Source of the DNA: an uncultured Planctomycetales bacterium
GTDB taxonomy: Bacteria > Planctomycetota > Planctomycetia > Isosphaerales > Isosphaeraceae
Assembly (NCBI GenBank): GCA_903926465.1
Contig: CAIYJE010000145.1
Coordinates: 1 to 64,000, forward strand
Direction: 5' to 3'
DNA: 64,000 nucleotides
Shown here: one piece after another, positions 1-64,000 of the stretch
How positions within the stretch are numbered: position 1 is the stretch's first letter
How the letters are laid out: the number at the start of each line of letters is the position of its first letter
Position numbers and translations under genes: made by a program
The notes under the pieces: model-generated
The model's database searches: none
What the model saw: only the letters and a program-made list of their open reading frames with translations
Told to the model about the DNA's origin: nothing

Positions 1-2
1 GC

Positions 3-116
3 CGCGCCGCACTCGGCTTGCTGAAGAACGAGACCACGCTGAAGGTCGGCATAAAAAACAAACGGCTCACGGCCGGTTGGGACGAGAGCTATCTCGAAAA
101 AGTGCTGCTCGGATAA
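3..116 (+). CDS. 3' end of an upstream gene, or the N-terminal part of the next glycosyltransferase
   Basis: The frame starting at base 3 is open from the window edge to a TAA at 114-116 and reads like real protein (for example KRLTAGWDESYLEKVLLG at its end), whereas the frame of the following gene is arginine-rich and non-protein-like over the same bases. Two readings are possible. It may be the tail of a separate gene whose stop overlaps the ATG of the next one (TAATG). Or it may be the N-terminal part of the same glycosyltransferase, separated by a one-base frameshift near 110-116. The second is attractive because the downstream protein lacks most of its N-terminal domain. Upstream sequence is needed to decide. 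Confidence 0.5.
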   Translation, partial: RAALGLLKNETTLKVGIKNKRLTAGWDESYLEKVLLG

Positions 117-967
117 TGACTTATGGTGCAATCGCCCTGGTTCACAAGGAGGCCGATCGCTTTGATGCGATCATCGCTGCCCCCTATTTTTACGGAATGA
201 CCCGAGATGCCATTGCCGCGGCCCCCAATCGTGCCGTGATCATTCCTTGTCTGCATGATGAACCGGCTGCCTACCTTGAGGAAACGGGTCACTTGTTGCG
301 GTCTGCTTGCGTACGTATTTTCAACAGTGATGTCGAACGGGCGCTGGCGGCAAGAATTCACGGCGCAAAGGCTGCGGTGGGGCCGGTGATTGGCGTTGGT
401 CTGGAGGCCTCGCCTCACGTGGCTAGTGAAGAGGCTGTTCGTCGGGTCTTTCGCCTTGAGGGAGACTATCTGCTCTATGTGGGTCGTGCCCATCCGCTCA
501 AGGGGGTCCAGGAACTGGTTCAGGCCGTTCAGGCGCACAATCGCTCCAATCCGAATCAATCCGTCACTCTCGTGTTCGCGGGTGATGGTGAATATGATCC
601 GCCACAAGACTCCAAGATCCGTAAGCTCGGATATGTTGATGAGTCTTTCAAGAACGGTCTTCTGGCCTCGGCGCTGGCAAACATCTCATTTTCCAGATTA
701 GAAAGTCTCTCGCTGGTTTTGCTAGAGGCCTGGGCACTGGGCACGCCTTCCATCGTGCATACCGAGGCCGAGGTTCTAGACTGGCAAGTGTCTCGATCGG
801 GCTGTGGCCTGTCGATCCGGACCCCTGACGAACTCGGGAAAGCCATTCAGGGGATGCGTGACGCCAAGAATCGGGCCAGAATGGCTGAGGCGGGCCTGCG
901 ATTTGTGAAAGTTGAGTATAGTTGGGACCATGTCCTTGACGCGTTCGTGGCCGCCCTGCCCTCTTGA
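116..967 (+). CDS. GT4-type glycosyltransferase, N-terminally short
   Basis: Predicted 283-residue GT-B glycosyltransferase of the GT4/group 1 kind, presumably transferring a sugar from a nucleotide donor during cell-surface polysaccharide assembly. The C-terminal donor-binding half is complete: a core strand and loop with YLLYVGRAHPLKGV, then the EX7E motif (E196 to E204 in SRLESLSLVLLEAW) typical of retaining GT4 enzymes. The N-terminal Rossmann domain is only about 110 residues, well short of the usual 160-180, so the gene is truncated or frameshifted at its 5' end. The start at 116 is the first ATG and overlaps the preceding TAA. The same strand carries other polysaccharide genes downstream. 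The fold and EX7E are clear; the sugar and acceptor are unknown. Confidence 0.75.
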   Translation: MTYGAIALVHKEADRFDAIIAAPYFYGMTRDAIAAAPNRAVIIPCLHDEPAAYLEETGHLLRSACVRIFNSDVERALAARIHGAKAAVGPVIGVGLEASPHVASEEAVRRVFRLEGDYLLYVGRAHPLKGVQELVQAVQAHNRSNPNQSVTLVFAGDGEYDPPQDSKIRKLGYVDESFKNGLLASALANISFSRLESLSLVLLEAWALGTPSIVHTEAEVLDWQVSRSGCGLSIRTPDELGKAIQGMRDAKNRARMAEAGLRFVKVEYSWDHVLDAFVAALPS

Positions 968-1072
968 GTGTGATCTCGGCAGGTTGGTGCACAACTAATT
1001 CAAGCGACAGGCGTGCTCAGACGGAAGACAGGGTGATCAACCTTTGAAAATGCTCGATCAGGTGATTTTCGT

Positions 1073-2125
1073 ATGACTGATCCCGATCCTGTCCACTCCC
1101 ATTCCGAACGAACTCTGACCGTGCACTGCCCTTGGGGGCTGGGCAACCGGGTCCGTTTGTTGCTTTCGGGGCTGGCAATTGCCCGGGCCACCGGGCGCAG
1201 ATTTCGGATGTTCTGGCCGCGCACGAATGACTGTGCGGCGGGCTTTGCCGATCTTTTTCAGAACGACTGGGGTGTGCTTGGCGAGCCGCCCGACGAGCAG
1301 ACGCAAGCGCTTACCAAGACGTTCGCGCCTTGGCAGCGTACGCCTGATCTTCTAGACAGCCAAGAACGGCACCTTGTGCTCCGATCAAATTCGTGGTTGA
1401 TCCAGCCCCAGGTTCATTCTCGTCATGTGCAGCTGATGCGGGATTGTGCGGCGATCTTCCATGAGCTTGTGCCGATTGAGCCAATCCAAGGTGCGCAGAG
1501 TCAGTTTCGTCAGGGCAATTTTCGGCCGTCGATGATTGGGGTTCACGTGCGCCGTGGTGATTACGTCAACCCACGGGTTCGGCCAGATACGGTGTTTAGC
1601 CTTCAGAGAACCCTGTCCGCGGTGGATCAGTATCTGGAACACTCACCCCAGGCAGGAATTTTTCTGTGTACCGATGATGGAGCGGTTCACCCCAAAACCG
1701 GCAAGCTCACGGAGACGCACGGGATTGTTGCCTCTTTTCAGGAGCGCTATCCAGAACGAGTGGTGCTGGCACCATCAACCAGTTTGGACCGGGGTCAGAC
1801 GTCGGCCGTGCAGCAGGCGCTTGTCGAGTTACTGCTGCTGCGCCAGACTGATTATTTTGTGGGTACGCAGCAGAGCAGTTTTTCGGCAATGGTCATGATT
1901 GGCCGTGATCGGCCTGCCACACTTTGCTCAGGCCCAACACCTGCATCTGAACGTCAAGAGCGAATCGCAAGGCTTACCGGGGCGTATCACGTTGCCATGA
2001 TGATCGGCCGTCGGAAGCTCGATCCAGACGCACCGTTTCATTATGTCTGGAATCTCTGGTTACCTGGTCAGATCAAGGTTCTTCCGCGCCGGTTATTTTC
2101 GAGGATGACCGGCCAGCCTTTCTAG
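1073..2125 (+). CDS. Fucosyltransferase-like glycosyltransferase
   Basis: 350-residue protein resembling the fucosyltransferase superfamily (GT11/GT23/GT65-like). An N-terminal GLGNR motif (about residues 22-26) is followed by a helix rich in leucine and alanine. A HVRRGDY motif lies at 158-164, the phosphate/GDP-binding signature of these enzymes. Near the C-terminus there is a DYFVGTQQSSFS segment like the end of the donor-binding domain. No signal peptide or membrane segment is evident, so it probably acts at the cytoplasmic face on a lipid-linked or nascent glycan. An AGGTGA ribosome-binding site lies 9 bases before the ATG. It appears intact, unlike most of its neighbours. Family is fairly sure; linkage and acceptor specificity are not. 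Confidence 0.72.
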   Translation: MTDPDPVHSHSERTLTVHCPWGLGNRVRLLLSGLAIARATGRRFRMFWPRTNDCAAGFADLFQNDWGVLGEPPDEQTQALTKTFAPWQRTPDLLDSQERHLVLRSNSWLIQPQVHSRHVQLMRDCAAIFHELVPIEPIQGAQSQFRQGNFRPSMIGVHVRRGDYVNPRVRPDTVFSLQRTLSAVDQYLEHSPQAGIFLCTDDGAVHPKTGKLTETHGIVASFQERYPERVVLAPSTSLDRGQTSAVQQALVELLLLRQTDYFVGTQQSSFSAMVMIGRDRPATLCSGPTPASERQERIARLTGAYHVAMMIGRRKLDPDAPFHYVWNLWLPGQIKVLPRRLFSRMTGQPF

Positions 2126-2215
2126 CGGCGAGCCAGTGTTTGTCATTCACCCTCAGGTAGGCCTGAAACTCGTCACAATGGCCAGGGGTTTTTACATTCA
2201 CCAAAAGGCTTCATC

Positions 2216-2624
2216 GTGGGATCGCTACGTGATGTTGCCTGCATCAGTTATCCGCGATCAGGGCATAACCTGACCGGTCCCCAACTCTGGCATACGGGAC
2301 CGTCGCAAGCTTGAGGAGTTCCGGTATTTTGATGCCGAGTCTTTCGCGGATCTGGAGAGCCGTCTCGCGATTGAACTTCCACGGTTGGGATATCCCCTGC
2401 GCTTTGCAACCGGCATCAGCCGAGGACAGCGCTTCCGCCTCCCGAGATTTTCCTGGCTCTGGAGAGATCACTGAGGGCCAGGCTGGTTTCTGTCTGAAGG
2501 CGGAGCTTTTCGGGCCTGGTCTGATCTGATCCGTTATCGGGGATTACCCGAGGTGCCTCGCACTCTCACAATTCTGGAACTTCGTGAAGTACGCTTTGTC
2601 TCACGAATAAGGCGTCAAAAGTGA
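2216..2624 (+). pseudogene. Sulfotransferase gene remnant
   Basis: A GTG at 2216, preceded by AAAAGG about 8 bases upstream, opens a frame containing SYPRSGHNL, which matches the 5'-phosphosulfate-binding loop of PAPS-dependent sulfotransferases at the position expected near their N-terminus. The frame stops at a TGA at 2312-2314. From about 2274 another frame reads as plausible protein (RRKLEEFRYFDAESFADLE and onward), is interrupted by a TGA at 2472-2474, and ends at a TGA at 2622-2624. The total is far shorter than a normal 250-300-residue sulfotransferase. The simplest reading is a gene that lost its middle and collected frameshifts and stops. The second part may derive from a different gene. 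Confidence 0.6.
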
Positions 2625-3313
2625 CCCACCAGGCCGGTTGCCGGAATTCGGCCCTGAGACACGTTGCCGGCGTACACGAGCCCGTGTTCCTCCATCAGGT
2701 CGATCAAACTGCGGAACGAGGATTGGCCCTGGTAATAATCGACTACCATGACCTCGATGATGCAGGCCACCGCACGCTTGAGCACCGTTGTTCCGCCCAG
2801 GATGACCTGCCGCTCGAACCCTTGGATGTCCATTTTGATCAGGATCTCGTCCTCCAGGGAAAGCTCAACAGCAAGGTCGTCGAGCCGTTTCACCTGAACC
2901 CTCACGGGGACCGTGGCAATGGGGTTCCCGCCCGCATGAATGGCGGCCAGTTAGTCGGTTCCCGGCAGGAACGACGCAAAACGAGGCAAGGAGGGAATGG
3001 TCTGAAGTTCCATGGACGCCGAATGTTCACCGAGGGCATAGGGATAGGCATGAACCCGGTTGCCGGCCTTGGCCGCCCAGCGTGCAAGCAGCCGATACTG
3101 ATTGGGCTGAGGCTCGAAGCAATGGATGGTGGCCAGAGGAAACAGGCGTTGGAATACACGCCCGGTGTCTCCATCGAAGGCCCCCACATCGATGACCGTT
3201 CGAATGGGTCTTCGTTCCACGCCCAGCAACGGCAGCCTGGGCGGCTGGATAATCCCGCGGTATTGGATGAACCGCTTGGACCTCTGCCAGAGTTGATCAA
3301 TTTTGAACTGCAT
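2615..3313 (-). pseudogene. FkbM-family methyltransferase with one in-frame stop
   Basis: Reading leftward from the ATG at 3313, one frame of 233 codons encodes a whole FkbM-type SAM-dependent methyltransferase, broken only by a TAA at 2951-2953 (codon 121). Before the stop are the SAM-binding motif VIDVGAFDGDTG (40-51) and the HCFEPQP acidic-loop motif. After it, in the same frame, are RVQVKRLDDLAVE and the conserved IKMDIQGFERQVILGG. No base is missing, so a single substitution (for example CAA to TAA) explains the lesion. Such enzymes methylate sugar hydroxyls in exopolysaccharide, which fits the locus. Sequencing error or very recent inactivation are both possible; restarting translation after the stop would not restore SAM binding. 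Confidence 0.85.
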
Positions 3314-3377
3314 GGAGTGTGTGTGTGTCAGAGTTAAGAGGGAGCAACCGGCGAACGATGGAGGCCCAAAATAGAAC

Positions 3378-4196
3378 TCAAGCAGGAACGGGAATCGATT
3401 CAGCCAATGCCACGATCAGTGGTCGTGGTTCTGTTGCGTTGTCTATTTTAAACGGGGATACTCGCCCTTTTTGATAATGGAAAATCTGATAGCCAAAAGA
3501 CCTGAGAAACTCGGTGATACTGGCGAGGGAGGAGTTGTACTCGTGCAGCAGATTCGAGTGGAGTTCCAGGAAGATCCTTCGGTAAGTCTGCTGATTCAAT
3601 CCTTGCTTCATCCCTTGGACAGCCAGCGCTTCGGCTCCCTCAATATCCATCTTGAGTAAATCAACATGGTGGATGTTGGCCTCTTTCAAAATGAGATCAA
3701 GCGGCCGTGCTTCAACATTGAAGACTTGCTGAATGTTTGACTCCATTTTCGCGCGATTGCCCGCCAGGCTGGTTGGGCGGTGCAGTCCTTTGATATGAGA
3801 GATGCCTTGATTGGGCAAGTTCTCTGGGCAGGTCACAAATTGGACCGTTCCCGATTCCGGCCCCACGGCAATCTGAATGCATTCCACCTGTTTCAGATGA
3901 TTCAGTGTGATCGTTCGATGGAGCAATGCGTAATTCCGCGGATCGGCTTCGATCGCAACGATTCTGCCAGTGCAGCCAACTTTATCCGAAGCCAGCAGTG
4001 TATAGTATCCCCAGTTGGCACCAACATCGACGAACGTCTCTCCTGGCCTGAGTATGCTCACGCAATAAGGCGCTTCATCGAGGTCCATCGTTCCTGCCGC
4101 AAAGAGCGGCCAGGAGAGAAGGTTCGAGTGATCCACAATGAAACGCAAAGAATTCGACCCTGGTAGATTTGCCAGAAATGGTCGATTCGGAACCAA
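3378..4196 (-). CDS. FkbM-family methyltransferase
   Basis: 272-residue SAM-dependent methyltransferase of the FkbM family, likely O-methylating a sugar of the surface polysaccharide. Visible motifs are FVDVGANWGYY (residues 55-65, glycine-rich SAM loop), IEADP (82-86, ribose-contacting acidic residue), and LLKMDIEGAE in the C-terminal half, the family hallmark. The start is uncertain: TTG at 4196 gives the full N-terminal lead-in, the frame stays open for about 17 more codons to a TGA without an ATG, and the first internal ATG (about residue 37) would remove conserved sequence. It has no lesion, in contrast with the broken FkbM gene that follows it on the same strand 64 bases downstream. Confidence 0.86.
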   Translation of the reverse strand: MVPNRPFLANLPGSNSLRFIVDHSNLLSWPLFAAGTMDLDEAPYCVSILRPGETFVDVGANWGYYTLLASDKVGCTGRIVAIEADPRNYALLHRTITLNHLKQVECIQIAVGPESGTVQFVTCPENLPNQGISHIKGLHRPTSLAGNRAKMESNIQQVFNVEARPLDLILKEANIHHVDLLKMDIEGAEALAVQGMKQGLNQQTYRRIFLELHSNLLHEYNSSLASITEFLRSFGYQIFHYQKGRVSPFKIDNATEPRPLIVALAESIPVPA

Positions 4197-4501
4197 GTGC
4201 TTTAGAAGTCTCTCGCGGAACCGTGGTGACTTTCGAATGTATCAGACGAGGCGTTCCTTGGCTCTTGATAACACTTGGTCTGTCTTAGCCGACTCAAGCA
4301 TGGCGCAAATTAACAAGATCTGGATGACGGCGTGAGAAGCTGGCAACCCAACGGCATCGGAACTCTTCCTTCAATCGACCTAAATTTCCCAAGTCAGGTA
4401 TGCTAAAGTCTTCTTCTGTAAAGTACAAGGATGACAGCTTCTGATCGTCATGGGTTCAAGCGTATTGCGATTCAGCTTGTGCTTCCACGGAGGCAGGACT
4501 G
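4197..4501. other. Divergent intergenic region
   Basis: About 305 bases between the leftward FkbM gene and the rightward GT8-like gene. It should carry promoters for both directions, but I see no convincing -35/-10 pair. The only clear signal is GGAGG at 4489-4493, a strong ribosome-binding site 8 bases before the GTG at 4502. No coding sequence is supported. Confidence 0.5.
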
Positions 4502-5476
4502 GTGATTCACGACAAGGGCGTACTCACAATCGCTCACAGTCAACGGAAATATGTCCGACAAGCTGTGAGCCTGGCCCAATCCATTCGGTATCATACGCCT
4601 GATATTCCGCTGGCGGTTGCCACGGATCTTGATAAGCACCATTTCCGTGGGCTTTTTGACATTGTGATTCCCTGGAACTTTGCTGACTTGCCTGGGGTTC
4701 TCTGTAAGCTTGGTCTCTCTGGTGTCAGCCCCTTTGGTAAGACTCTGTTCGTGGAAACTGATTGCCTGGCCGTGGGGTCACTTCATCGTGTGTTTGACTA
4801 TTTTGCAGGGCGGCAATTTGCCGTGTTCGGTCGAAATGAGCCAACTCTCCACTATTTTCAATCACCAGAATTGATACGAAAGATCATCCCTTCCAAGACG
4901 TTTCCCTCGTTCAACGGAGGGCTGTATTACTTTCAAAAAGGTGACCTGGCCGACACCATCTTTTCAGATGCCAGGGCTTTATTGACCCAGTATGACCAGC
5001 TTGGACTGAATCGGATTTATCATTCGCTCAGGAACAAGCAAGGTGTTCCGTGTGATGAGCCTCTCATCAGTCTGGCGATGGCCAAGGCCGGCCTGAAAGC
5101 GGTCGATGATCCGCAGCTTGACATCATGTTTGCTCCGGAGCCTCCGCGCTATCAGATGGACCTTGATGTCCTCAAGGGAACCTGTTCGTTTGTGAGAAGC
5201 GGATAGCTCAGGCATCCCGTCTTGCCCCATTTTGTCGGGGCTCGGGATTCCATGTATCCTTATCTCAGGGAAACGCTCAGGCTCGAAGCGATCTCGGGTG
5301 GTCGTTCCCTGCCTCGCTGGAAAGATCGCCTTTTATGCGTTCAAGCCTATATCACGGCTCAATACTTGAAGTGGAAACGCCAGGCTCGGGACTGGGGAGA
5401 TCGGCTTCGTGAACTGCTGCTCAGGCTTCGGGGAGGCCCGGTAGAGCCAGTACCCTGGAACACCAAGCATTCCTGA
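4502..5476 (+). pseudogene. GT8-like glycosyltransferase with one in-frame stop
   Basis: GTG start with GGAGG 8 bases upstream. The first 234 codons encode a GT-A/GT8-like nucleotide-sugar transferase: a Rossmann-like start, a DXD-type site in LFVETDCLAVG (E85, D87), and the family-like FNGGLYYFQKGD. A TAG at 5204-5206 ends it, but the same frame continues without a gap as LRHPVLPHFVGARDSMYPY and on to 5476. The HF at the start of that tail is typical of the C-terminal metal/donor-binding strand of such enzymes, so the whole 325-codon frame was one gene. Without the tail the enzyme would lack that strand and probably be inactive. A single-base nonsense mutation or a sequencing error accounts for it. 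Confidence 0.78.
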
Positions 5477-5706
5477 ACGGCCAGCAACGGAGGGGAAGCC
5501 TGGTCCCGTGCGGCATCGGCCTTGGGTGCTGGCGCCAGGGGATCGGGTGAAATCCGGGTGATCAGAGTCTGGCAATGAGGCGGGCTGGGTCGTACCTTGA
5601 ATCCTGGACGGTCGGGACGTCCGTCACCGGTACGTCTCAGGCGGAATTCACGTTGATCGTTTCCAGGGCGGTCATTCTTCTTTTGATCCAGATCTCAGGG
5701 GCAGCC

Positions 5707-6735
5707 ATGTCGGAATCTCGCACGCAACTCCCAGGGCCAACCCGCCAATTCAGGCCTATGCAACTGGTACTCGGCCTGCCGATGCTCTTGGCCATGTTCC
5801 TGTTCAGCGGGTGCGGAACCTCCGACGTTGCGGAAAAGCCCAAGGAATTGAAAGCCGTGCGGCCCACCAAGAAAATTGGCGTCTCGCTGCTCACGCTCGA
5901 TAATCCATTCTTCAAGGTGATTGGCGACCATATCACCAGTGCTGGCAAAGAGAACGGTTATGAGGTCACGGTTGTGAGCGGTGACAAGGACGTGGCCAAG
6001 CAAGGGAACCAGATCAAGGATTTCATTGTGCAGGGCGTTAGCGCCATTGTGCTGAGTCCGTGTGATTCCAAGGCGATCGTGCCGGTCATCCAGGAAGCCA
6101 ATGCGGCCGGTATTCCGGTGTTCACCGTGGATATTCCGTGCAATGAGCCTGGGGTGAAGATCACGACCCAGATTGCCACCAACAACCTGGGTGGTGGCCG
6201 TGAGGCGGGCGAGGCGATGATCGAGGCTCTGGGCGAGTCTGGTGGCCAGGTCGCCGTGCTTCACTTAAAGCAAGTGGAGTCATGCCAGCTTCGCGCTCAG
6301 GGTTTCAAGGACGTGATTGAAGCCCATAACGCTGCAGGCAAGGCCAAGATCGAGATCGTGGCAGAATTGGAGAGCGGCGGGGCAAAAGACCTGGGATACA
6401 AGGCTACAGAGGATATTCTGCAGTCTAACCCCGACCTTCGCGGTATTTTTGCGATCAATGACCCGGCGGCACTTGGGGCCCGGGCGGCACTGGAGAAAGC
6501 CGGCAAAGCTCAGCAGGTGAAAATCATTGGGTTTGATGGTCAGCCTGAAGGGAAACAGGCGATCAAGGATGGCAAGATCTACGCTGATCCGATTCAGTTT
6601 CCTGATAAGATGGGTGACCAGATTGTGGATGCCATTGTGCGGCATTCCAAGGGGGAAACCTTACCGCCCCAGATCTTGATCCCCACGAGTTTGTATCGCC
6701 AGGCCGACGCCGCCAAAGACACCGAACTTCAGTAA
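5707..6735 (+). CDS. Sugar ABC transporter substrate-binding lipoprotein
   Basis: 342-residue periplasmic binding protein of the ribose/galactose/fructose class (Peripla_BP_4). The ATG at 5707 is chosen because AGGGG precedes it closely and it gives a lipoprotein signal: hydrophobic stretch then lipobox LFSGC with Cys36. An ATG 44 codons upstream would place the signal too far inside. The mature part starts with KKIGVSLLTLDNPFFK, the typical first strand, and has INDPAALGARAALEKAG and IIGFDGQPEG, hallmarks of sugar-binding members. It is first in an operon with ATPase, permease and kinase genes. A 12-bp hairpin follows its stop, consistent with the usual excess of binding protein over membrane components. 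The ligand cannot be told from sequence; ribose, fructose or inositol are reasonable. Confidence 0.9.
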   Translation: MSESRTQLPGPTRQFRPMQLVLGLPMLLAMFLFSGCGTSDVAEKPKELKAVRPTKKIGVSLLTLDNPFFKVIGDHITSAGKENGYEVTVVSGDKDVAKQGNQIKDFIVQGVSAIVLSPCDSKAIVPVIQEANAAGIPVFTVDIPCNEPGVKITTQIATNNLGGGREAGEAMIEALGESGGQVAVLHLKQVESCQLRAQGFKDVIEAHNAAGKAKIEIVAELESGGAKDLGYKATEDILQSNPDLRGIFAINDPAALGARAALEKAGKAQQVKIIGFDGQPEGKQAIKDGKIYADPIQFPDKMGDQIVDAIVRHSKGETLPPQILIPTSLYRQADAAKDTELQ

Positions 6736-6762
6736 GCTATGACTTCTACTCCTCCCTAACCT

Positions 6763-6796
6763 CGGGCAGGTACCTTGCGGATTTGGTACCTGCCCG
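6763..6796 (+). promoter_or_regulatory. Intercistronic hairpin after the binding-protein gene
   Basis: A perfect 12-bp inverted repeat, CGGGCAGGTACC (6763-6774) and GGTACCTGCCCG (6785-6796), with a 10-base loop. No T-run follows, so it is not a standard intrinsic terminator. It lies between the first and second cistrons of the transport operon, where such hairpins commonly protect the upstream message or partly attenuate transcription so that binding protein is made in excess. Confidence 0.7.
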
Positions 6797-6838
6797 TAGT
6801 TCTGAGATAGATTTGAGAAATTCAGGAGCCGCCCAGTT

Positions 6839-7693
6839 ATGAGCACGCCCGCAAATTTTTGTCATGAGATCGTTGGATCAATGTCCACGGGGGCCGCAGG
6901 TAACCCCACGGTGGTGATGATCGAGGCCGCATTTGCCCATCACGGCCTGCACTGGCGTTATGTGAACATGGAAGTACCGCCCGAGGAGCTAGGCACGGCC
7001 GTTCGAGGTGCCAAGGCCCTGGGGTTCCGTGGCTTCAATTGCAGCCTTCCCCACAAGGTGACCGTGATCCAGCACCTTGACGGGCTGGGTGAATCTGCCT
7101 CGGTCATGGAAGCCGTCAACTGTGTGGTCCGCCGGGGCGATAAGTTCATTGGTGAGAATACGGACGGCAAGGGTTTCCTTCGTTCGTTGACAGCGGTCAC
7201 CGATCCCAAGGGGAAGAGCGTAGTTATGATGGGTGCCGGTGGTGCGGCCCGGGCCATTGCCGTGGAACTGGCGTTGGCCGGCATCAAGAAGCTCACGCTG
7301 GTCAACCGCTCAGAAACGCGCGGCCAAGAACTGGCCGACTTGCTTCGAAAGAAGTTGAATCTGGACGTTCATCTGGTGGCCTGGCAGGGCAACTACTCAG
7401 TACCAGCGGGAACAGACATCGTCATCAACGCCACGTCGGTTGGCTTGTACGAACCGAATGCGCGGCTAAATCTGGATGTGGACTCGCTCAAGCCGGGCAT
7501 GGTTGCAGCCGACGTGATTGGGAACCCACCTCGAACCCGGTTCATTCGGGATGCGGAGTCGCATAGTTGCAAGACCATTGACGGATTGGGTATGCTGGTA
7601 AATCAAGGGATTGTGGGCGTGGAATACTGGACGGGAATTGAGCCCGACGCAACCGTGATGCGTTTGGCCCTGGAGAAGGCACTTGGCCTATGA
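6839..7693 (+). CDS. Shikimate dehydrogenase-like (AroE family) oxidoreductase
   Basis: 284-residue member of the shikimate/quinate dehydrogenase family. The substrate-site residues are kept: Ser14 and Ser16 in the SxS position, Lys73 in CSLPHKV and Asp109 in ENTDG, the catalytic Lys/Asp pair. A NAD(P)-binding Rossmann domain has GAGGAARA (132-139). LVNRSE after the second strand is the usual NADP-preferring NRS/T form. INATSVG and DGLGMLVNQG are also present. AGGAG lies 12 bases before the ATG, and the gene overlaps the ATPase gene by 4 bases (ATGA). Sitting inside a sugar ABC operon argues against a purely biosynthetic aroE. It may oxidise or reduce the imported substrate, such as a polyol, quinate or a cyclitol. 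Family is certain; substrate is inference. Confidence 0.85.
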   Translation: MSTPANFCHEIVGSMSTGAAGNPTVVMIEAAFAHHGLHWRYVNMEVPPEELGTAVRGAKALGFRGFNCSLPHKVTVIQHLDGLGESASVMEAVNCVVRRGDKFIGENTDGKGFLRSLTAVTDPKGKSVVMMGAGGAARAIAVELALAGIKKLTLVNRSETRGQELADLLRKKLNLDVHLVAWQGNYSVPAGTDIVINATSVGLYEPNARLNLDVDSLKPGMVAADVIGNPPRTRFIRDAESHSCKTIDGLGMLVNQGIVGVEYWTGIEPDATVMRLALEKALGL

Positions 7694-9204
7694 ATGAGGT
7701 CATGCCCGGCAACGCGCACGCCCTGGCTCCTTTGCTTGCCATGCGCGGCATGGTGAAGTCTTTTCCTGGTGTGCAGGCGTTACGGGGGGTGGATCTTACG
7801 CTCAACGCCGGCGAGGTGCTGGCGTTACTGGGTGAAAACGGAGCCGGTAAGAGCACGCTCATCAAGCTGCTTGGCGGTGCCCACCCGGCAGACGCAGGCT
7901 CAATTACCGTGGACGGCCGAGAGGTTGACTTGCGGTCTCCGAAAGCCGCCCGTGAGGCCGGTATTGCCGTGATTCACCAGGAATTCAATCTGGTTGGCGG
8001 GTTGACCGCCAGCCAGAACATGTTTCTGGGGCAAGAAACGGCCCGGGCCGGCTTTCTGGACCAGCGGCAAGAACGACGCCGGGCTGCGGAGTTGTTCCAG
8101 CGATTGGGCGTGGAGATGGACCTGGATCTTCCCTGCAACCGGCTTTCCACTGCGCAGCAGCAACTGGTGGAAATTGCCAAGGCGCTGGTGTTTCAGACCA
8201 AAATTCTGGTCATGGATGAGCCAACCGCGGCGTTGACTTTGCAAGAAACCCAGCGGCTGTTTGTGATCATCAATGATCTTCGTCGTGACGGGATCGGAAT
8301 CATTTATATCAGCCACCGGTTTGATGAGATCTTCGAAATCAGTGATCGCGTGATCGTGTTACGAGATGGCGCGAATGTGTCTGAGCACGCCATCAGCGAG
8401 GTCTCGCGGTCTCGGCTCATTGAGCAGATGGTGGGGCGTGAACTCAAGAATGAGTTTCCGTCTCGTTCCGTCTCAATTGGCCAGCCACGGTTGGAAGTGA
8501 AGAACCTGTCGCGTGGCCGGGCGGTTCAGGATGTTGGGTTCACGGTGCGTGGCGGTGAGATTGTGGCCCTGACTGGGTTGGTGGGGTCAGGCCGCACGGA
8601 AACCGCTCGCTTGATCTTTGGCGCCGACCGGCGAGACTCGGGCGAGATCCAGCTTGATGGCCGTCGGCTGGAGATTCGCAACCCTCGGCAGGCGATTGCC
8701 GCCGGTATTGGTTTGCTGACCGAGGATCGGAAACTTCAGGGGCTTGTCCTTGGAGCCTCGGTACGAGACAACTTCAGCTTGCCGAACCTGGCTCGGCTGA
8801 GCTGGGTGGGCTTTGTGCGGAAACGTGTAGAGCGGGAAGAATTTGCGGGTTACGTCGACCAGTTGAAGATTCGGATTCCCCACCAGGAACAACGGGCACG
8901 CAACCTTTCTGGCGGAAACCAGCAGAAGGTGGTGCTGGCGAAATGGCTGGCGAGAAACTGTGAGGTCTTGATTTTCGACGAGCCGACCCGCGGGGTGGAT
9001 GTTGGTGCGAAATATGAGATCTATGAACTGATGAATCAGCTTGCCGCCCGGGGAAAAGCGATCCTGATGATCAGCTCGGACTTGCCAGAAGTGCTTGGGA
9101 TGGCGGACCGCATTCTGGTAATGCGTGAAGGGCGGCTGACCGGTGAAATTACCGATCTCAGTCAGGTTACTCAAGAACAGATCATGCAATACGCCGTTGC
9201 CTGA
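7690..9204 (+). CDS. Sugar ABC transporter ATP-binding protein (RbsA/MglA type)
   Basis: 504-residue ATPase with two fused nucleotide-binding domains, the arrangement of RbsA, MglA and FrcA. The first half has Walker A GENGAGKST, a relaxed signature STAQQQLVEIAKAL and Walker B ILVMDEPTAAL. The second half has a degenerate Walker A GLVGSGRTE, the canonical signature LSGGNQQKVVLAKWL and FDEPTRGVDVGAK. This asymmetry between the two halves is usual for the class. It drives sugar import together with the permease encoded 16 bases downstream and the lipoprotein binding protein upstream. The ATG at 7690 overlaps the TGA of the AroE-like gene (ATGA), indicating translational coupling. Full length, no anomalies. 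Confidence 0.95.
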   Translation: MNEVMPGNAHALAPLLAMRGMVKSFPGVQALRGVDLTLNAGEVLALLGENGAGKSTLIKLLGGAHPADAGSITVDGREVDLRSPKAAREAGIAVIHQEFNLVGGLTASQNMFLGQETARAGFLDQRQERRRAAELFQRLGVEMDLDLPCNRLSTAQQQLVEIAKALVFQTKILVMDEPTAALTLQETQRLFVIINDLRRDGIGIIYISHRFDEIFEISDRVIVLRDGANVSEHAISEVSRSRLIEQMVGRELKNEFPSRSVSIGQPRLEVKNLSRGRAVQDVGFTVRGGEIVALTGLVGSGRTETARLIFGADRRDSGEIQLDGRRLEIRNPRQAIAAGIGLLTEDRKLQGLVLGASVRDNFSLPNLARLSWVGFVRKRVEREEFAGYVDQLKIRIPHQEQRARNLSGGNQQKVVLAKWLARNCEVLIFDEPTRGVDVGAKYEIYELMNQLAARGKAILMISSDLPEVLGMADRILVMREGRLTGEITDLSQVTQEQIMQYAVA

Positions 9205-9220
9205 AGTCAGGAAATCGCTG

Positions 9221-10525
9221 ATGTCCGGATTGCTCTCCAAACATGGAATGATTCTTGTCTTGCTGGCCCTGTGCGCATTCTTTAGCGCGGTGACGTATCG
9301 TGAGCAATCTCCAACTGGGGCAGCGGCCGGCCGAGATCTGGCCAGCGCCATCTCAAAGGAATTTCAGGGGACGCCGCAGGTACTCATTGTGGCTCGTGAT
9401 TTGCCCGAAGATGCAGCGTTTGCCGCGGAACTCGAGAAAGCAATCAGAGCGGCCGGTGGCCAGGTGGTGGCAACGGTTAAAGGAGAGCCACGCGATGCCC
9501 GTGAGGCAATCTTGAAACTTGTCGCGGTCGGTACCAAGATCGATTTTGTGGCCGGTACCCAAACTACAAGCGAATGGCTGGTTTTTGAAAACCTTGCCGC
9601 TGACTTCCCCACGCTTGGTGATCCCAAAGTTATCACGCCGAGAAGTTACTTCTGGCCCAACTTCCTCAAGGCTGACAACCTGCTGAATATTGCGAACCAG
9701 ATTGCCGTGATTGCAATTGTGGCCATTGGTATGACCATGGTGATTATCACCGGAGGCATTGACCTCTCAGTTGGTAGCCTCATCGCACTCTCCGCAGTGC
9801 TGGCCACCCGGTTCATTCGCGATGCCGGAGGTGCAGAGAATGCATCACCCATGGGTATGACCCTTGCATGCCTGGCTGCCACGGCCGTGTGTGGCCTGAT
9901 CGGTAGTTTCTCCAGCCTCATGATTACCCGATTTGCCGTGCCGCCATTCATTGTAACCTTGGCGATGATGTTGGTTTGCAGCGGGCTAGCGTTCACGCTC
10001 TCCAGCGGGCAGTCGATCTATCAACTGCCGGAATCGTTCGTCTGGCTGGGACGAGGCGCAGACCTGGGCCTGCCCAACGCCGTAGTTTTGATGCTGGTCT
10101 TGTATGCGATTGCCGATGTGCTGATGTCACGTACGCAACTGGGCCGTTATCTTTACGCGGTGGGAGGGAATCGAGAGGCCGCGCGGCTGGCCGGTGTGCC
10201 AGTGGAACGCATTTTAATGTTCGCCTACATTGCCTGTGCTGTTCTGGCCGCGCTTGGCGGAGTGATCATGGCGTCGCAGCTCAGAAGCGGCTCGCCGACC
10301 TACGGCAACATGTATGAGCTTTACGTGATTGCCGCAGTGGTGGTAGGCGGAGCTTCGCTGAGCGGTGGCGAGGGCCACATGTTTGGTACTCTTACCGGTG
10401 CCTTTACCATTGCCGTGATTCAGAATGGCATGAATCTGACGAATATCGAGAGCTACACCCAGAAAGTGGTTCTCGGCCTGGTGATCTTGGCGGCCGTTCT
10501 GTTCGAAAAGATGCGGCATCGGTAG
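9221..10525 (+). CDS. Sugar ABC transporter permease with an extracytoplasmic insert
   Basis: 434-residue inner-membrane permease of the RbsC family. After the first membrane segment (about residues 8-26) there is a hydrophilic stretch of roughly 120 residues before the second segment begins near 156. From there on it is a normal RbsC core, with MTMVIITGGIDLSVGS (the conserved family motif), YAVGGNREAARLAG and several more membrane helices. The insert reads as alternating strands and helices (PQVLIVARDLPEDAAF, then GGQVVATVKGEPRDARE, then GTKIDFVAGT), resembling part of a periplasmic-binding-protein lobe. The start at 9221 is the first ATG after the ATPase stop. Usual RbsC proteins are about 320 residues; the excess is the insert. 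Confidence 0.9.
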   Translation: MSGLLSKHGMILVLLALCAFFSAVTYREQSPTGAAAGRDLASAISKEFQGTPQVLIVARDLPEDAAFAAELEKAIRAAGGQVVATVKGEPRDAREAILKLVAVGTKIDFVAGTQTTSEWLVFENLAADFPTLGDPKVITPRSYFWPNFLKADNLLNIANQIAVIAIVAIGMTMVIITGGIDLSVGSLIALSAVLATRFIRDAGGAENASPMGMTLACLAATAVCGLIGSFSSLMITRFAVPPFIVTLAMMLVCSGLAFTLSSGQSIYQLPESFVWLGRGADLGLPNAVVLMLVLYAIADVLMSRTQLGRYLYAVGGNREAARLAGVPVERILMFAYIACAVLAALGGVIMASQLRSGSPTYGNMYELYVIAAVVVGGASLSGGEGHMFGTLTGAFTIAVIQNGMNLTNIESYTQKVVLGLVILAAVLFEKMRHR

Positions 10526-10615
10526 AAGATATTTCAAAACCGGGACAGGCTCAGAGTCTGCGAGGTGCCGGTCTCAGCTTTTGAAATTGAATCCTGAGCT
10601 TTGGTGACATCTGAC

Positions 10616-11227
10616 ATGCGTACTGTGGAATTGCTAGCCGATCGACTTCTTTCGGAACTTCAGCACCGGCCAGACGTTTATCTGGTGGGAGTTGCCGGTA
10701 TTCCTGGCAGTGGCAAGACCACGTTCTGCCAGATGGTTCTGAATCGTCTGCCAGGCTCCGCTGTTGTTCCGATGGACGGTTATCATCTTCCGCGCCAGTC
10801 TCTGAATGCAGACCAAATAAACCGTCGAGGCGCACCCGATACGTTTGATCAGGTGGCGTTTCGCGCGGATCTTGTGCGGCTCAAGGAAACGCGTGCCGGT
10901 GTTTTTCCTGGGTTTGATCACGCTGCGAAGGATCCTTGTCGGGGTATGTATAGGGTCTCGCCTGAAGTTTCTGTGGTTATTGTCGAAGGGCTTTACGTGC
11001 TACTGAGCGATTGGCGGCTACAGGGCCTGTTTGATCTGACCGTGTTTCTGGACTGTGATCTGAACGAGACCACCGAGCGTCTGGCTGTGCGTCACCTGGA
11101 GGCCGGGATTGTGGCTTCGCTTGAGGAAGGTCGACGCCGAGCTCTTGGAACCGATCGGGATAACGCCAGATTGATTCTGGCCGACGGGTGTCGAGAACGG
11201 GCCAACCTCGTGCTTTGTATCAGTTGA
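10616..11227 (+). CDS. FrcK/uridine kinase-like P-loop kinase
   Basis: 203-residue P-loop kinase of the pantothenate/uridine kinase superfamily, closest in motif layout to FrcK and YggC. Walker A is GIPGSGKTT. The MDGYHLPR and RRGAPDTFD segments and a later IVEGLYVL strand are typical of this subgroup. It ends the transport operon, 90 bases after the permease, and probably phosphorylates the imported sugar or nucleoside, trapping it in the cytoplasm. The ATG at 10616 is preferred; an in-frame TTG lies 15 bases upstream. In alphaproteobacteria FrcK accompanies the fructose transporter FrcBCA, so fructose is a candidate here, but the additional AroE-like gene makes other substrates possible. 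Confidence 0.8.
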   Translation: MRTVELLADRLLSELQHRPDVYLVGVAGIPGSGKTTFCQMVLNRLPGSAVVPMDGYHLPRQSLNADQINRRGAPDTFDQVAFRADLVRLKETRAGVFPGFDHAAKDPCRGMYRVSPEVSVVIVEGLYVLLSDWRLQGLFDLTVFLDCDLNETTERLAVRHLEAGIVASLEEGRRRALGTDRDNARLILADGCRERANLVLCIS

Positions 11228-11282
11228 CCCAAACGTGAACCGCTGAAGGCTGGTCATCGCCGTCTTGTATACGGTGTGGAAT

Positions 11283-13274
11283 TCAAGGCAAGCCAGCCGG
11301 TTCCGATGCGAAGACCGGTTGCTCCACTACAGACGTTTCTGAGGTATTTGATATTTTCTCAAGAGCTTGATGGATTGCCTGCTCCAGCCGCGGGATGGCG
11401 ATCTGCGTTCCGAATGTCGTCAGGTGATTATCGTCCATGTAAACAGTATTTCGTCCGTCGAGGCAAAGCACTTCCGTACCCTGCAAGTAGAGATCACGTG
11501 TGGGAATGATCGTGATGTTCGGGTATTGGCTGGCAAGCTCCGTTAACCACGTCTGGGCATGTTGAGAATTAAGGACTCGACCCTGAGGCAGGTATCGTTT
11601 TATCCCCTCAATGGGTCGTATCTGCTTGTAGCAGAGGTACTGGAGCAGGCTTCGGTTGCCAATCGCCAGTTCAGGGGATTGCTCCATGATCAACACCTGC
11701 CGACTATGCTTTGCAAGGTAGCCGAGGATCTCCTGAAATTGGGCCGGTTGCTTCCCGCTCCACCGAGAGCAAAAGATCACGAGGTCTGGCCGCCATTGCT
11801 TGATTAGATCCAGGCGGCTCTGGTCATAGTCAAACTTTTGCTGAGAAGACAGGATCTCTGAGCCGGGCTTGTGCCTCACGGGAATCTTGGTGAATGGATC
11901 CACGCCATCAAGTGACCAGAATGACGTTTTGATCTTCCGTTGGTCTATAATGGGTCGGATGACGCTGGACCACATGCAACCGTGAGAATCACCCAGGACA
12001 ACAATCCTGGGTGGCGAATCGCCCTCACCAACAATGATCCCGCCTTTTTTGTAAGCGTTTGCCGGGTGTATGGGCTTGGGGACAGAGCAGCCTGTGAAGA
12101 TCCGTTGTGTATATTCAGTGACAAACTCTGTTGGTTTTACGCTATAAAAATTTCCAAGCCATACCGGTTTCTCGAACTCCGAGGTGTCATAAGTTCCGCT
12201 TGAACATGCCAGGCACCCTGCCAGCCCGAGTGTGGCCAGGTACGCCAGACCGATTGCGGCCAGCGATTGTCCGTTTTTGCGACAGGGTTGCTCAATCAGG
12301 TGGTACGTAGCCAGCGAGAGCAGGTAGGCCAAGCCAATCACCAGAACACCGGGTACCATCCACTGCATTTTCCTACAGAAGGCCAGCAGAGGCCAGTGCC
12401 ACAGGTAGAGCGAGTACGAAAGCTTTCCGATGTGCACCATGGCCCATTGCGAGAGCAGCGTATGAGCAACACCCCTGCGGGCGAACTGGGTCACCATCGC
12501 GGTTCCAAGAACGGCGGGAGCAGTTCGGCTACCAGGTCTGACTGCCAGTGAATAGGCGGCGCAAATCAGGAGCAAGCCGATGAGCCCGAGCGATGAGTTT
12601 AGAAATGGGCTGTCCGGTTGATCGGTGGGATTGCGGCCCAGCACCGCCAGCAAGGCTCCGGTGGCCAGTTCCCACACGCGTGTGGGCAGCAGATAAAACG
12701 TGGCGTCGGGCGCTTGTCGGCTTCCAATCATGAACAGCAGAAAGCTTGCAAGAATCAATCCGATCAACAGAAATCGTAATCCAGACCACCGAAACCGGGC
12801 GAAGAGCCAGAGGATCAGCGGGAAGCCAAGGTAAAACTGTTCCTCCAGTGAGAGGGACCAAGTGTGAAGAAACAGGAGGTCGTTTGCGGTTGGCCCCCAG
12901 TACGCATTGGAATTCAAGAAGAACGAGATGTTCGCCGTCCCAACAAGCGTGGCAATGGCATCTCGCCCCATGACGGGATATTCAACGCGGGAGAGGAATA
13001 GCCAGCCCGCAACCATGGTGCTTGCCAGCACCACCAGAAGTGCGGGCAGGATGCGCCTGATGCGTCTGGCGTAGAAGCCCCGGAATGTGAAGGTGCCCGC
13101 CTCAAGTTCCGCCTGGATGATCGTGGTTATCAAGAAGCCCGAGATCACAAAGAAGACGTCGACTCCCAGAAAACCGCCGGGAATAGACGGGATGCCAAGG
13201 TGGAAGAGAATCACAGGCACCACGGCCACTGCTCGTAACCCGTCAATTTCAGGACGATAGTCAATGGAACGCAT
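11283..13274 (-). CDS. OafA/YrhL-type acyltransferase with C-terminal SGNH domain
   Basis: 663-residue membrane O-acyltransferase. The N-terminal acyltransferase-3 domain begins with the family signature YRPEIDGLRAVAVVPVILFH and carries GFLGVDVFFVISGFLIT plus an RRIRRILPALL segment; about ten membrane helices follow. The C-terminal third, after about residue 390, is an extracytoplasmic SGNH hydrolase-like domain with block I VVLGDSHGCMW and a catalytic D-x-x-H in MDDNHLTTFG. Together these modules move an acetyl or similar acyl group across the membrane onto surface sugars, as in O-antigen or peptidoglycan modification. It is monocistronic, convergent with the kinase gene and divergent from the DUF1501 gene. 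Length and domain order match the family. Confidence 0.92.
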   Translation of the reverse strand: MRSIDYRPEIDGLRAVAVVPVILFHLGIPSIPGGFLGVDVFFVISGFLITTIIQAELEAGTFTFRGFYARRIRRILPALLVVLASTMVAGWLFLSRVEYPVMGRDAIATLVGTANISFFLNSNAYWGPTANDLLFLHTWSLSLEEQFYLGFPLILWLFARFRWSGLRFLLIGLILASFLLFMIGSRQAPDATFYLLPTRVWELATGALLAVLGRNPTDQPDSPFLNSSLGLIGLLLICAAYSLAVRPGSRTAPAVLGTAMVTQFARRGVAHTLLSQWAMVHIGKLSYSLYLWHWPLLAFCRKMQWMVPGVLVIGLAYLLSLATYHLIEQPCRKNGQSLAAIGLAYLATLGLAGCLACSSGTYDTSEFEKPVWLGNFYSVKPTEFVTEYTQRIFTGCSVPKPIHPANAYKKGGIIVGEGDSPPRIVVLGDSHGCMWSSVIRPIIDQRKIKTSFWSLDGVDPFTKIPVRHKPGSEILSSQQKFDYDQSRLDLIKQWRPDLVIFCSRWSGKQPAQFQEILGYLAKHSRQVLIMEQSPELAIGNRSLLQYLCYKQIRPIEGIKRYLPQGRVLNSQHAQTWLTELASQYPNITIIPTRDLYLQGTEVLCLDGRNTVYMDDNHLTTFGTQIAIPRLEQAIHQALEKISNTSETSVVEQPVFASEPAGLP

Positions 13275-13559
13275 GAAGCGGCTGCCGGGACAAAGACTGG
13301 TTCTTCAAGTGGGCAAGCCAAATTTCTGGCTCAGGTCACGATCTTATGGTGTTGGCCCCGTATTTTCAGGAGGACATCCGCGAGAATCACAACCGCCAAC
13401 AAGGGATGACTCTGAGGTACGACCATATTGGCTAGGGGTTCATTTCGGGAATTGGCCCGGTTTCGTGGGTATCGCCCTCCGGAAGTTCCGGTAAAATTGT
13501 TGTTGAACCAAATTCTGGTGGGTGGCTCTCAACTTTGAGCCGTGAGGAAGCAAGACCCC

Positions 13560-14981
13560 ATGGACCCAACGAACCTGCGTGAGCCCGCACCCAATCTTCG
13601 TGGCTGTGCCGGCTTTCGTTCCATCATTTCCCGACGAGCGGCGATTCAGGCCGGCGTTCTTGGGGCTTTTGGGCTTTCTCTGGGCGACCTGCTCAAAATT
13701 GAGACGCGGGCCGACGACAGCAAGACCCAGGCGTTTTCGGCCAGTGCCGGGTTCCAGGGGAACGCCAAGCCGCGAGCGCTTAGCGTGATCCAGCTTCACC
13801 TGGGCGGCGGAATGCCGCAGCAAGAGTCGTTCGACCCCAAGCCCGAGGCTCCGGTCGAGTATCGCGGCTCATTCGGCGTTTCAAAGACGAACCACGGTGA
13901 CCATTTCAGCGAGAACTTTCCGAAGACCGCCGCGGTGGCCAACAAGCTCACGGTCATCCGAAGCCTGGTGGGCCGAATTCCCGACCATCAGCAGGCGTCT
14001 TATCATCTGTTCACAGGCTATACGCCCACGGCCGTGATTGACTATCCGCAAATGGGGGCCGTGGTCTCGCACGAACTGGGCGTTCGGGGCGAACTGCCCC
14101 CCTATATCGCCATCCCCAACAACAACATTTATGCCGGCAGTACCGGTTTTCTCAGCAGTACCTATGGCGCATTCGAGTTGAATGCCGACCCCGGTCAGGC
14201 GGGGTTCAAGGTCCGGGATTTTTCGATCCCCGAAGGGGTCTCCACCGCGCGGTTTGATCGTCGCCGCACGGCCCGGCAAATTGTGGAACAGAACATTCGG
14301 CAGCTTGAGGCCGATCCCGGCACCCTGGACACCATGGACGACTTTTACAAGCGGGCCTACACCCTGCTCACCTCGTCCAAGGCCCAGCAGGCGTTCACTT
14401 TGAATGGTGAGACCCCGGAAACCCTGGAACTTTACGGCCAGAGCGTGACCGGACTGCGTGGCCCAGATAACAAGTTTCATCCCAAGGGGCTGGCAGAACG
14501 GTTGATCATGGCCCGCCGGTTGGTGGAAGCCGGTACACGGTTTGTGACCGTGACCTATGGTGAATGGGATTCGCACGTGGATGTGCGTAAAAACTGTCTG
14601 GATCAGATGCCGGCCCTGGATCACGCCATTGCCGGGCTGGTGACCGACCTTGACCAGCGGGGGATGCTGGACAGCACCTTGTTCTGGGTCACTACCGAGT
14701 TCGGGCGCACACCCAAGGTGAATAACACCAGCGGACGCGACCACTGGGCCCGCTGTTACTCGATGTTGCTGGCCGGTGGCGGGTTTGCCCCTGGCCTGAT
14801 TCATGGGGCCAGCGATGCCACGGCCGCCGAACCCACGCGAGACGCGGTGCCGCTCGAAGACCTGCTCTTCACCATCTATCACCAGCTTGGAATTGACGCC
14901 GACAAGGAACTGGTGGCCTTTGGCACCCGACCAATCGAGATCATCAAGAACGGCACACTTGTGAAAGCGTTGCTGGCCTGA
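13560..14981 (+). CDS. DUF1501 secreted protein
   Basis: 473-residue DUF1501 protein, a large planctomycete family related to the alkaline-phosphatase/sulfatase fold but of unproven activity. A Tat-like signal ([20 protein letters not shown]) near residues 22-41 predicts export in folded form. Conserved family segments are [20 protein letters not shown] (metal-site region), [13 protein letters not shown]-like sequence and [16 protein letters not shown] followed by GRDHW. The ATG at 13560 is used because GAGGAAG lies about 10 bases upstream; an in-frame GTG at 13542 is the alternative. It is first in a co-directional set of six secreted proteins. DUF1501 genes typically neighbour DUF1549/DUF1553 genes, as here. 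Confidence 0.93.
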
Positions 14982-14984
14982 TCC

Positions 14985-17468
14985 ATGAACCATCTTGCTG
15001 CTCACAACCGGCTCCGTTTGATCACTCTGGCGGTTTGCCTGGCGGTGGCCAGCGCAACCGCGGCTCAGGCCGACATGCTCTTTCACATTGGCGCGGTTAC
15101 GCCGCGTGTGGGCCAGCGTGGCACCACGGTAGACGTGGTTGTTCAGGGAATTTGCCTGCACGATGCGCGTGAGTTGATCTTTTACCGGCCAGGGATCAAG
15201 GCGATCAGCATTGAGCCCATGCCCAGGCTGGAACACCCTATTGGCATGGCGCATGGGGGCCGCCTGATTGAGCAGGTTCGCTGCCGGTTGGAGATTGCCG
15301 CCGATTGCCCGCTCGGCGAGTATCCGTTCAGGATCAGGACCGGCCGAGAGGTCACCTCGCTGGCCACCTTCCAGGTCTCTCCCTTCACCGTGACTGACGA
15401 AAACGAGCAGGGCCTGAACACCAACGACACCATTCAGACTGCGCTCGCGGTTACTCCCAACGTCACGGTGCGGGGCAAAATGGGGTCAAGCGGGCAAGGC
15501 GACGTAGACGTTTACCGTGTCCCGGCGGTGGCCGGCCAGGAACTTTCTGTTGAGGTTGACTCGGTCCGGATCTCCGACATGCACTACGGGGGTTCCGAGC
15601 ATGACCTGGTGGTTCGCATTCTGGATGAAACCGGCAAGGAACTGGCCGCAAACGACGATAACCCCCTGCATTTGCAAGACCCGCTCGTCTCCGTCAAACT
15701 GCCGCGCTCTGGGGTTGCCTACGTCGAAGTTCAACGCTCCGTTTTTGGGCCCGACGATCGAGCCTACTGCGTTCATATTGGAACCAATCGGCGACCGCTG
15801 GCTGCGTTTCCGCCCGGCGGCCCATCGGGAACCGTGCAACGGATGCGGTTGCTGGGCGACCCCCTGGGTGAGTACCAGGAGCGCATTTCCGTGCCGGAAA
15901 ACCCTGGCACTTTTGAGTATTTTGGCGAGGCCCCTTCCCCGTTACTGCTGCGGTCTAGCCCGTATCCCAACGTGCTGGAAGATCCAGGCCAGGCGCTGAA
16001 CCATGTTGAGGGGCTGCCGGCCGCGCTCAACGGTGTCATTTCCAAACGTGGTGAAGTGGATACCTATCAGGTTGCCGTGAAGCAGGGAGATCGGCTACGG
16101 GTGCGAGTGTTCGCCGCCTCGCTCGGGTCGCCCGTCGATCCCAGACTTCGGATCCGGTCTGTCGATGGTCAGGGGCAGTCTGGGGCCGTGGAACTGGAGG
16201 CCGATGATGCCTCCTTGCCAGATCGTGACATCTTCGGCACCTCGTTTCGCGCAGGGGGCGGCCTGAAAGAGATCCTGGATCCCTCGGTGATCTGGGAACC
16301 TAAAAATGACGGTGCCTACAGGATTGAGCTCGAAGACATGAGTGGCTCGGCTGGCCCTACGGCCGTTTACCGCATTGAAGTCGAGCCGGCTGGCCCGGCC
16401 GTGCATACGCTGCTAACAAGCACAGGGTTTGACTGGGTGGAATGTGTTCGTACCAGCGGCCTGGCCTTGCCCCAGGGTAATCGCTGGACCGTAAACGTGA
16501 ACTTGCCCCAGGGGCAAGGTTCGGCGTTTCGTGGTGAGCTCAAGCTGGTGGCCTCGGGCCTGCCGGAAGGGGTCGAGCTGGTCTCCACCCAGGTTCCAGC
16601 CGGCCGATCGGTCTGGCCTGTGCAGTTTGTGGCCGGCCCGAACTCTGTGCCCGGCTCTGCGCTGATCACGCTGAAAGCCCAACCCGTGAATTCCTCGTTA
16701 GAATTCCAGAGCCAATCCCAACAAAACTTGCCGTTCCTCAATCACTCTGGGGGCGACGCCTGGCGCACCGTGCGGCTAGACCGCTACGTGCTGGCAGTCA
16801 CAGACCCGGCCCCGTTTTCGATCGAGCTGGAGCCCCCCACGGCTCCCCTGGTTCGTGGCGGAGAGCTGGCCCTTGGGGTCAAGCTCACCAGGCGTGAAGG
16901 GTTCCATGAGCCGGTTGAGTTTCAGTGCGACTGGGTGCCACCGGGCGTCTCGGTTGGTCCTGCCGCCATCATTGGACCAGATGAAACTCACGCTGTGCTT
17001 CGGCTCTCTGGTGAGCCGAATGCGCCGGTGGGCCCCTGCCCAATTGTGGTAACCGCCAGTTCTACGCGTGATGATATGGACGGTTACCTGGGTGTGGGGC
17101 GAGTGCGCGTTTCCTCAGAATTTGTGAAGTTGACGATTGCCGAGCCGTTCGTTGAGTTGGTTAGCCAGCCCGAAAGCGTGAGACGGGGCGAACGCAAGCC
17201 CTACATCTGGACCGTCCAGCGGGTGGGTGCATTTGAAGGCGAGGCCACCATCAGGCTGGTCGGCCTGCCCAAGGGGGTGAGTGTGGTGGAACCCCTCCCC
17301 ACCATCAACAGCCATTCCCAGCAGGTTGCCTTCCAGATCGAGGCCAGCGAAGAAGCCCTGCTCGGCAGCGTTCAGGGCGTAACCTGCGAGGCCACCATCG
17401 AGGCCGGCGGTCAGCAAATCCTCCAGCGCACCGGTCGCGGAACCTTGCGCATTGATCCCAAAAAATAA
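14985..17468 (+). CDS. Secreted PPC-domain protein
   Basis: 827-residue exported protein: signal peptide of about 29 residues ending in an AQA-type cleavage site, then beta-rich modules. An N-terminal Ig/TIG-like section is followed by bacterial pre-peptidase C-terminal (PPC) domains. These can be recognised by DVDVYRVPAVAGQELSVEVDS around residues 170-190 and GEVDTYQVAVKQGDRLRVRV around 355, with more beta-sandwich repeats to the C-terminus. No peptidase active site is visible. It starts 3 bases after the DUF1501 stop, so the two are co-transcribed. Proteins of this kind regularly accompany DUF1501 and DUF1549/1553 genes and may act as carbohydrate- or partner-binding scaffolds in the same extracytoplasmic assembly; that role is inferred from context only. 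Confidence 0.85.
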   Translation: MNHLAAHNRLRLITLAVCLAVASATAAQADMLFHIGAVTPRVGQRGTTVDVVVQGICLHDARELIFYRPGIKAISIEPMPRLEHPIGMAHGGRLIEQVRCRLEIAADCPLGEYPFRIRTGREVTSLATFQVSPFTVTDENEQGLNTNDTIQTALAVTPNVTVRGKMGSSGQGDVDVYRVPAVAGQELSVEVDSVRISDMHYGGSEHDLVVRILDETGKELAANDDNPLHLQDPLVSVKLPRSGVAYVEVQRSVFGPDDRAYCVHIGTNRRPLAAFPPGGPSGTVQRMRLLGDPLGEYQERISVPENPGTFEYFGEAPSPLLLRSSPYPNVLEDPGQALNHVEGLPAALNGVISKRGEVDTYQVAVKQGDRLRVRVFAASLGSPVDPRLRIRSVDGQGQSGAVELEADDASLPDRDIFGTSFRAGGGLKEILDPSVIWEPKNDGAYRIELEDMSGSAGPTAVYRIEVEPAGPAVHTLLTSTGFDWVECVRTSGLALPQGNRWTVNVNLPQGQGSAFRGELKLVASGLPEGVELVSTQVPAGRSVWPVQFVAGPNSVPGSALITLKAQPVNSSLEFQSQSQQNLPFLNHSGGDAWRTVRLDRYVLAVTDPAPFSIELEPPTAPLVRGGELALGVKLTRREGFHEPVEFQCDWVPPGVSVGPAAIIGPDETHAVLRLSGEPNAPVGPCPIVVTASSTRDDMDGYLGVGRVRVSSEFVKLTIAEPFVELVSQPESVRRGERKPYIWTVQRVGAFEGEATIRLVGLPKGVSVVEPLPTINSHSQQVAFQIEASEEALLGSVQGVTCEATIEAGGQQILQRTGRGTLRIDPKK

Positions 17469-17491
17469 AAGACCAACGGAGCCCGTCCGGA

Positions 17492-19744
17492 ATGCTCGCG
17501 CGAGTGATCGAGAAACTGGTTCAGTTGGCCCTGCTCATCGGCATCGGGATCAGCGTTCCCACCGGCCTGCGGGCCGAGGATCCCTCTGAGCCTGAAGGTT
17601 CGCCGGTTCCCAGCTTCCGGCGTGATGTGATGCCCGTTTTGTTCCGGGCCGGTTGTAACGCCGGCACCTGCCACGGGTCTGCGCGAGGGAAGGATGGGTT
17701 TGCTCTCTCCCTGTTTGGCTATGACGCCCGGGGAGACTACGAACGGATGGTGAATGAGATGGTGGGCCGGCGCGTCAACACGGCCGTGCCTGAACAAAGT
17801 TTGCTGCTGCTCAAAGCCACCGGGGCCGTGAGCCATACTGGTGGCAAGCTGTTCGCCTCTGACAGTGAGTATTACGCCACCCTGCTGCAATGGATTGAGG
17901 CTGGCGCTCCGGATGACGCGGCCGATATTCCTGAAACCAGTGGCCTGCAACTCTCCACCAACCGCTTGCTCTTTCAAGAAGCTGGTGCCAGCACCACGCT
18001 GGAAGTGCGGGCGGTTGCCAGTGATGCCAGTACCCGTGACGTGGGTAAGCTCGCCCGCTACTTCTCAAACAATGAGAGCGTGGCAAAGATCAGTGCCGAT
18101 GGCCAGGTGACGGCGGTTGGCCCTGGAGATACGCACGTCTTCGCGCGCTTCAGTCGGTTCACGGTTGGGGTGGAGGTCATTGTGCTGCCGGCCGAGGCGG
18201 GGTTTGACTGGCCGAACCCGCCGGCCTTCAATTTTATTGATGAACTGGTCTTCGAGCGGCTCAAGAACCTACGGATTGCCCCGTCTGACCTTTGCGATGA
18301 TGAAACCTTCTTGCGCAGGGTAACGCTAGACCTGGCGGCCCGGCCGCCGACCGTGAACGAGTATCAGGCGTTCATGGCCGATCCGGCCTCAGACAAGCGT
18401 GATCGCAAAATTGACGAACTGCTAGCTGATGATGCGTTTGCCGACCTCTGGACCGCCATCTGGGCTGAACAGTTGCGAGTGATTGGTGGCAACTATGCCC
18501 CGGATGCCACGTATGTGAAGGCGGCCGATGCCTTCTATCAGTGGATCAGGAAACAGATGCGAACGGGTCGGCCGCTCAATGAATTTGTGGCGGAGATGGT
18601 GGATGCGTCTGGCAGCAACCTGACCAACGGGCCCGCGAATCTGTACACAATGCTGGTTCACAAGCCGCAGTTTGAGCCCAAGGCGTTTGCGGCCGATTTT
18701 TCTCAGGTCTTCCTGGGCGTGCAAATCCAGTGCTCGGAGTGCCACAACCACCCGTTCGACCGCTGGTCTCAAGATGATTACTACAGCTTTGTGAGCTTCT
18801 TCACCGGCATAAAGCGCAAGCCTGGTGTGGAGCCAAGGGAGCGCCGGATTTACTGGGATGCCACGGTTCCACCCGCGAACCATGTGGTGGACGGCCGGCC
18901 GATGCCGGCCCGGGTGCTGGGTGGCGTGAAGCCGGTGGATATGGCCGGTGACCCGCGTTCGGCGCTTGCCGCCTGGCTGACCGCTCCGGAAAACGATCTC
19001 TTCAGTCGCAACCTCGCCAACCGGATCTGGGCCCAGTTGCTGGGCCGGGGGATCATCGAACCGGTAGACGACGTGCGGGCCAGCAATCCTCCGGTCAACG
19101 GGCCGCTGCTGAACGCACTGGCAAACCACCTGGTGCAGTCTCAGTTTGATCTTCGCAGCTTGGTGCGTGAAATCTGTCAGTCTCGGGTTTACCAGTTGAG
19201 CGCAAAGCCGAACACGTCCAACGTGCGTGATACCCGCCAGTTTTCTCATGCGCACCTCAGACGCCTGCGCGCTGATGTTCTGCTGGATTCCGTGGCGGCA
19301 GTCACCGGTGTGCCCCGGCGCTTCAATGGGTTTCCAGAAGGGACACGCGCGATTGACTATTACCCACGCGAATCAGGCGATACCGAAGGCCCGCACTTTG
19401 GTGATCCCTTCTTCTCCACATTCGGCCGTTCCAGCCGAGCCACCGTCTGCGCCTGTGAAACGAAGCGCGAGCCCACCCTCTCTCAGGCCTTGCACATGGC
19501 CGTGGGCGACACGGTGAAAGATCGCCTGGGTGCCGGCGGAGAAGTGAAGAAGCTCCTGGAAATGAAGCGCACGCCCAGGCAAGTGGTTGAAGAACTCTTC
19601 ATTCGTGCGCTTGGTCGCAAGCCGACGTCGGAGGAAGGAACGGCCATGCTTGAACTGGTGGGGGCGGCGGCCGCCGATGAATCGGTTTATGAGGATATCT
19701 TCTGGAGCCTGCTCAACTCGACCGAGTTCAGCTTCAACCACTGA
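17492..19744 (+). CDS. DUF1549/DUF1553 protein with BID_2 domain and CX4CH haem motif
   Basis: 750-residue exported protein. A signal peptide (about 28 residues) is followed by a short cytochrome-like region with CNAGTCHG (Cys55, Cys60, His61), in which the cysteines are four residues apart instead of the usual two. A bacterial Ig-like (BID_2) domain covers about 150-235, recognisable by [22 protein letters not shown]1549 follows, with a second cysteine motif [12 protein letters not shown] near 414, then DUF1553 with [17 protein letters not shown] and the C-terminal [15 protein letters not shown]. The activity of DUF1549/1553 proteins is unknown; they are thought to be periplasmic or surface redox proteins. 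The gene lies 23 bases after the PPC gene and 13 before the next one. Confidence 0.9.
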
Positions 19745-19757
19745 GATTTTCAGAAAG

Positions 19758-21227
19758 ATGAAATTACCCATGCCGGCTGCTTTGGTGCGAAACCTGTGGA
19801 TGATCCTTCTCATCTGGCTGGCTCCATGCGCATGCCGGTTGTACGGAGATGACACCAAGCCGGTTACGTTCGACGGTCCGGTGGCGGCCATTTTCAAACG
19901 GCATTGCGTGCAATGTCATGGTGATTCAAAGCAAGAGGCCGGCCTGAGCCTTGCGGGTTATGACGAGGTTGTGAAGGGTGGAAGCGGGGGCGTGGTTGTG
20001 GTGTCTGGTCGGTCGAGTGCCAGCCGCCTGATCGAGGTGATCACGGCCGAGGAACCGACCGAGCGAATGCCGCCCAAGAACGACCCGTTGCCGGATGAAG
20101 CGGTGACCTTGTTGAAAGCCTGGATTGACCGCGGGATCAGGCAGAATTCAGAGAGCGCAGGGGTTGCTGTGAAGGCCCTTGGGTTCCGGCCGTCGGGGAT
20201 GTCAAAACTGGAGGGGCCGCCGCCGATGCCGCAAACGCTGCCGGCGTTTGAGAAGCCAAAGACGGTGCGACCGTTTCCCGTGCTGGCCCTGGCCGCAAGT
20301 CCGGTGGCCCCCTTGGTGGCGTTCTCGGCGTATGAAGCGATTAACCTGGTAGATTCGGGCTCTGGGCAGGAGCTAGGTGCGCTGGCGTTCCCAGAGGGAG
20401 AGCCGCACGTTTTGAAGTTCAGCCCGTCTGGCGCGGTACTGCTGGCGGCTGGTGGCCGACCGGTGCAGTCTGGGTTGGCTGTGTTGTTCGACGTGAAGAC
20501 AGGCAAGCGGCTGGCCGAGCTTGGCAATGAGGCCGATGCGGTGCTGGCGGCCGACCTCTCTGCGGATGAACGGCGAGTGGCGCTGGGCGGTTCTGGTCGG
20601 GTGGTGAAGGTGTTTTCAACCGAAGACGGGTCCTTGCTCCACACGCTCAGCAAGCATACAGACTGGATTACTGCCCTGGCGTACAGCCCCGATGGCAAGC
20701 TGCTGGCCACCGCGGATCGTAGCGGGAGCATTCACCTTTGGGACGCGGCCACTGGTGGCGTGGTTCTGCCGCTGGCGCAACACAAAGGGGCCATTCGCGC
20801 GCTTTCTTGGCGGGCAGATTCTCAAGTGCTTGCATCGTCTGGTGACGATGGGTTGATCGTGTGGTGGTACGTGTCCAGGGGCTGGCCGCTTACCTCCAAG
20901 GCCAATGCGCACCCCCCTGCTCGCCCACCGGGCGTTTATGGCAAGCTTGCCGCCGGTGTGGTAGATGCCACGTTTGGCCACCAGGGAGAGCTGGGGACCT
21001 GTGGCCGAGACGGCAAGGCCCGCCTTTGGGCCGACGATGGTCAGGAACAGCAAGCGTTTTCGATTGCGGAAAGTGCCGTGGCTCAAGCCAAGCCGGCTAG
21101 ATCCACGGGCGTGCCAATGCTGCCCACGCGGGTTGTCTTCTCGTTTGATGGCCGCGTCTTGATTGCTGGAGATTCCTGGGGTCGGCTTCATTTCTGGCCC
21201 ACGGCAAAGGACAAGCCGCCTGAGTGA
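19758..21227 (+). CDS. PSCyt1-type cytochrome with WD40 propeller
   Basis: 489-residue exported protein. Signal peptide to about residue 30, then a planctomycete cytochrome c domain (PSCyt1) with CVQCHG as the haem site and [10 protein letters not shown] as the methionine-containing ligand region. The rest is a WD40 propeller with clear blades such as [20 protein letters not shown] ending in IHLWD, and [20 protein letters not shown]. The ATG at 19758, 13 bases after the preceding stop, gives the signal peptide directly. PSCyt1-WD40 fusions are common in planctomycetes beside DUF1501 genes. They are expected to bind haem covalently outside the cytoplasm and to dock protein partners by the propeller. 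Electron-transfer partner unknown. Confidence 0.9.
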
Positions 21228-21252
21228 GAGCGCGAGCGAGCAGGAGATTTTC

Positions 21253-24200
21253 ATGGAGTGCAGGTTCTATTTCTTGGGTCGAGCCATGGTGCCGGTGCTG
21301 GCTGCGCTGGTGGTACTGGGTTCTGACTTGGCCGCGAGATCGGCCGAGGTTGATTTTGTGCGCGACGTGCGGCCGATCCTGGTGCAGCACTGTTACTCTT
21401 GCCACGGCGAAAAGAAGCAAAAGTCTGCTCTTCGGCTTGATATCAAGGGCGAGGCCTTCAAGGGGGGCTCGGCGTTTGCCCCGGCCATTGTTCCGGGAAA
21501 TGCGGCAGACAGCCCACTTATTCAGTTTGTGAATGGGTCAGACGAAGCGATGCGGATGCCGCCCCAAGGGGCCGCGCTATCGGCCGAACAGGTGGCGGTT
21601 CTCACCCGCTGGGTGGATGATGGGGCCCAATGGCCCGATGGGGTGGATCAGGCGCAGGTTGAGGACCGCCGCGACCACTGGTCGTTCAAGCCGCTCAAGT
21701 CACCAAAGCTGCCTGAAGGACAGGATTCTGCCTGGGTTCGCGGTAATCTTGATCGCTATATCTTGCGCCACCTTGAGCAGGCCGGTCTGCAGCCTGCCCC
21801 AGAGGCCGATCGCGTGACCTGGCTGCGTAGGGTGTCTTTTGATTTGCTCGGATTACCACCCACGCCCGAACGCGTGGCAGAGTTTGTGAATGACTTGCGT
21901 CCGGATGCGTATGAGCGGCTGGTGGATGAACTTCTCGCCTCGCCGAGCTACGGGGAGCGCTGGGGGCAACATTGGCTGGATGTGGTTCGTTATGCCGACA
22001 CGCATGGTTTTGAGGTCAACACCGAGCGGCCGAATGCCTGGCCTTATCGCGACTACGTGATTCGAGCGTTCAATTCCGACACGCCCTATGACCGTTTCAT
22101 TCGTGAGCAGGTTGCCGGTGATACGTTGGGACAAGAGACGGCCACCGGTTTCCTGGTCACCGCCTCTGTATTACTGCCCGGCCAAATTGGTGCCGACGAC
22201 CCGTCCAAGCGGCTGGCACGCCAGGACTCACTCGATGAGATTGTTGTGAATCTGGGCCAGACCTTCCTGGGCCTGAGCATTGGCTGCGCCCGCTGCCACG
22301 ACCACAAGTTCGACCCGATCTCCCAGCGCGAGTATTACTCAATGCAAGCCTTTGTGGCCGGCGTCGAATACGCAGACCGCGAGGTTCATACCCCAGAAGC
22401 CAACGCCATTCGCGCTCAGGCCGATCTCTGGAAAACCCGGGTTTCCCAGATTGATCAAGAGCTTGCGCGGTTTGAGCCTCTGGCCCAGGTGGCCGGCAGT
22501 TTGCCCAGAATCACCAGCCCCAAGCTGAATGAAGAACGGTTTCCCACCACGGAGGCGAGATTCGTTCGGTTCACCATCCATAACACCAATCGGCACCCCA
22601 CCCTGGGCCTGATTGAACCATGCATAGATGAGTTTGAGATCCTGACCGAAGAAGGCACCCCTCGCAACCTTGCGCTTACCAGCCACGGCATCAAAGTCAC
22701 CGCTTCCGGGAGCCGAACGTCGAACATTCATCGGCTAGAACATATCAACGACGGTTTGTACGGCAACAGTCATAGCTGGATGGCAGACACGGCTGGTCGT
22801 GGTTGGGTGCAGTTCGAACTGCCAGAATTGGCCCAAATTGGCTTGATCCGCTGGAGTCGTGACCGCGAGGGGACGTTTGAAGATCGGCTGCCCACGGCGT
22901 ATACCATTGAGGCTGGACTTGCATCAGATAAGCTGACTCGCCTGGTATTCGTGCCACCCGCGCGGCCGGCCGTGAACGCACGCATGAATACCGATCGGAT
23001 TGCACCGGTCAAAACTCGCAGGCTTCGGTTCTCCATTGAGACCACGAATAGCCTGGAACCATGTATTGACGAGCTAGAGGTGTTTGATACCAGCGGCCGC
23101 AACGTGGCCCTGGCGGCCAGTGGTGCCCAGGTTACCTCTTCCGGTGATCGGGAAGAGCCTGGAACGCATGAATTGCGGTTTCTCCATGACGGTCAGTACG
23201 GCAATGGCCATAGCTGGATGTCTAGCGAAACCGGCAAAGGCTGGGTGGTGCTGGAGTTTTCTGGGGAGCCGGAACTGGAACGGATTGTGTGGGGCCGGGA
23301 CCGACAAGGAACCTATCTTGATCGGCTAGCAACGCGTTACAAGATTGAGGTGGTTGATGCTGCTGGCAACTGGCGGACCGTGGCCAGTTCCACGGACCGT
23401 CTGGAGTTCAAGGCAGGCCAAACGGCGGCCGTGACTGGCGGCTTTAGTACGGCCGGCCTGACGGCCGAAGAAACCCGAGTGGCCGACGCCTTGCTTGCGG
23501 AGAAGCAGGGCCTGGAATCCAGAATTGCGGCGGCGTTACGGCAAAACCAGGCGTTTGCTGGTACGTTTCGTGCGCCCGACGTGATTCGCCTGCTGAGCCG
23601 GGGCGACCCCGAGCAGCCAGGCGAAGCGGTTGTTCCGGCCGTGCCTAGTGTGCTGGGCGCACTGGTTCTGCCGCAAGACGCCACGGAAACGCAGCGGCGG
23701 CTGGAACTGGCGAACTGGATTACCAGTCCCTTGAATCCGCTGACTGCGCGGGTGATGGTGAACCGGATCTGGCAGGGGCATTTTGGTCTGGGCTTGGTAG
23801 AGACCTCCAGCGATTTTGGGTGGAACGGAACCCGGCCAACGCATGCCGACCTGCTCGATTGGCTGGCGCAAGAGTTGATTGGCTCGGGGTGGTCGATCAA
23901 GCCGATGCACCGCCTGATTGTCCTTTCGGCCGCCTACCGCCAATCGACGGTGGAAAACCGGGCCGCTTCCGCAAAAGACGCAGACAACCGCCTGCTCTGG
24001 TGTTACCCTTCGCGCAGGCTGGAGGCCGAAACCCTGAGAGACTCAATGCTGGCGGTGAGCGGTCGTTTGAGTATGAAGATGTATGGACGCGGCTTTGATC
24101 TCTTCGATCAGCGGGGCGGGCTTTCGGGGTTCAAGCCTGTGGAGTCGTTTCACGGTGATGGACTCCGCAGAATGATCTACGCACACAAGGTTCGGCGCGA

Positions 24201-24525
24201 ACGTGAGGCGGTGTTTGGCGCGTTTGATTGTCCAGATGCCGGCCAGGCCACCTCGCGCCGGAAAGAGTCGAACACGCCAATCCAGGCCCTGAACCTGTTC
24301 AACAGCCGGTTCACGATTGACGAATCAGAAGCGTTTGCCGCACGCGTGCAAAGCGAAGCCGGCGGTGATGTTCAGGCTCAGGTTCAGATTGCGTATTTGC
24401 GGGCCCTGAGCCGCCAACCCCAACCCGACGAGCTGGCCGATGCGGTGTCCGTGGTGCAAGTGCACGGCTTGTTAACGCTTTGCCGCGCCCTTTTCAACAG
24501 CAACGAATTTCTGTTCGTGCCCTGA
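21253..24525 (+). CDS. PSCyt1-DUF1549-DUF1553 protein with paired discoidin-like domains
   Basis: 1090-residue exported protein with AGGAG 7 bases before the ATG. Order: signal peptide (about 30 residues); PSCyt1 haem domain with CYSCHG (Cys47, Cys50, His51); DUF1549 with a second motif CARCHDHKFDP near 360; two similar discoidin-like beta-sandwich units inserted at about 434-557 and 586-716; then DUF1553 with MVNRIWQGHFGLGLVETSSD and near the end RRKESNTPIQALNLFN. The duplicated units share EPCIDE, NxHSWM and DRLxTxYxIE elements and probably bind glycans. The gene begins 25 bases after the WD40 gene. As with other family members, a redox role in polysaccharide breakdown is a hypothesis, not shown. 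Confidence 0.9.
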   Translation: MECRFYFLGRAMVPVLAALVVLGSDLAARSAEVDFVRDVRPILVQHCYSCHGEKKQKSALRLDIKGEAFKGGSAFAPAIVPGNAADSPLIQFVNGSDEAMRMPPQGAALSAEQVAVLTRWVDDGAQWPDGVDQAQVEDRRDHWSFKPLKSPKLPEGQDSAWVRGNLDRYILRHLEQAGLQPAPEADRVTWLRRVSFDLLGLPPTPERVAEFVNDLRPDAYERLVDELLASPSYGERWGQHWLDVVRYADTHGFEVNTERPNAWPYRDYVIRAFNSDTPYDRFIREQVAGDTLGQETATGFLVTASVLLPGQIGADDPSKRLARQDSLDEIVVNLGQTFLGLSIGCARCHDHKFDPISQREYYSMQAFVAGVEYADREVHTPEANAIRAQADLWKTRVSQIDQELARFEPLAQVAGSLPRITSPKLNEERFPTTEARFVRFTIHNTNRHPTLGLIEPCIDEFEILTEEGTPRNLALTSHGIKVTASGSRTSNIHRLEHINDGLYGNSHSWMADTAGRGWVQFELPELAQIGLIRWSRDREGTFEDRLPTAYTIEAGLASDKLTRLVFVPPARPAVNARMNTDRIAPVKTRRLRFSIETTNSLEPCIDELEVFDTSGRNVALAASGAQVTSSGDREEPGTHELRFLHDGQYGNGHSWMSSETGKGWVVLEFSGEPELERIVWGRDRQGTYLDRLATRYKIEVVDAAGNWRTVASSTDRLEFKAGQTAAVTGGFSTAGLTAEETRVADALLAEKQGLESRIAAALRQNQAFAGTFRAPDVIRLLSRGDPEQPGEAVVPAVPSVLGALVLPQDATETQRRLELANWITSPLNPLTARVMVNRIWQGHFGLGLVETSSDFGWNGTRPTHADLLDWLAQELIGSGWSIKPMHRLIVLSAAYRQSTVENRAASAKDADNRLLWCYPSRRLEAETLRDSMLAVSGRLSMKMYGRGFDLFDQRGGLSGFKPVESFHGDGLRRMIYAHKVRREREAVFGAFDCPDAGQATSRRKESNTPIQALNLFNSRFTIDESEAFAARVQSEAGGDVQAQVQIAYLRALSRQPQPDELADAVSVVQVHGLLTLCRALFNSNEFLFVP

Positions 24526-24579
24526 GCCTGATCGCTGCCCTGTTCTGTGCTCCGACCTTTCAAAGAATTGAGTGAACCG

Positions 24580-26046
24580 ATGGCAATAGATCCGATTCCT
24601 GCCTCCCTGGCCAGGCTTCATCTGCTCGATCGCCGATCGTTCCTCACGAACATGGCCACCGCGCTCGGTTCCGTGGCGCTCACTAGCTTGCTGAGTGCCG
24701 ATCGGTTACTGGCCGATCAGACGGCCTTCGATCCGGCCCGGCCGTTTGCGGGGCGTGAGTCGCATTTTCCGGCCAGGGCCAAGAACGTGGTGGTCATCTT
24801 CTGCGCGGGGGCGGTGAGCCAGCTCGAAACCTGGGATTACAAGCCGGAGTTGATCAAGTTTGATGGCAAGCCGTTGGAAGGCGGCCCGGCGGTCACCTTT
24901 CAAGGCCCGACCGGCGAACTGGCCCGGCCCCAGTACACGTTTCGGCCGCGTGGTCAGACTGGCAAGATGGTGTCGGACATGATCCCGCACCTGGCCGAGT
25001 TGACAGACGACATTGCCTTTGTGCATTCGCTGACCAGTAAGAGCAACACGCACGGACCGGCCGAAAATTTTCTTTCCACCGGCTTCGTGCTGGACGGGTT
25101 CCCGAGCCTGGGTTCCTGGGTGACCTATGGGCTTGGCAGTGAGAATCAGAACCTGCCGGCGTACGTGGCCATTCCAGACCCGCGTGGGGTCCCCCAGAAC
25201 GGTTCGAACAACTGGGGGCCGGGCTTCTTGCCCGCGGCCTTTCAGGGGACACCGTTTACGGCCAAGGAGCCGATCCGGCACCTGAGCCCAGTTGGTGTGG
25301 GTCCAGAGGCCGACGATGCGGCCCGGTACTTGTTGCAGCGGATGAACCGGCGGCACATGGAACAACACCCGGGAGACGGTAAGCTGGCCGCACGCATTGC
25401 CAGCTATGAACTGGCGGCACGCATGCAATTGAGCGTGCCCGAGATCAGCGACCTTTCCACCGAGCCCGCGCATATCTTGAAGCTCTACGGTGCCGACGAC
25501 ACGGCCAACCCGCTCAAGGCCTCGTTTGCGCGCAATTGCATTCTGGCCCGCCGCTTGATTGAGAAGGGCGTCCGGTTCGTTCAACTGTTCAACGGAGCCT
25601 ATGCCAGCGGCGGCGAGTTGAACTGGGATGGCCATAACAAGCTCAAGGAGCAGTATGACAAGCATGCGGCCATTCTGGATCAGCCGGCGGCCGGGCTGAT
25701 TCTGGACCTCAAGCAGCGTGGCCTGCTGAGCGATACCCTGGTGGTATGGTGTACCGAGTTTGGCCGCATGCCCATGTTCCAGAAAGGGGCCCAGGGGCGA
25801 GACCATAACCCAGATGGGTTCACCTGCTGGCTGACTGGGGCCGGCGTGAAGCCGGGCGTGAGCCACGGCGTGACCGATGAACTCGGCCGCAAGGCCGTGC
25901 ACGATATTCACCCGCTGTATGACTTCAACGCCACCATTTTGCACCTGCTGGGGCTGGACCACGAACGGCTGACCTATGAGCACAATGGCGTTCAGCGCCG
26001 GTTGACAAACGTGGAAGGCCAGGTCATCCGCGAAGTGCTGGCGTAG
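24580..26046 (+). CDS. DUF1501 secreted protein
   Basis: 488-residue DUF1501 protein with a Tat-like leader ([20 protein letters not shown], residues about 17-36). Family features are [19 protein letters not shown], an HGPAENFLS loop, [21 protein letters not shown], and [14 protein letters not shown] followed by GRDHNPDGF. It belongs to the DUF1501 subtype that follows large PSCyt1-DUF1549-DUF1553 genes, which is its position here (54 bases downstream), and differs clearly from the other three paralogues in this window. The ATG at 24580 is chosen over an in-frame GTG 33 bases upstream because the leader starts close to it. It is the last gene of the co-directional set. Activity unknown. Confidence 0.92.
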
Positions 26047-26415
26047 GAATCGAGCGAGCTAAGTTGTTGGTCAGTGTCAGCAAGCCGTTTGCCTGATCAT
26101 GAGCCCAGTGGAAGCCTCTCTGTTCTGTTGATGAGAGAGAGCGATCAGGATCGGCTCAGATGTTGGCGAAAAAACACGTCCATCACTCATGAACTCATGC
26201 CTATCCGCGAATCTCGGTTCGATTGGCCCTGAGTGTGCTTGCATATGGGATAGGGTACGGAAGGCCTGGAGCCTGATTCAAAGCTGGGGCTGGCTCCAGT
26301 TCTTGAAGCGGCCAGTTGCTGGATTTTCCGAGTGGCCTGCAAGCCAACAGACGCTGGCTGGCCGTGCCCTATTTCGCGAATCCTGAGCAAACACGAGTCT
26401 GATGAGGGATGGATC
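26047..26415. other. Intergenic region
   Basis: About 370 bases without a supported gene between the DUF1501 set and the Spy-like gene. It probably carries the promoter of the latter. A GAGGGATGG just before the ATG at 26416 can serve as ribosome-binding site. I found no clear hairpin terminator, repeat or -35/-10 pair. Confidence 0.4.
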
Positions 26416-27585
26416 ATGATCAAGGCAACACGTTTGGTGCCCGCCTTTGCACTGGCGGCCTGCGCGGCCGGTTGGATCTCGCCGGCGGATGCGCAGCAGA
26501 CCGCACAGGCACAGCAGGACGAGCGTCCCCTGAGTCCGGACCTGGCCCAGTTGCGAGAGACGGTGGCCGATCGTCTTGAGGAAGTGGCCGATAAGCTGAG
26601 CCTCACGGCCGAACAGCGAGACAAGATCAAGGCCGCTCACGCGAGCTATGCGGAACGGTATCAGGAACTCCGCAAAGCTCGTCATGACCTGCTGGAGGCT
26701 GAGTTCCGCACGATGAAAGAGATTTTCACCCCGGCTCAGAGTGAAAAGGTCAAGAAGTGGGTCGATGAGAAGATTGAACGCGCTCGAACCGCCGTCGCCA
26801 AGCGGGAGTGGCCTTACATCCGCGCCCCTCATGAATCTCTCAACGATGAGGTTCAGGCGGCCGCCGACCGGTTGGGCCTGACCTCCGGCCAGCGCACCCA
26901 GCTTCGTGATGCGCACAAGGCGTTTGTCGATCGGTACCGATCACAGCACGCCGAGGTTCGCTCGCTGGTGGAGTCGGAACTCAAGTCTCTCAAGGAAATT
27001 CTGACCCCCGATCAGCGGGAACGGGTTCACCAGTTCGTAGAGGGAAGATTGGCCCAGGCACCGGCGGTGCAGTCGGTGGCCGAACGCTTGCACGCAGCGG
27101 CCGATAAGCTGGATCTTTCCAGCGAGCAGCGTGAAAAGATCCGCGAGACTCATCTGAAATTCGCCGAGCGTTATCACACGCTGCGCCATGAGCGCCGCGA
27201 ACTGATGCATTCCGAGTTCATGGCCCTGGGTGCGGTTCTCACGCCTGAGCAGAAGGAGAAGCTCGAAGAGATGCTGGAGGATCGGGTGGTGGTTGTGGGT
27301 GTGGAATTCGACCCCAATGACCCGAGCACCATCACGGTCTTGAGCGAAACGATCCGAGATCGCCTGGACGCGGCGGCTGACAAACTGGGTCTGTCGTCCG
27401 ACGAGCGTGCCAAGGTCAAACAGATTCATGCGGGATATGCAGAGAAGTACAAGGCCCAGCATGCCAAACGGAAGGAACTGCGTCAGGAAGAGTTTCAGGC
27501 CCTCAAAGAGATCTTGACCCCTGAGCAGCGTGAGAAGGTGAAGAGTTACATTGAGGACAAGGTTGAGACGGCTTCGACCCGCTAA
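26416..27585 (+). CDS. Four-unit Spy/CpxP-like (LTXXQ) exported protein
   Basis: 389-residue protein with a signal peptide (cleavage after ADA, about residue 26) and an almost wholly helical, charged remainder. It consists of four similar units, each with two LTXXQ-type motifs exactly 41 residues apart: 63/104, 155/196, 234/275 and 326/367 (LTAEQ, FTPAQ, LTSGQ, LTPDQ, LSSEQ, LTPEQ, LSSDE, LTPEQ). Between the motifs runs a conserved helix like YAERYQELRKARHDLLEAEF. Single units resemble Spy and CpxP, periplasmic ATP-independent chaperones or stress sensors that carry two such motifs. A four-fold array is unusual. Role inferred: periplasmic chaperone, metal- or stress-responsive factor. It appears monocistronic, with a hairpin terminator after the stop. 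Confidence 0.82.
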   Translation: MIKATRLVPAFALAACAAGWISPADAQQTAQAQQDERPLSPDLAQLRETVADRLEEVADKLSLTAEQRDKIKAAHASYAERYQELRKARHDLLEAEFRTMKEIFTPAQSEKVKKWVDEKIERARTAVAKREWPYIRAPHESLNDEVQAAADRLGLTSGQRTQLRDAHKAFVDRYRSQHAEVRSLVESELKSLKEILTPDQRERVHQFVEGRLAQAPAVQSVAERLHAAADKLDLSSEQREKIRETHLKFAERYHTLRHERRELMHSEFMALGAVLTPEQKEKLEEMLEDRVVVVGVEFDPNDPSTITVLSETIRDRLDAAADKLGLSSDERAKVKQIHAGYAEKYKAQHAKRKELRQEEFQALKEILTPEQREKVKSYIEDKVETASTR

Positions 27586-27630
27586 GATCGGTGGTCCGCT
27601 TGATCGCCGGCTCAACGTCTGAGCACAAGG

Positions 27631-27677
27631 CCTCCTGCCCTGGGGTTCACCATGACTCCGGGTGCCAGGAGGTTTTG
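27631..27677 (+). terminator. Probable intrinsic terminator after the Spy-like gene
   Basis: CCTCCTG (27631-27637) pairs with CAGGAGG (27666-27672), and TTTTGTATTTT follows at once. The long loop contains further pairing potential. It sits 46 bases after the stop of the Spy-like gene. The rest of the 342-base gap up to 27928 shows nothing else convincing; the frames open across it look like chance. Confidence 0.6.
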
Positions 27678-27927
27678 TATTTTGGTTGGCATTTGGGGCG
27701 GGTTGCCAGACCTTGGCGAAGCAATTGTGGACGAAATTGTTCGTGCTGGACAGAGTTCTGCTGAAACATCGGTTGTTGCTGGCTCTGCCATCTCGTGGTG
27801 GGCTATGGGGCCGGCTAGAATCAAGGAATGGTCCTGGGGTTGGCTTTCGTCGAGGTCAGCCTGGGCGCTCGATTGGGCCTGGGCCGTCTGCGCTGTGGCT
27901 ACGTCCTTCATTCACAAAGGGTACCGT

Positions 27928-28656
27928 ATGAATCTGCTGATGCTCTGCTCGGTCGCGCTGGTTTCTGGCTTACCTGTGCAGGCACAAACGCAAACACAGG
28001 CGCAGGCTCCTGCGGCTCGTGCGTTTATTGATGCCTCTGGCCCAGGCTGGAAGCCGATGGGTGAGGCCGACTTCACCAACGTCAATTGCAATCCTGACAC
28101 CTGGACCTGGAAAGACGGGCTGGTTCACTGCACGGGGAATCCCGTGGGGGTGATCCGCACCAAAAAAGCGTTCACAAACTTTGAGCTGGTGGCCACCTGG
28201 CGGCACCTTCAGAAGGGTGGAAATTCGGGGATCTTTGTTTGGGCCGTCGATGCATCGCTCGACGGCCTGAAGTCAGGCACACTGCCCCGTGGTGGCATTG
28301 AGGTGCAGGTGCTGGACCATGGCTATGCCGAGCAGTATCAGAAAGATACCGGAAAGCCGGCCGACTGGTTCACAACCCACGGCGATGTGTTTCCCGTGGG
28401 AACCTCAAAGATGAAGCCGTTTGCACCCATTTCCCCGGATGGGAGCCGCAGTTTCCCTTCCAAGCAGCTTAGCAAGGGGCTGAATGAATGGAACCACTAC
28501 TATGTGCGTGCCATCAACGGCGAGGTTCGGCTGTGGGTGAATGGCGAAGAGGTTTCTGGCGGCACGGCCTGCGATCCGAAGTCGGGCTACCTCTGCCTGG
28601 AGTCTGAAGGGGCCCCCGTAGAGTTCAAAGAGATTCGGATTCGTGAACTGCCATGA
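27928..28656 (+). CDS. DUF1080 (3-keto-glycoside hydrolase-type) exported protein
   Basis: 242-residue exported protein of the 3-keto-disaccharide hydrolase/DUF1080 family, a concanavalin-like beta-jelly-roll. Signal peptide of about 20 residues (cleavage near VQAQ), then a short TQTQAQAQ-like linker. Family segments are TWTWKDGLVHCTGNPVGVIR, FELVATWRHLQKGGNSGIFVW, GGIEVQVLDHGY, and near the end NEWNHYYVRAINGEVRLWVNG with GYLCLESEGAPVEFKEIRIR. Members hydrolyse 3-keto-glycosides after an oxidoreductase has oxidised the sugar, though many are uncharacterised. The ATG at 27928 is preceded by AAAGG. It appears to be a single-gene unit between two terminators. No partner GFO/IDH oxidoreductase lies in the window. 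Confidence 0.88.
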   Translation: MNLLMLCSVALVSGLPVQAQTQTQAQAPAARAFIDASGPGWKPMGEADFTNVNCNPDTWTWKDGLVHCTGNPVGVIRTKKAFTNFELVATWRHLQKGGNSGIFVWAVDASLDGLKSGTLPRGGIEVQVLDHGYAEQYQKDTGKPADWFTTHGDVFPVGTSKMKPFAPISPDGSRSFPSKQLSKGLNEWNHYYVRAINGEVRLWVNGEEVSGGTACDPKSGYLCLESEGAPVEFKEIRIRELP

Positions 28657-28711
28657 GTTGAGCGTGCTCAGCCTACTCAACAAAGCCGGCGCAGGCCGTT
28701 GGTTTATTCTG

Positions 28712-28756
28712 AAAACGTGTCCCCGGGATGGTTTGTCATCCTTGGGCACGTTTTTG
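28712..28756 (+). terminator. Intrinsic terminator after the DUF1080 gene
   Basis: The arm AAAACGTGTCCC with GGATG pairs, allowing small bulges, with CATCC and GGGCACGTTTTT around the loop GTTTGT. The T-run is 28751-28755. The stem is long and the position, 56 bases after the stop, is right. Confidence 0.8.
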
Positions 28757-28781
28757 TGTTTGTGTGGTGGGTGACGGGTGG

Positions 28782-28855
28782 TGATTCGCCTGCGAGTGCT
28801 GGTGTTACTGGTTCACCGCTAGCCTTGTTGTCTTGGTACCCGCCAAGGCGAATCA
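28782..28855. repeat. Perfect 10-bp inverted repeat
   Basis: TGATTCGCCT (28782-28791) and AGGCGAATCA (28846-28855) are exact inverses separated by 54 bases. No reading frame is associated. It may form a weak cruciform or RNA stem, or be a chance or relic structure. Confidence 0.45.
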
Positions 28856-29354
28856 GACGATGAGCAGAATCAACAGTTCTGTGGAGTCTGGTGTGTGGGT
28901 CTGGGTGCCTGGGTTCGGATCGTTGGGCGCCCTGGATGAACTCAAGAGCTTGGCTGAGCCCATATTCGGATCTCTGGAATGTTCAGCTTGGTGAACCACA
29001 TTCGGAAATGACTCATAATTGGAAACGCTTGTGATCAAGTCTCGCACCTGGCTGAGTTCAGGACCTATGGTGTTTTGGTGAAGCCGGTTGGCCAGGTTGC
29101 TTGGTGCTGCCCGGCTGATCCCTGTGCGCATGACGAACCGAGTGGTTGTGCAAATCTTGAGAAAGATGCAAAAAACAGGCCGTGCGTTGACCTTGGACAC
29201 AAGATTGAGCGTGTACTTGCCCGGCCTGCGTGGGTCGGAGTAGCATCGGGCTTCGACCCTGAGCCCACCGGTCCCTGGTCCTTCATGCTCCCCTGTTCTG
29301 GACCAGCGATCTTTCCCCCCGTTGGTGTGGCCTCCTGGTCTATTGAGGAATGGA

Positions 29355-30809
29355 ATGACTCAGCTTCTTGAGGAACGTCCGAGCATCGAAGCCAGGACCT
29401 TACCGTCGGTTCCACGTCATGTGCTGATTGTTGAAGACAGCGAAGATATCCGCAATTCCTACAAGCATCTTCTAGAAATGTCGCTGGGCGTGCGTGTTGA
29501 TTTGGCCGCCGATGGGGTGGAAGCTCTGGAAATGCTTGAGGAGCGTGCCTACGGCCTGGTGCTGACCGACCTGCGGATGCCCAGGATGGACGGCATGCAG
29601 TTGATTGACGAGATCCAGGCTCGGCGGTTGCCGGTCACGGTCATCGTGACCACCGGGCATGGCAGCATTCAAGAAGCGGTGCACGCGATCCGGATGGGGG
29701 CTTATGATTTTCTCACCAAGCCGGCAGAGCCAGAGAAACTTTGCTTGCTGGTTGAACGGGCGCTCCGGGAACGGACCCTGCTGGATGAGCTATCGCATTT
29801 ACGCTCGCAAATTGAAGAGCGCTACACGTTTCAGAATATGCTGAGTAAAAGCGAGAAGATGTTTGAGATCTTCGAGCTGATTGGGCATATTGCCGAGACC
29901 ACCACCACGGTACTGATTACGGGTGAAACTGGTACGGGAAAAGAGCAGGTTGCGCGTGCGATTCATCAAGCGTCCTCCCTGACCCGCAGCGGTCCCTTTG
30001 TGGCGATTAATTGTGCCGCCCTGCCGGAAACCTTGCTAGAGAGTGAACTCTTTGGTCATGAGAAAGGCTCGTTCACGGGTGCGGCGGCCCAGCGCAAGGG
30101 CCGGTTTGAAATCGCCAACGGCGGCACCATCTTGCTGGACGAGGTTGGAGATATCCCCGCCTCCATGCAGGTGAAACTGCTGCGTGTGCTTCAGGAACGC
30201 CGTTTTGAGCGTGTGGGAGGAAGCCAGTCCATTGAGGTGGATGTGCGTGTGATTGGGGCCACCAATCGATCTCTTCCCAGGATGGTTCGTGATGGAAAGT
30301 TCCGCAAGGATCTTTACTACCGGCTGAACGTGGTCAAGATCGATCTACCGCCGTTGCGTGATCGTCCTGAAGATATCCCGATCCTGGCGACTCATTTCGC
30401 CCAGAAGTACGCCAGGGCGTCTCAGCCGGTCATGCAAATTGCGCCAGAAGCCATGGAAGTTCTACTAAGTTACCACTGGCCAGGTAACATCCGCCAGCTT
30501 GAAAACGCCATCGAGCGAGCCTGCGTGACCGCGCCCGATGGAGAAATTCGACCAGAGAATTTACCCAGCGAACTTTCCAGCGGCTCCCACAGAAAAGACG
30601 TGTCTCCAACCATTGATCTCACACGGCCGTTGCCTGAGCAGGTTGATGCCCTGGTGACTAGCTTTGAGGAACGGTATCTGCGCAAAGCACTCAAGAGCTG
30701 CCGAGGGCACGTGGGTCGCTGCGCCAGAATTTGTGGCCTCTCACGCCGGAGTGTGACCTCCAAGATCAGCCAGTATGGTATCGACACATCCGCTTATCGG
30801 CTGACCTGA
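29355..30809 (+). CDS. NtrC-family sigma-54-dependent response regulator
   Basis: 484-residue transcription activator. Receiver domain at about 20-135, with the phosphoacceptor Asp72 in [12 protein letters not shown] in VTTGHGS and K in [11 protein letters not shown]+ sigma-54 interaction domain at about 160-395: Walker A GETGTGKE, the sigma-54-contacting loop as GSFTGA (Ser replaces Ala of GAFTGA, a known variant), Walker B ILLDEVGD, and the arginine-finger region [10 protein letters not shown]. The C-terminal Fis-like helix-turn-helix is [20 protein letters not shown]. The ATG at 29355 overlaps a GAGGAATGG ribosome-binding region. No sensor kinase gene is adjacent, so its partner is elsewhere. 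It acts in the cytoplasm by phosphorylation-dependent oligomerisation upstream of sigma-54 promoters; target genes unknown. Confidence 0.93.
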
Positions 30810-30842
30810 GTCACCTCTGTATGATCTGGACCCTTCAGGAGA

Positions 30843-30870
30843 AAGACTCCCCGAAGGTTCGGGGAGTCTT
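30843..30870. terminator. Bidirectional terminator between ntrC-like and dps genes
   Basis: A perfect 13-bp inverted repeat, AAGACTCCCCGAA and TTCGGGGAGTCTT, with only two bases between the arms. It lies between two convergent genes. Reading leftward, T-rich sequence (TCTTTCT) follows the stem; reading rightward the T-run is short. Confidence 0.8.
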
Positions 30871-30899
30871 GATAACCAGACCATTCATGCGGAGCCAGT

Positions 30900-31406
30900 T
30901 CAGGCTGGTTCCTGGATGTGGGCTTCAAGGAACCAGAGGCGCTTATCGATAGTGCGGAGGATGCCCGTGTAGAGATCGGCGGTTCCGGCATCTTCTGACG
31001 TTGTGTCGATGGCTTCGCAGAGGTGTTTACTCATCAGACCAAATCGTTCGACAAGTGCCTGGATGTGATCGAGACTGGTGATGGCCGCGGTCGGGTATTC
31101 CGGAAGAAAAGATTCGCTGGCAGCCATCCGCGCGGTGCCCGTGGCATAGCCCCCGAGTGCAACAACGCGTTCGGCCACATCGTCCACGAACCCGCTGAGC
31201 TCTTCGGCGATCTCATCAAAAAGTAGGTGAAGCGAGTAGAACTGGTCGCCCTTCACGTTCCAGTGGGCTTGCTTCGTCTGGGTTTGCAGGTCAAATAGCG
31301 CCGCCAGTGACTGGTTCAGCATCTCAATGGACTGGTTGCGAAGCAAGGTTTTTACCGAGTTGTGCGTGGTGAATTGTCGATTTTTGTCGGCGGCGGATTT
31401 AGCCAT
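30900..31406 (-). CDS. dps: Dps-family ferritin-like DNA-protection protein
   Basis: 168-residue Dps protein, which assembles into a 12-subunit shell that oxidises and stores iron and limits peroxide damage. The inter-subunit ferroxidase ligands have exactly the spacing of known Dps proteins: His48 (QAHWNVKG), His60 (SLHLLFDE), Asp75 and Glu79 (FVDDVAERV). The start at 31406 (MAKSAADKNRQF) is preferred: it gives the usual length, and AAGG lies 8 bases upstream. The frame extends 32 codons further to 31502, but that part looks unlike coding sequence. The N-terminus has a lysine/arginine-containing tail that may contact DNA. Monocistronic, ending at the shared terminator. Confidence 0.93.
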   Translation of the reverse strand: MAKSAADKNRQFTTHNSVKTLLRNQSIEMLNQSLAALFDLQTQTKQAHWNVKGDQFYSLHLLFDEIAEELSGFVDDVAERVVALGGYATGTARMAASESFLPEYPTAAITSLDHIQALVERFGLMSKHLCEAIDTTSEDAGTADLYTGILRTIDKRLWFLEAHIQEPA

Positions 31407-31581
31407 GGTGGATACCTTGGAATGGCTCCCTTGAGGGGCCAACTTGTGATGGGTAAGTGTCATGATCGTATCAGATCCAGGTGATTGGTTCACAGGTTGC
31501 ACAAGACGCCCGCGCTATACTTTTCATATGCAACGATGGGACCAGAAATCGCAGCGCTTCGGGCTTTGAGTTCTGCCTGTA

Positions 31582-33873
31582 TCAGCCTGATGGTCGCATG
31601 GCAGCCGCCCAAAGCTGGCCAATGGCCAAGCCACCATCGCCGGGTGGGATCTGCCTGTGGGTCAGCACCCTGAACCCCTTGGCTTGCAGCAAGTCGAATG
31701 TGCGTTCGCTGAGCCGGCGGTTGAGAAAGCATCCGCCACTCAGAACCACGGTGTGAGTTCCAACCTGCTGAGCAATTTGCACGATACCCGCGGCAAGCCC
31801 CTCATGGAACCGCGCAGATAGCTGTGCAGGGCTCACGCCGGCCGCCACTGCCTGCTGGGTTTCATGAACCCAGGGACGCCAGTCGAGCCTGAGCAATCCA
31901 TGGGTTTCGACCACGTGGACCGGGAGCGGCCTGACCGTGTGCTGCACCGTTTCCGCTTGGGCTTCTAACCGCATGGCGGCTTCAGACTCATACGTGCTTA
32001 CTTGACAGACATCCAGCAGAGCGGCCCAGGCATCAAACAGTCGGCCGGCACTGGTCGTTTGCTGGGCCAGGCTGGTGCTGGCCAGCGCTTGTCGCAGGAA
32101 TGCGCGCTCGGATTCACGAAAACCATCATTGGCGGGCCATGGGGCTGCCGCCTCTGCGCACACGGCCAAGGCGGCAAAGCGGGGCTCGCGGGCGGCCCGG
32201 TCGCCCCCCACCAGCGAGAATGGCCAGAGCGAACCCACCCGCTGCCACTGCCCCCGCTCCACGGCCAGGAACTCACCGCCCCAGGTCGTACCATCCGGGC
32301 CAAATCCGGTGCCGTCGAGCGCCACTCCCAGCGCGGGTCCGGTTTCACCGTGCTCGGCCATGCACGCCAGAACATGCGCCTGGTGGTGCTGAATGGCCAC
32401 CGCAGGCAGGCCCCGTTGCTTTGCATAACGGGTGCTGGCGTAATCTGGGTGCAGGTCATGAATGATCGCCTGCGGAGTCACGCTCAACAGGTGACACAGG
32501 TCGGTGGCTTGTTCCTGGTAGCGGCGGTAGGCCGACGGGGTGTCTAGGTCGCCGATTTGTGGGCTTAGGAAAAGCTCACGGCCTCTAGATACGGCCAGTG
32601 CCGCTTTCTGGTGCCCGCCCGCCGCCAGCATCGGTGGCAACTCCCGCCCAACCTCAAGCCGTAGTGGAGCCAGGCCCCGGCCAATCCGGACCGCCACCGC
32701 CACGCTTCGAATCCGCCTTATCACCGTGTCGTCGGCCGGACGAAGGATGCGGCGGTTGTGGATCAGAAATGCATCGGCAATTTCGGAGAGGTCTCGCCGG
32801 GCGACCTCGTTTTCGATGGGGATCGGCTCATTGCTCAGGTTGGCGCTGGTGGCAATCAGGGGGATGTGGAGCCGAGCGAGCAGCCCTGCTTGCAGGGCGT
32901 TACAAGGGAGCATGGCCCCCACGCTGGGCAAGCCTGGGGCCACCTCGGCGGCAAGCGTAGATTCCGGTAATCGATCCAGGAGCAGGATGGGGGTGACGGG
33001 TCCCCTGAGCAAATCCCAATCCTGGTCACTGCACTCGACATGGCTTGAAAGCTGGGTGCGATCTCGAAATAGCACAGCAAACGGCTTGCGATCTCGCTTT
33101 TTCCTGAGCCTGAGCTGCTGCACGGCCGCGTGTGAGGTTGCATCGCACAGCAAGTGGAACCCGCCAACCCCCTTGGCGGCCAAGAGCCGACCCGACCGCA
33201 AGATTTCGGCCGCCTGGTTCAGCGCCTGGTTATGGTTGGGCGCGGCGTCTGGTTCCACGAGAACCTGGCCGTGAGCCGTCTCAAGCCAGAGCCGGGGGCC
33301 ACATTGGGGGCAGCCGATATTCTGGGCGTGGAATCGCCGGTCATTTGGGTTGCGGTATTCCCCAGCACATTCCCCGCATAGCGTGAAATCGGCCATGGTG
33401 GTCCGGGGCCGGTCGAACGGTGCAGCCGATTGAAGGGTGAACCTTGGACCGCAATCTGTGCAGCTATTGAGCGCGTAGCCGAACCGGCGGTTGGCCGGTT
33501 CCGTGGTCTCTACCAGGCAGGTTGGGCAAATTGTCAGGTCGGGGGCGATTACCAAGCGGCAGAGGTGCAAGTCTTGGGTCTGGCCCAGTGGTTGGCTCTC
33601 GATAATCGAGAACCCTTCAAACGATCCCGCACTGGCCTCTACGCTCGTAACCGTCAGAATGACGGATGCAGGCGGTGCCTCGGACATGAGCCGGGCCTGG
33701 AACGCTTGCAGTTGGCTCTGCTCACCCTGAGCGTGGATCTTGACGCCTTGGCCGGTGTTCAAAACCCAGCCAGAAAGCCCCAGGGCCTGTGCCAGACGGG
33801 CCACGAACGGTCGGAACCCGACTCCTTGAACCCGGCCCGTGATTTCGATCTGGCGGGCGTGAGCGTGGTTCAT
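31582..33873 (-). CDS. hypF: Carbamoyltransferase HypF
   Basis: 763-residue HypF, which uses carbamoyl phosphate and ATP to start synthesis of the cyanide ligands of [NiFe] hydrogenase. Domains in order: acylphosphatase (GRVQGVGFRPFV, residues 12-23); two zinc-finger pairs (CPTC with CTDC, CGEC with CPQC); a YrdC/Sua5-like domain containing GVGGFHLLCDAT and RKKRDRKPFAV; and a Kae1-like carbamoyltransferase domain with HDLHPDYAST, QHHQAHVLACMAEHG, GVALDGTGFGPDGT and a C-terminal LSGGCFLNRRL. All are complete. The ATG at 33873 is directly followed by the acylphosphatase domain. No other hyp or hydrogenase gene is in the window, so its partners must be elsewhere or its role is different. Confidence 0.95.
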   Translation of the reverse strand: MNHAHARQIEITGRVQGVGFRPFVARLAQALGLSGWVLNTGQGVKIHAQGEQSQLQAFQARLMSEAPPASVILTVTSVEASAGSFEGFSIIESQPLGQTQDLHLCRLVIAPDLTICPTCLVETTEPANRRFGYALNSCTDCGPRFTLQSAAPFDRPRTTMADFTLCGECAGEYRNPNDRRFHAQNIGCPQCGPRLWLETAHGQVLVEPDAAPNHNQALNQAAEILRSGRLLAAKGVGGFHLLCDATSHAAVQQLRLRKKRDRKPFAVLFRDRTQLSSHVECSDQDWDLLRGPVTPILLLDRLPESTLAAEVAPGLPSVGAMLPCNALQAGLLARLHIPLIATSANLSNEPIPIENEVARRDLSEIADAFLIHNRRILRPADDTVIRRIRSVAVAVRIGRGLAPLRLEVGRELPPMLAAGGHQKAALAVSRGRELFLSPQIGDLDTPSAYRRYQEQATDLCHLLSVTPQAIIHDLHPDYASTRYAKQRGLPAVAIQHHQAHVLACMAEHGETGPALGVALDGTGFGPDGTTWGGEFLAVERGQWQRVGSLWPFSLVGGDRAAREPRFAALAVCAEAAAPWPANDGFRESERAFLRQALASTSLAQQTTSAGRLFDAWAALLDVCQVSTYESEAAMRLEAQAETVQHTVRPLPVHVVETHGLLRLDWRPWVHETQQAVAAGVSPAQLSARFHEGLAAGIVQIAQQVGTHTVVLSGGCFLNRRLSERTFDLLQAKGFRVLTHRQIPPGDGGLAIGQLWAAAMRPSG

Positions 33874-34108
33874 GGTGGTTATGTCTCGTGGTTGAGCCGT
33901 GGCTGTGGGAATAGCGTAACCCTATCTCGCAGGCAAACGTAGGTCGAACTGTGGGCCTGGCAAGGGTTCCGGAAACAGTTGGCTGGAGTCTGGGTCGATT
34001 TTCGTTCATGATAGATGAGACAAGATCCCGCCCAAGGGGCTGCAAGGGCCCCGCTGCCTACCAACCTGCCAGCCGACCTACCTTCAGGATTTGAGTCGAG
34101 GAGCCTTC

Positions 34109-37100
34109 ATGATGCGCTGGATTCGCCGGACGGCGTTGCTTGCGGCCTTGGCCGCGGTCTCGCCTTCCATTCGGGCCGACGAGCCAATTTCGCTCAAGTC
34201 GGGTGACCATATTGCGATTGTGGGTAACACGCTTGCCGAACGGTTGCAGCATGACGGGTGGCTAGAGACTTTGATTCAGTCTCGCTACCCGGGCAAAGAT
34301 TTGACGATCCGCAACCTGGCCTTCTCTGGAGACGAGCTTGCGGTCCGGCTTCGTTCCGACGGCTTTGGCTCGCCGGACGACCACCTGACCAGGAACAAGG
34401 CCGACGTCGTTTTTGCGTTCTTTGGGTTCAATGAGTCGTTCGCCGGCAAGGCTGGTCTGGAGAAGTTTGAGCAGGAGCTGGACTCCTACCTGAAGCATCT
34501 CAAAGAGACCAAGTTCAACGGCAAGAGTGCCCCAAGCGTGGTCTTGTTTTCGCCGATCGCGGCTGAGAACCTGCATAACAAGGATCTGCCGGACGGTGCG
34601 GCCACCAATGAGCGAATTGCGCTTTACACCAAGGCCATGGCCGAGATCGCCAAGAAAAATGGCGTGACGTTTGTGGACCTGTTTGAGCCCAGCAAGCAGC
34701 TGGAGGCTGCCGCCAAGGAACCGCTGACGATCAACGGGATCCATCTCAACGATGAGGGGAACCGCCAGTTGGCCGAGGTGATTGACCGGTCCCTGTTTGG
34801 CGCCCGGCCGGAAGTGATTGACTATTCCAAGCTTCAGCCGCTCCGGAACGCGGTTCAGGACAAGAATTTTCACTGGTTCCACCGCTACCGAACCACAGAC
34901 GGCTACTCAACCTACGGTGGTCGTGCCGACCTGGCCTTCACCGATGGTCAGACCAACCGCGTGGTCATGGATCGGGAACTGGAAGTTCTGGACGCGATGA
35001 CGGCCAACCGCGACAAGCGGATCTGGTCATTGAGCCAGGGCAAGGACCTGAAGGTTGATGATTCGAACACCCCGAAGTTCCTTGAGGTGAAGACCAACAA
35101 GCCGGGTTCTGGCCCCAATGGTAAGCACCTCTTCCTGGGCGGTTCCGAGGCCATCTCCAAGATGACCGTGGACAAGCGGCTCAAAGTGAACTTGTTCGCC
35201 TCGGAAGCGGAGTTCCCAGAGCTGATCAACCCAGTGCAAATGGCGTTTGACACCAAGGGACGCCTGTGGGTGGCCACCTGGCCGTCCTACCCGCACTGGA
35301 AGCCCAAAGATGAGATGAATGACCGCCTGGTGATTCTGGAAGATACCGACGGTGACGGTAAAGCCGACAAGTGCAAGACCTTTGCCGGTGGGCTCCACAA
35401 CCCGACCGGGTTTGAGTTTTACAACGGCGGCGTGCTGGTGGCTAATGCGCCCGACATCTTGTTTCTGAAGGATGTGGATGGAGACGACCGTGCCGATATC
35501 CGTGAGCGCATCTTGCACGGGATTGACTCGGCCGATACCCACCACGCTTCCAACAGCTTTACGATGGACCCTGGCGGCGGGTTGTATTTCCAGGAAGGGG
35601 TCTTTCACCGGACCCAGGTAGAAACGCCCTACGGCGTGGTCAAGAACATCAACGCCGGTGTTTGGCGGCTAGAGCCGCACACGGGCACCTTTGGTACCGG
35701 CAAGCTTGAACGATACGTTCCGTTTGACTTTGCCAACCCCCACGGCCACGTGTTCAATAACTGGGGACAAGACTTTGTGGTGGACGGTACGGGTGCCAAC
35801 CCCTACCACGCGGCTCTTTTCTCAGGCTATCTGACCTCCCCCGCCAAGCACTCGGGCCCGCCCCAGCTGTACCAGCAGCGCACCCGCCCCTGCTCGGCTG
35901 TTGAGATCGTTTCCAGCCGCCACTTCCCAGATGACATGCAAGGTGACCTGCTGGTTGGCAACGTCATTGGCTTTGCCGGCATCCTGCGCTACCACATCAA
36001 GGAAAAAGGGGCCAGCTACGAGGGGATTGAGGCGGAACCGCTCTTGTTCTCTAGCGATCCCAATTTCCGACCCGCCGATATCAAGGTGGGTGCCGATGGT
36101 GCCATCTACTTCTCAGACTGGCATAACCCGATCATCGGCCACATGCAGCACAACCTCCGAGACCCCAACCGAAACCATACCTATGGTCGTGTTTACCGGG
36201 TGGTTGCCGAGGGGCGTCCTCTGCTCAAGCCAGAGCCGGTGGCCGGCGAGCCAATTGCCTCGCTGCTGGAACGGCTGAAGTCTCCTGAAGATCGCGTGCG
36301 GTACCGGGCCCGCATCGAGCTTTCCGGCCGCAAGACCGAGGAAGTTATTCCCCAGGTCAAGGCGTGGCTGGCCAAGCTTGATCCGGCCGATGCCAACATC
36401 GAACATCATCGTATGGAAGGTCTGTGGGTTCACCAGTTCCATAACGTGGTGGATGAAGCGCTGCTGAAGCAAATGCTCAAGTCGCCCGTACACCGGGCCC
36501 GTGCCGCGGCCACCCGCGTACTTTGCTACTGGCGAGATCGGGTGAAAGAGCCGCTGGCTCTGATTCGGGTTCAGGCGCAAGATCCGCACCCGGCCGTTCG
36601 GCTGGAAGCGGTTCGTGCTTGCTCGTTCTTCCCCGAGTCGGAAGCCGCCGATGTGGCGCTTGAGATTGTGAAGCAACCGCTGGACCCGTACCTGAGCTAC
36701 ACGCTCAAGGAAACCATGCGGCAGCTTGAGCCTCAGTGGAAGAGTGCCCTGGTGGAAGGGAAGCCGCTGGCCGCCAATAACCCGGCGGGCGTGGATTACC
36801 TGCTCCAGAGTGTGAACTCCGCAGAGCTAGTGAAGATGCCCCGCACCCCCACCGTGCTGGCCGCCCTGCTAACCCGCCCACAAATTCAGCCTCAGTTCCG
36901 GCGCGAGGCGTTGCAGGCCATGGCCGCCGCCAACAAAACCACCCCGGTCACCGAGCTGGTCTCGACCATCGAACAGCTTGATAAGCTTGAGTCTGGTAGC
37001 TCCGAGCAGGCGCTCCGCGACCTGGCCTCGCTGCTGTTTGAAGACCTTTCGGGCGATCAGGCCGGGCATGATCATCATGCTGGGCATGGCTCGGGCGGGA

Positions 37101-39103
37101 GTGGTCTGGCCGCGGTGCGTGAGCGGCTGGCCAAGCTGGCAACCAACGGTCGGCAGGGCTTCACCCGTGAGGTGGCATTGGCCGCATGGATGACGGCCGA
37201 TCAGTCAATCAAGGCCGCCTTTGAGGCTGCCGGCGCATCGAGCCGCTCTTTGCATGACTGGCTGGGCGGTATTCGCCTGGTGCCAGATGCCAAGCTGCGT
37301 GCAACGGCCTACCAGGCGCTGGTGCCGCTGGCGTCTGACAACCTGGTCGGCTGGCCCGCCGCCGTGGCCAAAGAGCTGGACGGCAGGAAGGGTGGAACCC
37401 AGGGGCGTTATGTGCGCATTGAACTCCCCCGGCGCGGAACTTTGACCCTGGCCGAAGTGCAGGTGATGGCCGATGGCAAGAACATTGCCCCCACCGGTAA
37501 GGCCTCTCAGTCAAGCGAATCCAATGGCGGTGCGGCCGCCAAGGCGATTGACGGGAACACCGCCGGCAGTTATCAGGGCGGTGGCCAAACCCACACCCAG
37601 GAAAACCAGGAGAATCCCTGGTGGGAGCTGGACCTGGGTTCTGAGCAGCCGATCGATTCGATCGTCGTCTGGAATCGTACCGACGCAGAGCTGGGCAAGC
37701 GGCTCGACGGGTTCAAGGTCTCGATCCTGGACCAGAACCACAAACCGGTGGTGGTGAAGGACGGCATTCCTGCCCCAGCGGAATCGGTGGCCCTGGCCCT
37801 GGAAGCCGACCCGGCCGGTTCCATCCGTCGCGCGGCCTTTGAGGCTCTGGTCTCTTCGGGTGCCGAGCCCCAGAAGGTGTTCAGTCTGCTGGCTGAGCGG
37901 GCGAAGGCTGGCAAGCTGCGAGATGCGGCCCTTCGCGCTCTTGGTCGAATTCCGGCCGATCAGTGGCCCCGTGGTGAGCTGCGTCCCTTGATTGACTCAA
38001 TCATTGAGGACGTGAGCAAGCGGGCCGCCGATCAACGCACCAGCCCGGCCGTTCGAGATAACCTGCAGCTTGCCGATGAGCTGACCAACCGGCTTCCGTC
38101 TGAGGAAGCCAGCAATCTTCGCAAAACCTTGCGCACCCTGGGTGTACCGGTCATTCTAATCCGCCCCGTGCCGCACCTGATCATTTTTGACCGCACTCAG
38201 ATCTACGTTGAGGCCGGCAAGCCCTTCGAGCTGGTGTTCGAGAACGTGGACATCATGCCCCACAACCTGGTAATTGCCCGTCAGGGTCAACTTGCCAAGG
38301 TGGGTGTGGCTGGCGAGGCGATGGCGGCCGACCCCAACGCTTATGCCAAGAACTTTGTGCCAACCTTGCCCGAGGTGTTGCAGGCGACCAAGCTGCTGCA
38401 GCCCGGCCAGGTCGAGCGGATCTTGATCACGGCCCCTTCGGAGGCTGGCGATTATCCTTACGTGTGCACCTTCCCGGGCCACTGGACCCGGATGAACGGT
38501 GTGATGCACGTGGTTCCTGATCTCGACGCCGTGCCGCGTGAAGCGCTGCTGGCCGCCTCGGCCCCAAGCGCAGAGACACCTGGGGCAACCCGGGCGTTTG
38601 TCAAGGCCTGGACCGTGGCCGACCTGGCCGGCGACCTGAACCGGCTCGACCTGGGACGCAACACAGAACGAGGCAAGGCGATTTTCCAGTCCTTGGCTTG
38701 TGTTCAGTGCCACAAGGTGGGTGGCGAGGGTAATGGTGAAGTTGGGCCAGACATGGTCGAGCTTCGCAAGAAGCTTGAGGCCGGCAAGGCCGACCCAGCC
38801 TACGTGCTGACGTCGATGATCGAGCCCTCAAAGAACATCGATGAGAAGTACCAGACCCTCATCCTGGCGCTCACCAGTGGCGAGACGGTCACCGGTGTGG
38901 CCGTGGCCAAAGACGACAAGAAGCTGCGGATCAGTTCCAATCCGCTTGCGCCTGGCGGGGCCGTGTCGCGAGACATTCCCGTGGGAGAGATTGAAGAACA
39001 GCTTATCTCCAAGATCTCGGCCATGCCCGAGGGGTTGCTGAACACCCTCGACAAGGAAGAGATTTTGGACCTGCTGGGCTACATTCTTTCCGATGGGAAG
39101 TGA
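34109..39103 (+). CDS. Giant PVC-type SGNH/dehydrogenase/HEAT/discoidin/cupredoxin/cytochrome c protein
   Basis: 1664-residue exported protein, GAGGA before the ATG, signal peptide of about 23 residues. Order: SGNH/GDSL-like domain (25-235, starting GDHIAIVGNTLAERLQHDGW); PVC membrane-bound-dehydrogenase propeller (about 350-700, with DTDGDGKADKCKTFA and GNVIGFAGILRYH); HEAT-like helical repeats (about 710-1000) with a His-rich loop GHDHHAGHG near 985; F5/8 type C (discoidin) domain (about 1100-1225); type-1 copper domain (about 1350-1470), with ligands visible in IMPHNLV and VCTFPGHWTRM; C-terminal cytochrome c with CVQCHKVGG near 1527. It probably oxidises carbohydrate or alcohol substrates outside the cytoplasm, passing electrons through copper and haem. 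Substrate unknown. An intrinsic terminator follows. Confidence 0.9.
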   Translation: MMRWIRRTALLAALAAVSPSIRADEPISLKSGDHIAIVGNTLAERLQHDGWLETLIQSRYPGKDLTIRNLAFSGDELAVRLRSDGFGSPDDHLTRNKADVVFAFFGFNESFAGKAGLEKFEQELDSYLKHLKETKFNGKSAPSVVLFSPIAAENLHNKDLPDGAATNERIALYTKAMAEIAKKNGVTFVDLFEPSKQLEAAAKEPLTINGIHLNDEGNRQLAEVIDRSLFGARPEVIDYSKLQPLRNAVQDKNFHWFHRYRTTDGYSTYGGRADLAFTDGQTNRVVMDRELEVLDAMTANRDKRIWSLSQGKDLKVDDSNTPKFLEVKTNKPGSGPNGKHLFLGGSEAISKMTVDKRLKVNLFASEAEFPELINPVQMAFDTKGRLWVATWPSYPHWKPKDEMNDRLVILEDTDGDGKADKCKTFAGGLHNPTGFEFYNGGVLVANAPDILFLKDVDGDDRADIRERILHGIDSADTHHASNSFTMDPGGGLYFQEGVFHRTQVETPYGVVKNINAGVWRLEPHTGTFGTGKLERYVPFDFANPHGHVFNNWGQDFVVDGTGANPYHAALFSGYLTSPAKHSGPPQLYQQRTRPCSAVEIVSSRHFPDDMQGDLLVGNVIGFAGILRYHIKEKGASYEGIEAEPLLFSSDPNFRPADIKVGADGAIYFSDWHNPIIGHMQHNLRDPNRNHTYGRVYRVVAEGRPLLKPEPVAGEPIASLLERLKSPEDRVRYRARIELSGRKTEEVIPQVKAWLAKLDPADANIEHHRMEGLWVHQFHNVVDEALLKQMLKSPVHRARAAATRVLCYWRDRVKEPLALIRVQAQDPHPAVRLEAVRACSFFPESEAADVALEIVKQPLDPYLSYTLKETMRQLEPQWKSALVEGKPLAANNPAGVDYLLQSVNSAELVKMPRTPTVLAALLTRPQIQPQFRREALQAMAAANKTTPVTELVSTIEQLDKLESGSSEQALRDLASLLFEDLSGDQAGHDHHAGHGSGGSGLAAVRERLAKLATNGRQGFTREVALAAWMTADQSIKAAFEAAGASSRSLHDWLGGIRLVPDAKLRATAYQALVPLASDNLVGWPAAVAKELDGRKGGTQGRYVRIELPRRGTLTLAEVQVMADGKNIAPTGKASQSSESNGGAAAKAIDGNTAGSYQGGGQTHTQENQENPWWELDLGSEQPIDSIVVWNRTDAELGKRLDGFKVSILDQNHKPVVVKDGIPAPAESVALALEADPAGSIRRAAFEALVSSGAEPQKVFSLLAERAKAGKLRDAALRALGRIPADQWPRGELRPLIDSIIEDVSKRAADQRTSPAVRDNLQLADELTNRLPSEEASNLRKTLRTLGVPVILIRPVPHLIIFDRTQIYVEAGKPFELVFENVDIMPHNLVIARQGQLAKVGVAGEAMAADPNAYAKNFVPTLPEVLQATKLLQPGQVERILITAPSEAGDYPYVCTFPGHWTRMNGVMHVVPDLDAVPREALLAASAPSAETPGATRAFVKAWTVADLAGDLNRLDLGRNTERGKAIFQSLACVQCHKVGGEGNGEVGPDMVELRKKLEAGKADPAYVLTSMIEPSKNIDEKYQTLILALTSGETVTGVAVAKDDKKLRISSNPLAPGGAVSRDIPVGEIEEQLISKISAMPEGLLNTLDKEEILDLLGYILSDGK

Positions 39104-39159
39104 TTGAAGCGGGCCTTGCCTGCTGGTAAGGCCCCTGCATGAATTGTTGACTGCTGGAG

Positions 39160-39196
39160 CCCTCTTCCACGATGTTATTGTGGGAGAGGGTTTTTT
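39160..39196 (+). terminator. Intrinsic terminator after the giant PVC-type gene
   Basis: CCCTCTTCCAC pairs with GTGGGAGAGGG (one mismatch) around a 9-base loop, followed by TTTTTT at 39191-39196. A textbook rho-independent terminator, 57 bases after the stop. Confidence 0.92.
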
Positions 39197-39237
39197 GATG
39201 CACGCTGGTCGAAACTGTGCCACCGATTCAAGGGCCT

Positions 39238-40614
39238 ATGGTTATGTCTGAACTTCAAGGGTTGGTTGATGCGTTCATCGTAGCGGCCACTGTTCCCGTG
39301 AATGGTTGGCATGGCTCAGGAACGGTTGAGCGAGCGAACGCACTGCTGATGGACTGCCCTGAAATATCAAGCAGTTGCATTCACGTGGCTGCAATTTTGG
39401 GCGATGGGGTGATGGTGCTGCGATTTCTGGAGGATGATGCCGGACTGGCGCTGTTGAAGCGTACTCCTCACGGCTGGGATCCGCTCACATCCCTGTGTTT
39501 CTCCAATTACCTTCGGCTTGACCCCGCGCGGTCGCCTGGTTTCCTGCAAGCGGCCAAGGCTCTGCTGGATGCCGGTGCAAGCCCCAATACGGGCTGGCTA
39601 GACACCAGCCATTCGCCTGACCGCGTTTGGGAAGCTGCGATCTATGGTGCGGCTGGAATCGCCCAGAATCCTGGGCTCACTCAACTCTTGCTGGATCATG
39701 GGGCCGACCCCAACGACGAGGAGACCCCTTACCATGTTCCCGAAACATATGACAACACGATCCTCAAGATTCTTGTTTCCAGCGGCAAGTTGAACGATGA
39801 CAGCCTGGCCACCCTGCTGCTCCGCAAGGCCGACTGGCATGATCAACACGGCATTGAATGGCTGCTCAAGCAAGGAGCGAACCCCAACCGGAACACGCGC
39901 TGGGGGAAGACAGCATTCCAGCAGGCTGTTTTGCGTGACAATGTGATCGAGATTGTGGATGCCATGCTTGACCACGGGGCCGATCCCGGGTTGCATGCCG
40001 AGGCACCGCTACAGAGCGGCCTGAGAGCCGCAACCCAGCCGATCGCGATCATTGCGGCCAGGCGTGGTCGGGGAGATATTCTGGCTTCACTTCTGCGCCG
40101 GGGGTTGCCGCTTTCGTTCGAAGGGGTTGATCGACTGATTGCCGCCTGTGCCAGCAACGATCGATCTGCCATTGACCGGTTGGTACACGCCGAGCCGGCA
40201 CTACTTCAAGAACTTCGTGCGCAGGGTGGAACCTTGCTGGCGGAGTTCAGCGGCAACGGCAATGCCGATGGGGTGCAGTGCCTGCTCGATCTTGGAGTGA
40301 GTGTGAACGCAGTTTACGATCACGGTGATGGTTATTTTGGAATTGCCCCGATCAGCACCGCGCTTCATGTGGCGGCCTGGCGGGCACGCCCCGCCACGGT
40401 TCGGCGGCTCATTGAACGCGGAGCCAATGTGAACGCCGTTGATTACCAGAGACGAACGCCGTTGCAACTGGCGGTGAAGGCCTGCGTGGACTCATACTGG
40501 AAAGCGCGGCGAACGCCGGAATCTGTGCGGGCGTTATTGCAGGCGGGGGCAGTTGTGCAAGGGATCGCGATACCTACTGGATACGAAGAGATTGATGTGT
40601 TGCTGACAGTCTGA
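39238..40614 (+). CDS. Ankyrin-repeat protein
   Basis: 458-residue protein of ankyrin repeats, with no signal peptide or membrane segment, so likely cytoplasmic. Repeat cores are visible as AKALLDAGASPNTGW, TQLLLDHGADPNDEE, IEWLLKQGANPNRNT, VDAMLDHGADPG, VQCLLDLGVSVNAVY and VRRLIERGANVNAVDYQRRT, with degenerate units between. Ankyrin stacks bind protein partners; no catalytic domain is present and no partner can be named. The start is taken at ATG 39238 after AAGGG; ATG 39244 is an alternative. It is the only gene between a terminator and the convergent nucleoside transporter gene, so it appears to be transcribed alone. Confidence 0.85.
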   Translation: MVMSELQGLVDAFIVAATVPVNGWHGSGTVERANALLMDCPEISSSCIHVAAILGDGVMVLRFLEDDAGLALLKRTPHGWDPLTSLCFSNYLRLDPARSPGFLQAAKALLDAGASPNTGWLDTSHSPDRVWEAAIYGAAGIAQNPGLTQLLLDHGADPNDEETPYHVPETYDNTILKILVSSGKLNDDSLATLLLRKADWHDQHGIEWLLKQGANPNRNTRWGKTAFQQAVLRDNVIEIVDAMLDHGADPGLHAEAPLQSGLRAATQPIAIIAARRGRGDILASLLRRGLPLSFEGVDRLIAACASNDRSAIDRLVHAEPALLQELRAQGGTLLAEFSGNGNADGVQCLLDLGVSVNAVYDHGDGYFGIAPISTALHVAAWRARPATVRRLIERGANVNAVDYQRRTPLQLAVKACVDSYWKARRTPESVRALLQAGAVVQGIAIPTGYEEIDVLLTV

Positions 40615-40643
40615 GTTATGAAAGTCGACGCGTTGTCAACGGA

Positions 40644-42089
40644 TCAGATCAGCATGCCGGCAATCGCAGCATTCAAGAGCGTGGCGATGAAGCCAACGAA
40701 CAGTGCCCTGGCGCCCAGGAGTGCCAGGTCGTGGCGGCGGTCGGGAGCGATGGCGCCAATGCCGCCGATCTGGATACCGACCGAGGCGAAATTGGCGAAG
40801 CCGGTGAGTGCAAATGCGGTCAGCAGCTTTGACCGGCCAGAGATGAACTCGGGGTCGGCATGTTGAAGAGACTTGAACTGCAGGTAGGCGAAATGTTCAT
40901 TGATGGCCAGCTTGGAGCCTAGCAGGCTGCCCACCGTCTGGATGTCTCTGGCCTCAATTCCCATCAAAAACGCCACCGGCGCGAACAGCCAGCCGAACAC
41001 CTTGCGAAGAGACAGGTCATTGGGCCAGCCTGTGAGGGCGTTTTCAGAAAAGCCCAGAGCGAGCAGCCCTGGCTTGATGCTGGCCAGCATGGCGTCGAAC
41101 ATGGCCACCAGGGCAATGAACACGATTAGCATGGCGGCTACGTTAAGCGCGAGGCGGAGCCCATCGGTGGTGCCAGAGGCGATTGCGTCGATCGAGTTTA
41201 CGAACGGCGATTTCTCGCGCGGAAATTGCACCGAGCCGGCGGTTTGTGGGGTGCTGGTCTCTGGGAGGAATAGCTTGGAAAGGTACAAGCTGCACGGGCA
41301 GGCCATGACGCAGGTGGTAAGCACGGCGGCGGGGTCGGCCCCGTAGTTGATATAGACGAACATCATACCACCAGAGATATGGGCGAATCCGCTGACCATC
41401 AGTGTGAACAGTTCAGAACTGGTCATGGTTGGAACGTACGCCTTGACGATCAGGGGCGACTCGGTTTGCCCCATGAAGACATTCGCCGAAACGGAGAGCG
41501 TTTCTGCACCACTGGTTTGCATGAGCGAGGCCATGAGTTTGGCCATGAGACGAACGATGCGCTGCAAAAGACCCAGGTGGAACAGCAAGGTGAAGACGGC
41601 GGAGACGAACAGGATGGGGGGTAAGGCTTTGAATGCGAACGGGAACAGAAAGTTTGGGCCATAGACGCGGGCCAGATCGTCGGGACGGGCCAGGTTGCCG
41701 AAAACGAATTCGGCTCCCTGATCCGAGAAGCCGATGAACGCCTTGAAGACCTCGCCAAGTCGTTCGATGGCGTGCTTGACGGAATAGGCTCGACCACCGA
41801 CCTCGAACCGCCCCTTCAAGACCAGCAGGGCGAGGATCAATTGCAGGCCGATTCCCCAGCCGATGGTTCGCCAGTTAACGGCTTTCAGATTGGCCGAAGC
41901 CATGGCCACGATGCCAAAGAAGACGAGGCACCCGGCCAGCGATTGGCCACGAGGGCCGATTTGTTCCTGAAGTCCATAGGCCGCCAGGGTCACCAACAGG
42001 CAAGCCAAGGCAATTCCAATTCGCCAGGTGATGGGGGTGCCGCCGTGCAGTGCTTTGATGGTGGAGTTGGAAGATGGTGCGGTCGTCAT
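40644..42089 (-). CDS. Concentrative nucleoside transporter (CNT/NupC family)
   Basis: 481-residue inner-membrane symporter taking up nucleosides with H+ or Na+. The pattern of hydrophobic helices fits the CNT fold, with an N-terminal membrane pair, a gate domain, and the conserved core VFMGQTESPLIVKAYV and SELFTLMVSGFAHISGG, followed later by ALTGFANFASVGIQIGGIGA. These are the family signatures for nucleoside and cation binding (QTE and the second half-repeat). ATG 42089 is chosen; an in-frame start at 42140 would add 17 residues with no clear ribosome-binding site. The gene is transcribed leftward and separated by a terminator from the kinase gene upstream. Specificity for purine or pyrimidine nucleosides cannot be told. 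Confidence 0.92.
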   Translation of the reverse strand: MTTAPSSNSTIKALHGGTPITWRIGIALACLLVTLAAYGLQEQIGPRGQSLAGCLVFFGIVAMASANLKAVNWRTIGWGIGLQLILALLVLKGRFEVGGRAYSVKHAIERLGEVFKAFIGFSDQGAEFVFGNLARPDDLARVYGPNFLFPFAFKALPPILFVSAVFTLLFHLGLLQRIVRLMAKLMASLMQTSGAETLSVSANVFMGQTESPLIVKAYVPTMTSSELFTLMVSGFAHISGGMMFVYINYGADPAAVLTTCVMACPCSLYLSKLFLPETSTPQTAGSVQFPREKSPFVNSIDAIASGTTDGLRLALNVAAMLIVFIALVAMFDAMLASIKPGLLALGFSENALTGWPNDLSLRKVFGWLFAPVAFLMGIEARDIQTVGSLLGSKLAINEHFAYLQFKSLQHADPEFISGRSKLLTAFALTGFANFASVGIQIGGIGAIAPDRRHDLALLGARALFVGFIATLLNAAIAGMLI

Positions 42090-42225
42090 CAGGCGGCATG
42101 CCCCGGTCGATGAAGCGCGGGAACTCTGGTCTGCGTTCACCGAACTATTCGGTTGGTACCAGAGCGATCAAGAACTCAAGGTACGTTATAGCGGCTCACG
42201 ATTGGATTGCACATCAAATCACCCT

Positions 42226-42250
42226 CAAAAGACAGCCAAGGGCGGCTGTT
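42226..42250 (-). terminator. Intrinsic terminator after the kinase gene
   Basis: Read leftward, ACAGCC (42249-42244) pairs with GGCTGT (42237-42232) around GCCCTT, followed by CTTTTG. It lies downstream of the kinase stop and before the transporter gene, separating the two units. Confidence 0.72.
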
Positions 42251-42381
42251 TCACTTGTGCAACCCAATCGAAAATCACTTTAAACCAGAGGATCTTGAAG
42301 CGTCCATCACGTTGCAATTGCGGACGGCCATCTTTTGAGAGGGTGAGACGATAGGGCCGTTGGAATGGCTGCCAAGCAGGG

Positions 42382-44706
42382 TCAGCGCCGTGGCCGGCTA
42401 CCCGGCAGGTCGGTCCGTTTTCCTCGCAACCCGGGCGGAGGACGATGGTCGGCCTGTTCGTCGATTTTCAGGAGTTGTTCCATCTCCAGGGCCTGGCTGT
42501 TATCTCCCAGTTTCCGGTAGATCTCTGCCAGGGAATTGAGCCTGATATCCAGGGGTGGATACCCCTGCCCACTCTGGATCAGAAACCGCAGTTCGTCGGC
42601 CGCCAGGTTGATTTGCTCTCTGGCGTCGTTGGTTCGCCCTCGCTCAAGTTCAACCAACGCAAGGGATTCTCGCGTGGTGGCCCGGTCGACCCGGAATCCC
42701 GAGATTTCGGGTGATTTCTGGATCAGCTCTCCGACATACGTGATCGCCTCTCGATCGCAGGCGGCCGCCGCTTCGAACTTGCTCAGACGTCTCAGGACAA
42801 CGCCCAGCTTTGCCATGATCCGCACTCGCAGAAGTTGATAGTCATGTTCGTCTGGCGCATCGGCAATCAACTGGTTCACAAGGGTCCGGGCCCGATTCAA
42901 CCAGTTCTCCGTCCGTTCCAGAGAGTCAGGCTCGGCGGAGTGGGGGTCGGCCATGTCAAAGGTCTGAACCAGCTTGAACCGATAGTCGGGCTCACGGGGA
43001 TACCGACTGGCGAGCGTTTCGAGCATGGCGATGGCCCGGTCATAAGCTTGCCTGGCTTCAGCGTCTCGGCCCAGCCGCTCATAGAGCGCCCCCACTTTGC
43101 GATAGGCCCAGGCGGCTTCTCCTTCTAGCCGGGGGTTGGCGGCGTTCTGACCGGCGAACCGGTCGTAGAACGAGAGCACGCTTTCTAGCAGTTCCGTGTC
43201 TTGCTGGTTGTTAACGGGCGGGCCAAATCCGGCAGGACCGCCGGGGCCGAAACGGCGGTCAGGTCCGTTGGGGTCTGGACCTTCATCGAATGGAGGACCA
43301 TTGCCGGTGCCGGGGGGTGGCCCTTCTCTACCACGCGGGCCACCGGTCACTCCCAGCGGTGGCGTGGAGATCTGATCGTTGGCAGCGAGTTTGTCAAAGA
43401 GTTCACCAAACACGTCTAGCGATAGCTTGACGTTCTCGTCTGACCGGTGGAGTGCCTGGGCCGTGGTGGCGTATCCCGCCCATCCTACGCCCAGCGCAAC
43501 CAAGGTTGCCAGCGCTGCGGCCGAGGCCATGCTTGCCGCGAGTCGGTTCCGCCGGCTCCAGCGCCATGCGCGTTCAAACATGGTCGCACGCCGGGCCTGA
43601 ATCGGTCGATCTTCGAGGAACCGTCGCAGGTCGGCGGCCAGCTCGCCGGCCGTCTGGTACCGGTGGGCAGGCTCTCTGGCAATCGACTTCAGCACAATCG
43701 TTTCCAGGTCGCCGGGAATGGCGGGAGCGAGCTTTCTGGGCCGGACCGGGGCTTCTTCATTGACGTGGCGGATCAGCTCACTGGGGCTCAACTCGCCAAA
43801 CGGAGCATTCAGGGTGAGCAGTTCATAAAGGGTCAGGCCCAGGCTGTAGATATCGCTCCGGGCATCAGACTCTCCGCGCAGCCCTTCAGGGGGCAGGTAT
43901 CGCAAGGTGCCCAGGATATCACCGGTCGCCGTGAGATCATCATGGCCAGAGAGCTTGGCCAGGCCGAAGTCGGTAATCCAGATCGTGTCATGTTCATCAA
44001 TCAGCAGATTGGCGGGCTTGATATCGCGGTGCAAAATCCCCTGTGCGTGGGCGTGTTCAAGCCCCTCGGCGGCTTGCATGCCGAGATTTGCCACCAAGCG
44101 CCAATGCGCGGCCGTAGACTCGACCCCCTGTTTTCGCCAGCGGTCCACCAATCCATCGAGTCCGGTTCCCTGGATGTACTGCATCGCGTAGTAGGGCAAC
44201 CCGTCGTGCTCACCCACACCAAAAATCGGCACGATATTGGTATGGTGCAGTTGAGCAACGGCCTGAGCCTCGCGCTGGAAACGCTGGAGCCGCTTGGCAT
44301 TGAGGTGGACGTTATGGATGACCTTGAGGGCAACGTGGCGCCCGAGCGACTCTTGAACCGCCTTATAAACGGTTCCCATACCGCCTCGGCCCAGTTCGCG
44401 GATGACAAGGAACTCGCCCAGCCGTTCGCCCGGTAATCCCGTGACCGTTTCGCTGGTGCCACCGGTAGACTTGCGCTTGAGTTGCTCCATAAGAGCCACG
44501 GTTGGAAGCAGTTCGCGAATTCGATCGGCGTGTTCGGGGTATTTTCGCTCATACTCGGAGATCGAGTGAGCGACCCCTTTCCGGCACTCCGCAGCGAACT
44601 CTTCAGCCACTCTTTCAAACGAGTTTCGCCCGGTGTCTGAGAAGTTGCCGGTTGCGTCGATATCGAGGTTTGGTTCCCCTGGCTTGGCGAGGTTTTCCAT
44701 GCTCAT
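42382..44706 (-). CDS. Membrane Ser/Thr protein kinase with TPR-like C-terminus
   Basis: 774-residue Hanks-type kinase. After an N-terminal helical segment (about 30-80), the kinase domain spans about 96-365 with glycine loop ELGRGGMGTVY, Lys128 in HVALKVI, HRDIKPANLL and ITDFGLAKL, all consistent with activity. A membrane helix follows at about 390-415. Then comes a Gly/Pro-rich linker (about 445-495) and a TPR-like helical region from about 505 on (AYRKVGALYERLGRDAEARQ), likely extracytoplasmic. The ATG overlaps the stop of the ECF sigma gene (ATGA), so the pair is translationally coupled. In planctomycetes such pairs are frequent, and kinase-dependent control of the sigma factor is plausible but not proven. 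Confidence 0.93.
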   Translation of the reverse strand: MSMENLAKPGEPNLDIDATGNFSDTGRNSFERVAEEFAAECRKGVAHSISEYERKYPEHADRIRELLPTVALMEQLKRKSTGGTSETVTGLPGERLGEFLVIRELGRGGMGTVYKAVQESLGRHVALKVIHNVHLNAKRLQRFQREAQAVAQLHHTNIVPIFGVGEHDGLPYYAMQYIQGTGLDGLVDRWRKQGVESTAAHWRLVANLGMQAAEGLEHAHAQGILHRDIKPANLLIDEHDTIWITDFGLAKLSGHDDLTATGDILGTLRYLPPEGLRGESDARSDIYSLGLTLYELLTLNAPFGELSPSELIRHVNEEAPVRPRKLAPAIPGDLETIVLKSIAREPAHRYQTAGELAADLRRFLEDRPIQARRATMFERAWRWSRRNRLAASMASAAALATLVALGVGWAGYATTAQALHRSDENVKLSLDVFGELFDKLAANDQISTPPLGVTGGPRGREGPPPGTGNGPPFDEGPDPNGPDRRFGPGGPAGFGPPVNNQQDTELLESVLSFYDRFAGQNAANPRLEGEAAWAYRKVGALYERLGRDAEARQAYDRAIAMLETLASRYPREPDYRFKLVQTFDMADPHSAEPDSLERTENWLNRARTLVNQLIADAPDEHDYQLLRVRIMAKLGVVLRRLSKFEAAAACDREAITYVGELIQKSPEISGFRVDRATTRESLALVELERGRTNDAREQINLAADELRFLIQSGQGYPPLDIRLNSLAEIYRKLGDNSQALEMEQLLKIDEQADHRPPPGLRGKRTDLPGSRPRR

Positions 44707-45329
44707 GGCTTCTCCTTCGCAAACCCGGGCAGGCGATCGAGCGCTTCTTTAAGCCGTTCCAGGGCCCGCACGTAACGCTTGCTGGCGGCCGCCGGCTGAA
44801 TACCCAGTGTGGCGGCCACCTCCAGGTTTCTCAGTTCTTCAAAATGCCGCAGGGCTAGAACCTCACGGTCGGTCGGGTCGAGTCCGTCAATAGCTTCCCG
44901 GAGTTGGTCCAAGATCTCGGCCCGTTGCGCGGCCTGGCTGGGCGAGGTTGCATCGCCCATGATCTCGGCCATCTTCTCGGTGCTGGCCTCCAGTCCGGGC
45001 CGGACCTCCCTGGCGGCGTTGCGGGCCTTGGCTCCCAGGTGGTGGCGGTGGACCTCGATCAGCCGCTGTTCGGTCACCGTCCTCAGCCAGATGAAGAATG
45101 GAACATCGGGGGCGGCCTCGAAGTGTGGCAAACGCTTCAGGGCCTCGATGTACGCCTCTTGAAGCACGTCCGAAGCAGCCACCCGACCCCTGAGCCGGGC
45201 GTCGAGCCGGAATTCGATCATTTTTCGCAGCCGCTCGCGATACCGACAAAATTCCTCGGCAAGCGTTTCTTGCCGATCACGTTGAAGACGTTCGACCAGG
45301 GAGTTGTTTTCGGAGTTGAGGTCGGACAT
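44703..45329 (-). CDS. ECF-subfamily RNA polymerase sigma factor
   Basis: 208-residue ECF sigma factor. Region 2 includes RGRVAASDVLQEAYIEALKR (the -10/core-binding helix with DVLQEAY) and a following aromatic segment FFIWLRTVTEQRLIEVHR. Region 4 has LDPTDREVLALRHFEELRN and the helix-turn-helix VAATLGIQPAAASKRYVRAL. The ATG at 45329 (MSDLNSENN) is preferred over an in-frame TTG at 45356. It is coupled by ATGA to the kinase gene and belongs to the planctomycete ECF groups genetically linked to Ser/Thr kinases. No anti-sigma factor gene is present nearby. Target promoters are unknown. Confidence 0.93.
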   Translation of the reverse strand: MSDLNSENNSLVERLQRDRQETLAEEFCRYRERLRKMIEFRLDARLRGRVAASDVLQEAYIEALKRLPHFEAAPDVPFFIWLRTVTEQRLIEVHRHHLGAKARNAAREVRPGLEASTEKMAEIMGDATSPSQAAQRAEILDQLREAIDGLDPTDREVLALRHFEELRNLEVAATLGIQPAAASKRYVRALERLKEALDRLPGFAKEKP

Positions 45330-45632
45330 TTTTGAAGGGAGCCCAGAGCGGGTCAAGAGAGCAAACCGTCTGCTGTCGTTTCCTTGGAGGGAACGGGAAC
45401 CGTCTCTTGGCCGGATGTGATGGTTTCTGGTGTTCCCTATGAAATGTAACGAAAACCCGGATTATCAGACGACAGGCTTTCGTAATGAAATTCGAGGGTC
45501 GAAGGGATAGACTTTTCCCCGAACCACCCGGACACTCCTTGAAATCTCTGTCTCGGCATCCAAAGTCTTCACGTTATCTTTGATTACCGTGGAAGATTTC
45601 TGCCAGGCCTGTGACTTTTGGAGGGTATTCGG
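45330..45632. other. Divergent intergenic region
   Basis: About 300 bases between the leftward sigma-factor gene and the rightward esterase gene. It must carry both promoters; I could not assign -35/-10 boxes with confidence. The only firm element is GGAGGG at 45619-45624, the ribosome-binding site of the esterase. Confidence 0.4.
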
Positions 45633-46628
45633 ATGCGAGTGCTTGCAGGCGGATATGCGTTGCTCGTTCTTCTGGCCGGCTCAACGGTACTTCATGCACA
45701 GCCGCCGGGTGCAGCTTCTGGGCGTGGGCCTGGAGGCCGATTCACGGTGCCTGACACGATCCGGGTTGAGAAAGACATTGCCTATGCTGGAAGCCAGAAC
45801 CCCAGGCAGACGCTGGACCTTTACCTGCCCAAGAAACCCAGCAATGACCAGCCGTTACCCGTGATCGTGAACATCCACGGTGGTGCATTTCGGATGGGAG
45901 ACAAGGGAATGGGCGTCAGCGAGATCGCGAGTCTGGTTGCCAGTGGCGACTATGCGGGGGTCTCAATCAACTACAGGCTCAGCAACGAGGCCATCTGGCC
46001 GGCCCAGATTCACGATTGCAAGGCTGCTATCCGCTGGGTCCGCGCCAACGCGGCCAGGTATCAACTGAATCCGGATAAGATCGGCGTCATTGGTGCATCG
46101 GCCGGCGGCGCGCTGGTGGCGATGCTGGGAACCAGCGGAGGGGTGGCGGAACTCGAAGGAACGATCGGAGCCCATGTTGGCGTGAGTAGTGATGTCCAGT
46201 GTGTCGTGGACCAGTTTGGGCCGGTCGAGTTGCTGACCATGGCCGAGTACCAGTCAGGCGGCAAGACCGCCAATGATGCCACGTCCCCGGAGTCTCAGCT
46301 CATCGGTGGCCCGGTTCAGGAGAACAAGGACAAAGCGCGGGCAGCATCGGCCACAACATATGCTTCCAATGAAGACCCCCCTACCCTGATCTTCCATGGC
46401 ACGGCTGATCCGCTGGTGCCATTCAATCAATCAGAGCGTCTCTATGGCGCACTCAAAAAGGCCGGGGTGGAAACCTACTTTGTGCCCGTCAAAGGCGCGG
46501 GACATGGTGGATTTCGTAGTCCTGAGGTTCCGAAACGCATCCGTAGTTTCCTGGACGCCCAGCTTCGAGGCCAGAAAACCGGTCCCATGGAGGAGACTCC
46601 GATCGAGAATGGATCGAGCGATAGATGA
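45633..46628 (+). CDS. Exported alpha/beta-hydrolase (esterase/lipase family)
   Basis: 331-residue serine hydrolase of the hormone-sensitive-lipase/BD-FAE group. Signal peptide to about residue 22 (HAQ), then IVNIHGGAFRMGD, whose HGG (82-84) forms the oxyanion hole. The nucleophile is Ser156 in GASAGG. The acid is likely Asp in IFHGTADPLVP and the base His in KGAGHGGF. Such proteins in planctomycetes are thought to remove acetyl or feruloyl esters from plant-type or marine polysaccharides. GGAGGG lies about 9 bases before the ATG. It is convergent with the epimerase gene and appears monocistronic. Confidence 0.9.
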   Translation: MRVLAGGYALLVLLAGSTVLHAQPPGAASGRGPGGRFTVPDTIRVEKDIAYAGSQNPRQTLDLYLPKKPSNDQPLPVIVNIHGGAFRMGDKGMGVSEIASLVASGDYAGVSINYRLSNEAIWPAQIHDCKAAIRWVRANAARYQLNPDKIGVIGASAGGALVAMLGTSGGVAELEGTIGAHVGVSSDVQCVVDQFGPVELLTMAEYQSGGKTANDATSPESQLIGGPVQENKDKARAASATTYASNEDPPTLIFHGTADPLVPFNQSERLYGALKKAGVETYFVPVKGAGHGGFRSPEVPKRIRSFLDAQLRGQKTGPMEETPIENGSSDR

Positions 46629-46690
46629 TCTGCTGGCGGGTGCAGATGGGCGTCTCCAGATGGCTTATTTTGAGTCGTTCTCAGGCTATC

Positions 46691-48055
46691 TCATTTCTTC
46701 TGTGATGCTGAAATAGGCTGGAGCATTCGGCTCACGTTCATGAGTGATCGGCCGGTGTGGTAGCAGGCTTTCCAGGGGCTGGCCTTGGCGCCGTTGCCGA
46801 GCAGTTTCCCCTCGCGAGAAACCTCTCCGTACCAGCCGCCAAACTCGGGATCGAGCTGGTGTTTTTGGATGAAGGACCACTGGGCTTGGAAGGCTTGGTG
46901 GTACTTATCGGTTTCTTTGCCATATTTTTCATGGAACAGCAGCAACGAATTCAGTCCTTCCGCCTGGGTCCACCAGACCTTCGTGGTGTCATAGGCAGAG
47001 CCGCCGATGCTGTCTCCCTTGTCATAGAATCCGCCGTGGGTGGTATCCCAGCCGGCCTCAAGCGCGTGGTCGAGTAGCAGGCGGGCCATGCGCCAGGTTT
47101 GGGGGTCGTCGGGCTTGCCGGCGGCTTCGGCGGCTTCCACCAGCAGGTACGCGGTCTCGACATCGTGGCCGAAGGAATCGTGTGCGGGGACCGGCTTCCA
47201 GTCACGACAGAGGTAGAGGTGAAGCGCACCCGGTTCGGTGGCAATCTTGTCTCGTACCAGGGCCAGAACTTCGTCCAGCCGCTGGCGCACGATTGGGCGA
47301 TTGTCACTTTTCACCAGCGCGGCGAAGGCTTCCAGCAGGTGAATATGCGAGTTCATGGTTTTGTAGCCGTAGGGGATACCCAGCCGATCGGTGGCCACTG
47401 AGCCGTTCGCCCGACGGGTGCCCAGGGCCAGGGGCTTGCCATCGCGTGAGAAGGCTTCAAAGTATCCGCCATGCTCGGGGTCGTGGGCATGGCGTTCGAG
47501 CCAATCAAACGCATCGCGAGCCACGCGCAGGGCGTCGGCATCGCCGCCCACCTGGTGGAGTTTGCTGGCGGCATAAACAATGAAAGCTGTGCCGTAGGCG
47601 TGCTTCTCGGCGTCCTGGCCTGGATCAATCTGGCCGTTCTGGCCGATCGACCAGTGGAACCCGCCCTGCTCTTTGTCTCTCAGCGTCGTATCCAGGCATT
47701 TCAAGCCATGGCGCGCATAGCCCAGGAACTCAGCCTTCCGTTCTGGCTGGAATTCAGCATAGGCTGCGGCGGTCCAGGTCATACGGGCCTGATAGACCAC
47801 GGAGTATCCCGAATCCGGCAAAAGGGAACCATCGCGGCCCATATTTTCGTGGAAGCCGCCATGCTCTCGATCGACGGTTTTCGGGAAGAACAAGCCCTGA
47901 AGTTCGGTTTCAAGGGCCTGCTGGACCTCGTCTTTCAGATCGCCAGTCATGCCCACCACCACACCAGACGCGGCCAGCGACAGCGGTAGCAACCAGATAA
48001 AAGCTCTGGCCAGGCGTTTGCATTGAATCACCAAACCTTGGAATTCCCGGATCAT
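46691..48055 (-). CDS. Exported AGE-family sugar 2-epimerase-like protein
   Basis: 454-residue protein of the N-acylglucosamine/cellobiose/mannose 2-epimerase (AGE) family, an alpha6/alpha6 barrel. Family-typical segments: GGFHENMGRDGSLLPDSGYS near the start of the barrel, RMTWTAAAYAEF, the active-site region YGTAFIVYAASKLHQ, MNSHIHLLEAFAALV, HDSFGHDVETAYLLVEAAE, and VWWTQAEGLNSLL. The catalytic histidines are within SHIHLLEA and FGHDVETA. A hydrophobic N-terminus (about residues 16-35) suggests export or membrane anchoring, unusual for an enzyme usually cytoplasmic. The gene is convergent with the esterase and divergent from the tandem DUF1501 genes. The substrate, free hexose or disaccharide, is not determinable. 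Confidence 0.88.
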   Translation of the reverse strand: MIREFQGLVIQCKRLARAFIWLLPLSLAASGVVVGMTGDLKDEVQQALETELQGLFFPKTVDREHGGFHENMGRDGSLLPDSGYSVVYQARMTWTAAAYAEFQPERKAEFLGYARHGLKCLDTTLRDKEQGGFHWSIGQNGQIDPGQDAEKHAYGTAFIVYAASKLHQVGGDADALRVARDAFDWLERHAHDPEHGGYFEAFSRDGKPLALGTRRANGSVATDRLGIPYGYKTMNSHIHLLEAFAALVKSDNRPIVRQRLDEVLALVRDKIATEPGALHLYLCRDWKPVPAHDSFGHDVETAYLLVEAAEAAGKPDDPQTWRMARLLLDHALEAGWDTTHGGFYDKGDSIGGSAYDTTKVWWTQAEGLNSLLLFHEKYGKETDKYHQAFQAQWSFIQKHQLDPEFGGWYGEVSREGKLLGNGAKASPWKACYHTGRSLMNVSRMLQPISASQKK

Positions 48056-48214
48056 TCCCTTGCCTCTTTGCTCTGCCGCGGATTTTCAGGAGAGATGCCC
48101 CAATGGCGCGTCGGCAGCCAGAATCTTCGCTCCTGGGCCGCGTTCAGGGAAGTGGCTGCCCCCTGGGTTCATTGGGGGCATGCCCCGCATCTTGAATCTT
48201 GTTTAACAATTGAG

Positions 48215-48243
48215 TTGCACCGCCATGGGAACGCGGCTAATTT
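48215..48243 (+). promoter_or_regulatory. Probable sigma-70-type promoter of DUF1501 gene 1
   Basis: TTGCAC (48215-48220) and TAATTT (48238-48243) are separated by exactly 17 bases, about 52 bases before the ATG at 48296. The same pair with the same spacing precedes the neighbouring paralogue, which makes it far more credible than a single match. Confidence 0.65.
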
Positions 48244-48295
48244 GCATAGAGCGGCTTCTTTGGGCGGCGGTTGGTTTTCCAACAAAGGAGAAACC

Positions 48296-49663
48296 ATGAT
48301 CCACGTCAACGGTCAACCGTTTGGTCACTGTGCGGGGATCACCAGACGTAGCCTGCTTCAGGCCGGCGTGCTGAGCTTTTCTGGCCTGTCACTGGCCGAC
48401 GCCATGCGCGCTGGCACATTGGCTTCTACCACGCCTCGCAATTCTGCTGTGGCCGACCGTACCTCGGTCATCTTGATCTGGCTCGATGGCGGCCCATCCC
48501 AGCATGAAACCTATGATCCCAAGCCGGACGCACCTGAGCAGTTCCGGGGGCCGATCTCCTCGATCTCCACAAGCGTTCCCGGTGTCCAGCTCTCATCGTT
48601 GATGCCTGAATCGGCCCGGTTGCTGGATCGCATGGCGCTGATCCGCTCGATGCACCACAACAATAACGACCACTTTTCGGCCGCCCACTGGATGCTGACC
48701 GGCTACAAGGGGGCCGGCAATGCGCCAACGGTACCCAAGGTGCCGTCTGCCGGTGCCGTTGTTTCTCGACTGAAAGGGGCGAAAGCGTCTGGCGTGCCCC
48801 CATATGTCGGACTTCCCAGAATCAATTCGGTGGGCCTTTCTCCCGGGTACCATGGCGCCGCCTACCTGGGGGCCGCTTATAACCCGTTCAGCGTGGATGG
48901 AGATCCCAATGATCCCAAGTACCGGGTGAGCAATCTCTCGCTTCCCAAGGGGATCAGCGTGGATCGCCTGAATGATCGTAAGTTGTTGCTGGCCCAGTTT
49001 GATCATACCCGGCAGCTTGCTGACGAAATGCCCGGTGAAGAGGATCCGTTCCGGGCCGCGGCCTTTGACCTGCTCACTGGCCCCACCGCCCGCGCCGCCT
49101 TTGACCTGCGTACCGAAAGCCCGCGGCTCCGCGATCGCTATGGCCGGCACCAGTGGGGGCAAAGCACGCTCATCGCCAGACGCCTGGTGGAGGCGGGAAC
49201 CCGGTTCGTGACCCTCACGTTTGGTGGCTGGGATTACCATGCGAACCTGGAGAAAACGGTGAAGCGGATGGTTCCCAACCTCGACCGCGCGGTGGCGACA
49301 CTGGTGGACGACCTGCACCAGAGGGGCTTACTAGAGACCACGCTGGTGCTGGTGATGGGTGAGTTTGGCCGGACCCCCAAGATGAACAAGGGTCTACCGA
49401 ATAACAAGGTGCCCGGGCGTGATCACTGGGGCAAAGTGATGAGTGTGATGGCAGCCGGAGCCGGCGTGGCGGGTGGGCGAGTGGTGGGTGCCTCCAACAC
49501 GCGTGGCGAGGTGCCCAAAGACATGCCCGTGACGCCGGCCGACCTGGTCGCGACGATCTATGATCGGGTGTCCATTGACCCCGAGACCCTGTTTTATGAT
49601 CGCCTCAGCCGACCGATGCCCATAATTCCGAACGGTGGCCGGGTGATCCGCGACCTGTTCTAA
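48296..49663 (+). CDS. DUF1501 secreted protein, tandem copy 1
   Basis: 455-residue DUF1501 protein with AAAGGAG before the ATG and a Tat-like leader TRRSLLQAGVLSFSGLSLAD (about 16-35). Family motifs: LIWLDGGPSQHETYDPKPDA, the DHFSAAHWMLTGY loop, GTRFVTLTFGGWDYH, LVLVMGEFGRTPKMN and GRDHW. It is strikingly similar, nearly end to end, to the protein encoded next (49807-51168), which shows a tandem duplication. The frame is open about 90 codons further upstream into the epimerase gene, but ribosome-binding site, leader and promoter all point to 48296. Unlike the other DUF1501 genes in this window, no DUF1549/1553 gene adjoins. Confidence 0.94.
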   Translation: MIHVNGQPFGHCAGITRRSLLQAGVLSFSGLSLADAMRAGTLASTTPRNSAVADRTSVILIWLDGGPSQHETYDPKPDAPEQFRGPISSISTSVPGVQLSSLMPESARLLDRMALIRSMHHNNNDHFSAAHWMLTGYKGAGNAPTVPKVPSAGAVVSRLKGAKASGVPPYVGLPRINSVGLSPGYHGAAYLGAAYNPFSVDGDPNDPKYRVSNLSLPKGISVDRLNDRKLLLAQFDHTRQLADEMPGEEDPFRAAAFDLLTGPTARAAFDLRTESPRLRDRYGRHQWGQSTLIARRLVEAGTRFVTLTFGGWDYHANLEKTVKRMVPNLDRAVATLVDDLHQRGLLETTLVLVMGEFGRTPKMNKGLPNNKVPGRDHWGKVMSVMAAGAGVAGGRVVGASNTRGEVPKDMPVTPADLVATIYDRVSIDPETLFYDRLSRPMPIIPNGGRVIRDLF

Positions 49664-49723
49664 TTCGGTGCCTCGTTCCACTGGGAAAGCGGCCCTCAGA
49701 AACCACCCGGTTAAACATTTGCA

Positions 49724-49752
49724 TTGCAATGGGTCGTCAGAGCCGATAATTT
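49724..49752 (+). promoter_or_regulatory. Probable sigma-70-type promoter of DUF1501 gene 2
   Basis: TTGCAA (49724-49729) and TAATTT (49747-49752), 17 bases apart, 54 bases before the ATG at 49807. Flanking bases (GTTAAACA upstream, GCA after the -10) also resemble the promoter of copy 1, so the unit seems to have been duplicated with its promoter. Confidence 0.65.
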
Positions 49753-49806
49753 GCAGTGAACGGGGCTTTGCACGAGCCAGTTTGTTTCACGCCATGAGGG
49801 GCTGCC

Positions 49807-51168
49807 ATGATCCATCTCGACGGCCGACCGTTCGGCAATTGTGCTGGCATGACCAGGCGTCAGTTGCTACAGGCTGGTGTCCTGGGCCTATCTGGCTTGA
49901 CCTTGGCCGATCTGATGAAGGCCAAGGCTTCAGCCTCGCCACGCGATCGGGTGGCAACCGACAGCACCTCCGTGATCTTGATCTGGCTGGACGGCGGTCC
50001 GCCCCAGCAGGAGACATATGATCCCAAGCCAGAGGCTCCCAGTGATTTCCGAGGGCCGTTGAAGGCCATTGGAACGCGGGTGCCTGGCATCCAGATCTCT
50101 GAATTGCTGCCCGAACATGCCCAGGTGATGGACCGAATGGCGCTCATCCGCTCGATTCACCACGACAATGGCGACCACTTTGCCGCCGCTCACTGGATGC
50201 TAACCGGCTACCTCGGTTCAAACTCGGTGAACCAGGCTCCGCAGTTTCCCTCGGCAGGCTCGGTGGCTGCCCGGCTCATGGGTCCGAAAACCCCCGGCAT
50301 GCCTGCCTATGTTGGCCTACCAAACACCCACTCGGTAGGGATTGCACCTGGGTATCACGGCGGGGCCTACCTGGGCGCCGCATACAGCCCGTTCAACGCC
50401 GATGGCGACCCCAACGACCCCAACTACAAGGTGAATAACCTCAACCTTTCCAACGGGCTCACGGTTGGCCGGCTCAGCGACCGCCAGTCTCTGCTTGCCT
50501 CGTTCGATTCCACACGTCGGAGCGCGGCCGAGCCGCAGGCCGGTGCCGATCCGTTTCAGCATGCCGCCTTTGATCTGTTGACCGGCCCAGTCGCCCGCGC
50601 CGCGTTTGACCTGCATGCGGAGAGTCCGCGGCTCCGCGATCGTTACGGCCGGCATCAGTGGGGGCAAAGTGCCTTGCTGGCAAGGCGACTGGTGGAGGCG
50701 GGAACCCGGTTTGTGACCCTCACCTTTGGTGGGTGGGACTACCACTCTAGCCTCGACAAGGGGATGCACAACGTCTTGCCGATCCTCGATAAGTGCGTGG
50801 CGACTCTGATTGACGATCTCCACCAGCGCGGCCTGCTGGACAGCACGCTGGTGCTGGTGATGGGTGAGTTTGGCCGGACCCCCAAGATTAACCAGGGGCT
50901 TCCCAATGACCCCATTCCAGGTCGAGACCACTGGGGTCAGGTGATGAGCGTGCTGGCCGCCGGCGCGGGCATTGCGGGCGGTCGGCTGGTTGGCTCGTCC
51001 AACGCCCGGGGCGAGGTGCCCAAAGATCTACCACTGACCCCTGCTGATCTGGTGGCCACCATTTATAACCGTCTGGGCCTCGATCCTGAGACCACGTTCT
51101 ACGACCGTGTGAACCGGCCGATCCCGATCACGCCGCACGGCGGTCGGGTAATCCATGAGTTGTTCTGA
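49807..51168 (+). CDS. DUF1501 secreted protein, tandem copy 2
   Basis: 453-residue paralogue of the preceding DUF1501 protein, colinear with it apart from short gaps. Tat-like leader TRRQLLQAGVLGLSGLTLAD (about 18-37). Shared blocks include LIWLDGGPPQQETYDPKPEA, SLDKGMHN where copy 1 has NLEKTVKR, LVLVMGEFGRTPKIN, GRDHWGQVMSVLAAGAG, and an almost identical C-terminus. AGGGG lies 6-10 bases before the ATG. It has its own promoter-like element, so copies may be expressed independently. The divergence between copies suggests an older duplication kept by selection, possibly for related substrates. Biochemical activity of the family is unproven. Confidence 0.94.
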   Translation: MIHLDGRPFGNCAGMTRRQLLQAGVLGLSGLTLADLMKAKASASPRDRVATDSTSVILIWLDGGPPQQETYDPKPEAPSDFRGPLKAIGTRVPGIQISELLPEHAQVMDRMALIRSIHHDNGDHFAAAHWMLTGYLGSNSVNQAPQFPSAGSVAARLMGPKTPGMPAYVGLPNTHSVGIAPGYHGGAYLGAAYSPFNADGDPNDPNYKVNNLNLSNGLTVGRLSDRQSLLASFDSTRRSAAEPQAGADPFQHAAFDLLTGPVARAAFDLHAESPRLRDRYGRHQWGQSALLARRLVEAGTRFVTLTFGGWDYHSSLDKGMHNVLPILDKCVATLIDDLHQRGLLDSTLVLVMGEFGRTPKINQGLPNDPIPGRDHWGQVMSVLAAGAGIAGGRLVGSSNARGEVPKDLPLTPADLVATIYNRLGLDPETTFYDRVNRPIPITPHGGRVIHELF

Positions 51169-51194
51169 GTGGTTGGATTCTTGGCCCACCGGGT

Positions 51195-51806
51195 TCAGCG
51201 AATTCGATCATCGTGGATCGGTGCAATCGGCTCTTCGGGTGGAAACTCCACGCGTGCGTAGATCTCTCGCAGGGGGATCTGGACGCCGATCTCTTCGATT
51301 TTGAGCAGGTCATCCAGGCCCTTGGCGATGACGAGGTTCCAGGTTTCGCCCTGCCTGTGAAAGCATTCGACCCTGGGCTGGTCCTGAGAGACCAATACGT
51401 AGACTTTGAGTGAAGAGATGAGCTGGTAATGGGCGAACTTTTTGCCACGGTCGTAGGCTTCGGTGGAGGGGGAAAGGACTTCGAAGATGGCCGTGGGGTT
51501 GACCAGGGTATCGCATTTGGGATCGCGGTACTCATGCTGCCCGCAAACCACAACGATATCTGGGTAGGTATAAAGCCCAGTTCGCTGAACCTCAACACGT
51601 AGATCGGCGATAAAGGATTCGCATGGACTGTCTGCGTGCTGAGTCCCAAGTTTTACGTTGAGATTGGAAGTGATCCGACCGTGTGGAATCGAGGCCCCCG
51701 AAATGGCGAACATCTCGCCGTTGTAGAACTCGTTCTTGGTGGGGGCCAGTCGCTCGATCTCCAGGTATTCATCGGCCGTCAGTTTGCGCTGAGAGGCTGT
51801 GGCCAT
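51195..51806 (-). CDS. Uma2-family (DUF820) putative restriction-fold nuclease
   Basis: 203-residue Uma2 protein, a PD-(D/E)XK-fold family abundant in cyanobacteria and planctomycetes. Features: N-terminal LTADEYLEIERLAPTKNEFYNGEM (split here as LTADEYLEIERL and KNEFYNGEM), HGRITSNLNVKLG, the metal-site Asp in YTYPDIVVVCG, then FEVLSPSTEAYDRGKKFAHY with the catalytic Glu and Lys. Members have been called endonucleases because of the fold, but cellular roles are largely unknown; they often occur in multiple copies without a methylase, as here. GGAGGAG precedes the ATG by about 9 bases. Convergent with the DUF1501 gene, monocistronic. Confidence 0.9.
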   Translation of the reverse strand: MATASQRKLTADEYLEIERLAPTKNEFYNGEMFAISGASIPHGRITSNLNVKLGTQHADSPCESFIADLRVEVQRTGLYTYPDIVVVCGQHEYRDPKCDTLVNPTAIFEVLSPSTEAYDRGKKFAHYQLISSLKVYVLVSQDQPRVECFHRQGETWNLVIAKGLDDLLKIEEIGVQIPLREIYARVEFPPEEPIAPIHDDRIR

Positions 51807-51914
51807 GGGAGTCGCTCCTCCATTGTGGATTTAGAGATAGTCTACCACAATCGTTACGCGACGATGCAGGTCCAACCGCTGACAGGACACTGATGGATCA
51901 CAAACGATACAGCG

Positions 51915-51962
51915 CAAAAAGTATGGCGACCTGATGAGCGATGAATCGCCATCAGGTCGCCA
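51915..51962 (-). terminator. Intrinsic terminator of the two-repeat protein gene
   Basis: A perfect 13-bp inverted repeat, TGGCGACCTGATG (51924-51936) and CATCAGGTCGCCA (51950-51962), with a 13-base loop. Read leftward it is followed by TACTTTTTG. It lies 36 bases past the stop at 51998 and is well kept even though the gene is broken. Confidence 0.88.
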
Positions 51963-51997
51963 GTAAAGCTGAGCGTTCAGAAGTATGTGATCACGTT

Positions 51998-53618
51998 TCA
52001 GGACCGGAAATCGGTCGACGTGTATACCCTGAAGTAGAGCGTATTGTTCAGAGCCGAGACCGATTGCGATAGCAGATTTTCGGCGGCGGCGTTCTGGTTC
52101 AACTGGATCAGTTTGCCGTTTTGCCAGACAACCGGATAGCAAAGGTGAGTCATGATGCTATCGCCGAAGAAGTCGGCGATGGCTTGCTGATTATTGTTGA
52201 GTCCACCACCGATAAACAGAGTTTTTGTATCGACATTGTTCTGAAAATCATTGGTGTAACCGAAATACCTGGGGGCTGGCGGCGTGTTGAGTCCATGCCC
52301 CTGGATGGCGAGTTCTTCGAGTGAGGGATTGGCCTGAATCGTCTGAGCAACGAGTAGGTACTGCGATTGAGTCAGGGGGGCCAGAGAGGTTGTTCTGGGC
52401 CATGGCGGCAAGAATGGCATCGAATTCTCGTTGTGCGTCTTCGAGATCGACGTTCAGTTGTGCGGTTGAGAGATTGGCGAGTCCGGTGTTTTCAAAAACG
52501 GCCTCGGCATTTCCCTGGAGTCGCTGCATGGTAGAGAGCGGGCCAAAGTTTCCACTGAGCATGGCCTGGTAACTGGCCTGCCATTCTGCAGCGAGATTGG
52601 CGGTGGCGTGGTAAAGGCCGTTGGTGGTGTCGGCGGTCCAGGTGTGGGTGGTATTGGTGATGGTTGTGGAAGCAGCGCCGAACAGAGTCACCAAAGTTCT
52701 GTTTGTAGGAGTTTGGTTGACGTTAATCTTATTGGCGTTGATCAGCGTCAGGAAAGGTGATTTGTAATTGTTATTGAGAGTGGATGTTGTTGATGAGAAA
52801 TCCGTCGATTTATAAACACGACTATACGCAGAGTCATCAAACGCCTGGACTGCCGAATCAAGGCTGGACTCCGCGGTTTCATTCTGGTTCAACTGTGTCT
52901 GTACCCCGTTCCTCCAGACCACATTGAACGGAACATGCGAGAGTATATTGTCGTCCAAAAAAGTCGTGATCGCCGATTTATTGTTGTTAACTCCGCCGCC
53001 GATATAGAGAGTGGTCGTATCGACGTTGGTCTGGAAATCGTTGGTGAATCCATTATAACGCGCAGACTGAGGAGAATTGAGCCCGTGTCCCTGCACGGCC
53101 AGTTCAAGCAACATCGTGCTATTCTGGAGCAGTTTCTCGATAGCCAGGTACGTGGTCTGAGTAAGTGCCTGGGTTGGATCGATACCGAGTTGTTGTTGTG
53201 CCAGTTTCTGCGCACCGGCAAAGGCGTCCAGTTCTCACTGAATATCCTCGCGATAGTTGGCAAGTTGTGCCGTTGTCAGGTTTTTGAGTCCCGTGTTTTC
53301 AAACACGGCTTCGGCATTTCCCTCAAGCCGCTGCGTGGGGGTGAGGGGCGATCCCTTGCCACTGATCATCAACTGATAGTTGGCCTGCCATTCGGATCCA
53401 AGATCCGTGGTTGTGTGGTAAAGGCCAGTCGAATCAGCGGTCCAGGAGTGGGGCGTGAGTCCCGCCACGATGGGTAAATTGATGGCCGCCGGGTTCACGA
53501 TGGCCGGAACGAGTTTGATTTCCAGCGTTTCGATTGATGGACGAAGTTGTCGCTTCCGATTTCTGACGCCATTGAGTTTGCGAAAAAACCGTGGCGCTGT
53601 TCCAGTAAAACCTTGCAT
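51998..53618 (-). pseudogene. Two-repeat secreted protein with LEDR-like N-terminus, doubly broken
   Basis: A former gene of about 540 codons, AAGGAG before the ATG at 53618. The N-terminus has basic residues, then LRPSIETLEIKLVPA, a variant of the LEDRLVPA-type leader of planctomycete surface proteins. Two similar units of about 225 residues follow, sharing SWTAD/TWTAD, EGNAEAVFENTGL/QGNAEAVFENTGL, QGHGLN, TNDFQ, IGGG with NNN, and RVYxSTDF. Lesion 1: TGA at 53235-53237, where the second unit has Arg (DAQRE), so CGA to TGA is likely. Lesion 2: a frameshift at the run of six C (52375-52380 on the plus strand as G); five would restore the frame. Function unknown. Confidence 0.8.
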
Positions 53619-54001
53619 CTGAGAAACTCCTTGATGTCCTAGCGTCAGTAAACGCGGGCTACTTCGTTAGCTCAGAGGGTGTTGGAAAGCGAGTCTTGTC
53701 TCAATCGATCCGAGAGCAGGGAGGGGCCGTTGGTGAACTGAGGGGTTGTGTTTCCGAAAGAGCAAAGATTTACGCTTCAGCTATGCGTAGACCCGTACAC
53801 AACGGTTAGAGACTTGTGACAACGAAACCGTGAAGAATATTTTTTGATTCACGAACATGGTCGGCAAATCACCGGAACGCTCTCCCATACGAGAGCTTCC
53901 TCTTTCCCAGACTGCGGTTGCGGCTTATGCTGCGGCGGTAGGCAATACCTGCTGCAACCCAGAGCAGGTTCCACGATCACCCGGCTTGAGGACATCTCTC
54001 C
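53619..54001. other. Divergent intergenic region
   Basis: About 380 bases between the broken secreted-protein gene and the GH2 gene. A possible promoter toward GH2 is TTGTGA (53814-53819) and TATTTT (53838-53843) with 18 bases between, but it lies about 160 bases before the ATG. A small palindrome GCTCTC-6-GAGAGC at 53879-53896 lies downstream of it and might be an operator. Both are weak calls. Confidence 0.35.
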
Positions 54002-56287
54002 ATGGCATATATTCGAAAAACCGTGTTGTACTCGGTCTTCAGTGGTCTGCTGGCAAGCCTCGCTGTTCATGCGGTTCGAGCCGAGGACTGGAAACCGGCC
54101 AAGGGGCCCTTGATGACGCGATGGGCAAAGGATGTTTCACCAACCAATGCCCTGCCAGACTATCCCCGGCCTCAGTTTGAGCGGGCCGACTGGCTGAACC
54201 TGAACGGGCTCTGGCAGCTTGAGTTTGGGAAGGACGGAGATCCGCCACCGACCGGTCAAACGCTCTCGAAGCAGATCCTGGTCCCTTTTCCGGTTGAGTC
54301 GGCCCTCTCGGGGGTGATGGAGCACTCGGACAGGCTCTGGTACAGGCGGCAATTTCAGGTGCCGCAGTCTTGGAGCGGACGCCGGGTCCTGCTCCACTTT
54401 GGTGCCGTGGACTGGGAAACGACCGTATGGGTGAACGGTAAAGAGCTGGGGTTTCACAAGGGGGGCTTTGATGGCTTCTCGTTTGACATCACGCCGGCTC
54501 TGAAAGAAGGTGTGGATCAAGAGTTGATTGTAGGTGTTTGGGATCCAACCGATGCGGGAACCCAGCCACGTGGTAAGCAGGCTCTGAAGCCCGAGGGAAT
54601 CTTCTACACGCCAACCACCGGGATCTGGCAAACGGTCTGGCTAGAGCCGGTCAACACCACCCATATCGAATCCATCAAGATTGTGCCCGACCTCACGCAT
54701 TCCTGTGCACACGTCTCGGTACTGGCAACCAGCCCGCCAGAGGCAACCAGCAACTTGAAGGCACGGCTCAAGGCGATGGTCGATGGCAAAGAAGTTGCTG
54801 CTGTGGAAGGGATACCCGGATCACCGCTTGAGCTGAAAATTGCCAGCCCGAAGCTCTGGAGCCCAGACAGGCCGTTTCTGTATGACCTGGTTGTGGAACT
54901 GGTCCAGAATGGCACGGTTGTGGATACCGCCCGAAGTTACTTCGGGATGCGAGACGTGAAGCTGGCCACGCTTGCAGACGGCATGACGCGGATCATGCTC
55001 AATAACCAGTTTGTGTTCCAGATGGGCCCGCTCGATCAGGGGTTCTGGCCAGACGGCCTGTACACGCCCCCCACCGAAGAGGCGCTCAAGTATGATATTG
55101 AGATCACCAAGAAACTTGGCTTCAACACCACGCGCAAGCATGTGAAGGTTGAGCCCGACCGCTGGTACTACTGGTGTGACAAGCTCGGCCTGCTGGTCTG
55201 GCAGGACATGCCGTCTGGCGATCGCTTCATCGGCCCCAACGACCCCGATATTACGCGTTCGCCCGAGTCGGCAAAGCAGTACGAGGTTGAGCTGAAGGCA
55301 ATGATCGACGGGCTACACAACCACCCTTCGATCATTCTCTGGGTGGTGTTCAACGAAGGCTGGGGGCAGTTTGACACGGCACGCATTGCCGAGTGGACCA
55401 AGCAGTACGACCCGACCCGGTTGGTCGATTCGGCCAGTGGCTGGACCGACCGCGGTGTGGGTGATATGCATGATATGCACAACTACCCGGGGCCTGGTAC
55501 GTTCAAGACCGAACCGACGCGTGCTGCCGTGCTGGGTGAATTTGGCGGTCTTGGGTTGGGCGTTGATGGCCACAACTGGACCGATAAAACCTGGGGCTAC
55601 CAGGGGATGGCCAGCAAGGCGGACCTGACGCGCAAGTATCTGAGCCTGATTCAGCGGACCTACGCGCTGAGCGTTGAGCAAGGGATGAGCGCGGCCATTT
55701 ACACGCAATTGACCGATGTGGAGACCGAGGCCAACGGGTTGCTAACGTACGATCGCGAGGTGATCAAGGTCGACCTGGACCGGGTGGCTCGTGCCAACCA
55801 AGGAGATCTCTCTGGCATCCCAATCGTGAAGCCCATTGTTCCCACCGCGCGTGAGCAGGAATTCACCTGGTCTTACAGCACCATCAGCCCGCCTGAAGAC
55901 TGGTTCCAGCCCACGTTTGACGCCACGGGCTGGAAACAAGGGCCTGGCGGTTTCGGTACCAAAAGTACACCGGGCGCCACGGTGCGTACCGACTGGGACA
56001 GTGGCGATATCTGGCTCAGGCGTGAATTCACGCTCCCAGACCTTGACCCCGCCAAACTGCTGTTGCTGGTGCATCATGATGAAGACGCCGAGGCGTACAT
56101 CAACGGCGTGCTGGCCGCCAAGCTGGGTGGCTTTACCAGCACCTATGAAGAGGTGGGAATCTCGCCCGAAGCTCAGGCCGTTATCAAACCTGGCAAGAAT
56201 ACCGTGGCCGTGCATTGCCACCAGACCAGCGGAGGCCAGTACATTGACCTGGGCTTCTCCGCGGTTCAGGAACCGGTTGCCAAGTAA
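54002..56287 (+). CDS. Exported GH2 family beta-glycosidase
   Basis: 761-residue glycoside hydrolase family 2 protein (beta-galactosidase, glucuronidase or mannosidase type) with a signal peptide of about 27 residues (VRAED). The sugar-binding jelly-roll domain includes LNLNGLWQLEF and VWVNGKELGFHKGGFDGFSFD (here given as two parts of the same domain), then the Ig-like middle domain, then the TIM barrel with KLGFNTTRKHVKVEP, the acid/base Glu in VVFNEGWGQFD near 450 and the nucleophile Glu in LGEFGG near 513. A C-terminal beta-domain of about 125 residues ends the protein (WLRREFTLP, YINGVLAAKLGG). Substrate cannot be fixed. It opens a co-directional series of glycan-related genes. Confidence 0.93.
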   Translation: MAYIRKTVLYSVFSGLLASLAVHAVRAEDWKPAKGPLMTRWAKDVSPTNALPDYPRPQFERADWLNLNGLWQLEFGKDGDPPPTGQTLSKQILVPFPVESALSGVMEHSDRLWYRRQFQVPQSWSGRRVLLHFGAVDWETTVWVNGKELGFHKGGFDGFSFDITPALKEGVDQELIVGVWDPTDAGTQPRGKQALKPEGIFYTPTTGIWQTVWLEPVNTTHIESIKIVPDLTHSCAHVSVLATSPPEATSNLKARLKAMVDGKEVAAVEGIPGSPLELKIASPKLWSPDRPFLYDLVVELVQNGTVVDTARSYFGMRDVKLATLADGMTRIMLNNQFVFQMGPLDQGFWPDGLYTPPTEEALKYDIEITKKLGFNTTRKHVKVEPDRWYYWCDKLGLLVWQDMPSGDRFIGPNDPDITRSPESAKQYEVELKAMIDGLHNHPSIILWVVFNEGWGQFDTARIAEWTKQYDPTRLVDSASGWTDRGVGDMHDMHNYPGPGTFKTEPTRAAVLGEFGGLGLGVDGHNWTDKTWGYQGMASKADLTRKYLSLIQRTYALSVEQGMSAAIYTQLTDVETEANGLLTYDREVIKVDLDRVARANQGDLSGIPIVKPIVPTAREQEFTWSYSTISPPEDWFQPTFDATGWKQGPGGFGTKSTPGATVRTDWDSGDIWLRREFTLPDLDPAKLLLLVHHDEDAEAYINGVLAAKLGGFTSTYEEVGISPEAQAVIKPGKNTVAVHCHQTSGGQYIDLGFSAVQEPVAK

Positions 56288-56423
56288 ACGTGGTCGGTTT
56301 TGGGTGCCAGGGTGCCAGGCTTGCCTGACGCCCTGGCGTTCATTCGATCGGTTCTTGAAGTTCCTGTATGGAAGCCTGGGTGAAACTATCGTTCATGTCA
56401 TCCTTTTGTTCAGGTGTGCTGGA

Positions 56424-57695
56424 ATGGTCTGTCGCTTGTTCGTGGCCTGGGTGCTGTGGCTTTCTATCCAAACCGGCTGTGGTCTTGCGCCACGCGCGAA
56501 TGCCCAAGAGCCAGCGCCAGCGGGCGCGGGGGCAATGATTGATGCCACGTCGTTGCATCACAAGGTCCTGTGTGGGTACCAGGGATGGTTCCGATGTCCG
56601 GGCGATCCCGCTGGTAACTTCTGGCGGCACTGGAGCCGGGATGGCCGGCGGCTCACGGGCTCAACGCTGACGTTCGAGATGTGGCCCGATATGTCTGAAT
56701 ACGAGCCGGCTGAAAAATATCAAGCCGCTGGGTTCACGCATCAAGACGGATCGCCCGCCTATCTTTTTAGTTCTGCAAACTCGAGAACGGTGAGCCGGCA
56801 CTTCGACTGGATGCGGCAATATGGAATTGACGGCGTGTTGCTGCAGCGGTTTCTGGTCGCCTTGAACGATCAATCGACCGATCTGGTGCTGTCTCATGTT
56901 CAGAAGGCTGCCCAGGAAACGGGCCGCACGTATGCGATTGGCTATGACCTGACCGGTGCTCCCGTTGAGACGACCTATGAGACGCTGGTCTCTGACTGGA
57001 AGCGGCTGGTTGATGAGAAAAAGCTTAACCAGGATCCGCGCTACCTGCACCACAATGGGAAACCCGTACTGTTTGTGTACGGGTTCTTCAGCGACCGGTT
57101 TGGGCCGGAACTCGCGAATCGCCTGATTGACTTTCTCAAAAATGACCCACGGTATGGTGTCACCCTGATCGGTGGCACTCAGTGGCACTGGCGAACAGAA
57201 AAACGGGAAGACTGGGCCAAGGTCTTCCGCCGGTTCGATGTGATCAGTCCCTGGAACGTGGGAAATTACTCGCGGGATGGGGAGAAACGCCAGGCAACTA
57301 CCAATTACTGGAAAGCCGATTTTGAAGAGGCTCGGAAGTGCGGGATGGCGTACTTGCCAGTAATTTACCCCGGTTTTGCCTGGACCAATCTAGCGGGAGC
57401 CCGTGCAGAGAAAGACACCCTGCCCCGCCTGGGTGGCGAGTTTTTCTGGCGGCAGTTTTCCAAGGCTGCCGACCTGAAGCTGGATATGGCTTACGTGGCG
57501 ATGTTTGATGAGGTCGATGAGGGAACCGCCATCTTCAAGGTCACAAACCAACCGCCTGGTCCTGGGCGCTTTGTCACGCTTGATGGGCTACCCACCGACT
57601 GGTACCTCCGGCTCACCGGCGAAGGCACCAGGCTGATCCGGGGGGAACGGCCGAACCAAGAAACGGTGCCGGGGACTGAGAACAGCCAGCCCTAG
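56424..57695 (+). CDS. Exported GH71/GH99-like glycoside hydrolase
   Basis: 423-residue protein related to the GH71/GH99-like TIM-barrel hydrolases (alpha-glucanase and endo-alpha-mannanase type). Signal peptide with a possible lipobox (IQTGC), then HHKVLCGYQGWFRCPGDP, typical for the start of these proteins, WPDMSEYEPAEKY, HFDWMRQYGIDGVLLQRF, YAIGYDLTGAP, LFVYGFFSDRF, and late VIYPGFAWTN followed by MAYVAMFDEVDEGTAIFK with candidate catalytic carboxylates. The ATG at 56424 is the first giving a signal peptide; the frame remains open upstream into the GH2 gene but in non-coding character. It follows GH2 by 136 bases and probably acts on the same polysaccharide. Family fairly sure; bond specificity unknown. 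Confidence 0.83.
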   Translation: MVCRLFVAWVLWLSIQTGCGLAPRANAQEPAPAGAGAMIDATSLHHKVLCGYQGWFRCPGDPAGNFWRHWSRDGRRLTGSTLTFEMWPDMSEYEPAEKYQAAGFTHQDGSPAYLFSSANSRTVSRHFDWMRQYGIDGVLLQRFLVALNDQSTDLVLSHVQKAAQETGRTYAIGYDLTGAPVETTYETLVSDWKRLVDEKKLNQDPRYLHHNGKPVLFVYGFFSDRFGPELANRLIDFLKNDPRYGVTLIGGTQWHWRTEKREDWAKVFRRFDVISPWNVGNYSRDGEKRQATTNYWKADFEEARKCGMAYLPVIYPGFAWTNLAGARAEKDTLPRLGGEFFWRQFSKAADLKLDMAYVAMFDEVDEGTAIFKVTNQPPGPGRFVTLDGLPTDWYLRLTGEGTRLIRGERPNQETVPGTENSQP

Positions 57696-57921
57696 TTCGC
57701 CGTTCGCAAGTATTCCTTGATTGGCTTGAGTTATTTATGCCCGGTGGTACCCAGATTTTTGAGTCATGAACGGATCATGCGAATCCGTTCGTTCAGGGAC
57801 GCGGTCCCGCACTTTCATTACGGCTGGGTTCGTGGCTATTCTGGGTTATTCCGTTCATACGCAACGCGCGTCTTTGAAATTCGCAACTCCCGAATTGCCC
57901 CTTGCGGGACAGGTCTCATTC

Positions 57922-60285
57922 ATGAGTTCGCTGACGGCCTCACTCTTGCTGGCTTTTCTGTGCGCGGGGCTGGGCTCCGGCAAAATCAACATCTCAGACG
58001 CGACCATCGTCACCCGGGGCGAAGCAGCCTCGGCTGTGGAAAAAACAGCCGTCACCGTTCTGGTTGAGGAGTCCGAAAAACGGACCGGAATCCGCTGGAA
58101 GTCTGGTACCGATGCTCCGGCATCGGGGGCCGTGATCGTGGCAACAACCAAGCTCGAGGGCATAAGTTTAGGCAACACCGTTCCGGAATTGGTCCGCAAA
58201 GCCGCGGCTGGTCTGAAGGCCGAAGGATATGTGCTGACGGTAGATCGAAGCCAGACGGGACGACCGATGGTCTGGATTGTTGGGGCCGATGCACGCGGCC
58301 TGCTGTTTGGAATCGGGAACTTGCTCCGAATCATGGAGATGAGCCGGGGTTCAGTCACCGTTGATGCTGGGGTTCAAATTGTCACCTCACCAGCCTATCC
58401 AATCCGCGGGCACCAGCTTGGATACCGCAACCGCGCCAATTCGTGGGACGCCTGGGATGTGGCTCAGTTCGATCAGTACATCCGCGAACTTGCCATCTTT
58501 GGGGCCAACTGCGTTGAGAATATTCCCTTTGAAGACGGCACGCCGGGCGTCCACATGAAGTTGCCTCGCGCTCAGATGAACATCAAAATGAGCGAGATCT
58601 GCCAACGCTATGATCAAGATTACTGGCTCTGGACTCCGGCCGATTTCGACCTGACCGATGCCGCCAAGCGGGCGAAGGCACTGAAAGAGCATGAGGAACT
58701 GTACCGGGCTTGCCCCAGGCTCGACAGTGTCTTTTTCCCAGGCGGTGATCCCGGCGATAACCCGGCCAGACTGGTGATCGCGTTCCTTGAAGACGTGGCG
58801 GTTCCGCTGGTCAAATATCACCCCAAGGCCAAGGTGTGGCTCTCGCTCCAGGCGTTCAGCCCAGAGGATGCGGAGCTGGTCTACAAATATCTCGATGACA
58901 AGTTGCCCGATTGGTTCGGCGGGCTCGTTTACGGACCGAGCAGCCCACCGCTTCAGGCCACCAGACAGCGACTGAACCCGAAATACCCGATCCGAAACTA
59001 TCCAGACATCACCCACAACGTGCGCAGTCAGTTCCCGATCCCTTGGTGGGATCCTGCGCTGGCGTTCACGCTGGGCCGAGAAGCTATCAACCCCCGCCCA
59101 CGCCAGTACCAGGCCATTCACAATGCACTGGCACCATACACTGCGGGCTTTCTGAGCTACTCTGATGGTGTTCACGATGACGTGAACAAGATCGTCTGGA
59201 ATCTCCTTGCCTGGGATCCGGAAACGCCCATCCGTCAGATTCTCGTTGAATACACGAACTTCTTCTTCACGTCGGCGGTGGCCCAGCAAGCGGCTGATGG
59301 AATTTTGGCGCTGGAGAAGAACTGGATTGGGGCCTTGCGTGACAATGGCGGCGTTGATGCCACGCTTGCCCTTTGGCAAGACCTGGAAAAGAAGGCTCCC
59401 CAGCTTGCCGGCAACTGGCGATGGCAGATGTGTCTGGTTCGCGCGATGTATGATGCCTACACCCGCCATCGCCTGATTCAGGAAGAGGCGCAGGAGGTTG
59501 CAGCCCTCTCAAAGCTGGCCAGCATTCCCCCCGGTGAGACGCAGCAGGCGATGGATGCCGCCCTGGCAATTCTCAAGCAGGCTGAGACAGATCCGACCCG
59601 TCCCGATCTACGTCAGCGGATCGAAGAGCTGAGTGCGGCCCTGTTCCAGTCGATTTCGCTCCAGTCAAGCGTGACGAAGCACCAGGCCAGCGGCAAGGAG
59701 CGTGGCTGCTTCCTCGACTTTGTTGACCATCCCCTGAACAACCGTTGGTGGCTTGAAGATGAGTTCAAGACGATTGCCAACCTGGCATCTGATGGCGACC
59801 GTCGCGCCCGTCTGGAAACGCTCAGAACCTGGGAACATCCGGGCCCTGGCAGTTTCTATGACAGCGTTGGTAACCCCGGCAAAGCCACTCATGTGGTTGT
59901 GGGCGATATCACCAACGTCGGAGAGAGCCTGGACCATACACCGATCCCCGAAATCCTCTTCTGGGAGAATGGGTCGAGCCGCAAGAAGCCAGCCTGGATG
60001 TGCATCATGAACTGGCCGACTGCAATGCGTTACACGGGACTGGACCCCGACGGCGACTATGTGATCCGCACGACCGGTAATCGAGAATGCCGCCTGTCGA
60101 TTGATGGTGAGCGGATCATGCCGACTCTCGATCGCCAAGCGGTTGGTGAGTTCAAGGAGTTCCCGGTACCCAAGAAGCACCTTGCCGATCGCGAGATCAC
60201 TTTGACGTTTGAACGCCCTTCCGAGCCCCAGCTCAACTGGCGAGAACAGTCAAGACTTTCAGAACTCTGGTTAATCAAGAAGTGA
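57922..60285 (+). CDS. Exported putative glycoside hydrolase with GH20/GH67-like N-terminal domain
   Basis: 787-residue exported protein. Signal peptide (SSLTASLLLAFLCAGLGS), then an alpha/beta domain like the non-catalytic domain 2 of GH20 hexosaminidases and GH67 glucuronidases (TAVTVLVEESEKRTGIRW, GLLFGIGNLLRIMEM). The large middle part looks like a TIM barrel (YPIRGHQLGYRNRANSWD, FGANCVENIPFED, SVFFPGGDPGDNP, WLSLQAFSPEDAE) and ends in a helical region followed by a beta-domain (DYVIRTTGNRECRLSIDG). Candidate catalytic acids are not certain. ATG 57922 is preferred because it begins the signal peptide; an in-frame ATG at 57766 would place 52 residues before it. It is closely followed by a terminator. 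Confidence 0.7.
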   Translation: MSSLTASLLLAFLCAGLGSGKINISDATIVTRGEAASAVEKTAVTVLVEESEKRTGIRWKSGTDAPASGAVIVATTKLEGISLGNTVPELVRKAAAGLKAEGYVLTVDRSQTGRPMVWIVGADARGLLFGIGNLLRIMEMSRGSVTVDAGVQIVTSPAYPIRGHQLGYRNRANSWDAWDVAQFDQYIRELAIFGANCVENIPFEDGTPGVHMKLPRAQMNIKMSEICQRYDQDYWLWTPADFDLTDAAKRAKALKEHEELYRACPRLDSVFFPGGDPGDNPARLVIAFLEDVAVPLVKYHPKAKVWLSLQAFSPEDAELVYKYLDDKLPDWFGGLVYGPSSPPLQATRQRLNPKYPIRNYPDITHNVRSQFPIPWWDPALAFTLGREAINPRPRQYQAIHNALAPYTAGFLSYSDGVHDDVNKIVWNLLAWDPETPIRQILVEYTNFFFTSAVAQQAADGILALEKNWIGALRDNGGVDATLALWQDLEKKAPQLAGNWRWQMCLVRAMYDAYTRHRLIQEEAQEVAALSKLASIPPGETQQAMDAALAILKQAETDPTRPDLRQRIEELSAALFQSISLQSSVTKHQASGKERGCFLDFVDHPLNNRWWLEDEFKTIANLASDGDRRARLETLRTWEHPGPGSFYDSVGNPGKATHVVVGDITNVGESLDHTPIPEILFWENGSSRKKPAWMCIMNWPTAMRYTGLDPDGDYVIRTTGNRECRLSIDGERIMPTLDRQAVGEFKEFPVPKKHLADREITLTFERPSEPQLNWREQSRLSELWLIKK

Positions 60286-60319
60286 CGCATCCGCATTGTG
60301 AGATCGAATCGACCGAACG

Positions 60320-60362
60320 GGGGCGGCCGGATCATCGTGAGTCGGCCGCCCCTGGCCATTTT
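60320..60362 (+). terminator. Intrinsic terminator after the GH20/GH67-like gene
   Basis: GGGGCGGCCG (60320-60329) and CGGCCGCCCC (60343-60352) form a perfect 10-bp GC-rich stem with a 13-base loop, followed within a few bases by TTTT (60359-60362). It ends the glycoside hydrolase transcription unit 35 bases after the stop. Confidence 0.82.
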
Positions 60363-60571
60363 GCTCGACCTGCACCCCTCCCGTAACGAACTTAGGGCAG
60401 AGTGTTTCGCTTTTGCGCAAAGCCGGCAAGGGTCCGTCGCGTATTTCCTTCTGGCGGTAGCAGTACGGCCTGTGGCGTGCGATGTTCGCGGCTTTTTTGT
60501 ACGATCATGCTGAGAAACTGCACGGGCGATTCTGCACGCCTGCAAGCCCGCGACGAAGGACCCTTTCCACC

Positions 60572-63500
60572 ATGCGTCTTTATCTCGCCCTTCCCTGCCT
60601 CATGGTTGGCCTGCAGACCTGGGTTGTTCAGGGGGCCTCTGCTCCGGATGAGCCTGGCCGCGCCGTTGAAGAGATTGCAGCCGAGCCCTGGGCGGACCCT
60701 GGCCTGAAGGTCAAGCAGGGGCTCATGCTCTGGCTAGACGCCGGCCGTCTGAACGCTGCTCGCAAGGCGCATGCAGAGGCGGAGATTGTTGGGAACGCCC
60801 GAGTTGGAACCTGGTATGACGCATCCGGGCATGGGCGGCACCTGACCCAGTCGGTTGAGGCTGCCCAGCCGCAGTATCTTGAGGGAGCCGTCCGGTTCGA
60901 TGGAGAGGCCAGCTATCTGGAACGAGCCGGGCTGGATCTGCACATCAAGGATTTCACGCTGTTCTTGGTGGCCGCGCCGCTGACCAACGGTGGTGGTTTT
61001 CGGGCCTTTGCGGCGCTACGTCAGGATGGCCAGCTTGATTACTCAAGCGGCGTGACTGTGGATATGGGCCCTGGGATTTCCGGGCGGTTTGAGACGCTTA
61101 ATGTTGAGGGTAAAGGATTCAATGGCGCGGAGAATCTGCTGACAGCGGCGACCAGCTTTGGAATCGTCAGGCGGATGACCGTCACTTCCAGCGTGAGCCC
61201 GGGTGGCATCAAACTCTTCATGGACGGCCAGGCCGCGGGTGCGCGAGATCGCGCAGTGTCCATCTTCGATACCAACCGGATTCTTGTGGGGGCCCGATTC
61301 TACGGATCTCCTGGGGCCATTCGTGGGTTCCTTGAAGGGGATGTTCTCCAGGTCTTGCTCTATGATCGGGTGTTGAATGATCAGGAACGGGCCGAGGTCG
61401 AAGCCTACCTGGCCACCAGGCTGGGCGGGCCAGATCCGGTCACCCGCCCTGGCCGCACCACCGTTGGCAAGCCGCTGGTGGCGGTGCCAAACCCGCCCCC
61501 TGTGCAAATGCTGGTGCCTGGTTACGCTGCTCGCGAGATACCCGTCGAACTCGCCAACGTCAACAACGTGCGCTATCGCCACGATGGAAAACTGGTTGCG
61601 CTGCGTTATGACGGCAACATCGAATTGCTGTCCGATCGGGATGGCGACGGCCTTGAAGAAACGGTCGAGCGATTCTGGGAGAACACGGGGAGCCTGGTTG
61701 CCCCGATTGGTATGGCACTGACTCCGCCCAACGATCCCCGTGGCGAAGGGGTGTTTGTGGCCTCAAAGGGGAAGGTTTCGCTGATTATCGATCCGGATCG
61801 GGACGGCAAGGCCGATGAAGAGATTGTCATTGCCAAAGGCTGGAAAGAACTGCCGCACGGCGTCGATGCGCTTGGGGTTGCGGTGGATGATCATGGGGCC
61901 GTCTACTTCGGCCTGGGCACTACCGACTTCACCAACGCATACGTGCTCAATGACAAAGGGGAGCCCGGCTATCGACTGGAAGACGAGCACGGCACCATCC
62001 AGAAGATTGCGGCTGACTTTTCCGGTCGAGAGATCATTGCCACCGGCATCCGTTTTCCGGTGGGGCTTGCGTTTAACCGGAATCATGACCTGTTTGCCAC
62101 CGATCAGGAAGGGGCCACCTGGCTGCCCAACGGCAACCCCTTCGATGAGTTACTGTACATCCGGCCAAAACGGCACTACGGCTTTCCACCCCGGCATCCC
62201 ACGCATCTGCCCTCGGTGATTGATGAGCCGAGCGTTTTTGACTACGCCCCGCAGCACCAGTCTACCTGTGGCCTGTTCTTCAATGAGGCGGTCAACGGTG
62301 GGCCGGTTTTCGGGCCGGCGCACTGGGCCGGCGATGCACTGGTGACCGGCTACTCGCGCGGCAAGCTCTATCGCACAAAACTGGCCAAAACCGACGCCGG
62401 TTATATTGCTCAGAACCAGATGTTTGCCGTGCTGGATATGCTTCCGGCCGATGCATGCGTTTCCCCCCGGGGTGATCTGGTGGTGGCCGCCCACAGCGGC
62501 CAACCAGACTGGGGGAGCGGGCCCAAGGGAATTGGCAAGCTATTCCAGATTCGTAGAAATCAACCCGAAACCGCTCAACCGGTGCTGGTCTACGCCGCCG
62601 GCCCCCAGGAGGTGCGGGTGGTGTTTGATCGCCCCCTTGATCCTGCGCAGTTGCAAGACCTGGTGAAACGGACCTCCATCGAATACGGACGGGCCGTGAG
62701 TCCGGCCGACCGGTTCGAGTCGCTCCGTCCCGGTTATGAGGTGGTCGGCCGGCAACTGGCCACCCCTCGATTCGAACTGCCGATCCTGTCGGCTCAGATC
62801 TCGACCGACTCTCGTTCCTTGTTGCTTGCCACGGCCCCCCACCCAGAGGCGGTTTCTTACGCCCTGACCCTGCCCGCTCCCATGCAACCGGCCGGTCAGC
62901 CGCCAGCCATGCTTCCGCAGGTTGCTGAGATTGACCTGGGTTACGATCTTTCTGGTGTGGACGTGCAGTGGAAACCAGAACTGGGACAGGGCGGCTGGTC
63001 TGGCTGGCTGCCGCACCCCAACCTGGCCGTTTCTCGTGAGTTCACGGCCGGCAGTGCCGATCATGACCGGCTCTGGAAGTCGATCTCGACCCCGGGTCGG
63101 ATCATGCTCAGGTCCAGGCTTAACCTCTGGCAATTGCTTCGGCCGGCCGTGCAGCCAGGCTCAACACCCGGTTACCAGTTGCCTGAGGAAGACGTCACGC
63201 TGACCGTGACCGCATCTGGTCCCCTTTCCGTTTCATCCACGGCGGAGTGCACCAACCTGGGTGCAGACCGAGACGGCAAATACCGGACGAAGCTACGGGT
63301 GAAACCCCGTGAGCGTGAATGGCTGCCGCTTGAGATCTCGATGCCTACCGGCGCAGCCCCATTCCTGGACGTGACCTGGGAAACCGCCGAAGACGACCGG
63401 CCCAGGGCCCTGCCGCTGAGACGGGTTCTGCTCCCCTGGGCCACGGTTGACCAGACCACGGAACTTGGCCAGCGCGAGATTCCTGAGTTGAAGGGCGGAG

Positions 63501-64000
63501 ACTGGGGCCGCGGCCGTGACCTGTTCTACGGCGCAGAGGCCAAATGCGCAACCTGCCACAAAGTTGGTGGCCGGGGTGGTGAGATTGGTCCCGATCTTTC
63601 CAACCTGATCTATCGCGACTATGCCTCGGTCTATCGAGATATCCACACTCCCAGCGTGGCGATTAACCCCGATTACATCGCGCACTCCGTGGCACTCAAG
63701 GATGGCCGAGTGCTTCAGGGAACACTTCGCACCGAAGGGGAACGTCTGATTGTGGGGGATACCGAGGGCAAGCAAGTTGCCGTTGCACGCGCGGATGTGG
63801 AGGCCATGTCCGCATCGTCGGTCTCTATCATGCCCGAAGGGCTAGACGTTTCCATTGGACCAGAGAAGTTGCGAGACCTGCTCACCTTCTTACTCACCGA
63901 TCCGCTGGGAGCCGCCAAGCTCGAAATTGAAGGGGCCCCTACTCCGCGCCGGCGGTCGGAACTGAACGCGGCCTTGGCTGGTTCTACGCCCATTGAAAAC
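60572..64000 (+). CDS. PVC-type LamG-propeller-cytochrome c protein, cut at the window edge
   Basis: An uninterrupted frame of 1143 codons from the ATG at 60572 to the window end without a stop. Signal peptide of about 22 residues; a LamG/concanavalin-like domain (about 45-290, with LMLWLDAGRLNAARKAH, GTWYDASGHGRHL and VLQVLLYDRVLNDQERAEV); a beta-propeller of the PVC dehydrogenase type (about 310-690: LLSDRDGDGLEETVERFW, GIRFPVGLAFNRNHDLFATD, HYGFPPRHPTHLP); beta-rich domains; and a C-terminal cytochrome c with CATCHKVGGRGGEIGPDLSN near 991. It resembles the giant protein at 34109-39103 in propeller and haem domain, but has LamG rather than SGNH and no copper domain. A glycan-binding extracytoplasmic redox enzyme is likely; substrate unknown. 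Confidence 0.88.
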   Translation, partial: MRLYLALPCLMVGLQTWVVQGASAPDEPGRAVEEIAAEPWADPGLKVKQGLMLWLDAGRLNAARKAHAEAEIVGNARVGTWYDASGHGRHLTQSVEAAQPQYLEGAVRFDGEASYLERAGLDLHIKDFTLFLVAAPLTNGGGFRAFAALRQDGQLDYSSGVTVDMGPGISGRFETLNVEGKGFNGAENLLTAATSFGIVRRMTVTSSVSPGGIKLFMDGQAAGARDRAVSIFDTNRILVGARFYGSPGAIRGFLEGDVLQVLLYDRVLNDQERAEVEAYLATRLGGPDPVTRPGRTTVGKPLVAVPNPPPVQMLVPGYAAREIPVELANVNNVRYRHDGKLVALRYDGNIELLSDRDGDGLEETVERFWENTGSLVAPIGMALTPPNDPRGEGVFVASKGKVSLIIDPDRDGKADEEIVIAKGWKELPHGVDALGVAVDDHGAVYFGLGTTDFTNAYVLNDKGEPGYRLEDEHGTIQKIAADFSGREIIATGIRFPVGLAFNRNHDLFATDQEGATWLPNGNPFDELLYIRPKRHYGFPPRHPTHLPSVIDEPSVFDYAPQHQSTCGLFFNEAVNGGPVFGPAHWAGDALVTGYSRGKLYRTKLAKTDAGYIAQNQMFAVLDMLPADACVSPRGDLVVAAHSGQPDWGSGPKGIGKLFQIRRNQPETAQPVLVYAAGPQEVRVVFDRPLDPAQLQDLVKRTSIEYGRAVSPADRFESLRPGYEVVGRQLATPRFELPILSAQISTDSRSLLLATAPHPEAVSYALTLPAPMQPAGQPPAMLPQVAEIDLGYDLSGVDVQWKPELGQGGWSGWLPHPNLAVSREFTAGSADHDRLWKSISTPGRIMLRSRLNLWQLLRPAVQPGSTPGYQLPEEDVTLTVTASGPLSVSSTAECTNLGADRDGKYRTKLRVKPREREWLPLEISMPTGAAPFLDVTWETAEDDRPRALPLRRVLLPWATVDQTTELGQREIPELKGGDWGRGRDLFYGAEAKCATCHKVGGRGGEIGPDLSNLIYRDYASVYRDIHTPSVAINPDYIAHSVALKDGRVLQGTLRTEGERLIVGDTEGKQVAVARADVEAMSASSVSIMPEGLDVSIGPEKLRDLLTFLLTDPLGAAKLEIEGAPTPRRRSELNAALAGSTPIEN

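Follow-up and report, generated by a model that had tools for sequence, protein, structure and literature searches.

Positions 26416 to 27585 of the window (the whole 64,000-nucleotide stretch of contig CAIYJE010000145.1 analysed here, from an uncultured planctomycete) encode a protein with eight LTXXQ motifs. The question raised by this gene is whether such a chain is a string of Spy-type chaperone cradles or is assembled from some other building block. The parts of the locus are listed below; each unit runs from 16 residues before to 57 residues after its first motif (74 residues).

26416..27585, plus strand: gene of the four-unit LTXXQ protein, 389 amino acids plus stop, with two full-length homologues
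26416..26493, plus strand: signal peptide, residues 1-26 (MIKATRLVPAFALAACAAGWISPADA, followed by QQ), called by eye from the sequence
26554..26775, plus strand: unit 1, 74 amino acids, motifs LTAEQ (26602-26616) and FTPAQ (26725-26739)
26830..27051, plus strand: unit 2, 74 amino acids, motifs LTSGQ (26878-26892) and LTPDQ (27001-27015)
27052..27066, plus strand: five-residue link between units 2 and 3 (the 79-residue step), constant in all three homologues
27067..27288, plus strand: unit 3, 74 amino acids, motifs LSSEQ (27115-27129) and LTPEQ (27238-27252); also modelled
27289..27342, plus strand: 18-residue link between units 3 and 4, which together with the end of unit 3 includes DRVVVVGV
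27343..27564, plus strand: unit 4, 74 amino acids, motifs LSSDE (27391-27405) and LTPEQ (27514-27528)
27625..27678, plus strand: candidate transcription terminator, a strong hairpin followed by a T-rich stretch (-35.7 kcal/mol, z -2.6)

The LTXXQ-like motifs start at residues 63, 104, 155, 196, 234, 275, 326 and 367. The motifs of a pair are 41 residues apart in all four units, and the steps between unit starts are 92, 79 and 92 residues. These values match exactly those given in an earlier note on this DNA, with the caveat that the strict LTxxQ form is found in five of the eight motifs, FTPAQ (104), LSSEQ (234) and LSSDE (326) following a looser pattern. Aligned gap-free, the units of the window protein are 34-46% identical, with scores 10.9-13.8 standard deviations above those of shuffled sequences; unit 2 is the most divergent. 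When the three homologous four-unit proteins described below are considered together, L15, L17, E50 and Q62 are invariant in 12 of 12 units, and comparison of units with composition-preserving shuffles gives z values of 8.6-14.8. Judged by these alignments, the four units are true repeats, beyond chance similarity. Because no direct DNA repeats of 16 or more bases are left in the gene, the duplications are old, and neither recent amplification nor faulty assembly accounts for the array.

Signal peptides were recognized, by eye and with no predictor, in the window protein and in both homologues. In the window protein, LAAC at residues 13-16 (C16, 26461-26463) forms a possible lipobox beside the signal peptidase I site between ADA and QQ; unlike the window protein, neither homologue has a cysteine in the signal peptide. 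The hairpin at 27625..27678 lies directly 3' of the gene and was missed by a terminator consensus scan. Upstream (21163-26046), there is a typical planctomycete gene pair, encoding a PSCyt1/PSCyt2/PSD1 protein with an F5/8 type C domain and then a DUF1501 protein. No gene neighbours are common to the three genomes compared, the neighbouring genes in these genomes contain no pointer to envelope stress, and a CpxAR-like pair adjoining the four-unit gene is absent.

Two homologues share the full four-unit organization. The protein from Singulisphaera sp. GP187 (G009) is 45% identical over 371 residues, and the search of the window's own family yielded one full-length relative among 45 genomes, including that of the window. 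The third four-unit protein, from a genome of another family (G572), was added by searching 397 genomes belonging to the class and shows 34-36% identity. The four-unit form was detected in 3 of these 397 genomes, and in one of the 43 genomes of the family to which G572 belongs; because in the large searches no more than a few top candidates per genome are scored, such frequencies are lower bounds. Both homologues keep all four pairs at 41 residues, with unit steps of 92-79-93 and 88-79-95. The link between units 2 and 3 is five residues long in each of the three proteins, the outer linkers drift (steps 88-95), and the DRVVVVGV stretch of the window protein has the counterparts DRIVLIGV and DRVVVVDV. 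The retention of the units, the 41-residue spacings and the 79-residue step at 34-45% identity suggests selection on the four-unit layout. No relative was found in plasmid and viral collections. The distribution of the form is patchy and the neighbouring genes differ in each genome, so that loss and horizontal transfer are indistinguishable. No annotated family of four-unit LTXXQ proteins was found, and the open-access literature contained nothing relevant on planctomycete LTXXQ proteins or on LTXXQ tandem repeats. The four-hairpin fused form is rare but real.

The 92-79-92 pattern had been taken as a sign of two successive duplications, a scenario that predicts units 1 and 3, and units 2 and 4, to be sisters. 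In AU tests, the split of 1+3 from 2+4 is the cheapest (the costs of the three splits are 2.9, 6.1 and 8.7 log units), and none of the three is rejected (p-AU 0.21, 0.21 and 0.13). The unit tree is mostly unresolved, with long branches. The trees thus choose no order, and the step pattern is no guide either: across the homologues the 79-residue step is constant while the outer steps drift from 88 to 95.

The protein belongs to the LTXXQ family. The window protein scores 45.2 bits against PF07813 over four stretches, and both homologues score higher (63.3 and 62.6 bits), all above the curated cut-off of 24.3; the LTXXQ motifs lie at predicted helix starts, as expected for PF07813. When the unit profile was searched against PDB sequences, Spy ranked first (E 8e-5 to 4e-4). 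The score against the Spy equivalog NF007769 is 32.5 bits, below the cut-off of 174. Spy and CpxP of E. coli do not have the 41-residue pair that the note ascribed to them: each has one pair, with the motifs 73 residues apart (K-12 genome) and middle helices intervening, versus 41 in every unit here. Each unit lacks about 32 residues of the middle of Spy, which are part of the client-binding region of that protein; this stretch is part of the middle helices that give the cradle its shape. The profile comparison of the unit with Spy/CpxP yields 86% over only 22 columns, and the pI values of the three four-unit proteins (6.4, 7.3 and 5.5) differ from that of Spy (9.45). The two-sequence profile also matched DnaJ, but too weakly (E 0.025) to be taken into account.

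A closer counterpart of the unit was found among planctomycetes, in a widespread family of single-hairpin LTXXQ proteins. The unit profile matches five of these at 98.4% over 62 of its 74 columns, and the 41-residue spacing was observed in 39 of the 39 distinct single-hairpin proteins measured, some of which are closely related, by a script that accepted spacings of 38-44; one further locus had no qualifying pair. Unit matches with E <= 0.001 were found in 68 of 99 related genomes, a few of them in two-pair or larger proteins. The contrast between the single-hairpin match and the match to Spy/CpxP identifies the building block as the planctomycete minimal hairpin. What is new in the window protein is the fusion of four such minimal hairpins.

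Structure prediction, which had been proposed as a check, yields helical hairpins. The full-length AF2 model (two sequences) contains four of them, with pLDDT mostly 70-80 within units; overall, its mean pLDDT is 60 and pTM 0.38, and it gives no arrangement of the units relative to each other. The one-unit AF2 model (unit 3, eight rows; mean pLDDT 81) has helices at 8-18, 23-59 and 64-82. The G572 homologue was left out of the structure runs. In this predicted, all-helical fold, each unit would have a short helix, then a 37-residue helix whose start coincides with the first LTXXQ; a 19-residue helix, starting at the second LTXXQ, would fold back. Across the twelve units, the hydrophobic pattern is that of a tidy buried core, most exposed positions are charged, and no obvious hydrophobic client patch is apparent in it. 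This pattern fits a packing with the short helix on the start of the long helix, the last helix on its end, and a polar middle. When the unit model, a small helical unit, was compared with the PDB, including solved Spy chains, neither Foldseek nor VIA-align returned any significant match at all. The matches of the full-length model to PDB structures were only meaningless long-helix ones, as expected at a pLDDT of 60.

Our best explanation of the four-unit protein, a tentative one to which we give not quite an even chance, is a secreted, periplasmic, multivalent holdase-type or scaffold protein that acts independently of ATP. Weak contacts of single units with exposed or unfolded envelope proteins would add up through the four linked copies; the periplasmic site, client binding and multivalency are what we infer for the four-unit protein. 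We counted in favour of the holdase or scaffold the PF07813 membership and kinship with Spy, whose chaperone activity is experimental, the match to the single-hairpin proteins, the helices of the unit model, the signal peptides and the retained four-unit layout. We counted against it the undefined arrangement of the units in the full-length model, the absent middle of Spy, the non-basic pI, the lack of an obvious hydrophobic client patch and the uninformative gene neighbours. The main alternative is a passive helical rod or spacer, spanning or filling the planctomycete periplasm, or else a platform on which a single partner docks; in either case the protein would not be a general chaperone. 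The helices are highly charged (36-39% D/E/K/R), the buried-core pattern is tidy, unit length is constant, and the constant 79-residue step suggests a fixed geometry between units 2 and 3. However, the nearest relatives of known function are chaperones, and the variable outer linkers (steps 88-95) do not suit a rigid rod of fixed pitch. We consider this explanation somewhat unlikely and nevertheless a serious rival to the holdase or scaffold.

The covalent array of cradles proposed in the note would have antiparallel units pairing within one chain into two linked cradles, each binding clients on a concave face. In its favour are the sequence homology of the unit to Spy and a number of units, four, that could pair two by two, but the spacing is 41 rather than 73 and is that of the single-hairpin family, and the profile match to Spy/CpxP spans only 22 columns. 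Because the units lack the middle of Spy and the proteins are not basic, a chain of cradles is improbable. Metal sensing or resistance, in the manner of CnrX, ZraP and other Metal_resist members, is less credible still: Spy itself shows an overlap of the LTXXQ and Metal_resist profiles, and in the window and Singulisphaera proteins a histidine follows the first motif by twelve residues in seven of the eight units, but the score of the Metal_resist profile (PF13801), 7.7 bits, is far below its cut-off of 29.2, the G572 protein contains just one histidine, and, the initiator methionine aside, the three homologues have no Cys, His or Met in common. The several weak, spurious Pfam matches to other helical families might evoke a coiled-coil-rich protein that resembles LTXXQ only through low-complexity charged helices. 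This explanation, to which we attach almost no weight, is refuted by the 41-residue spacing in three homologues, the gap-free units, their invariant residues and the z values above.

The suggestion that the architecture is new stands in so far as the four-unit form is rare and no annotated family of it was found; it has to be tempered because longer LTXXQ arrays, of 13-16 motifs, occur in other planctomycetes. The proposed search for multi-pair planctomycete proteins, besides the two four-unit homologues, yielded such arrays and two-pair secretins. A 766-amino-acid protein of genome G053 (L102:1575-3872; G053:C1:1425574-1427871) contains 16 LTXXQ-like motifs in eight pairs, and proteins with 13-15 motifs are encoded in G502 (L106) and G690 (L107/L108). 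The G053 protein seems to consist of four two-pair modules in tandem, the motif spacings being 18-58 residues. Nothing on arrays of 13-16 motifs was found in the open-access literature. Other LTXXQ proteins of the window's own genome (L088, L089 and L090) also have more than two motifs, at irregular spacings. Multiplying LTXXQ pairs is therefore a wider habit of planctomycetes, within which the window protein is a variant with a regular register.

Secretin-like proteins of about 1230-1290 amino acids carry an N-terminal two-pair LTXXQ region (L087:1-3783, minus strand; L099, L100, L101 and L103); Secretin_N domains were confirmed in L087, L099, L100 and L103. L087 adjoins GspF-like and pseudopilin-like genes. 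In another planctomycete, a 265-amino-acid secreted two-pair LTXXQ protein (L086:2937-3731, minus strand) is encoded between GspF-like and GspE-like genes, a position that suggests a tie of LTXXQ proteins to type II secretion.

A broader reading, speculative and in our judgement rather unlikely, is that fusion of LTXXQ hairpins has given planctomycetes, more than once, multivalent periplasmic chaperone arrays unlike the two-chain cradle of Spy, with the copy number per chain setting affinity. It would cover the four 41-residue hairpins here, the 13-16 irregular motifs elsewhere and the two pairs on secretins. If the units bind clients, the naturally occurring forms with one, two, four and eight pairs could be used to test directly how valency determines affinity and release in an ATP-independent chaperone, and would provide a first functional handle on many planctomycete envelope proteins that are absent from the searchable literature.

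Among known systems, Spy shares with the four-unit protein the LTXXQ motifs at helix starts and the signal peptide. Its chaperone activity is experimentally established, and it works as a cradle of two chains whose concave face is basic and which has hydrophobic patches (PMC8144458, PMC3910116). Spy is thus a basic, dimeric cradle with one pair at 73 residues, whereas the protein described here is near-neutral and has four pairs at 41. CpxP of E. coli likewise has an LTXXQ pair and is periplasmic, the site we propose here, but its spacing is 73 and it has CpxAR as a partner, with no CpxAR-like neighbours at this locus. The long arrays of G053, G502 and G690 resemble the four-unit protein in having many LTXXQ pairs per chain, and the start of the G053 protein is similarly signal-peptide-like; they differ in their 13-16 motifs at irregular spacings, which are not of the 41-residue hairpin type. 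The single-hairpin LTXXQ proteins of planctomycetes (about 110-200 amino acids) share the spacing of 41 and mostly have a recognizable signal peptide; they are distinguished by a single unit with an LPxxxGKLGL lead-in and without the SVAERL helix found in the four-unit protein.
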